The notes under the pieces: model-generated
What the model saw: only the letters and a program-made list of their open reading frames with translations
Databases searched by the model: none
What the model was told of the DNA's origin: nothing
IMG/VR virus record: IMGVR_UViG_3300037247_001285
Span: 1 to 26,094 of that record
Strand: one strand, 5' to 3'
Source of the DNA: a virus
Length of the DNA stretch: 26,094 bases
Translations under genes and position numbers: made by a program
Part shown: positions 1 to 26,094 of the stretch, one piece after another
How positions within the stretch are numbered: position 1 is the stretch's first letter
Layout of the letters: every line of letters begins with the position of its first letter

Positions 1-364
1 CGTTATAACGCAACGCGTATTCACGGGCCTGTTTCATTCGCTCCAGGTCTTCTGCAGAATGCACAATATCACCAAAACCCTTCAGAAAACGTAGGCCACA
101 ATGTTCACGGTAAGCCTGAACCTGTTCTGGTTTTACGCCGGGAACATGGGTCACACGTAATGCAAATGCCAGCAGACGGTAATCTTTATTCTTCAGAGCG
201 AAGGCTGCATCGTCTTCGGCGACGGCTGCATCATGCCATTTGGCTGGTCTGTAGGGTCCTTGTTGAGCATCCTGATCTATTTTCTGGCCCATTGCATGGC
301 TGTTGGCGATGGACATGCTCATCATAAGCACGCAGCCAATAAGCCATTTAAGAAATCGCCCCAT
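1..364 (-). CDS. Host exported protein, partial (C-terminus off left edge)
   Basis: An open frame on the minus strand begins at an ATG at 364 and runs off the left end, giving about 121 codons. The N-terminus (MGRFLKWLIGCVLMMSMSIA then NSHAMG) looks like a Sec signal peptide: basic residues, a hydrophobic core and a likely cleavage after SHA. The visible mature part is hydrophilic with several Tyr and Arg residues, and I do not recognise a domain. In-frame ATGs at 397 and 409 are possible starts, but 364 puts the signal sequence at the N-terminus. The gene lies outside the tRNA fragment at 415-440, so I place it in the host chromosome flanking the prophage. The assignment as a secreted or periplasmic protein comes from the signal peptide alone. 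Confidence 0.6.
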   Translation of the reverse strand, partial: MGRFLKWLIGCVLMMSMSIANSHAMGQKIDQDAQQGPYRPAKWHDAAVAEDDAAFALKNKDYRLLAFALRVTHVPGVKPEQVQAYREHCGLRFLKGFGDIVHSAEDLERMKQAREYALRYN

Positions 365-414
365 TGTGTAGGGAATCAGGGAATTATCGGGTGTCATGTG
401 CGAATCCATTGAAA

Positions 415-440
415 TGGTGCCGAGAAGAGGACTTGAACCT
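415..440 (-). other. Prophage attachment end: 3' fragment of a tRNA gene (tRNA-Leu-like)
   Basis: Read on the minus strand, 440 to 415 gives a T-loop (TTCAAGT), the 3' half of the T-stem and an acceptor strand ending CTCGGCACCA. This is the last 26 nt of a tRNA. The bases 5' of it (441 onwards) do not form the rest of a tRNA. The acceptor and T-arm resemble gammaproteobacterial tRNA-Leu, though the isotype cannot be fixed from a 3' fragment. Tyrosine-recombinase prophages commonly use such sites, and the phage integrase gene lies just inside. The intact tRNA and second core copy should lie at the unseen right end. Confidence 0.7.
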
Positions 441-500
441 TTTTTAATTCTGGTTTAAGCATTTGTTAATGTTCATTATTCCCTTCACCGGTTTTTTCCA

Positions 501-519
501 CGTGCAGTGAGCGTGCAGT
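501..519. repeat. Tandem CGTGCAGT repeat, candidate integrase/excisionase arm site
   Basis: The octamer CGTGCAGT occurs at 501-508 and again at 512-519, an 11-bp (about one helical turn) period, in the gene-free stretch between the tRNA fragment and the first phage gene. Same-face direct repeats beside an att core are typical of arm-type integrase or Xis/RDF binding sites. No other role is evident for 441-539. Binding is inferred. Confidence 0.4.
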
Positions 520-539
520 TTTTTATTAACTTGCTAGGT

Positions 540-767
540 TTATACCACACGACATGCTCTAATCCAGTAAGTAGCCCCGCTATGTGGTCCACGCACAAGC
601 AGGTTGTCGTCGCGCGGAGAATGTCCTGCTATCTCAGCATCAATTAGTTTATTGCCATGTGTGTACGTCACTATATCGCCAACCGGGTATGTATTAACTA
701 CTAACTTATTCAGTTGTTTTGTCTCTTCATCAATACGGTTATAGGCGGCTTGAATTTCTGGTGTCAT
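540..767 (-). CDS. Hypothetical protein, 75 aa
   Basis: A short, hydrophilic protein with no recognised domain. The N-terminal half (about 1-25) could form a helix. The rest is rich in Gly, His and Thr with a YTHGNKLIDAEI stretch that could be a small beta barrel. The ATG at 767 has a strong Shine-Dalgarno site, AAAGGAG, ending 5 nt upstream, which supports a real gene. It is the last gene of the leftward operon before the attachment end. Genes in this place are often accessory or excision-related, but nothing in the sequence assigns a function. Confidence 0.55.
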   Translation of the reverse strand: MTPEIQAAYNRIDEETKQLNKLVVNTYPVGDIVTYTHGNKLIDAEIAGHSPRDDNLLVRGPHSGATYWIRACRVV

Positions 768-792
768 AGTTATCTCCTTTGCTTACAAGTCA

Positions 793-1146
793 TCATTTGA
801 CGGGGAAGAGTTCGGTTGTTTTACCTTTCATCTGTTTTTCATCTTTCACATGTTGGGCCTTCAAATCATCAAAAGACTTATAGTGAACACCATCTCCATA
901 ATCTACAGATCCATCCGGGTTTATTACACCGAGAATGTCTTCAGTAGTTAAATTGGAAAAGGTAACTGGCGTAGTGAAGATGCTTTCTGGCCAAATATCA
1001 CCCTCATCATCCTGTCTTATTCCTATGGCCCAAGCGATAATCTGCTGGCCAATAAATAATTCTTTGTCGTCCCCGCATTCGATGGCTCTTGTCCCTGGTG
1101 TAGCAGGTACGATTTTTGTTGTAACGGGGATGGCGTAGTTAGTCAT
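793..1146 (-). CDS. Hypothetical protein, 117 aa
   Basis: An acidic protein of 117 residues without signal peptide or membrane segment and no family I recognise. The middle (about 30-55) has a QQIIAWAIGIRQDDEGDIWPES stretch that looks like a beta hairpin. The C-terminus is lysine-rich. It follows the AP2-domain gene in the leftward operon with a 20-bp gap. The start at 1146 has AGGT 11 nt upstream, a weak ribosome site. It could be a regulatory or accessory protein of the early arm, but function is unknown. Confidence 0.55.
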   Translation of the reverse strand: MTNYAIPVTTKIVPATPGTRAIECGDDKELFIGQQIIAWAIGIRQDDEGDIWPESIFTTPVTFSNLTTEDILGVINPDGSVDYGDGVHYKSFDDLKAQHVKDEKQMKGKTTELFPVK

Positions 1147-1166
1147 TGTTTTGTTACCTATAAGGT

Positions 1167-1493
1167 TTAGTCCTCAATCACGTTTAGCACTGCGTTTTCA
1201 CCAAATACGCTTTCTGCTGCGATGTTGTATGCGCCTGCCGCATCATTTTCATATTTGAAAAAACCAAGAGTTCTTTCATTTTTCTCGCCTAGTACTTTTA
1301 TTCGTGCTCTCCACATGCCTGTTTTTTTCATTAAACAAACACCTTTGTACCTGCTTGATTTATTTTTGCGTCCAGGGCTTACACGTTGATGGCTCATAAT
1401 AGCGTGATATTCTAATGATCGTGGTCCTGGTCTGAGTTGCTTAATCTTTTCCATTGCCTCAGTTGTTGGTGGTTTTATTTTCTTATCACACAT
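1167..1493 (-). CDS. AP2-domain DNA-binding protein, 108 aa
   Basis: Residues about 46-105 match the AP2/ERF DNA-binding fold: SRYKGV at the start, a basic W-R-A-R-I strand, LGFFKYENDAAGAYNIAA and a final LN turn. This fold is known from plant regulators, from HNH homing endonucleases and from phage proteins. No HNH nuclease motif (H-N-H) is present, so this is a stand-alone binding protein. I chose the ATG at 1493, not the longer frame to 1529, because it overlaps the integrase stop in an ATGTGTGA arrangement, implying translational coupling. Its place directly after int suggests a role in recombination directionality or as an accessory architectural factor; this is inference. Confidence 0.75.
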   Translation of the reverse strand: MCDKKIKPPTTEAMEKIKQLRPGPRSLEYHAIMSHQRVSPGRKNKSSRYKGVCLMKKTGMWRARIKVLGEKNERTLGFFKYENDAAGAYNIAAESVFGENAVLNVIED

Positions 1494-2688
1494 ACTCGTT
1501 TTTTTTCTCCACCAAATTAGCAAAATCACTCACATATTCCTGCTGTTCACCTTGTGCCTGGTCTATCCAGGTGCCGTAGACCCGGTAAACCATTTCTACG
1601 TTTTTATGGCCTAGCATTTTGGCAACGCGGTAGGGGTTCTCTCCGCCGGATAACAAGTTACTGGCAAAGCTGTGGCGGGTTTGTTTTTGTTCGCGGAAGC
1701 GGATGCCAGTTTTTTGGCAGAGATATTTGAGTACTGAGGCGGTTTCTTCGTAGTCGATGATCGCGGCCCTGGTGCGTGGGTTGGCAAATACATGTTCGCA
1801 CCAGGTGGCGGTGTTGGCTTTCTGCTCGGTTAAGGCCTGCAGTGCCATCGGTAGCAGTGGCAGCTGGCGGGTGCTGCTTTTGGTTTTGGTTTCTTTTTCT
1901 TTGCGCTCCACGGTGGCGGCATCGATGAGCGCAGTTTGTTTCTTCCAGTCTATCTTTGTCCATTTAAGGGCATAGCCTTCTGATGGGCGCACACCACTAA
2001 AGAATACAAACTGCCAGTAGGGTTTCCATTTGGGTTTGTGTTGCTGGCAGGCGGTGAGCAGCTGCTGGATTTCGTGTGCGCTGTAAGGATCAGGTTCTGG
2101 TTTGCTGACCTGGCTACGGGGGACCAGTAGCTTGACCTTGATCTTGTCCATCGGGTTGCGTTCGACAATGTTGTCATTCAATGCAATATCGAATACTGCA
2201 CGTAGTGGGGTGAGCTCGTTGCGGATGGTTTTCTGTGTCACCTTGCGGCTACGGATCATCTGTTTGATGGGTTCCGGGTTAGTGGCCAGATCGGTTGCAC
2301 GAAAGTCGCCCAGGTGAGGGATGAGTACGGCATCAGTTACTTTTTTATAGGCACGGTAGGTGCTGTGCGGGTGGCTGCGTTTGATATCTTTTAGCCAGTT
2401 GGTGAGCAGATCCCGTACGGAAAGGGTTGAAACAGCATGGCCGAATTTACGCGCGTTTTTGGATTCGGGGAAATAATCGGTATAGCGGAAACTGTCACGT
2501 GCTATGCGGCCATCAATTTCAGCCTTCAGGTTTTTTGCATAGCGATCATTGGCCCTGGTTATTTCGATATTGTTTAATGTCTCGCGGCAGGTGATGCCAC
2601 GGTAGGTGAGGCTGATAACGTAAGCCTTTTTACCGGATTTGTAGGTGCGCACGTTGACACCTTTATCGATTTTTCTATATTCACCCAT
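1486..2688 (-). CDS. int: Phage tyrosine-recombinase integrase
   Basis: A 400-residue site-specific recombinase that would integrate the phage at the tRNA 3' end. Residues about 1-65 form the arm-binding domain, about 90-185 the core-binding (SAM-like) domain and about 200-385 the catalytic domain. Catalytic residues seen are R234 (SGVRPSE), R338 (in KQTRHSF), H361 (LGHKN) and the nucleophile probably Y371. The box usually HxxR is KQTR here; variants at this His are common in this subfamily. The ATG at 2688 was chosen over 2844 because it overlaps the excisionase stop in ATGGGTGA and yields a normal N-terminus. It ends overlapping the AP2 gene. Confidence 0.9.
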   Translation of the reverse strand: MGEYRKIDKGVNVRTYKSGKKAYVISLTYRGITCRETLNNIEITRANDRYAKNLKAEIDGRIARDSFRYTDYFPESKNARKFGHAVSTLSVRDLLTNWLKDIKRSHPHSTYRAYKKVTDAVLIPHLGDFRATDLATNPEPIKQMIRSRKVTQKTIRNELTPLRAVFDIALNDNIVERNPMDKIKVKLLVPRSQVSKPEPDPYSAHEIQQLLTACQQHKPKWKPYWQFVFFSGVRPSEGYALKWTKIDWKKQTALIDAATVERKEKETKTKSSTRQLPLLPMALQALTEQKANTATWCEHVFANPRTRAAIIDYEETASVLKYLCQKTGIRFREQKQTRHSFASNLLSGGENPYRVAKMLGHKNVEMVYRVYGTWIDQAQGEQQEYVSDFANLVEKKNEYV

Positions 2689-2899
2689 GCGGTTGTTCTG
2701 GTGTGGCTGTTGCCAGCCATTGATTGATGTTCGCCAGATGATACCACCATTTGCGATCAGCGCCTTTACGGTAGTGGATGCCTTCAATCCACCATTTGTC
2801 ACGTTTATGGCGTGTTTGTGCTGGTGTTTCGCCTGTGATTTCACAGTATCTATTGATGCGCACCCAGTCGATCTTTGTTGTTGGTGTGATAGCGTCCAT
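2681..2899 (-). CDS. xis: Excisionase-like (Xis/RDF) protein
   Basis: A 72-residue protein with the sequence pattern of the Exc/MerR-like winged-helix excisionases: a V-R-I-N-R-Y-C-x-I-T-G-E-T-P start, then an arginine/lysine turn, W-x-x-G-x-H-Y and a terminal L-A-N-I-N-Q-W-L helix. Such proteins bend attP/attL/attR DNA and turn the integrase towards excision. The start at 2899 has AGGAAAT just upstream. It lies immediately before int and overlaps it by 8 bp, so the two are made together from the early leftward transcript. Family recognition is good; activity is inferred. Confidence 0.8.
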   Translation of the reverse strand: MDAITPTTKIDWVRINRYCEITGETPAQTRHKRDKWWIEGIHYRKGADRKWWYHLANINQWLATATPEQPHG

Positions 2900-2921
2900 A
2901 TTTCCTGTTTTTTGCTGTAAT

Positions 2922-2935
2922 CGCGATTAATCGCG
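2922..2935. repeat. Perfect 14-bp palindrome CGCGATTAATCGCG
   Basis: CGCGATTAATCGCG is a perfect palindrome spanning the stop codon of the zinc-finger gene, 23 bp before the xis start. It has no U-tract, so it is not a terminator. It could be a dimeric regulator site or an mRNA element between intI-znf and xis-int. Confidence 0.4.
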
Positions 2936-3163
2936 GGACAGGGCTATTTCCTGTCCGACTTGTACATCGGGTTGTTCGTGTAAATGGATGGTGACGGACC
3001 ATTTGCCGCCTTTGATCTGGCGCAGGCTTTTTATTTCACCTATGCCTGGTGTATGTGTCCGGCGATATTCGGCACGGCAGGCATTGCTGTGAAATTCATG
3101 GGTGGGCCGGGTTGGTTCGAAGCGAACTTTGCAGCGTTCCAGTTTGCATTTTATTTTGCTCAT
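2927..3163 (-). CDS. Small zinc-finger-like protein
   Basis: A 78-residue basic protein. Its N-terminal half has C6-x4-C11, then F-E-P-T and H-S-N-A-C-R-A-E-Y-R-R at about 25-35. This resembles short zinc-binding modules of the CxxC...FCSxxCR type found in many phage and plasmid proteins, here with a His-containing second half. Residues 40-78 look like a small beta domain. The start ATG overlaps the intI stop (ATGA), so translation is coupled to the integron integrase. Zinc binding is inferred from Cys/His spacing; a DNA-binding or recombination-accessory role is suggested only by position between intI and xis. Confidence 0.65.
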   Translation of the reverse strand: MSKIKCKLERCKVRFEPTRPTHEFHSNACRAEYRRTHTPGIGEIKSLRQIKGGKWSVTIHLHEQPDVQVGQEIALSRD

Positions 3164-4134
3164 GATGTGCTTTGTTGTAGTAAACCCAATGGACTGGTTA
3201 CGCCAGCTGCACCCTTTGTGCTGACATGGGTATATATCATGGTTGTGCTGATGTGCTTGTGCCCGAGTAGCTGCTGAATGGTTCGGATGTCGGTTCCAGT
3301 CTCTAAAAGGTGTGTTGCAAAGCTATGGCGTAAAGTATGTGCGCCTACCGGTTTATTGATTTTAGCGTTGCGTGTTGATTTTTTTATTGCTTTTGATACA
3401 GCTGAATCATGCACGTGGTGTCTACGCAAAGCACCTGTACGTGGATCGGGGCCAATTCTTGATGCTGGGAATATGAATTGCCAGCCGAATTCTTTTTCTG
3501 CTTTTGGGTATTTTCTTGCGAGCGCGTAGGGCATATAGGCATCACCAAAGCCTTCACTTAAATCACTGTTATGAGTGCGCCTTACTTTTTCTATGTGGTG
3601 CTGCAGTTCGTTGGCGATGGTGGGTGGTAGCATAACTGTGCGGTCCTTGTTCCCCTTGCCTTCACGTACGGTTATTATGAGTCGATCAAAATCTACGTCT
3701 TTCACGCGAACGGATAAGGCTTCATTGAGTCGCAATCCTGCACCATATAAAAGTGAAACGATCAGGTAATTCTGCCCTGTGATTTTTGGCAACAATGCAG
3801 CAACTTCCGTTTGTGATAGCACTACTGGTAATCGACGTGGTTTCTTTGCATAGGCAAAACCCGAAATATCACCAATATCAATCTTGAGAATGTGCTTGTA
3901 TAAAAAAACGATGGCGTTGAGCGCCTGACGCTGAGTTGCTGCTGAGACTTGTCGAACACGTGCCAGGTGTGTCAGATAGGCTTTGATTTTTTTACCGGGA
4001 TCATCATCAGGATGTTTATTACACCAGGAGGCAAACCGTTTTATCCAGTGCAAGTATGCTTTTTCAGTACGCAATGACATATGCCTGAATCGCATAGTAT
4101 TTCGTATTGCTTCATTAACTTCACAGAGTTTCAT
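3160..4134 (-). CDS. intI: Integron integrase (IntI family tyrosine recombinase)
   Basis: A full-length 324-residue IntI. The N-terminal domain (about 1-95) has the family's LRTEKAY-x-x-W start. The catalytic residues are intact: R135 (GLRLNE), K160/K163 (GKGNKDR), H266-x-x-R269 (HTLRHSFATHLL), H292 (GHKH) and Y301 (MIYTHV). The IntI-specific insertion that binds extrahelical bases of attC is present at about 191-240 (EGFGD, MPYALARKYP, WQFIFP, RRHH). This insertion separates IntI from XerC/D and phage integrases. The product should join cassette attC sites to attI. The gene sits in the phage early operon, overlaps the next gene by ATGA, and has an attI-like site directly upstream (4134-4177). 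No good ribosome site is seen. Confidence 0.93.
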   Translation of the reverse strand: MKLCEVNEAIRNTMRFRHMSLRTEKAYLHWIKRFASWCNKHPDDDPGKKIKAYLTHLARVRQVSAATQRQALNAIVFLYKHILKIDIGDISGFAYAKKPRRLPVVLSQTEVAALLPKITGQNYLIVSLLYGAGLRLNEALSVRVKDVDFDRLIITVREGKGNKDRTVMLPPTIANELQHHIEKVRRTHNSDLSEGFGDAYMPYALARKYPKAEKEFGWQFIFPASRIGPDPRTGALRRHHVHDSAVSKAIKKSTRNAKINKPVGAHTLRHSFATHLLETGTDIRTIQQLLGHKHISTTMIYTHVSTKGAAGVTSPLGLLQQSTS

Positions 4135-4177
4135 GATTGTGTATATTTGCCTGGATGCCTATCAATATCTGTTATGC
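4134..4177 (+). repeat. attI-like site, left copy (attI_L)
   Basis: The segment between the intI start and the first core site GTTATGC (4171-4177) recurs in inverted orientation at 13107-13150 with 2 mismatches in 44 bp. The similarity stops at the core, as expected when different cassettes are joined at G|TTATGC. Its place, against intI and at the head of a cassette series, is that of attI. Confidence 0.8.
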
Positions 4178-4186
4178 ACAGCATCT

Positions 4187-4486
4187 TTAAAATGGCTTTG
4201 CGCTTTTGTTTTCGTCAGCGTTGAGCACTTCCGACACATACGCATCAAATGCTATCTTTCTGCAGCGGTCATCGCCTTGCGCGAACATTAGCTCAACTTC
4301 TAAATTATTATTTTTTTCTATCAATTCATTAATCTGTCGATTCTGTTTTTTTATATAACCTCGGTACTGATCTATTGACTCCTGTGAATCATTAATAAAA
4401 GAGATCGCCTCTGGGCAAACATTTTTTAATTTTGACCACCATTTTGGCGTGTAATCCCAAATGCTCCCATTCTGCATTTTGTGCAT
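4187..4486 (-). CDS. Cassette L1: hypothetical coiled-coil protein, 99 aa
   Basis: A hydrophilic protein with an N-terminal W-D-Y-T-P-K-W-W motif and a probable coiled coil at about 35-70, rich in Gln, Asn, Glu and Lys. I do not recognise a family. The frame is open up to 4531, but the upstream part is the attC hairpin. The ATG at 4486-4484 lies inside the core GTTATGC, at the cassette boundary, and is my preferred start; the next ATG is at 4474. No Shine-Dalgarno site is visible for either. It is the cassette nearest attI_L and so the most recently inserted on the usual model. Its stop lies 10 nt from the attI core. Confidence 0.6.
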   Translation of the reverse strand: MHKMQNGSIWDYTPKWWSKLKNVCPEAISFINDSQESIDQYRGYIKKQNRQINELIEKNNNLEVELMFAQGDDRCRKIAFDAYVSEVLNADENKSAKPF

Positions 4487-4554
4487 AACAAGCCGGTCAA
4501 CTGGGATATTCATTTCGCTTCGCTCATTCACACCAGTTACCTCAGTCGTTATGT
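4483..4554 (+). repeat. attC-like site A
   Basis: R'' GCATAAC (4483-4489) and R' GTTATGT (4548-4554) flank L'' GGTCAACTGG and L' CCAGTTACC. L'' carries one extra C relative to L', the extrahelical base that gives attC its polarity, here plus. The loop contains CGCTTCGCTC, similar to sites D and alpha. Confidence 0.8.
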
Positions 4555-4683
4555 TTAAAAAAACAGCTGATCCATTATTAATTCAATAGCTCTGTCTTTA
4601 TCTGGTTCTGATTCCCACGGATGTACAGGCGCAGTACAATCAGTACCGCCACAATTCCAAAAACAATTTCTATGGTTACTCAT
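4555..4683 (-). CDS. Cassette L2: 42-aa Cys-rich micro-protein
   Basis: An ORF of 42 codons starting MSNHRNCFWN, with Cys at 7, 11 and 16 and His at 4 and 21, suggesting metal binding, followed by an acidic helix. It fills the whole cassette: the boundary core GTTATGT is followed at once by GGAGG, then the ATG at 4683, and the stop at 4555-4557 abuts the next core. This compact core-SD-ORF-core layout is good evidence for a real gene despite its length. It is too short for standard gene callers. No family is recognised and function is unknown. Confidence 0.6.
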   Translation of the reverse strand: MSNHRNCFWNCGGTDCTAPVHPWESEPDKDRAIELIMDQLFF

Positions 4684-4700
4684 TACTAATTACCTCCAAA

Positions 4701-4758
4701 ACATAACCAACCTTTCAAGCGGACTTAAAAAACAAGCCGCTTAACTCAAATGTTACCT
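4701..4758 (+). repeat. attC-like site B
   Basis: R'' ACATAAC (4701-4707), a 5-nt spacer, L'' TTTCAAGCGG, a 14-nt loop, L' CCGCTTAACTC, then R' GTTACCT (4752-4758). It has the short 59-base-element format of aadA-type cassettes, including the single extra C in L''. This is the clearest polarity signal of the left array (plus strand). The stop of the L3 ORF lies in L'. Confidence 0.85.
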
Positions 4759-5069
4759 GGTAGTGGTTGCCAGCCATCAAGCCAAGCATCAGGGAACCCG
4801 CCTTGCCCAACGGGCGCAGCAAACCCCCATTCTTGTATATCTCCACGGTTGCGTCCTACAAAATACAACCCATTCCATTTAGTCATAGAATAATGATCGC
4901 ATTTATCGTACTGGCTAAGATCATCTTTAAATTTAAGCAATACCGGCGTACCATCATGTGGCGCACTATCCATACATAACAAGCCATTAGAGCGGGACGC
5001 ACCCAAGTCCGTAGCACATGCGCTACCGTCATGGTGTTTGTGGCAAATTGGACATGCTTCATCTTTCAT
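4746..5069 (-). CDS. Cassette L3: DUF551-like protein
   Basis: The C-terminal part from about residue 33 has the pattern of DUF551-type domains common in phages: SAPHDGTPVLLKF near the start, a W-N-G-x-Y-F-V-G-R strand, WGFAAPVGQGGFPDAWLDGW and a terminal QPLP. Function of the family is unknown. The first 32 codons coincide with attC site C and include C-P-x-C-H-x-x-H. An alternative start, ATG at 4973, lies directly after the core at 4974-4980 and would give a 75-aa protein of just the domain. The long start has GAGGGG 8 nt upstream, so both are possible. Confidence 0.65.
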   Translation of the reverse strand: MKDEACPICHKHHDGSACATDLGASRSNGLLCMDSAPHDGTPVLLKFKDDLSQYDKCDHYSMTKWNGLYFVGRNRGDIQEWGFAAPVGQGGFPDAWLDGWQPLPGNI

Positions 5070-5098
5070 GCTGTGCGCCCCTCAATTAATCGTTACTA
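4974..5098 (+). repeat. attC-like site C (long type)
   Basis: R'' ACATAAC (4974-4980) with L'' GGGACGCAC, and L' GTGCGCCCCTC with R' GTTACTA (5092-5098), 125 bp overall. The R''-flank AAGCC matches site A, and the CCTCA-AATC flank of R' matches sites A and E. The L'' to L' pairing is shorter than in A, B and D, and polarity is not clear from it. Confidence 0.6.
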
Positions 5099-5388
5099 GC
5101 CATATTTTCAATTAGGCGTGTTTGTTCTGCTATGGCTTCAGCCCCAGCGATTCTCTTACCGCCCCAATATTGAATATAAGCCTGTCTGTCATTACCGTGA
5201 CCACAACAAGCGTTCATAATTTGACCAGGTAGTGTGCCGAGACAACCATCATGCCCTTCTTTAGTCGGTAGCTTTTTACATTTAGCACAAATCCCGAACT
5301 GCCCACTTCCAATCATGTCACTTGTGTAAGGTCGATTTACACATAACAACACGTTCAAATCTGACTCGCTACACTTCGTTTCGCTCAC
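5086..5388 (-). CDS. Cassette L4: conserved CCGHG-motif hypothetical protein
   Basis: Contains CAKCKKLPTKEGHDGCLGTL and, at about 60-65, MNACCGHG followed by AYIQYWGG. This set of Cys/His motifs marks a small family of phage and accessory proteins of unknown function. Zinc binding is likely (C-x-x-C plus CCGH). The frame is open to a GTG at 5388 inside attC site D. Since cassette sequence begins only at about 5346, the internal ATG at 5316 (76 aa, just before G-S-G-Q-F-G) may be the true start. No convincing Shine-Dalgarno sequence precedes either. Its stop lies 16 nt before the L3 long start. Confidence 0.65.
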   Translation of the reverse strand: MSETKCSESDLNVLLCVNRPYTSDMIGSGQFGICAKCKKLPTKEGHDGCLGTLPGQIMNACCGHGNDRQAYIQYWGGKRIAGAEAIAEQTRLIENMASND

Positions 5389-5409
5389 AATTTAACTCCT
5401 ACGTTACAT
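5341..5409 (+). repeat. attC-like site D
   Basis: R'' ACATAAC (5341-5347), spacer AACAC, L'' GTTCAAAT, loop with CTTCGTTTCGCTC, L' ATTTAACTC, R' GTTACAT (5403-5409). L'' has one extra C (plus polarity). The R''-spacer-L'' start is nearly the same as the minus-strand site alpha in the right array. Confidence 0.85.
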
Positions 5410-5652
5410 TGCCTTGTCTATAGCTTCATCAAGATCAACGCCATTCAGCACATGATTGTCTGGTGTAATACCCGCAAACACACCACCATTACTTATGGTT
5501 TCTAAATCACGCTCTCTTAACCATCTATAGCGTTTAGCATCGCGTTCAAGTTCGGCAATGTAACCAGCCGGTGAGCGATACGATTCTTTAAAATTACATC
5601 CACATAACCCGTTAGCTATTGGCATTTGGCATTTTTCACAAATTACAAACAC
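5404..5652 (-). CDS. Cassette L5: YRWLRE-family phage hypothetical protein
   Basis: An 82-residue protein. The N-terminus has C-E-K-C and C-G-C (residues 5-19), a likely small zinc ribbon. The middle ELERDAKRYRWLRERD and the end L-D-E-A-I-D-K-A-M match a common phage hypothetical family whose role is unknown. Translation would start at a GTG at 5652; the first 20-30 codons overlap attC site E, so the N-terminus is uncertain. The stop TAA lies inside the core GTTACAT (5403-5409), a compact cassette end. It is read leftward with the other cassettes from PL. Confidence 0.65.
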   Translation of the reverse strand: MFVICEKCQMPIANGLCGCNFKESYRSPAGYIAELERDAKRYRWLRERDLETISNGGVFAGITPDNHVLNGVDLDEAIDKAM

Positions 5653-5675
5653 GCTCGTTACCTCAATCGTTATAC
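5558..5675 (+). repeat. attC-like site E (left half uncertain)
   Basis: R' is GTTATAC (5669-5675), preceded by CGTTACCTCAATC, which matches site A's L' flank. For R'', ATGTAAC (5558-5564) is complementary to the cassette start and is followed by AGCCGGT as in site A. ACATAAC at 5602-5608 is the alternative. L''-L' pairing is weaker than elsewhere. Confidence 0.45.
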
Positions 5676-6518
5676 AAATAATCTACTTTGTGCCTGCTGT
5701 TCACTGCAGGACTGATTAAGCCAAACTACCTCTGTTCGTGTTGCTGTCCCTCTACCAGCGCTAATACGGGCTAATGTTGAGTGACGGCTCCAGCCATTCA
5801 ACGTATCGTTGTAGATCTCGCTGTCATAGCCGGAAATAACGACCATCCCAACTACCTCTTTTAACTTGATCAGTAACTTGAGATGGTCATCGTCTGTTAA
5901 TTCATGATTGTAATAACGTCTGTTTTGCCCCATCTTTCGAGTCGAATGAACGTAAGGAGGATCAATGAAAAATAAAGTGTCCGATCGGTCATGATTATCA
6001 ATAACCTCGATCGCCGATTTATTCTCAATAACTACCGCCTGTAGTCGATCGATAAAAGATTTAATCTGATTTGGATACTTGGCCCATAAATGTGCTGCAG
6101 TACCGTATTTACGTGCGCTGTCTATTCTGAATCCGGTTTTCCCCTTAGTTGCACCGGCAGACCCAAACCCTTGATGTGAGCGAACCAATGTGCGCCTCGC
6201 TTGTTCAATACGGTCATCTGTATGCTCGTAACTGGCATTAAACTCATCACGTGCGTAAGGTGTCACAGATAGTCTTCTCTGTAATTCGAGTCCGGCTTCC
6301 TGGTCTTGTAATACTCGAAATACATTAACAATATCGCCATCTAAATCGTTGTAGACCTCGCTCATTGATCGAGGTTTTTGCAGCAACACTCCGGCCGCAC
6401 CACCGTATGGCTCGACGTATGTGTAATGATCAGGGAAAAACGACATTATCCAGGGTGCAAGTCTGAATTTAGCGCCGTGGTATCTCATTATTGGGTGTTT
6501 AATTTTAGTTTGTTCCAT
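5670..6518 (-). CDS. dam: Cassette L6: Dam-type DNA adenine N6-methyltransferase (D12 class)
   Basis: A methyltransferase of the MT-A70-unrelated D12/Dam class. Counting from an ATG at 6536: motif X RYHGAKF (18-24), the SAM-binding motif I VEPYGGAAGV (41-50) and the catalytic DPPY (192-195). It would methylate adenine at N6 in double-stranded DNA, plausibly to protect the phage from host restriction. The short target-recognition region suggests a 4-base site, but specificity cannot be read. I prefer the ATG at 6518 because it follows the core GTTATAC by 4 nt, where cassette sequence begins; the upstream ATG is inside attC. The TAA stop is in the core at 5669-5675. It is by far the largest left cassette. 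Confidence 0.85.
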   Translation of the reverse strand: MEQTKIKHPIMRYHGAKFRLAPWIMSFFPDHYTYVEPYGGAAGVLLQKPRSMSEVYNDLDGDIVNVFRVLQDQEAGLELQRRLSVTPYARDEFNASYEHTDDRIEQARRTLVRSHQGFGSAGATKGKTGFRIDSARKYGTAAHLWAKYPNQIKSFIDRLQAVVIENKSAIEVIDNHDRSDTLFFIDPPYVHSTRKMGQNRRYYNHELTDDDHLKLLIKLKEVVGMVVISGYDSEIYNDTLNGWSRHSTLARISAGRGTATRTEVVWLNQSCSEQQAQSRLFV

Positions 6519-6522
6519 ATTT

Positions 6523-6584
6523 GTATAACCACTCATTCGTTCTGACCTTCGCTATCGCTCGACAGACAATTCAATCTGTTAGGC
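6523..6584 (+). repeat. attC-like site F (distal end of left array)
   Basis: R'' GTATAAC (6523-6529), complementary to the start of its own cassette (GTTATAC at 5669), and R' GTTAGGC (6578-6584), with a TTCTG/CAGA-type L pair and a CGCTATCGCTCG loop. L'' again carries the extra bases (plus polarity). Beyond it lies ordinary phage sequence. Confidence 0.65.
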
Positions 6585-7016
6585 TTCCAACAAACCCATG
6601 GCCCCTTCAAGGCTTAGTGCATTATAGGGTTGCAAGTGGGGTGGTTTTATATCAGTGAAGATCAGGGTCTTCCTGGTGTCTTCGATTTCTTCTTTTCCGT
6701 CCCAATCATGTATTACGACATCTATTTCGAAAAACTTTTTCATGTCAGCGATTAGCTTTTTATTGTTTTTATCAATGGCGCCGTAGATTACGATCATGTG
6801 TTTTTTCCTCATCGGTATCAGTATTTGCGCACCAAATTGTTTTTGTAATTGCTCAATGAATGGGTCTTCTGTCCAGAAGTTGAGTAGTGAAGGCCTGCGC
6901 GTTTCTGCTTTTTCGATGATGCTGAGTCTTTGTTCGCTGCTTATTTCAGACAGGTTGATGTATTCGTTGGTGTCATGGCGTGTCTGGACAGCTGGTTTGA
7001 CTGTGTAGTTGCTCAT
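6579..7016 (-). CDS. Phage hypothetical protein, 145 aa
   Basis: A protein with mixed alpha/beta character and no recognised domain. About 70-125 (FGAQILIP, HMIVIYG, a lysine-rich helix, IDVVIHDWDGKEE) looks like a Rossmann-like or TIR/thoeris-size fold fragment, but motifs are not sufficient to name it. The ATG at 7016 is preferred over 7058: GGGA lies 10 nt upstream and the longer version overlaps the previous gene. The stop TAA lies in the core GCCTAAC, so this gene forms the distal border of the left cassette array and was probably the original phage gene next to the empty attI. Confidence 0.55.
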   Translation of the reverse strand: MSNYTVKPAVQTRHDTNEYINLSEISSEQRLSIIEKAETRRPSLLNFWTEDPFIEQLQKQFGAQILIPMRKKHMIVIYGAIDKNNKKLIADMKKFFEIDVVIHDWDGKEEIEDTRKTLIFTDIKPPHLQPYNALSLEGAMGLLEA

Positions 7017-7020
7017 TGTA

Positions 7021-7296
7021 TTATTCCCTGGGCCATGGTTTTTCTGGCTGTATTTCACAATCGTCCTGCCAGTCTTTTGTGCGGGGTTTGTTGAGTCCTT
7101 CCCATACTCTCATTGCAACCAGGGCTACAAATATCAATGCCCAAAAAAATAGAGCAAGCGCTATTACACTGATGTGCTTTTCTACCTGGTTGTTTAACCA
7201 GCGCCAGTTTTCGCACAGCCAATGTATAAAGAGGGTGCCGATGCCTGTGTACAGAATAGCCAGCAGGATATATATCAAAGGTTCGATGTTGTGCAT
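7021..7296 (-). CDS. Small membrane protein, two TM segments
   Basis: A 91-residue protein with two hydrophobic helices, about 6-26 (IYILLAILYTGIGTLFIHWL) and about 42-64 (ISVIALALFFWALIFVALVA), separated by a short basic and aromatic loop. The C-terminal tail is hydrophilic. It should be an inner-membrane protein. The ATG at 7296 has GGGAG 8-12 nt upstream; a TTG at 7311 is less likely. It is the second gene of the PL operon. Small early membrane proteins in this position may act in superinfection exclusion, but that is only a guess from position and topology. Confidence 0.65.
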   Translation of the reverse strand: MHNIEPLIYILLAILYTGIGTLFIHWLCENWRWLNNQVEKHISVIALALFFWALIFVALVAMRVWEGLNKPRTKDWQDDCEIQPEKPWPRE

Positions 7297-7298
7297 GA

Positions 7299-7670
7299 TT
7301 ATTTCTCCCAACTGTAAGGTACTTTCGCTATTTCAATAATCGTGCTTGAAGGCCGGCCAGTTTTTGAGTGAATGTGATGTGAAATCAGAGTTATGATGCA
7401 GCGGCAACTGCTTCGTAGGTCCAGCTGGTGGTTTTCGTCCAGATACAGGTCCGCAATGCGACTGTCGTGGCACCAGAATTTGAAGCGGGGTTTATATTCA
7501 CCATCCACCTGGTCATATGCGATGGTCATATATACGTCTATGGTAATTAGCACGATTTTTCCCGGATACAGCTTCTCTGTGCGGGTGGTGCCGGCCTTTA
7601 TTGCCTGCTGGCTGACTGTTTTTTCGGCTATTTTTGGCCGGTGCAGCTGGACGACGTTGTTGGTTTGCAT
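7299..7670 (-). CDS. First gene of the PL early operon, hypothetical, 123 aa
   Basis: A 123-residue soluble protein. About 35-60 gives beta strands (KIVLITIDVYMTIAY) and the region around 65-75 has F-W-C-H-D-S-R-I. The only similarity I see is to generic early phage proteins. A strong ribosome site, AGGGGGA, precedes the ATG at 7670. It is the first gene after the repressor-controlled leftward promoter at 7695-7724, the place occupied by N-like antiterminators or Gam/Kil genes in lambdoid phages. It is too acidic and lacks the Arg-rich start of an N protein, so its role is open. Confidence 0.6.
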   Translation of the reverse strand: MQTNNVVQLHRPKIAEKTVSQQAIKAGTTRTEKLYPGKIVLITIDVYMTIAYDQVDGEYKPRFKFWCHDSRIADLYLDENHQLDLRSSCRCIITLISHHIHSKTGRPSSTIIEIAKVPYSWEK

Positions 7671-7694
7671 GGTTTTCCCCCTGTGTTGATGTAG

Positions 7695-7724
7695 ATAGTA
7701 AAGCAGTGTTTACTTCAATGTCAA
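7695..7724 (-). promoter_or_regulatory. Early leftward promoter PL
   Basis: On the minus strand, TTGACA (7724-7719) and TACTAT (7700-7695) are separated by 18 bp. The arrangement is identical to PR at 9639-9668. Both elements are covered by repressor operators (7720-7735 and 7698-7713). It should drive the whole left arm, including the cassettes and intI. Confidence 0.75.
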
Positions 7725-7735
7725 CACTTCTTTAC
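7698..7735. promoter_or_regulatory. Left operators OL1/OL2
   Basis: Two 16-bp sites, GTAAAGCAGTGTTTAC (7698-7713) and GTCAACACTTCTTTAC (7720-7735), 22 bp apart. The first is the exact reverse complement of the right operator at 9650-9665. The second differs by one base from the reverse complement of 9628-9643. Consensus GTAAA-N6-TTTAC. Binding by the repressor at 9143 and by Cro is inferred. Confidence 0.75.
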
Positions 7736-7764
7736 TTTTTTTCTTGATATTTGTTAGGGTGGTT

Positions 7765-7902
7765 ATGCTGATTCGACCTGAAATGAGGGCGAAAGACCCC
7801 AAAGACTGGAAACTACGAAGCCAATTTGTGCGGGTTTACCGGCCGAAAAACCGGTGTGAAAGTGTGTTAGTGGAAAACGGGCAACAATTGTTATTTACGT
7901 GA
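7765..7902 (+). CDS. Possible 45-aa protein divergent from PL
   Basis: A plus-strand ORF beginning MLIRPEMRAK, basic, with several Lys/Arg and no Cys pairs. AGGGTGG lies a few nt before the ATG at 7765, which is the main evidence. It starts just beyond the left operators and converges on the lipoprotein gene. If transcribed, it could come from a weak divergent promoter near 7744 (TTGATA). It could also be a chance frame. Function unknown. Confidence 0.35.
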   Translation: MLIRPEMRAKDPKDWKLRSQFVRVYRPKNRCESVLVENGQQLLFT

Positions 7903-7914
7903 ATATCTATTTTA

Positions 7915-8538
7915 CTAATCTTGCCAGGATGTAATTACTCCATTTTCACTGTAGAAATAAGTGTTTTTAGTATTGTTGCCGCGATACACGTGTTGAATAT
8001 CGATGGTATTTCTGCGCACTGATCTGTTTTCTACCTCTGGCTGTCCCCATGAAGCATATAACATACAAGTCGGTGAACCTATATTAACAATACCTTTGCG
8101 TGCCTTTTTTAGTTGGTCTGCTGTAAATCCCCGCTTAATAAGCTCTGTTTTAATATTGCTGTCAATCGCTGATGTTCCAGTGAGCATTCCATTTTTTACC
8201 CCTTTGTTGAATCGAAGGCAGAGCGATTTATCATCGAAAGTGGTTAGTGTTTCGATGGAGAATTCAGCCTTTATTTTTCGTTTTCTGTCAGCCTCTTTCT
8301 GTTCCATATATTGTTGGCGTTGGCTGGCAATCTGTTCATTTAGGATGTACGGTGGGTCTTTTGTGTAAAGTAAAAACCAGTCACAATACGCATTGTAAGT
8401 GCCGGCGGCAATGGCTTCATCGCAAGCTATTCGATAGCCGTTAATATTGTCGATTTCGTAATTATTGGGGGTAATTGTAGTTGCTGTGTTACATCCGTTT
8501 AGTAGGATAATTATGATAATAGATATTATTGGTTTCAT
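7915..8538 (-). CDS. Lipoprotein moron, 207 aa
   Basis: The N-terminus is a lipoprotein signal: a long Ile/Leu core followed by LLNGC with C16 as the lipidated residue. The mature part has a charged helical stretch at about 70-100 and a C-terminal region of about 150-207. That region (SWGQPEVE, RRNT, QHVYRG, TYFYSENGVITSWQ) resembles the small beta fold of SmpA/DUF2845-like envelope lipoproteins. It is therefore probably anchored in the cell envelope. It lies beside the repressor, outside the lytic operons, where lysogenic-conversion genes are usual. I infer expression in the lysogen and perhaps an effect on the host surface. Confidence 0.7.
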   Translation of the reverse strand: MKPIISIIIIILLNGCNTATTITPNNYEIDNINGYRIACDEAIAAGTYNAYCDWFLLYTKDPPYILNEQIASQRQQYMEQKEADRKRKIKAEFSIETLTTFDDKSLCLRFNKGVKNGMLTGTSAIDSNIKTELIKRGFTADQLKKARKGIVNIGSPTCMLYASWGQPEVENRSVRRNTIDIQHVYRGNNTKNTYFYSENGVITSWQD

Positions 8539-8548
8539 TTTTTATTCA

Positions 8549-8689
8549 TCAGTTCATAATTAAGTGAGAAAGCACTAATATGTTTGTTGTCATTGTGTTT
8601 AGTATTAAAAAACCGATCAATTTGTCATTCATGATGTGTTTGCAGTAGCCGCCTTGTATGAGAGCAATAATTCGTTTTTCTAGGTCCAT
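8549..8689 (-). CDS. Small hypothetical protein, 46 aa
   Basis: From the ATG at 8689, preceded by GGAG 7 nt upstream, the frame encodes an N-terminal amphipathic helix (MDLEKRIIALIQGG) and a hydrophobic C-terminal half (about 22-44). The frame is open to 8764, but no ribosome site supports that start. Its stop is 10 nt before the lipoprotein start, suggesting coupling. Too short for a family call; may be a membrane-associated peptide. Confidence 0.45.
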   Translation of the reverse strand: MDLEKRIIALIQGGYCKHIMNDKLIGFLILNTMTTNILVLSHLIMN

Positions 8690-8774
8690 CGCAGATCTCC
8701 ATTTTTGTAAGCCGAAGATTGAATATACTTGCAATATTTGACGATTATGTCTGATGGTAACCATTTTGGTTATG

Positions 8775-9146
8775 TTAGATATTGTCTAACCTCTTCGCGG
8801 TTGAGTTAATTGTTCCTTCAAAACTCGACAAAAAGCCCAGTATCGTTTTTAGTTTTTCTGGGTCTGTAGTACGCCCATAAACAGGGTATGGGCTCTGATC
8901 AATCTTTGTAATCCATCCTTCTTTCAGTAGTTTTTTAATCATTCTGGTTGCTGTTGTGTAGGGTAGCGTTGCCATTTCTGATATCTTAGACATATTGGCG
9001 TAGTTGCCACCTTGTGCACATAAACCCACTGCCGCCAAAATACACATCTCTGACCAGGTAATGCCTAATACTTCGTGGGTCTCTCGATGTTTCTGAAGAA
9101 TGCAGTTTGCAAGAATTGCGTCTTTTAGTGACTCGGCTTCATTCAT
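8775..9146 (-). CDS. MarR-like winged-helix regulator paired with the repressor
   Basis: A 123-residue protein with the MarR-type wHTH plan: helices at about 1-45 (ITWSEMCILAAVGLCAQGG), the DNA-binding segment at about 52-78 (MSKISEMATLPYTTATRMIKKLLKEGWITK) and a wing with G-R-T-T-D. Its ATG overlaps the repressor stop (ATGA at 9143-9146), so the two are co-translated. The repressor lacks a cleavable domain, so this partner may sense or relay the induction signal, or act as an antirepressor or co-repressor. This functional link is inference. The stop lies in a 17-bp inverted repeat (8774-8790). Confidence 0.75.
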   Translation of the reverse strand: MNEAESLKDAILANCILQKHRETHEVLGITWSEMCILAAVGLCAQGGNYANMSKISEMATLPYTTATRMIKKLLKEGWITKIDQSPYPVYGRTTDPEKLKTILGFLSSFEGTINSTAKRLDNI

Positions 9147-9601
9147 GAGAAGGTACTCGTGCAGGCTTTGATGAGTAGTGCAATTTCTTTATCGGTCAGC
9201 GTTTCACCCTTGATGATCTCATCATAGGTAACGCTAATCGCCACGGCTTTTTCATTGTCGGTTAGTGTTAACTTGTTTTTTTTGATGATTCGATCAACTA
9301 GTTGGATGGCGTCGCTGAGTACAGGTTTATTGATATTTGCATATGCAGTCGGTACATCTTCACTTATTCCATGTTGAGATGCGGTGATAAACCTTTCACC
9401 TACGCCATTTTTCACCCACTCAGGGTTGATGTTTTTATTGCGCTGCATGGCAAGCAGCGGATCGCGCTCTGGTGTGGTGAGCTCTCTTTCCCATTGAGAT
9501 ACTGCGGCTTTGGTGACTTCAGCTATTTTTCCAAACGCTTCCTGCGATAGCTTCAGCTGCTCTTTGCGGAGATATTTGATTCTTTGGCCTGGTGTGTTCA
9601 T
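9143..9601 (-). CDS. CI-like repressor (XRE HTH) lacking an S24 peptidase domain
   Basis: A 152-residue regulator. Residues about 5-60 form a classic XRE/HTH_3 domain: QRIKYLRKEQLKLSQEAFGK, then VTKAAVSQWERE as the recognition helix. The C-terminal part (about 95-150) is helical and acidic and would mediate dimerisation. There is no Ala-Gly cleavage site and no Ser/Lys dyad of LexA/CI repressors, so RecA-driven self-cleavage is not expected. It is transcribed leftward from the three-operator region 9602-9665, divergent from cro. The start ATG abuts operator 9602-9617 with no Shine-Dalgarno site. Confidence 0.85.
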   Translation of the reverse strand: MNTPGQRIKYLRKEQLKLSQEAFGKIAEVTKAAVSQWERELTTPERDPLLAMQRNKNINPEWVKNGVGERFITASQHGISEDVPTAYANINKPVLSDAIQLVDRIIKKNKLTLTDNEKAVAISVTYDEIIKGETLTDKEIALLIKACTSTFS

Positions 9602-9665
9602 GTAAACATTACTTTACATTTTAATTGGTAAAGAGGTGTTGACACAGAGGTAAACACTGCTTTAC
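9602..9665. promoter_or_regulatory. Right operator region (three 16-bp operators)
   Basis: GTAAACATTACTTTAC (9602-9617), GTAAAGAGGTGTTGAC (9628-9643) and GTAAACACTGCTTTAC (9650-9665) share the GTAAA-N6-TTTAC plan, with centre spacing of 26 and 22 bp. The last two cover the -35 and -10 of PR, and the first abuts the repressor start codon, an OR3-like position for autoregulation. Confidence 0.8.
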
Positions 9666-9668
9666 TAT
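9639..9668 (+). promoter_or_regulatory. Early rightward promoter PR
   Basis: TTGACA (9639-9644), 18 bp, TACTAT (9663-9668). Initiation about 7 nt downstream would fall at or next to the cro ATG at 9676, so the cro message appears leaderless. It should drive cro, the CII-like gene, the right cassette array and replication genes. Confidence 0.7.
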
Positions 9669-9675
9669 TTGCGAC

Positions 9676-9897
9676 ATGAGCACTGAGTCATCACAAGAAA
9701 AATTAACTGAGCTTTCACTATTACGTGATGTGGTCCAGCGATTTGGAACAAAGCAGGCGTTGGCTACAGAGTTGGGTGTGAGCAGGCAGGCTATCACTAA
9801 CATGGATATGGATGCCCCTTTGTCGCGTCTTTATTACCTGGAACTGTTTCACGAAAAGCGGCCTGATTTATACCTCGCCGAGGAGCGCGTTGCATGA
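9676..9897 (+). CDS. cro: Cro-like repressor
   Basis: A 73-residue DNA-binding protein: a helix-turn-helix at about 20-45 (RFGTKQALATELGVSRQAITNM) followed by PLSRLYYLELFHEKRPDLY, a tail typical of Cro/YdaS-type proteins of siphoviruses. It should bind the 16-bp operators and shut off the repressor during lytic growth. The ATG lies only about 7 nt after the PR -10 element and lacks a ribosome site, so translation is probably leaderless. Its stop overlaps the next ATG (ATGA). The usual recognition-helix Trp (ITNW) is Met here. Confidence 0.85.
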   Translation: MSTESSQEKLTELSLLRDVVQRFGTKQALATELGVSRQAITNMDMDAPLSRLYYLELFHEKRPDLYLAEERVA

Positions 9898-10085
9898 GAG
9901 GAAACGGCATCAATTGGATTAATGATGATCTGAAAGAGTGGGGTCGCTTTTTAGAATCGTTGCCCACTTATCCAGTATGTCAGCTGCGCCGTGGACATGT
10001 GGTGGCAGGCGTAGCGGCACTTGTTTCGCTGTTTCTTGTAAATCTATGGCTAGTGATGCTGCTAGTACGCGGTCCATGTTTCTGA
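9894..10085 (+). pseudogene. Probable remnant of an antiterminator Q-like N-terminus
   Basis: The 63-codon frame overlaps the cro stop by ATGA. Residues 7-27 (INWINDDLKEWGRFLESLPTY) follow the same plan as the start of the Q-like protein at 15316 (IEWVDEDLILWGNYF... LGYP). After about residue 28 the frame is antisense to the minus-strand gene 9919-10189 and reads as unlikely hydrophobic sequence. I read this as a 5' fragment of a WG-motif early gene, cut by insertion or rearrangement. It could still be expressed as a short protein. No other family fits. Confidence 0.4.
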
Positions 10086-10189
10086 TGTTTTCTAACAGGC
10101 AACCAAACCCTGCATCTAGCGCGACCAGTGCCTCAGCGGGCTTTTTATGGGCGAATATTCTTTCAATTTTTTCTTTTTCAGTGGTCATT
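9919..10189 (-). CDS. Antisense-oriented hypothetical protein inside the PR operon, 90 aa
   Basis: On the minus strand, an ATG at 10189 with AGGA 8 nt upstream opens a normal-looking helical protein: TEKEKIERIFAHKKPAEALV, then FGCLLENIRNMDRVLAASLA and a C-terminal P-P-H-V-H-G-A-A-D-I-L-D-K-W-A segment. Composition looks protein-like, whereas the upstream extension of the frame to 10446 does not. It opposes transcription from PR and is therefore probably expressed in the lysogen or as a moron with its own promoter, which I cannot see. No family recognised. Confidence 0.5.
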
Positions 10190-10340
10190 GGGCGGTTCCT
10201 GATGTTGTTTTCGTTATTGGGTATTTCGAATTCTAGCATTGGGTGCTGCTCAATATTGGGGTGCTTTGGTCGCCGGGTGTTAATCAATCGAACTAGCACT
10301 CTATTGGGTCGCCCGGTTATCACGGCTTGGTGAAGTAGGT

Positions 10341-10373
10341 CCCCGCACAGGTCATGCTGGCGGGGATTTTTAT
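10341..10373 (+). terminator. Intrinsic terminator between cro and the CII-like gene (tR1-like)
   Basis: CCCCGC (10341-10346) pairs with GCGGGG (10360-10365), followed by ATTTTTATTT. It sits in the position of lambda tR1 and would limit readthrough from PR into the right cassettes unless antitermination occurs. Confidence 0.65.
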
Positions 10374-10391
10374 TTAACAATAAGAACCTGT

Positions 10392-10424
10392 CCCTGGGTG
10401 TCCCTAACGCAGGTACACGCAGGG
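10392..10424 (+). promoter_or_regulatory. Stem-loop ahead of the CII-like gene
   Basis: CCCTGGGTGT (10392-10401) pairs with ACACGCAGGG (10415-10424) with one mismatch and a 13-nt loop, 20 nt before the ATG at 10445. It lacks a U-tract, so it could be a nut-like, processing or translational control element. Confidence 0.35.
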
Positions 10425-10444
10425 AAAACAAGAAAAACAAGGAC

Positions 10445-10843
10445 ATGCAAACAGAATTATTTCATGAAGATATTTACGATGCGCTTGGCACTATAGGTGA
10501 TGCTTTGGGTGGCCCTAAGCGGGTGGGCGGCTTGTTGTGGCCTAAATTATCACCTGCGAATGCTTCTCAAAAATTCCGCGATTGCTGCAACCGTGAAAAA
10601 CGCGAAAAGTTTGATCCCGAAGAAATTGAACTGTTGTTGTTGGAAGGGCGCAAGGTGGGTTGTCATGCGGGCATGTATTACCTGGCCGATGCCTGCGATT
10701 ACGAGCGCCCGCCACTGGTAGAACCTGAAAGTGCCATGGTCAGGCTGCAACATGAAATGATGAATATGAGCCGTGCACACATGGACATGATTAAACGATT
10801 TGAGCGCCTGATGGCTTTACACAATGACGATGCCGGCGAGTAA
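10445..10843 (+). CDS. Phage CII-family regulator
   Basis: A 132-residue DNA-binding protein of the phage CII group common in Pseudomonas, Vibrio and related phages. Residues about 8-45 (IYDALGTIGDALGGPKRVGGLLWPKLSPANASQKFRDC) give the HTH, followed by a helical EEIELLLLEGRKVGCHAGMYYLA oligomerisation part. The Met-rich C-terminal helix (about 98-125) may form a coiled coil. It lies downstream of cro and a terminator, as cII does in lambda, and probably governs the lysis-lysogeny decision. AAGG lies close to the ATG. Its end overlaps the next gene by 20 bp. Confidence 0.75.
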   Translation: MQTELFHEDIYDALGTIGDALGGPKRVGGLLWPKLSPANASQKFRDCCNREKREKFDPEEIELLLLEGRKVGCHAGMYYLADACDYERPPLVEPESAMVRLQHEMMNMSRAHMDMIKRFERLMALHNDDAGE

Positions 10844-11021
10844 TACGCACCGCGATCCGACCTTTGACGCGGCTGTGCAGATGGAAGTGCAGGAAAAGAA
10901 GTGCGGGTGTTGTGTTCGTTGCATTGTGGTTATGCGAGGCGTGTATCTCTGCAAAGTGAACAAGCAGTGGCCGTACTGTAAGCGAGAAAAAAAGGGTTTT
11001 GAATACGATATGGGGGAGTGA
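10824..11021 (+). CDS. Small Cys-rich phage protein
   Basis: A 65-residue protein with a cluster of cysteines: KKCGCCVRC, a C in YLCK, and PYCKREKKGFEYD at the end. This C-x-C-C-x-x-C ... C ... C pattern recurs in small early phage proteins of unknown role and suggests zinc binding. The start overlaps the CII-like gene end by 20 bp; a second ATG at 10830 is possible. The next gene begins 2 nt after its stop, with the ribosome site GGGGGAG in its last codons, showing a tight operon. Confidence 0.65.
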   Translation: MTMPASNTHRDPTFDAAVQMEVQEKKCGCCVRCIVVMRGVYLCKVNKQWPYCKREKKGFEYDMGE

Positions 11022-11022
11022 C

Positions 11023-11223
11023 ATGAGTAATGGCGATCCTTGTCAGTATTGTAGTGATCAGCATGGTGATTGTATTTATCCGTATCACGGTAAAGCGCCG
11101 TGTTATTTTGGCAGAACTGAAATTTTACCAGAGAGTTATTGGCCGGCCAGCTTTAAACCAGATTACGGTGATAGGACACAAGGCACGTATGATCATTGCA
11201 TGCATTGCGGGGCACATAGGTAG
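11023..11223 (+). CDS. Small zinc-ribbon-like phage protein, 66 aa
   Basis: Starts MSNGDPCQYCSDQHGDC and ends Y-D-H-C-M-H-C-G-A-H-R, giving two C-x-x-C pairs likely to bind one zinc. The middle contains Y-W-P-A-S-F-K-P-D, seen in small phage hypotheticals. The ATG at 11023 is preferred over 10999 because GGGGGAG is 5-11 nt upstream. The stop is 2 nt before a core-like GTTATGC (11226), so it marks the promoter-proximal border of the right cassette block. Function unknown. Confidence 0.6.
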   Translation: MSNGDPCQYCSDQHGDCIYPYHGKAPCYFGRTEILPESYWPASFKPDYGDRTQGTYDHCMHCGAHR

Positions 11224-11228
11224 TTGTT

Positions 11229-11567
11229 ATGCCAATGCTTGTATTTCATGATCGAGCCATAGAGCCTGTTGACTTGGGCATTCAAAAACAGTCAATCAGA
11301 CGTGGGCATCATATAAACGTAGACGATAGGTTGTTTTTACGTTCGGCATTAACAAATTCTCTGCTGAGAAGCACGCATTGTGATGAGGTTCAAGATATTC
11401 ATATTAATAGCAATACCGCAGTGATTTTAAACAACCAGCTACTGAGTGATGAAGATAAACATCAGCTGGCTATCGATGAGGGGTTTAACAACTTCAAAGA
11501 TATGTTACAGCACTTTCGTGATACCGGTGGTTTGCCGGTTGAAGGCCAACTGATTAAGTGGTTGTGA
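11229..11567 (+). CDS. ASCH-like small phage protein, 112 aa
   Basis: The K-Q-S-I-R-R motif near residue 20 followed by G-x-x-I-N-V-D-D resembles the KxxTIR signature of ASCH (PUA-like) domains. The C-terminal DEGFNNFKDMLQHFRDTGGL and L-I-K-W-L match a phage version of the fold with D-G-F ... I-x-W. ASCH proteins bind nucleic acid or modified nucleosides; the activity here is not predictable. Its ATG (11229) lies within the core heptamer GTTATGC, with a weak AGGT upstream. It is the first gene of the right array and is followed after 13 nt by CCATAAC. Confidence 0.55.
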   Translation: MPMLVFHDRAIEPVDLGIQKQSIRRGHHINVDDRLFLRSALTNSLLRSTHCDEVQDIHINSNTAVILNNQLLSDEDKHQLAIDEGFNNFKDMLQHFRDTGGLPVEGQLIKWL

Positions 11568-11650
11568 TGGCTAAATGCAACCATAACAATTGAGGTAAGA
11601 GTTAGTTGGTGATTGTGTATCTATGTGATTTTAACTTAGAGGTGATACGA

Positions 11651-12040
11651 ATGACACTATTACAATTATTGAAACAACAAGGTAAAGCGTTGGTGATTAA
11701 AGGCGCTCAAGGGAGCGGTAAAACACTACTAGCAACGCAATTGGCAAAAGCCGAAGGCGTATATTCTAATGACCATATCGAGCAGGTTTTTGGAAAAAAT
11801 ACATTTAACCACTGGTTAAACGAGTTGCCAGACGTGGTAATTGTGGAAGGAGCGCCAAAACCTAAACATATCGACGTAATTAAATCAATGATTGCGAATG
11901 ACAAAATAACCCATAATCGTAAGGGGAAGGAGCCGGTAGAAGTAAAAACACCGATGTTTGTTTTCTGCACAAGTGACCCGGAACTTCTTAATTTTGGAGC
12001 GCAAGATCGTCGGTTCTACGTGCTTGAACTAGATGCATGA
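11651..12040 (+). CDS. Minimal SF3/AAA-like P-loop ATPase, 129 aa
   Basis: Contains a Walker A loop GAQGSGKT (about 19-26), a Walker B-like strand DVVIVEG, a sensor strand MFVFCTSD and a final DRRFYVLEL box. The order matches superfamily 3 phage helicases, but the protein is a bare core without origin-binding or primase domains. It may be an oligomeric ATPase that assists or interferes with the phage or host helicase. The ATG at 11651 has GAGGTG upstream and starts next to the fold; the longer frame from 11606 is less likely. It lies in the right cassette block, probably as its own cassette. Confidence 0.65.
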   Translation: MTLLQLLKQQGKALVIKGAQGSGKTLLATQLAKAEGVYSNDHIEQVFGKNTFNHWLNELPDVVIVEGAPKPKHIDVIKSMIANDKITHNRKGKEPVEVKTPMFVFCTSDPELLNFGAQDRRFYVLELDA

Positions 12041-12070
12041 CGAATTTAGTTATGGGCCAACGGAGGTACG

Positions 12071-12286
12071 ATGGCAACAGCAAATGTGGTCTTTAAAATT
12101 ACAGCTGACAGTGCCCCAGCACGATATGGCTTCTGGTTCGCGAAGGCAAGCATAAGAGTTGCAAGCGGAACTCCTACACCATTTCACCAAATTATGGTGA
12201 ATGCAGGTTTGTGGAAGCGTCGCTTTGTGCCGCCTAACGCACTTAATAAGTGGTCGCCACGTTTTTGTGGCGATCCAAGCCGATAG
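12071..12286 (+). CDS. Right-array cassette: basic hypothetical protein, 71 aa
   Basis: A basic protein beginning MATANVVFKITADSA, with likely beta strands and a W-K-R-R-F-V-P-P region near 50. The ATG at 12071 follows GGAGG by 4 nt and a core-like GTTATGG by 15 nt, the same core-SD-ATG order as in other cassettes. The last 16 codons run into attC site beta, so the native end of the protein probably comes from the site itself. No family recognised. Similar attC-encoded C-terminal tails occur in ordinary integron cassettes. Confidence 0.55.
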   Translation: MATANVVFKITADSAPARYGFWFAKASIRVASGTPTPFHQIMVNAGLWKRRFVPPNALNKWSPRFCGDPSR

Positions 12287-12310
12287 GCGGCCTTAATTTA
12301 TTTGTTATGC
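12232..12310 (-). repeat. attC-like site beta
   Basis: On the minus strand, R'' GCATAAC (12310-12304) and R' GTTAGGC (12238-12232) enclose a strong stem. GGATCGCCAC pairs with GTGGCGACC, so the R''-proximal arm has one extra base, giving minus polarity. It separates cassettes R2 and R3. Confidence 0.65.
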
Positions 12311-12332
12311 CTTTTTAGGCAGGAAATTAAAA

Positions 12333-12512
12333 ATGGAAACATATATTTTAGTTAGTTTTTGGATGATGATAATTGGATTTGTATTGAAGATACTTATAAC
12401 CGCATTCTCGACACACCCGAGAGAACAAACGTACTCAATTGGGCTTGATGTAGCTGACGCGATAATTAAAATTCCTTTTTTCTTGTGGGCTGCATATTTA
12501 TTGTGGGCATAA
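12333..12512 (+). CDS. Cassette R2: small membrane protein, 59 aa
   Basis: METYILVSFWMMIIGFVLKI opens a first transmembrane helix. A polar loop with T-H-P-R-E-Q follows, then a second hydrophobic segment (IPFFLWAAYLLWA) ends the protein. It should span the inner membrane twice. It fills the cassette exactly: the core GTTATGC (12304-12310), AGGA, the ATG, and a TAA stop inside the next core GCATAAC (12507-12513). This fit strongly supports the gene despite its size. Small membrane cassettes in phages may block superinfection or defence systems, but no function can be assigned. Confidence 0.65.
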   Translation: METYILVSFWMMIIGFVLKILITAFSTHPREQTYSIGLDVADAIIKIPFFLWAAYLLWA

Positions 12513-12582
12513 CGTGGAAGCTAACCGGAGAACGGAATGAGCGAAGCGAACGAAGTGAGTCCGGTTGAGCGTGTTGTTATGC
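12507..12582 (-). repeat. attC-like site alpha
   Basis: Minus-strand R'' GCATAAC (12582-12576), spacer AACAC, L'' GCTCAACCGG, a loop with CTTCGTTCGCTTCGCTC, L' CCGGTTAGC and R' GTTATGC (12513-12507). The extra C in L'' fixes the polarity as minus. R''-spacer-L'' and loop closely resemble left-array sites A and D. Confidence 0.85.
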
Positions 12583-13112
12583 CGTGTGTTGCTGTTCTGT
12601 GTTGTGCAACAAATAGTATTTATAAAACGATGCCGGAGGTTGATGCGTATGATATTACGCGGAATGTGCTTACATACCCAGGTGGGTTGCCGGTAGTAGC
12701 GCACCCACCTTGTAGAGCATGGAGCGCATACACTCGGCACCAGGCTAAACCTGAACCAGGCGAAGCTGAACTGGGATTATGGTGCGCGGATAAGTTGCGA
12801 GAATGTGGCGGCGTGTTAGAACATCCGGCGCACTCTCATTTATTTGAAGCAGCAGGGATGCCAAAGCCAGGCGAAGAACACTCGGAACTTAAAACGGTTT
12901 CTGTGTGGCAAGCATGGTGGGGATACCCAATGCGAAAAGCTACATGGCTTTGCTTTAGCAAAATAAATACGATGGATTTAGATTTTCCATTTTTACTACG
13001 TGCGCCTGGTGCAGATCGGAGAAGACAACAGCTTATGAGTAAACACGAAAGAGCCGCAACTTGCCCGGATCTAGCGCGATGGTTGGTAGATGCTGCGATG
13101 TTAGCGGCATAA
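12579..13112 (+). CDS. Cassette R1: HPPC-motif protein (methyltransferase-like)
   Basis: A 177-residue protein with V-V-A-H-P-P-C-R-A-W-S near 45 and GGVLEHPAHSHLFEAAGMP near 85. The Pro-Cys after a hydrophobic strand and the later E-H-P recall the PC and ENV motifs of cytosine-5 methyltransferases. No clear SAM-binding F-x-G-x-G is present, so activity is uncertain. Related proteins occur as phage hypotheticals. The start lies inside core GTTATGC (12576-12582) and the TAA inside core GCATAAC (13107-13113), so the gene spans its cassette. It is adjacent to attI_R. The frame extends upstream to 12537 only through attC sequence. Confidence 0.65.
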   Translation: MPCVAVLCCATNSIYKTMPEVDAYDITRNVLTYPGGLPVVAHPPCRAWSAYTRHQAKPEPGEAELGLWCADKLRECGGVLEHPAHSHLFEAAGMPKPGEEHSELKTVSVWQAWWGYPMRKATWLCFSKINTMDLDFPFLLRAPGADRRRQQLMSKHERAATCPDLARWLVDAAMLAA

Positions 13113-13150
13113 CAGATATTGATAGGCATTCAGGCAAATATACACAACCA
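13107..13150 (-). repeat. attI-like site, right copy (attI_R)
   Basis: GCATAAC (13107-13113) followed by a 37-bp stretch matching the reverse complement of 4134-4177 with 2 mismatches over 44 bp. It lies between the last right-array gene and the primase start, so it is placed as attI_L is relative to intI. No integrase gene is adjacent, so IntI from 3160-4134 would act in trans. Confidence 0.8.
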
Positions 13151-13174
13151 CTAATAATAACAAGGGGTTAAAGG

Positions 13175-15013
13175 TTGACTGAATTTCAGGCGCATTACGA
13201 AGATAACGCGGTTTTTCACCAGCACGGTGAATATGATGCTGAGTTTCCGATTATTTTTGTTACTGAAGATAATTTTGCCAAAGAGCTGCATGAGTTTATG
13301 GGCTGGATGGTGGTGTTTGTTGCCAGTCCGAGCAGTGACCTGGCAAAGGTGCTTAATTGGCACAATGGCCAATATCCTGATGCGCATTTGTTGCTGGCTG
13401 GCAACCTTGAGACTAAAGACAGTATTCGGTTTTATAAAAAGCTGGCCAAGCAATTTGGTGCAGATACTATTTTTCCCAGCTTTAAGTTTCCTAACGATAA
13501 GCTCAAATTTCTTGAACGTGATGGTGCAGTTTTATCGGCTGCTGATATTGAGGGGATGTCTGACGATGAGAAGATCGCTTGTATAAGGGTTGCAGTTAAA
13601 TCTTCATTTCGACACATGATGATCGAGCAGGCGGGTGTGGCGGTTAAGCGATCTATTCTCAAGCAGGTGAAGAAAAAGGAAAGGCTACTAGCTGCACCGC
13701 CGCCGATCCCCGCGCCCCCCGCTGAAGACGACGGCAGCGTCATAAATCCTGGTGCTGATTTTACGTTGCAGGCCTTGTTGCGTGATTTTGTTGTGTTACA
13801 TGGCCATGGCAGTGGGGTGTTCGATGATCGGCGCTGTGAGTTTATGAGTGTGACTGATTTTCGTAACAGTGTGGGGCGCAAGGCTGCTGATGAGTTTTTT
13901 AATTCGCCTTATCGCAAGGTTATATTCCGGCGTAATGTTGTTTTTGATCCGACGATTAAGAAGACACCGGTTGGTTTTGTTAATTTATACCGTGGCATTA
14001 AGTTAAAGCCAGAGAAAGGGGAGTGTAAGCGCCTGTTGGATATTCTGTTTCATTTGTGTGAAAGAAACGATGAAGTGTTCCAGTGGGTGTTGAGTTGGAT
14101 TGCTTATCCCTTGCAGCATCCCGGTGCAAAGCTGATGACGGCTGTGGTTATTCATGGGCGTGAGGGTGCTGGTAAAAATTTATTCTGGACAGCTATTCAG
14201 CGAATATATGGTGAGTATGCAACCATTATTTCTCAGAAAAATCTGGAAAGTGGTTTCAACGGATGGGCTAGTCGCAAGTTGTTCATTGTTGGCAATGAGG
14301 TAATTAGTCGGCAGGAAATGTTTCATGTTAAGGGTGCGATGAAGGATTATATTACCGGCGATGTGTGGTACATCAATGAGAAGAATATTGCTGAGCGTAT
14401 TGAGGCCAATCGTGCCAATTTTACTTTCTTTAGTAACTTTCTGCAGCCGGTGGCGCCAGATAAAGATGATCGACGTTACCTGGTGCTGTGGACACCACCA
14501 AAGCAAAGCAAGGAATATTATAAGGCTGTGGCTAACGAACGTGATAATGGGGGTACTGAGGCTTTGTACCATTACCTGCTGAATTATGATCTAGGTGATT
14601 TTAATGAATACACAGAGCCATTGATGACTGAAGCCAAGATGGATCTGGTTGAGCTATCAATGAAAAGTGATGAGCGGTTTGTTGAGAAGTGGCTTAATGA
14701 GGATCTTTCTGTACCGCTGATCCCTGTGTTGACTTCTGAGCTATATCGTGCCTATAAGTTTTGGTGTCGGTGTGAGGGCGAAAAGTTTTTTGTGAGTGCG
14801 ACTGAATTTGGTACGTTATTAAACAAGCATGAGTTGGTGGATAAAAAGCCGGATCAACGATATTACCGTGGTCTGAATAAGCTGAAGGGAACATTTGCTG
14901 TTCCTTACGGTAGTGAGCCCGAAGAAGATAAGGCAATGGCCAACTGGTTGGGTAGTTGTAATGATGATTTTGCTGTTGGGTTTAGTGAATGGACGGGTGA
15001 CGCACGTGATTAA
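13175..15013 (+). CDS. Phage primase/helicase (Toprim-like N-terminus, SF3 helicase)
   Basis: A 612-residue replication protein. Residues about 25-105 look like a Toprim-type fold (IIFVTEDNFA, VVFVASPSSDLAKVL, AHLLLAGNLETKD), though the acidic D-x-D pair expected after the second strand is missing. A Pro-rich linker follows at about 174-184. The SF3 helicase core has Walker A GREGAGKN (328-335), Walker B KLFIVGNEV (368-376) and motif C ending in DDRR (about 415-434), like P4/NrS-1-type (DUF5906) proteins. It should unwind the origin, which probably lies directly downstream (15025-15281). TTG is the likely start, with AAGGGG and AAAGG upstream. It is the first gene after attI_R. Confidence 0.85.
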   Translation: MTEFQAHYEDNAVFHQHGEYDAEFPIIFVTEDNFAKELHEFMGWMVVFVASPSSDLAKVLNWHNGQYPDAHLLLAGNLETKDSIRFYKKLAKQFGADTIFPSFKFPNDKLKFLERDGAVLSAADIEGMSDDEKIACIRVAVKSSFRHMMIEQAGVAVKRSILKQVKKKERLLAAPPPIPAPPAEDDGSVINPGADFTLQALLRDFVVLHGHGSGVFDDRRCEFMSVTDFRNSVGRKAADEFFNSPYRKVIFRRNVVFDPTIKKTPVGFVNLYRGIKLKPEKGECKRLLDILFHLCERNDEVFQWVLSWIAYPLQHPGAKLMTAVVIHGREGAGKNLFWTAIQRIYGEYATIISQKNLESGFNGWASRKLFIVGNEVISRQEMFHVKGAMKDYITGDVWYINEKNIAERIEANRANFTFFSNFLQPVAPDKDDRRYLVLWTPPKQSKEYYKAVANERDNGGTEALYHYLLNYDLGDFNEYTEPLMTEAKMDLVELSMKSDERFVEKWLNEDLSVPLIPVLTSELYRAYKFWCRCEGEKFFVSATEFGTLLNKHELVDKKPDQRYYRGLNKLKGTFAVPYGSEPEEDKAMANWLGSCNDDFAVGFSEWTGDARD

Positions 15014-15024
15014 GGTTGATAACT

Positions 15025-15281
15025 GTCTAGGGTGCCGAGGGTTGTGTCTAGGGTTATTTTACAACCCTAGACAGTTATTCCCTATTGTTTTCATTGGGTT
15101 AGTGCGTGTGTCTAGGGTGCCGAGGGTTATAACGTAAAGTGCGTTACGTACGCACGCACGCGCGCGTGTATGTCAAATATATACATATACCCTCGGCACC
15201 CTAGACAAGTAAGTTAAGTAAATGATTTTAATAACAGAATTCTGTCTAGGGTAGGGTCGACATGCCCTCGGCACCCTAGAC
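15025..15281. other. Probable replication origin with 17-bp iterons
   Basis: GTCTAGGGTGCCGAGGG occurs at 15025-15041 and 15110-15126, and its exact reverse complement at 15190-15206 and 15265-15281. Half-sites GTCTAGGGT occur at 15046, 15064-15072 (inverted) and 15244. Between them lie a 29-nt alternating pyrimidine-purine tract (15145-15173) and an AT-rich stretch (about 15174-15189). No ORF occupies 15014-15312. Iterons, an unwinding-prone centre and the adjacent SF3 helicase gene together suggest the phage origin. It may also be a regulatory binding array. Confidence 0.7.
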
Positions 15282-15315
15282 AGGGCTGATATAACAATAA
15301 AAACAGGGGGATGTG

Positions 15316-15699
15316 ATGATTGAGTGGGTTGATGAAGATCTTATTTTGTGGGGTAACTACTTCCGTGATGGTGATGAGTTGGGTTATCCAAAAATGACTA
15401 CTGAGGCTCGAATGAAAGAGGGTGGTTTTAATAATGACAACAAAGGTAAGCAATCTGTTGATCCTTATGTGCCAAATGATATTGAAACTACAGAAAATCA
15501 TGTATTGGCGATGCCACATGAACTAATTGCTGTTGCCCAGGTGGCCTACATGACGGGTGGTAGCCGTGAACGTCAGGCGCGAACATTATCACGGCGATTA
15601 AAGCGCCGTGTGTCACGTCGAAATTACTGTAATATGTTGGACAATCTACATCACCGGATAGAGGCGCGGGCTGAAGTGTTAAATCAGGTAAAAAAATAG
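15316..15699 (+). CDS. Antiterminator Q-like late regulator
   Basis: A 127-residue protein starting with IEWVDEDLILWGNYF and D-E-L-G-Y-P, the W-G and L-G-Y signature of the phage antitermination protein Q family. A middle segment with A-Q-V-A-Y-M-T-G-G-S-R-E-R follows, then a basic C-terminal helix (LSRRLKRRVSRRNYC) suited to DNA or RNA polymerase contact. It lies just upstream of a strong promoter and immediate terminator (15700-15804), exactly the lambda Q-PR'-tR' order. ATG 15316 with GGGGG upstream is preferred; a GTG at 15313 is in frame. It should switch on the late genes. Confidence 0.7.
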   Translation: MIEWVDEDLILWGNYFRDGDELGYPKMTTEARMKEGGFNNDNKGKQSVDPYVPNDIETTENHVLAMPHELIAVAQVAYMTGGSRERQARTLSRRLKRRVSRRNYCNMLDNLHHRIEARAEVLNQVKK

Positions 15700-15729
15700 T
15701 TGACAATTGCGCCCAAAAAAGTGTATAAA
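15700..15729 (+). promoter_or_regulatory. Late promoter (PR'-like)
   Basis: TTGACA (15700-15705), 18 bp, TATAAA (15724-15729), close to sigma-70 consensus. The -35 overlaps the Q-like gene stop. With a terminator about 50 nt beyond the predicted start, it should make a short constitutive leader RNA until Q acts. Confidence 0.75.
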
Positions 15730-15780
15730 TACACCCAAGCTGCACCAGTTGTCATTCAGTAGCAAATAAACAAGATAAAG

Positions 15781-15804
15781 CCTGCGAATCTCGCGGGTTT
15801 TTTT
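15781..15804 (+). terminator. Leader terminator tR'-like
   Basis: CCTGCGA (15781-15787) pairs with TCGCGGG (15791-15797) with one G-T pair, a 3-nt loop and seven T residues (15798-15804). It lies between the late promoter and the first late gene and is the expected target of Q antitermination. Confidence 0.75.
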
Positions 15805-15816
15805 GTGGGCAATAGC

Positions 15817-16392
15817 ATGGCCGGATTTGAATTAGATGTCCGCAGCGATATCCACAAACTGACAAAGTATCTATCCAAGGTTGAGCGCAAAGTGTTGCTT
15901 AAAGTTAAAAGGCGCTCACTGAACAAGACAGGGATAACAGTCAACAAAGAATTGGTCAGACGTATCAGGTTACAAACGAAACTACCAGCCAAACGCATTA
16001 AGAAAAAACTATTGATACGCAAGGCGCGTGGCAAGTCTTTCGAATGGTCTATTGAAGGATTGCGTGGTGTCACTAACATCATCGAATGGGTGCCAGCATC
16101 AAAACAGGTAGTTGGTGCTTTTCGCAAGAAACAGGGCGTAAGATCCCGTGCATGGGGTAAACGCAAAACCTATCCTGGATCATTTATCGGCAGAGGGCAG
16201 AACAGCGGTAAGCTGCTGGTGTTCATACGTGATTCATCAAGCCCCAGTGGAGTAAAAGACGTACGCGGCCCCAGTGTAAAAAGAACATTCATCCAGGTAA
16301 TAGTCGGCATGAAATCAGTTGCCGAGCGTAGATTTGTGAAGGTGTTTGCACAGGAATTAAATTTTGAATTACGGAAACTGCGCGCTGTATAA
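15817..16392 (+). CDS. Prophage minor tail protein Z-like
   Basis: A 191-residue very basic protein, with an N-terminal helix L-T-K-Y-L-S-K-V-E-R-K, the S-L-N-K-T-G-x-x-V-N-K turn, and R-R-I-R-L-Q-T-K-L-P-A-K-R-I-K-K-K typical of lambda gpZ-like minor tail proteins. These help finish the tail end that joins the head or protect the DNA end. The family often sits just upstream of terminase in related phages, as here. I chose the ATG at 15817; a GTG at 15805 is in frame. First gene of the late operon. Confidence 0.75.
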   Translation: MAGFELDVRSDIHKLTKYLSKVERKVLLKVKRRSLNKTGITVNKELVRRIRLQTKLPAKRIKKKLLIRKARGKSFEWSIEGLRGVTNIIEWVPASKQVVGAFRKKQGVRSRAWGKRKTYPGSFIGRGQNSGKLLVFIRDSSSPSGVKDVRGPSVKRTFIQVIVGMKSVAERRFVKVFAQELNFELRKLRAV

Positions 16393-16503
16393 AATTGGTA
16401 GGTTCTTTCAGGGAGTTGTAGCCCCAGGGGCTCGCAGCTGCGTGGTTTTTTAGTGTTTTTTGGGTTCTATAGGCTCGGCATCAGGTTGTTATGGTTACTA
16501 TGA
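16393..16503. other. Gap before terminase with palindromes; candidate cos region
   Basis: This 111-bp gap contains AGCCCCAGGGGCT (16420-16432), GCAGCTGC (16434-16441) and a following T-rich stretch. A cos site often lies directly upstream of the small terminase gene, and short palindromes near it would fit. It could also be a weak terminator. No direct evidence of cleavage is visible. Confidence 0.3.
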
Positions 16504-16998
16504 ATGGACAACAAACAACTACAAGTTGTTGATATTAATGATCGTTTTTACTGGTCACTGAGTCAGCTACAAAAAGCCTTCGGTTCTTCCCGAGAGACAA
16601 TCAGTAAGCGTTTACACGCTGCTGGGGTGCTGGCAGCTAAGCAACGGAAAGGGCACGATGTGTTTTATATCGGCGAGGCTGCACAGGCTATTTTAGCTGT
16701 TGATATTCAGGCCGCCGGCCACGTAAAAGATCCAGACTTATTAGCATCTAAAGATCGGCTGGATTGGTACAAAGGGGCCAATGAGAAAAACAAGTTTTTG
16801 CGTGAAGCTGGCGAACTGGTTCGGCGTAATGATGTGTTACAGGAATTTGCTGCTGTAGTGAAAATCTGTGTGCGCATACTTGATACATTACCGGACATAC
16901 TTGAAATGAAATGCGCATTGCATCCAGACACTATCAGTTTGATTGAGGCTGAATGCGATAGTGCCAGGGACAATCTAGCGCAAAAGCTGTCCGAGTAA
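16504..16998 (+). CDS. Terminase small subunit (Nu1/DUF1441-like)
   Basis: A 164-residue DNA-packaging protein. The N-terminal part (about 12-58) is a winged-helix DNA-binding domain (WSLSQLQKAFGSSRETISKRLHAAGV ... VFYIGEAAQAI). A helical dimerisation and large-subunit-contact part follows (about 80-164). It should recognise the packaging site and recruit the large subunit. The stop overlaps the next start (TAATG), a usual terS-terL coupling. Length and order are right for the lambda Nu1/DUF1441 group. Confidence 0.8.
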   Translation: MDNKQLQVVDINDRFYWSLSQLQKAFGSSRETISKRLHAAGVLAAKQRKGHDVFYIGEAAQAILAVDIQAAGHVKDPDLLASKDRLDWYKGANEKNKFLREAGELVRRNDVLQEFAAVVKICVRILDTLPDILEMKCALHPDTISLIEAECDSARDNLAQKLSE

Positions 16999-19082
16999 TG
17001 TACGCTATTGCCGCTGATGTCCGTCACGAAGTGGCGGCGCTTGCCCGTGCACCGAGTCGCATGGATGTGAGCGCAGCTGCGCAGAAATACGTGCGCGTTC
17101 AATCGTCCGGTGGCGGTGCTGTTCCCTGGGACCCAGCAATAACACCCTACATGGTCGAGCCAATGAATGTGCTCACCAGCCGGCATTATGAGTCTGTAAT
17201 ATTTGCAGGCCCAGCGCGTACAGGCAAAACGCAAGCACTGGTTGATTGCTTTGTCGGGTACATGGTTCCATGTGACCCGTCTGACATGCTGATTGTTCAG
17301 ATATCACAGGAAAAGGCCAAAGATTTCTCAAAGCTGCGGATTAACCGCATGCACCGAAACAGCCCTGCGCTTGCAGATTATTTAAGCACCAACAAACAAG
17401 ACGACAACGTACACGAAAAATATTACAAGGCCGGAAATGTATTAAAAATAGCCTGGCCAACGGTTAAGCAGTTATCCAGCTCCGAATACAAATATGTTGT
17501 TCTGACTGATTATGACCGGATGCCGGAAAGTCTGGACAAGGAAGGATCTGCATTTGCCCTCGGGCAGAAAAGAACACAGACATATTTAAGTCGTGGCATG
17601 ACCGTGGCTGAATCATCACCGGGCCATGAAGTAATTGATCCGAGCTGGAAGTCAAAAAAAGAGACACCACACGAGGCACCACCCACACGCGGCATACTCT
17701 CTTTATTTAATCTGGGTGATCGCCGGCGCCTGTATATGCCGTGCCCACATTGTGGGGAATACTTCATGCCATTACCCGGCATTGAAGCTTTCTCTTTTAA
17801 TTTAAATAAAGATCTATTCGGCGCAACTGATACGCAGATCACAGGTATTGTAGGCTTAATACCTACCTGCTGTGGTGTGGTGATTGAAGAAAAGCACAAA
17901 GCCGAGATGAACGCAGCCGGCTTATGGGTGCCAGAAGGTTGCCGAGTTACGCACAAAAGAAAAACCCCCGTCATTGTAGGCGAAGCCAGAAACAGCAAAA
18001 TAGCATCATTCTGGTTACCGGGGGCAGCTGCTGCATACCAGACATGGACCAGCATCGTGCAGCGTTACTTAAACGCATTGCGCGAATATGATCTAACAGG
18101 CTCAGAAGAAACATTGCAAACAACCACCAACGTAGACCAGGGATCACCCTATCTACCACGGCGAATGATGGCAGAAACATCGACTGAAGATCTGGAACGA
18201 CGTGCAGAAGATCTACCCAAACGAAAAGTACCCGATGGCGTCAGGTTCATACTGGCAAAAATCGATGTACAAGGTACACGCTTCGTCGTACAGGTTACCG
18301 GTTATGGCGTTGGTTATGAAAGCTGGGTTATTGACCGGTTTGACATCCATATATCAGAACGCATAAGAGACGGGGAACCGTTGCAGCTTGATCCCGCTGG
18401 CTACATTGAAGACTGGGATTTGATCATCAGCAAAGTTATGAAGCGCAGCTATCCGCTGGCTGATAACTCTGGTCGCACCATGGCCATACTGGCTACTGGT
18501 TGCGACTCTGGTGGCAAGGAAGGGGTTACCGATCGCGCCTATAGTTTCTGGCGCAAAACAAAGAAAAAACGATTACAAAATCGCTTCTTTTTATTCAAAG
18601 GTGAACGCCCAGATCGCAAAGCCAATAAACCAAGGGTATCGAAAAGCTACCCCGATAACACAAAACGCAAAGACCGCAAAGCTGATGCGCGCGGTGATGT
18701 GCCATTGTGGTTGCTCAACACCACGCTGCTAAAAGACAGCGTTATGGCAGATTTAAAACGCGACGAGCCCGGTCCCCGATACATGCACTTTCCCGACTGG
18801 CTCGGGCTGTGGTTTTACGAAGAACTGCTCGCAGAAGTTCGTACTGATAAAGGATGGGATAATCTGCGCAGAGTAAAAAACGAAACCTTTGACCTGTATG
18901 CCTATGGCAAAGGATTGATCGATTGTTACCTGGTTGAAAAACGAATCAAACAAATCGATTGGGACAACCCGCCAACGTGGGCGGCAGAATGGAACAACAA
19001 CAGCCAGATCGATCTTAAAGTTGAAGAATCCACAATAAAAAGATACCGCAAGCGGGTATTAAGCCCAGGAGTGAAATTGTAA
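16998..19082 (+). CDS. Terminase large subunit (GpA family)
   Basis: A 694-residue packaging motor and nuclease of the lambda GpA type. Residues 71-78 (GPARTGKT) form Walker A and 167-173 (VVLTDYD) Walker B. C-P-H-C-G at about 250 followed by T-C-C is the zinc-like insertion of this family. The C-terminal half, with KIDVQG and CDSGG segments, carries the nuclease domain: D in AKIDVQG near 424 and D in ATGCDSGG near 505. The length is normal. It overlaps terS and is followed after 3 nt by the next gene. Confidence 0.92.
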   Translation: MYAIAADVRHEVAALARAPSRMDVSAAAQKYVRVQSSGGGAVPWDPAITPYMVEPMNVLTSRHYESVIFAGPARTGKTQALVDCFVGYMVPCDPSDMLIVQISQEKAKDFSKLRINRMHRNSPALADYLSTNKQDDNVHEKYYKAGNVLKIAWPTVKQLSSSEYKYVVLTDYDRMPESLDKEGSAFALGQKRTQTYLSRGMTVAESSPGHEVIDPSWKSKKETPHEAPPTRGILSLFNLGDRRRLYMPCPHCGEYFMPLPGIEAFSFNLNKDLFGATDTQITGIVGLIPTCCGVVIEEKHKAEMNAAGLWVPEGCRVTHKRKTPVIVGEARNSKIASFWLPGAAAAYQTWTSIVQRYLNALREYDLTGSEETLQTTTNVDQGSPYLPRRMMAETSTEDLERRAEDLPKRKVPDGVRFILAKIDVQGTRFVVQVTGYGVGYESWVIDRFDIHISERIRDGEPLQLDPAGYIEDWDLIISKVMKRSYPLADNSGRTMAILATGCDSGGKEGVTDRAYSFWRKTKKKRLQNRFFLFKGERPDRKANKPRVSKSYPDNTKRKDRKADARGDVPLWLLNTTLLKDSVMADLKRDEPGPRYMHFPDWLGLWFYEELLAEVRTDKGWDNLRRVKNETFDLYAYGKGLIDCYLVEKRIKQIDWDNPPTWAAEWNNNSQIDLKVEESTIKRYRKRVLSPGVKL

Positions 19083-19085
19083 ATC

Positions 19086-19925
19086 ATGCCCGCAGCTAGT
19101 AAATTCGCAGATCACCCAGGATATGATAGGTACGGAAATCCGCTATTTACACCCAGCACTGACCATTTTCACGCGATTACTCAAGGTGATGTACCAGGCC
19201 ATTCTTTTGTTCATAAATTTGGTAAAAATGAAGCTATAACTAGCAGCTTTAAACCCCTAACGATTGGCGGCATATACCAAACTCCGCAAGTTGGTGGAGC
19301 AACTGCACTGAGGATTAAAGCGGGTGGCAATATTCAGGATAGCCAGATTGGTACTGGCGCAGGGTCTGTTGTTATTTATGGGCTTGATCCGACCGGTGCC
19401 GCTGTTAGTGAAATATTGCTATCGCATGCTACCGATGGCACATTAGCCGGGCCCGCAGGTTCTCAGGAATTTATACGAACATATTCTGGAAAGGTTGGAT
19501 CAAGTGGAGCTTATGCCACCTCTGTTTTGAAGTCGCATGTTGCTAGTATCATTGTTGAAAATGCATCTGGGGGGAATGATTGGTTAACAATTGATGCAAC
19601 AGGTATCGCCCGCGCTCGAACTCAAATCGGGTTTTATACGGTGCCTCTGGGGTTTTACGCTGACGTTCATAACTATATTTTAACAACGGACTCGAATAAA
19701 GCTGTTGATTTCCTTTTCTTTGAACGGCCTAATATTTTAGAAACGGCCCCGCCGTATTCTGCGATGGAACTTGAAGTTGAAGAGGTGGGTATTCAGGGGC
19801 ATCTTAACGGCGAATTTAAAGGTGGTAAGAGGTTTTCAGAATTAACCGATATCGGCTTTATGGTGAGATCGCAAGTTTCAGCGATAGCCACTGTAAGTTT
19901 TGAAATATTATTAGTAGCTAAATAA
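19086..19925 (+). CDS. Putative virion structural protein, 279 aa
   Basis: Rich in Gly, Ser, Thr and Ala with beta-strand character. It contains SFVHKFGKNEAITSSFKPL, VVIYGLDPTGAAVSEILL and IGFYTVPLGFYADVHNYIL. This is the pattern of a phage protein group thought to be structural (decoration or fibre-associated), with F-G-K-N, G-L-D and Y-T-V-P-x-G motifs. Its presence between terminase and the gpW-like gene is unusual and the sequence is more AT-rich than neighbours, so it may be a later insertion. The start is 3 nt after the terL stop with no clear ribosome site. Role in the particle is inferred. Confidence 0.55.
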   Translation: MPAASKFADHPGYDRYGNPLFTPSTDHFHAITQGDVPGHSFVHKFGKNEAITSSFKPLTIGGIYQTPQVGGATALRIKAGGNIQDSQIGTGAGSVVIYGLDPTGAAVSEILLSHATDGTLAGPAGSQEFIRTYSGKVGSSGAYATSVLKSHVASIIVENASGGNDWLTIDATGIARARTQIGFYTVPLGFYADVHNYILTTDSNKAVDFLFFERPNILETAPPYSAMELEVEEVGIQGHLNGEFKGGKRFSELTDIGFMVRSQVSAIATVSFEILLVAK

Positions 19926-19943
19926 AGCTAATCGAGCGAAGAC

Positions 19944-20162
19944 ATGGTAGGCATTACACAGGCGCAAGCTGAAACACAACTGGCGGTTTATCTCGACGCA
20001 GAAACCAAGATCCTTGCCGGTCAGGCCGTTACCATGAATGGGCGCGGGCTTACCCGAGCAGATCTGTCAGCGGTTCAGGCAGGTATCAAGATATGGGATA
20101 AACGTGTGCAACGTCTTACGCGGGGTGGACTGCGCAGTTACCGCGCAGTGCCGCTGGATTAA
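19944..20162 (+). CDS. gpW/DUF6148-like head-tail joining protein
   Basis: A 72-residue helix-rich protein: ITQAQAETQLAVYLDAETKI, then G-R-G-L-T-R-A-D-L and a final I-K-I-W-D-K-R-V-Q-R-L. This matches the small proteins (DUF6148 or gpW-like) placed between terminase and portal in lambdoid phages. The lambda member plugs the portal after packaging; the DUF6148 role is not established. Its position just before the portal fits. Confidence 0.75.
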   Translation: MVGITQAQAETQLAVYLDAETKILAGQAVTMNGRGLTRADLSAVQAGIKIWDKRVQRLTRGGLRSYRAVPLD

Positions 20163-20167
20163 TCATT

Positions 20168-20311
20168 TTGAATAAAGCAGTAGCACCACGGCGCGCGGGC
20201 ATATCTCATCGCGGCAAATCTTATTTAGCCGACATAATGCAGATGCCGCGTCCATCAAAATTAGCACTGGCGATTCGCATGGCAATCATCATGCAACGGA
20301 AAAAACAATAA
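20168..20311 (+). CDS. Small basic protein between gpW-like and portal, 47 aa
   Basis: A TTG-initiated frame (NKAVAPRRAGISHRGKSYLA and on) that is strongly basic, with Arg/Lys and Met-rich ends, and stops 2 nt before the portal ATG. It fills the otherwise empty gap between two coupled late genes, which supports it being real. No ribosome site of note and no family. It could be a short head protein or a chance frame. Confidence 0.45.
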   Translation: MNKAVAPRRAGISHRGKSYLADIMQMPRPSKLALAIRMAIIMQRKKQ

Positions 20312-20313
20312 CC

Positions 20314-21891
20314 ATGCAAACATCATTCAGAATTGGGGGCCAGAACGTCACCGTAAAAGAAAACGTGATTGACCGTCTGGTGTCTTATCTGTCGCCCACC
20401 AGGGGCCAGCAGCGTTTTCGTGCACGCGCATCCATGGCGATTATTGGTGGATATAGTGGCGGCAGTCGTCGCAGACGTTCACTCAAAGGCTGGAATGTCA
20501 CCAGTAACGACGCCGATTCGGATTTATTACCAGATCTGGCTATGCTGCGTGAACGTTCCCGCGACCTGGTACGCAACACGCCCATCGCAGCTGGTGCCAT
20601 TAACACTCCTGTTACTAATGTGGTCGGTGGCGGATTGAAATTGCACAGTATGATAGATCAGGACTATCTTGGCATGGAAGAGGCAGAGGCCGATGCATGG
20701 GAAGCCGCTGCAGAACGCGAGTTCAATCTGTGGGCAGGCAACCCGATTCATTGCGACGCAGCTGCCACACTGAATTTTTATGGCCACACAGAAATGGCCT
20801 TACGCAGCACTTTAGAAAATGGTGACATCTTCTACTTGCTGCCACACATAAAACGTACCGGCTCACCTTACCTGGTCAAACTAAAAGCGATAGAAGCCGA
20901 CCGTGTTACCAACGAAAACAACAAACGTGATACCACCAAAGTAGCAGGGGGTATTCAGCTTGATGACAACGGCGCACCTTCGCATTACCACATCATGCAA
21001 AGCCATCCAGGCGCAATGGTCCGCACCGGTAAAAAATGGGATGTTATCCCCGCATTCGGTGCAAAATCAGGCAGACGCAACGTGTTACACCTGTTTGAAC
21101 AACGCCGACCAGGGCAACGCCGTGGGGTACCTTACCTTGCCCCCGTCATCGAATCACTAAAACAACTGGGACGTTATACCGATGCAGAGCTCATGGCCGC
21201 TGTTGTTTCCGGTATGTTTACCGTTTTTGTTCATACAGATAGCGACGATCCGCTAACAAACGACGATGGCACAGCAGTTAATTCTGATGCAGATCTTGAA
21301 CTCGGCAATGGTAAAATAATAGCTTTATCGGGCGACGACAAAATCGAGATCGCAGATCCTCGCAGACCCAACGCAAGTTTCGATCCGTTTGTTATGTCCA
21401 TCCTTCGCCAGATTGGTGCAGCACTGGAAATTCCCTATGAACTGTTAATCAAACACTTCACTGCCAGCTATAGTGCAAGCCGTGCTGCCATCATGGAAGC
21501 ATGGAAGTTGTTCAAAAAACGTCGTGCATGGTTGTCGGATTATTTCTGCAACCCTGTGTATGAGGCCGTAATAACAGAAGCCGTCCTCGCAGGGCGTTTA
21601 GTTGCTCCTGGCTTTATGGACGATGTGCGTATCCGCGCTGCTTATCTTGGCGCTGAATGGGTCGGCCCCGGCAAAGGCCAGATACAGGAAAAACAGGAAG
21701 TCGAAGCGGCAGCGTTACGTGTTAAGCATAATTTCAGTACAGAAGCCAAAGAAACGGCAGAAATGAATGGTGGCAATTGGACACGTAACCATCGTCAGCG
21801 GGTGAAAGAAAACAAGGCGAACGTGGAAGATGGATTAGCGGAAAGCATCGTCGAGCCATCACCTGCACCGCTTATTGATCCAGAAGAATAA
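20314..21891 (+). CDS. Portal protein, lambda gpB family
   Basis: A 525-residue portal. The N-terminus with RARASMAIIGGYSGG and R-R-R-S-L, then LPDLAMLRERSRDLVRNTPIA and VVGGGLKLHS, matches the lambda portal family (PF05136). It also shows the later Q-R-R-P-G-Q-R-R-G-V-P-Y-L-A-P loop and the A-S-Y-S-A-S-R-A-A-I helix that are family landmarks. Twelve copies form the DNA channel at the head vertex. The length is in the normal range. It is followed by an intrinsic terminator (21917-21940) before the protease gene. Confidence 0.92.
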   Translation: MQTSFRIGGQNVTVKENVIDRLVSYLSPTRGQQRFRARASMAIIGGYSGGSRRRRSLKGWNVTSNDADSDLLPDLAMLRERSRDLVRNTPIAAGAINTPVTNVVGGGLKLHSMIDQDYLGMEEAEADAWEAAAEREFNLWAGNPIHCDAAATLNFYGHTEMALRSTLENGDIFYLLPHIKRTGSPYLVKLKAIEADRVTNENNKRDTTKVAGGIQLDDNGAPSHYHIMQSHPGAMVRTGKKWDVIPAFGAKSGRRNVLHLFEQRRPGQRRGVPYLAPVIESLKQLGRYTDAELMAAVVSGMFTVFVHTDSDDPLTNDDGTAVNSDADLELGNGKIIALSGDDKIEIADPRRPNASFDPFVMSILRQIGAALEIPYELLIKHFTASYSASRAAIMEAWKLFKKRRAWLSDYFCNPVYEAVITEAVLAGRLVAPGFMDDVRIRAAYLGAEWVGPGKGQIQEKQEVEAAALRVKHNFSTEAKETAEMNGGNWTRNHRQRVKENKANVEDGLAESIVEPSPAPLIDPEE

Positions 21892-21916
21892 GCGTTGCAC
21901 TACGCACCCAACACCA

Positions 21917-21940
21917 CCCCGCCAAAGCGGGGTTTTTATT
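21917..21940 (+). terminator. Intrinsic terminator between portal and protease
   Basis: CCCCGC (21917-21922), CAAA loop, GCGGGG (21927-21932), then TTTTTATT. It lies inside the late operon, so readthrough must rely on antitermination or on processing. Confidence 0.7.
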
Positions 21941-21963
21941 GTTCGAAAACAAAAGGGAAGGAT

Positions 21964-23133
21964 ATGAATTGGTTAACGATTAAAAACGTCCATGGCGAAG
22001 AAGGCTCAGAACGAAGAGCATCAATATGGATCGATGGGCCAATAGGCTTCAAAGACTGGTTAGATGATACCGGCACTGTTGCTGCGGAATTTATCAAAAC
22101 CGTTGATGCCCTGGGCGAACTGGCTTACCTCGATATTTTCATGAATACACCCGGTGGTGTTATTTCTGATGGCGTAACCATTACAAATTACCTAATCAAC
22201 CATCAGGCCAGTATCAGTGTCACAGTAATGGGACAGGCGGCGTCTATTGGATCTGTTATAGCTCAAGCCGCAGATGAAGGAAAGCTGCACATGGCGTTAG
22301 GTTCAACCATGTTTGTACATGACCCGTTAACTTGCATTTGCGGTGATGCTGATGATATGCGGTGGGCAGCAGGCCTGCTGGACAAGATGCGAGATAGCAT
22401 TGTTGCGATATATCAGCGTCGCACAGATCTATCTGAAAGCGAGATCCATCAGTTGCTAAAAGATGACACCACCATGACAGCAGAAGATGCTGTCGAGTGG
22501 GGATTTGCAGATTCTATGGATGCAGAACTTAAAGCAGTTGCGTTTCATGGACTGCAATCAACAATAGAGGCTGCAAAAACAGCAGCAAAGACTTTCTTAA
22601 AACAGCCCGGTAATTCCGAGCACAACAAACTGGAGGCTTCCGAAGTGGACCCAAAAAATATAACAGTAGCCTATATAGGCGAACATCATGCGGAAGTTGC
22701 CATGGCTCTCCGTAATGAAGGGATTGAAACAGGTAGGGAAGAAGGGGCAACTGTCGAGCGTGAACGCATTCAAGCAGTCAGAGCACAAACAATGCCAGGT
22801 CATGAAGACCTGATTACAGAACTTGCATTCGACGGCAAAACCACCGGTCCCGAAGCGGCAGTCAAAGTGCTGCAAGCTGAAAAGAAGAACAAGAAAAAAG
22901 CCATCGCAAACATTGACGACGATGCTGCTGAACTTAACAAAGTGAAAAGCACTGTCAATGCTGGCCTGGAAGCCAACGCATTACTCGAAAACATGCCACT
23001 GGAAGATAAATGCAAAGCCAAGTGGGATGCTTCTGCTGAATTGCGCGCAGAATTTGGTGACAAATTTAGCACTTATTTTGCCTATGAAAAAGGCATGGAA
23101 AAAGGTGGCAAGGTTTTAGGTAAAACTAAATAA
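21964..23133 (+). CDS. ClpP-type head maturation protease
   Basis: An S14-family prohead protease. From the ATG at 21964 (389 aa), the fold has MNTPGG (60-65), the catalytic Ser in GQAASIG (S94), the catalytic His in FVHDP (H119) and an acidic residue near 167-168. The C-terminal about 170 residues are charged and helical (GIETGREEGATVERERIQAV, then KKNKKKA and EKGMEKGG), suggesting a fused scaffold domain as in lambda gpC/Nu3. It would cleave head proteins during assembly. The start at 21964 has GGAAGG upstream; the longer frame from 21895 includes the terminator and is not likely. Confidence 0.88.
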   Translation: MNWLTIKNVHGEEGSERRASIWIDGPIGFKDWLDDTGTVAAEFIKTVDALGELAYLDIFMNTPGGVISDGVTITNYLINHQASISVTVMGQAASIGSVIAQAADEGKLHMALGSTMFVHDPLTCICGDADDMRWAAGLLDKMRDSIVAIYQRRTDLSESEIHQLLKDDTTMTAEDAVEWGFADSMDAELKAVAFHGLQSTIEAAKTAAKTFLKQPGNSEHNKLEASEVDPKNITVAYIGEHHAEVAMALRNEGIETGREEGATVERERIQAVRAQTMPGHEDLITELAFDGKTTGPEAAVKVLQAEKKNKKKAIANIDDDAAELNKVKSTVNAGLEANALLENMPLEDKCKAKWDASAELRAEFGDKFSTYFAYEKGMEKGGKVLGKTK

Positions 23134-23198
23134 CTGCATCGTTACAAACATCACCTGGTAACAGGTAGCATTTTCAAAAAAATTCAAAGGTAAAAATT

Positions 23199-23966
23199 AT
23201 GACAACACGTTCATCCGATATTGCCCGTACTTACGAAGGTGGTGCGCGCAATGAAATTCCGGTCATCGCATCGGACATCATCTACGAAGGCAGCGCTGTT
23301 GGCGTTGTTGACGCTTCCGGCCACGCACAACCATTGGCAGCGGCTAATCGCTTCGCTGGTTTCTGTGAAGAAAAAGCAGATAACTCTGCAGGTAGTGCAG
23401 CGGATATCAACGCCCGCGTGGTAGAAAGCGGCAAGATTTTACTTTCAGTCTCTGGCGCAGTTATCACAGACGTAGGCCAGCCTATTTATGCCACGGATGA
23501 CGATACTTTCACCTTCTCACCTGTTAGTGCTGCATTCATTGGTTTTGTACATCGCTTTGTCTCATCTGGAGTAGTGATTGTTTCCTTTGACGCATTAAAT
23601 TATCAAGACCCGTATGGCGACACTGTACGTGAAACATTCTCGGCTAGTGCGACTCTCGACATACAGGATACTGGCAAAACACTCTTTGTTGATACTGATG
23701 CACAAACTATGACCCTGCTGACTTATGCAGCGGCTACAGCCATTCGTGTCAAAGTGGTTAATATTGGGGCATTCGGTACTGTAGCAGTTTCAATTGATCC
23801 TGCTGGCGGTGACAAAATCGCAGGGCCGAATGATACCGGCGCAGATGGCGGTATCATGGTCAATACCAAAGCAACAGCACGACGTGGTGATTATGCTGTA
23901 ATTTCATCCGGTGGTGATGATGGGTACATGGTCGAAGAAATTCGCGGCATCTGGACTATTGCTTAG
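23199..23966 (+). CDS. Head decoration / capsid cement protein (DUF2190-like)
   Basis: A 255-residue protein. The first 145 residues (TYEGGARNEIPVIASDIIYEGSAV, ANRFAGFCEEKADN and PIYATDDDTFTFS) match the DUF2190/capsid cement group that binds and stabilises the capsid surface. The last 110 residues (TFSASATLDIQDTGKTLFVDT and on) form an added beta-rich domain, unusual in length and possibly exposed on the head. AAAGG lies before the ATG. It lies between protease and major capsid, the usual gpD place. Confidence 0.75.
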   Translation: MTTRSSDIARTYEGGARNEIPVIASDIIYEGSAVGVVDASGHAQPLAAANRFAGFCEEKADNSAGSAADINARVVESGKILLSVSGAVITDVGQPIYATDDDTFTFSPVSAAFIGFVHRFVSSGVVIVSFDALNYQDPYGDTVRETFSASATLDIQDTGKTLFVDTDAQTMTLLTYAAATAIRVKVVNIGAFGTVAVSIDPAGGDKIAGPNDTGADGGIMVNTKATARRGDYAVISSGGDDGYMVEEIRGIWTIA

Positions 23967-23987
23967 TCTCTAACCTAAACAAACACC

Positions 23988-24003
23988 AACGCCATCAGGC
24001 GTT
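23988..24003 (+). repeat. Hairpin AACGCC-ATCA-GGCGTT
   Basis: A perfect 6-bp stem with a 4-nt loop in the gap before the capsid gene, 14 nt upstream of a stronger terminator. It lacks a U-tract and may help mRNA processing or stability. Confidence 0.4.
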
Positions 24004-24017
24004 AAATCTAAATTTCT

Positions 24018-24049
24018 AAGCCCCGGATAAAAGGGGCTTTTCTTTTTTA
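24018..24049 (+). terminator. Intrinsic terminator upstream of the capsid gene
   Basis: AAGCCCC (24018-24024) pairs with GGGGCTT (24033-24039) across an 8-nt loop, with a TTTTCTTTTTT tail. It is followed at once by ACGAGG, the capsid gene ribosome site. Confidence 0.75.
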
Positions 24050-24063
24050 CGAGGTAATAAAAG

Positions 24064-25011
24064 ATGTCAGGACAAGACTTATCATCACGTGCCGTCATGG
24101 GCATGTACTACGAGGCACTCGAAGCAGCCGTAAGCGCTGGCTGGATCGAAGCCATTTCTAACTATTTCACCAGCGACCAGGCAAGCGAAGTCTACCCATT
24201 CCTCGGCATGCCGCCGGCACTTCGCGAATGGATTGGCGGTCGAAATGCCAAGGGCTTCACCACCAACAAAATCACCATCGTTAACAAGAGTTACGAAGCA
24301 ACCATTGATTTCCTGATCAAAGATCTGCGTCGTGACAAAACAGGGCAGATTCAGGCGCGTATCTCTGAATTTGCAACACGTGGCGTTACGCATTTCGCCA
24401 GCTTGTTATCCACCTTGGTTGTTAATGGTGAATCAACGGCTTGTTATGACGGTCAGTTCTATTTTGATACTGATCACAGTGAAGGTTCTAGCGGTACACA
24501 AAGCAATGACATCACCACTGATATCAGTGCGTTACCAGCCGTATCACACGGCGTTATAACAGCACCCAGTCCCGAAGAAATGCAGCAGGCTATTCTTAAA
24601 TCGATTAGCCAGATGTACACCGTTGTTGATGATGTTGGTGAGCCATTGAACGAAAACGCCAATGCCTTCCTGGTAATGGTGCCTGTTGGTTTGATGGACG
24701 CCACACGCTCTGGTTTAACAGCGGTGCGTGAAGCAGCCGCAAGCACATTCCAGATGGAGAACTTCGACATCCGTGCCGCTGTTAATCCACGTTTGACCAC
24801 AGCAGGTTGGACTGACAAGTTCGCTACCTTCCGTACCGATGGCAGCATCAAACCGCTCATCCGTCAGGAAGAAACTGAACCAGACGTCAAAATGAAGGAC
24901 GAAAATTCAGAGTACGCCTTCGATAACAAGGCGATTCAGATTGGTATCGATACCGATCGCAACGTGGGCTATGGCCGCTGGCAAGGTGCGGTTCTTAACA
25001 CCCTGGTTTAA
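24064..25011 (+). CDS. Major capsid protein, Mu gpT-like
   Basis: A 315-residue capsid subunit of the Mu gpT type: an N-terminal helix with MYYEALEAA, the TSDQASEVYPFLGMPPALREW segment, KSYEATIDFLIKDLRRDKTG and F-D-T-D-H. The C-terminal E-Y-A-F-D-N-K-A, R-N-V-G-Y-G-R-W family ending is also present. An HK97-like fold is expected. The neighbours are lambda-like portal and protease, so the head module is a lambda/Mu mosaic, though such combinations are known in other siphoviruses. Ribosome site ACGAGG. The protein appears complete. Confidence 0.9.
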   Translation: MSGQDLSSRAVMGMYYEALEAAVSAGWIEAISNYFTSDQASEVYPFLGMPPALREWIGGRNAKGFTTNKITIVNKSYEATIDFLIKDLRRDKTGQIQARISEFATRGVTHFASLLSTLVVNGESTACYDGQFYFDTDHSEGSSGTQSNDITTDISALPAVSHGVITAPSPEEMQQAILKSISQMYTVVDDVGEPLNENANAFLVMVPVGLMDATRSGLTAVREAAASTFQMENFDIRAAVNPRLTTAGWTDKFATFRTDGSIKPLIRQEETEPDVKMKDENSEYAFDNKAIQIGIDTDRNVGYGRWQGAVLNTLV

Positions 25012-25030
25012 TGACCGAGTGTGTGAGTAA

Positions 25031-25064
25031 AAAGAGGCGGTGAAGTTTTGCCGCCTCTTTTTTT
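25031..25064 (+). terminator. Intrinsic terminator after the capsid gene
   Basis: AAAGAGGCGG (25031-25040) pairs with CCGCCTCTTT (25051-25060), a 10-nt loop and a run of T residues. It is followed by ACGAGG, the ribosome site of the next gene, as in the capsid upstream region. Confidence 0.75.
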
Positions 25065-25080
25065 ACGAGGAAAAAGAAAA

Positions 25081-25737
25081 ATGAATATCTTCTTATCAAC
25101 AGAAATCGTCAAGGTTCAGCCCGGTTACGTGGTGTTAAACAGCGACCAGGCACGGCGCAGAAACCATGTACTGGTTAAGGTAGACGTTAAAATCGATGAG
25201 TTTGATCTTAGCGCTGCAGAGCTGAAAATGCTCTCACCAGACGGTGAAAACGACGAATTCAAAGTTTACAAACTTATTGAAGTCACAAACTTCAAAAAGG
25301 GTGAAGTGTTTGGTTACGATGGTTATCTGAACAAAGCGTTAGTACAAAAGTTACTGGGCGCTGCAGAAGCTGTTGAAGCTATCGAACAAGAAAACTCTAA
25401 ACAACCTGAAATCGCAGATGATTTGTATCAAGCCATTATGTTAATGGATACCACAAATGCAGCACATTTTAGCCAGAGCAGTGGTAAGCCAGAACTAAAG
25501 ATACTGAAGGGTTTAATGAGCCGTAAAGTAAAAGGCAAAGAGCGTGATGCGGCCTGGAAGGCGCTTTGCGCTGATGTTGAAGAAATCGTGACAGGTATCG
25601 GCCTTCTGGAAAAAGAAAATGATGATCATTTTGACGAAGAAGGCAACCCCGTAATAACTGCCATCGAATCAGTGATCGAGAAAAAGGTAAGCGTAGAAAA
25701 TCTAAACGCTGCACTGGATATTCTCAAATCAGAATAA
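25081..25737 (+). CDS. Phage assembly protein, FluMu-N-like N-terminus
   Basis: A 218-residue acidic protein. The N-terminal part, with V-L-N-S-D-Q-A-R-R-R-N-H-V-L, then F-D-L-S-A-A-E-L-K-M-L-S-P-D, resembles the short FluMu N-terminal domain found in proteins just after gpT in Mu-like phages. The rest is helical and rich in Glu and Lys. Its place after the capsid and before the head-tail joiner suggests a head-completion role. I am not sure of the family. ATG 25081 with ACGAGG upstream is preferred over the longer frame from 25048, which includes the terminator. Confidence 0.6.
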   Translation: MNIFLSTEIVKVQPGYVVLNSDQARRRNHVLVKVDVKIDEFDLSAAELKMLSPDGENDEFKVYKLIEVTNFKKGEVFGYDGYLNKALVQKLLGAAEAVEAIEQENSKQPEIADDLYQAIMLMDTTNAAHFSQSSGKPELKILKGLMSRKVKGKERDAAWKALCADVEEIVTGIGLLEKENDDHFDEEGNPVITAIESVIEKKVSVENLNAALDILKSE

Positions 25738-25791
25738 ATGGAAGCCCTGCAAGGCTCTACATGGAAGTTGCACATCCTCCTGGTGTGAGTT

Positions 25792-25821
25792 ACAGCCCCG
25801 CTTCGGCGGGGCTGTTTTTTT
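25792..25821 (+). terminator. Intrinsic terminator with UUCG tetraloop
   Basis: ACAGCCCCGC (25792-25801), TTCG, GCGGGGCTGT (25806-25815), continuing in T residues to 25821. A very stable terminator within the late operon, 28 nt before the next gene. Confidence 0.85.
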
Positions 25822-25848
25822 AAGCGGTTCTCAAGAAATAGAACAACT

Positions 25849-26094
25849 ATGGGCGATACCTTCAACAATATACTCAGCGATGCTGACGATGAAATTATCG
25901 ATGGTGTGGGTGAAACCGTTACCGTCAAAGATGATGGTGATGTGTCTGTGGGTAGTGTGGATGGTGTATTCGAAAACCAGTATGTTGACGTTGGCGGCAT
26001 ACAGGGCTTACATCCAACATTCACGTATAAAGATTCAGACTTGAGTATTTCCACCGGTTACGAAATAACACACAGCGGCACGGCATACAACGTG
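25849..26094 (+). CDS. Head-tail joining protein, gpFII-like, partial
   Basis: An open frame from ATG 25849 to the window end, 82 codons. It is acidic at the N-terminus (DADDEIIDGVGETVTV), then has V-D-G-V-F-E-N-Q and H-P-T-F-T-Y-K-D-S-D, a beta-rich pattern like the lambda FII family of head-tail attachment proteins (V-x-G-V-F followed by P-x-L/F). Position after the capsid and assembly gene agrees. The C-terminus lies outside the window, so length and completeness are unknown. Upstream ribosome site is weak. Confidence 0.6.
   Translation, partial: MGDTFNNILSDADDEIIDGVGETVTVKDDGDVSVGSVDGVFENQYVDVGGIQGLHPTFTYKDSDLSISTGYEITHSGTAYNV

Follow-up and report, generated by a model that had tools for sequence, protein, structure and literature searches.

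The right array of this phage is very probably the second array of a phage-encoded integron, in which a single integrase (IntI) would serve two attI sites and cassette genes lying in reverse would be read from the phage promoters PL and PR. The window, meaning the whole stretch of DNA that was analysed, is a 26,094-nt record from IMG/VR (IMGVR_UViG_3300037247_001285), which carries a repressor, divergent early operons, a phage integrase and a terminase-like gene, and is read as a temperate phage genome. The sites, their geometry, the direction of the genes, the operators and the identity of R2 as a cassette elsewhere are established at the level of sequence.

The right array consists of exactly two cassettes, R1 and R2, and no third was detected. 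As the earlier note had proposed, both are delimited exactly by attC sites and attI_R, with G|TT cuts bounding 12513-13112 and 12238-12512; its cassettes were exact, while its limits (12239-12513 and 12514-13112) were one base off. Read directly, the sequence shows both genes stopping at the TAA within the GCATAAC core; gene R1 ends in the alpha core and starts 23 nt beyond beta. The R1 product is probably a two-helix membrane protein, for which a family search gave no match. The outer core of beta has no partner R''. Two or three further cassettes had been suggested from heptamers at 11226, 11581 and 12049, but these were not borne out, as the heptamers have no attC partner and scores within 11226-12231 do not exceed 7.9. 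Upstream of the right array, 11606-12040 encodes a short protein resembling the ATPase part of a primase (DUF5906), possibly a truncated paralogue of the 13175-15013 product.

Table 1. Features of the two arrays and of the early operons, with positions in the window.
Feature	Position	Strand	Remarks
Integron integrase IntI	3160..4134	-	NCBIfam TIGR02249, 418.8 bits against a cut-off of 265
attI_L	4134..4177	+	adjoins intI start; cut after G 4171
attC A	4483..4554	+	score 46.5; R'' pairs 10/10 with own start
attC B	4701..4758	+	score 25.8; own start 9/9; best covariance-model match in 26 kb
attC C	4974..5098	+	score 25.8; own start only 4
attC D	5341..5409	+	score 23.6; own start only 4
attC E	5558..5675	+	score 21.2; own start 11/11
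Cassette F gene	5670..6536	-	D12-class adenine DNA methyltransferase
attC F	6523..6584	+	degenerate, end of left array; score only 4.6; own start 12/12
OL	7698..7735		two operator copies, with PL-like hexamers 7724-7695 (-)
CI-like repressor	9143..9601	-	
OR	9602..9665		three operator copies, with PR-like hexamers 9639-9668 (+)
attC beta	12232..12310	-	score 32.9; strong inner hairpin
Cassette R1	12238..12512	-	275 bp; cores at both ends; beta R'' pairs 8/8 with own start, 4 with neighbour
Gene R1	12333..12512	+	59-aa hydrophobic protein; stop is core TAA
attC alpha	12507..12582	-	score 38.5; DNA fold with R and L stems
Cassette R2	12513..13112	- (integron orientation)	600 bp; cores at both ends; alpha R'' pairs 9/9 with own start
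Gene R2	12537..13112	+	start codon and GGAG inside attC alpha; stop is core TAA; phrog_12600
attI_R	13107..13148	-	closes the right array on its right side; cut falls between 13112 and 13113 (minus-strand G)
D5/primase-helicase gene	13175..15013	+	immediately right of attI_R

The intI reading frame is intact. IntI is at most 47% identical to the integrases in the cultured-phage collection, and its nearest relative (77% identical) is in another IMG/VR phage, G001; searching IMG/VR for relatives of IntI or attI returned this single phage only, a further match (L002) being distant and partial. The candidate attI adjoins the start of intI with its G|TT cut facing the array, position and core being read directly. 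The attI pattern ATTTGCCTNNNTGCNNATNAATATCTGTT, with up to 3 mismatches, matched in the 26 kb only at 4145-4173 (+) and 13111-13139 (-) and not once in 100 shuffles, which upholds attI_R as a real site. It is an inverted second copy of about 38 nt of attI and differs from attI_L at 2 positions in the shared stretch (read directly). We infer that IntI acts on both. One IntI and two near-identical attI sites also make the better argument for one cassette pool supplying both arrays, which had been claimed earlier from likenesses of alpha to A and D. The AACACG spacer is indeed common to alpha and D, while the loop motif of alpha and A (TTCGCTTCGCTCATTC) is generic. A close variant of it is present in the P1 class 1 attC and such motifs are common in unrelated attC loops, so that alone it does not prove a common pool, and this argument was dropped.

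It is unlikely, though this is the alternative that survives best, that the left array is a working integron and attI_R an unused chance inverted duplication, with R1 and R2 as retained passengers. The right array does hold only two cassettes, and turnover there was seen in no relative; against this, the copy is trimmed to about 38 nt and placed exactly at the core of the last cassette, in the orientation needed for capture, and it is there that R'' of R2 pairs with its own start at all 9 of 9 bases.

The 16-nt operator has 5 matches in the whole window (2 at OL and 3 at OR) against 0.42 expected, and its copies overlap outward-facing TTGACA-18-TACTAT hexamers at PL and PR; judged by these sequences, the early operons are lambda-like. 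As the same 16-mer is found at PL and PR, the left array and intI are placed in the PL operon and the right array in the PR operon. This agrees with the earlier proposal of a second cassette series with its own attI in the PR operon, to which the PR-like hexamers at 9639-9668 also point. A search with one consensus only found no LexA box. A promoter-like match (10/12) at 4120-4147 (+), considered as a candidate Pc, would run antisense to the cassette genes, and such matches are no commoner than in shuffles. Directly past the primase gene, at 15020-15290, are several direct and inverted copies of CTAGGGTGCCGAGGG, an iteron-like cluster that is perhaps a replication origin. Left of the phage integrase, 415-445 resembles the 3' end of a tRNA-Leu gene (TGGTGCCGAGAAGAGGACTTGAACC) and is a probable phage attachment site, with host DNA at 1-415.

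DNA-level relatives of the whole phage, or of attC alpha, were not found among cultured phages, and searching IMG/VR by the primase gave none. The nearest relatives have little else in common with this record, so there is no empty-site comparison for 12238-13112. The earlier note had named as contrary evidence related phages carrying these genes in a fixed order with breakpoints unrelated to the cores; none came to light, as no phage with the same gene order as the 26-kb stretch was found.

In both arrays the attC sites face attI canonically and every cassette gene runs the opposite way; intI is itself canonical relative to attI, and only the cassette genes are reversed. For all seven scored attC sites the gene is on the opposite strand, so the classic placement of attC at the 3' end of the gene is not seen. 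Instead attC lies at the 5' side, often with the start codon, and the stop is often the core TAA. The left genes A, C, D and E apparently start inside their attC (read directly). The earlier reading of R1 and R2 had missed this reversal inside the cassettes, with attC supplying the 5' sequence.

The reversal bears on the second alternative, which we consider improbable, under which the phage picked up part of an integron from a host chromosome, the origin suggested for prophages of Vibrio anguillarum and Shewanella, and the arrays are now a passive, inert remnant. Such a capture route has been described (PMC9892861), and F, together with C and D by own-start pairing, looks decayed. However, host-type control arrays do not have reversed genes, intI has kept an intact frame, the second attI copy lies precisely where the array of the other early operon ends, and IntI is at most 47% identical to the cultured-phage integrases, its sole near relative found being in another phage.

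Scoring of the attC sites used a model of the arms that leaves the loop free; its training set was 19 canonical attC sites taken from three published phage-borne integrons (P1 class 1, Shewanella M16-3 and Vibrio p16), with no site from the window among them. A covariance model built from truncated canonical attC had been tried; it only gave matches of up to about 60 nt and missed alpha, beta and the longer controls, and was therefore replaced. The null was 200 first-order Markov random sequences of the same length, in which scores of 20 or more occurred 0.075 times per window and the highest was 25.6. Within the 26 kb, seven sites stand above this noise, and each lies at a cassette border; the left array has five of them and the right array two. 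A, alpha and beta exceed the null maximum, as do B and C by a narrow margin; D and E are below it, yet above the 0.075-per-window level and at the expected places. All other scores in the 26 kb are at most 16.4, the top one being alpha read backwards, and this gap between the strands (38.5 on minus, 16.4 on plus) makes the orientation of alpha clear. A separate earlier scoring gave alpha 18.0. The attC-like sites which the earlier note had called at 12507-12582 and 12232-12310 were thereby confirmed on the minus strand, with scores (38.5 and 32.9) above those of all 200 null sequences.

The expected attC structure is present, with R''/R' and L''/L' stems, an extra base in L'' and spacers of 5-6 nt; F fails on score. 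In alpha and beta the spacers have the canonical lengths of 5 and 6 nt and L'' contains the extra base; the geometry of alpha, in which this base follows the third L'' base, is that of aadA-type attC. The lowest-energy fold of beta differs from the attC fold, and alpha folds on either strand.

In a real cassette R'' pairs with the cassette's own first bases, which are at its far end in a linear array. Contiguous own-start pairing ranges from 4 bases in C and D to 12 in F (Table 1) and sums to 67 over the eight cassettes, where the neighbouring R' gives 38; of 40,320 cassette assignments, only 2 reach 67. On this test F is a true though degenerate cassette end, and the right array comprises R1 and R2. 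It is hardly credible that the inverted repeats belong to an ordinary phage operon, as transcription terminators or as hairpins controlling translation, and resemble attC by accident. The hairpins do contain or adjoin ribosome-binding sites and start codons, and alpha can fold on both strands; against this stand the scores of alpha and beta, their spacers and L'' bulge, and the pairing of R'' with the start of its own cassette, hundreds of bases off, for which a terminator would have no use.

The R2 protein had no match in Pfam or NCBIfam. Its AlphaFold model (mean pLDDT 79.8, pTM 0.79) has C5 DNA methyltransferases as best folds, with M.HhaI and DNMT3 at Z of about 8 and a best Foldseek E of 5e-3. 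The family has conserved H-P-C and EHP positions and motif I is not evident; from the model, a DNA-modifying role is plausible. Homologues in cultured phages align from about residue 17, which suggests that the first residues (MSEANEVSPVERVVMP) are encoded by attC; an alternative start may lie at 12579. In five phage contigs (L099, L120, L211, L210 and L184, the first two nearly identical in sequence) the R2 homologue adjoins attC or lies between attC sites in the reversed layout. The attC of L099 has the L boxes of alpha and encodes GPVERRVMRP where R2 has SPVERVVMP. The R2 homologues scanned in cultured phages have no adjacent high-scoring attC, the sole isolated score being 25.1 in phage Persinger, about 1 kb off; the R2 gene family is therefore not always a cassette. 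No R2 homologues were found in plasmids.

Reversed cassettes were surveyed by scanning IMG/VR for the alpha L box, which returned at least 119 stretches, and as the selection used a piece of alpha the counts are not population rates. Among the matches listed, at least 63 stretches have two or more attC, up to 19. Full-length genes in attC-attC cassettes, again among the matches listed, comprised 92 reversed, 13 classic, 15 both and 87 neither, and the same count in four control integrons gave 0, 18, 1 and 15, respectively. Initial counts of gene direction by ORF length were made noisy by the shadow ORFs of GC-rich phages, and the full-length criterion took their place. Among the proteins encoded by reversed cassettes are N6/N4 and C5 methyltransferases and Mom. 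Among the matches listed, one terminase family was matched by 14 of 36 reversed-cassette contigs, and IntI was present in only 4 of 44 surveyed contigs, each time with attC alongside. Two reversed arrays, L093 9597-12563 and L053 2024-3287, lie between the large terminase (terL) and portal genes, a gap that is a possible insertion hot spot; they were met among 79 terminase relatives, free of the alpha/attC selection bias. A bacterial control with the same DNA pattern matched 11 of 369 genomes, about as many as the pattern read backwards.

The phage with the 77% identical IntI, G001, has a lone reversed cassette of 298 bp away from intI, the R'' of which pairs with its own start over 10 bases. 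It sits inside a small gene with a signal-like N-terminus, which as occupied stops after 29 codons; deleting the cassette in silico between two G|TT cuts gives an open frame of 140 aa. No homologue of this restored frame was found in cultured phages. Elsewhere in the G001 contig (L237 17903-17921) the distal portion of attI (GGCAAATATACACAAT) recurs beside a tRNA-like gene in the tail operon, without a core alongside. A further contig of 55 kb (G024; L235/L233) has thirteen attC in one direction at both contig ends, next to intI, probably one array spanning the ends of a circular genome. In Virus Rctr41k (KX853513; L013 6641-10101) about six long attC in one direction follow IntI; its cassette genes, a methyltransferase included, run in the classic direction, and it is absent from the accessible portion of the list in PMC9892861.

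In the proposed two-attI integron, IntI would be made from the PL operon and each early cassette run would end in an attI. Cassettes would enter at attI through the folded bottom strand of attC, in canonical orientation; IntI1 recombines phage attC sites with a preference for the bottom strand (PMC9892861). Since the genes are reversed, PL and PR rather than Pc would transcribe them, toward attI, and a new cassette would always be placed in line with the phage operon. Ribosome-binding site and start codon would often come with the attC at the 5' side, and in several genes the core would provide the stop. We infer that induction switches on expression of the cassettes, whose products would act in DNA modification and counter-defence. 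A wider proposal, which we hold to be evenly balanced between right and wrong, is that phages own a cassette pool distinct from bacterial integrons. In it attC would be a mobile 5' leader (ribosome-binding site, start codon and N-terminal codons like ..PVERxVM..) and the core a stop, insertion at attI or a secondary G|TT would be expressed at once, and DNA-modifying enzymes would be a prominent cargo; the phage studied here would run two such arrays, one per early operon, from its single IntI.

Integrons are viewed as bacterial devices and phages as their occasional carriers; recurrent reversed cassettes would make phages users. Reversed cassettes carrying methyltransferases in phage operons would explain one route for swapping modification and counter-defence genes, and it becomes testable whether the direction of a cassette gene is set by who transcribes it. 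They also give a search rule, attC facing against the gene with the stop in the core, for arrays that annotation expecting attC at the 3' end may miss. No description of reversed cassette arrays in phages was found in the literature searched, with subscription papers and preprints outside the search, and we found no second example of two attI sites with reversed cassettes.

Among known systems, the Shewanella prophage vB_SspM_M16-3 (MZ568829) likewise has, in one prophage, one intI and two arrays, each from the same kind of attI (PMC9892861). It differs in being called a cryptic prophage, with an IntI that shares 95% identity with the integrase of a chromosomal integron in Shewanella (PMC9892861), and in the classic direction of its cassette genes. 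Phage CALINs (TJE1, P12002L and PH101; PMC9892861) share phage attC arrays without a neighbouring intI and methyltransferase cassettes, and the one P12002L attC scored in our scan also has a reversed gene. However, TJE1 and PH101 are called typical and the attC directions of P12002L divergent, PMC9892861 describes no general reversed class, and these CALINs have no second attI. Reverse-oriented spirochaete integrons also depart from the usual relative orientation, but in those it is the integrase gene that is described as reversed (PMC9668308), whereas here intI is canonical and the cassette genes are reversed. With chromosomal and class 1 integrons the phage system shares the IntI family, attI at the intI start, the attC geometry with the L'' extra base, G|TT cores and the canonical attI-attC order. 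Canonical cassettes have attC at the 3' end (PMC4670013), and cassettes are said to be oriented for Pc-driven expression by the choice of the bottom strand (PMC11023631); here, unlike in those integrons, the genes are reversed with attC at their 5' side, phage early promoters point toward attI, and a second attI lies in another operon. By its integrase, attI and attC this is an integron, yet no carrier of classic cassettes.
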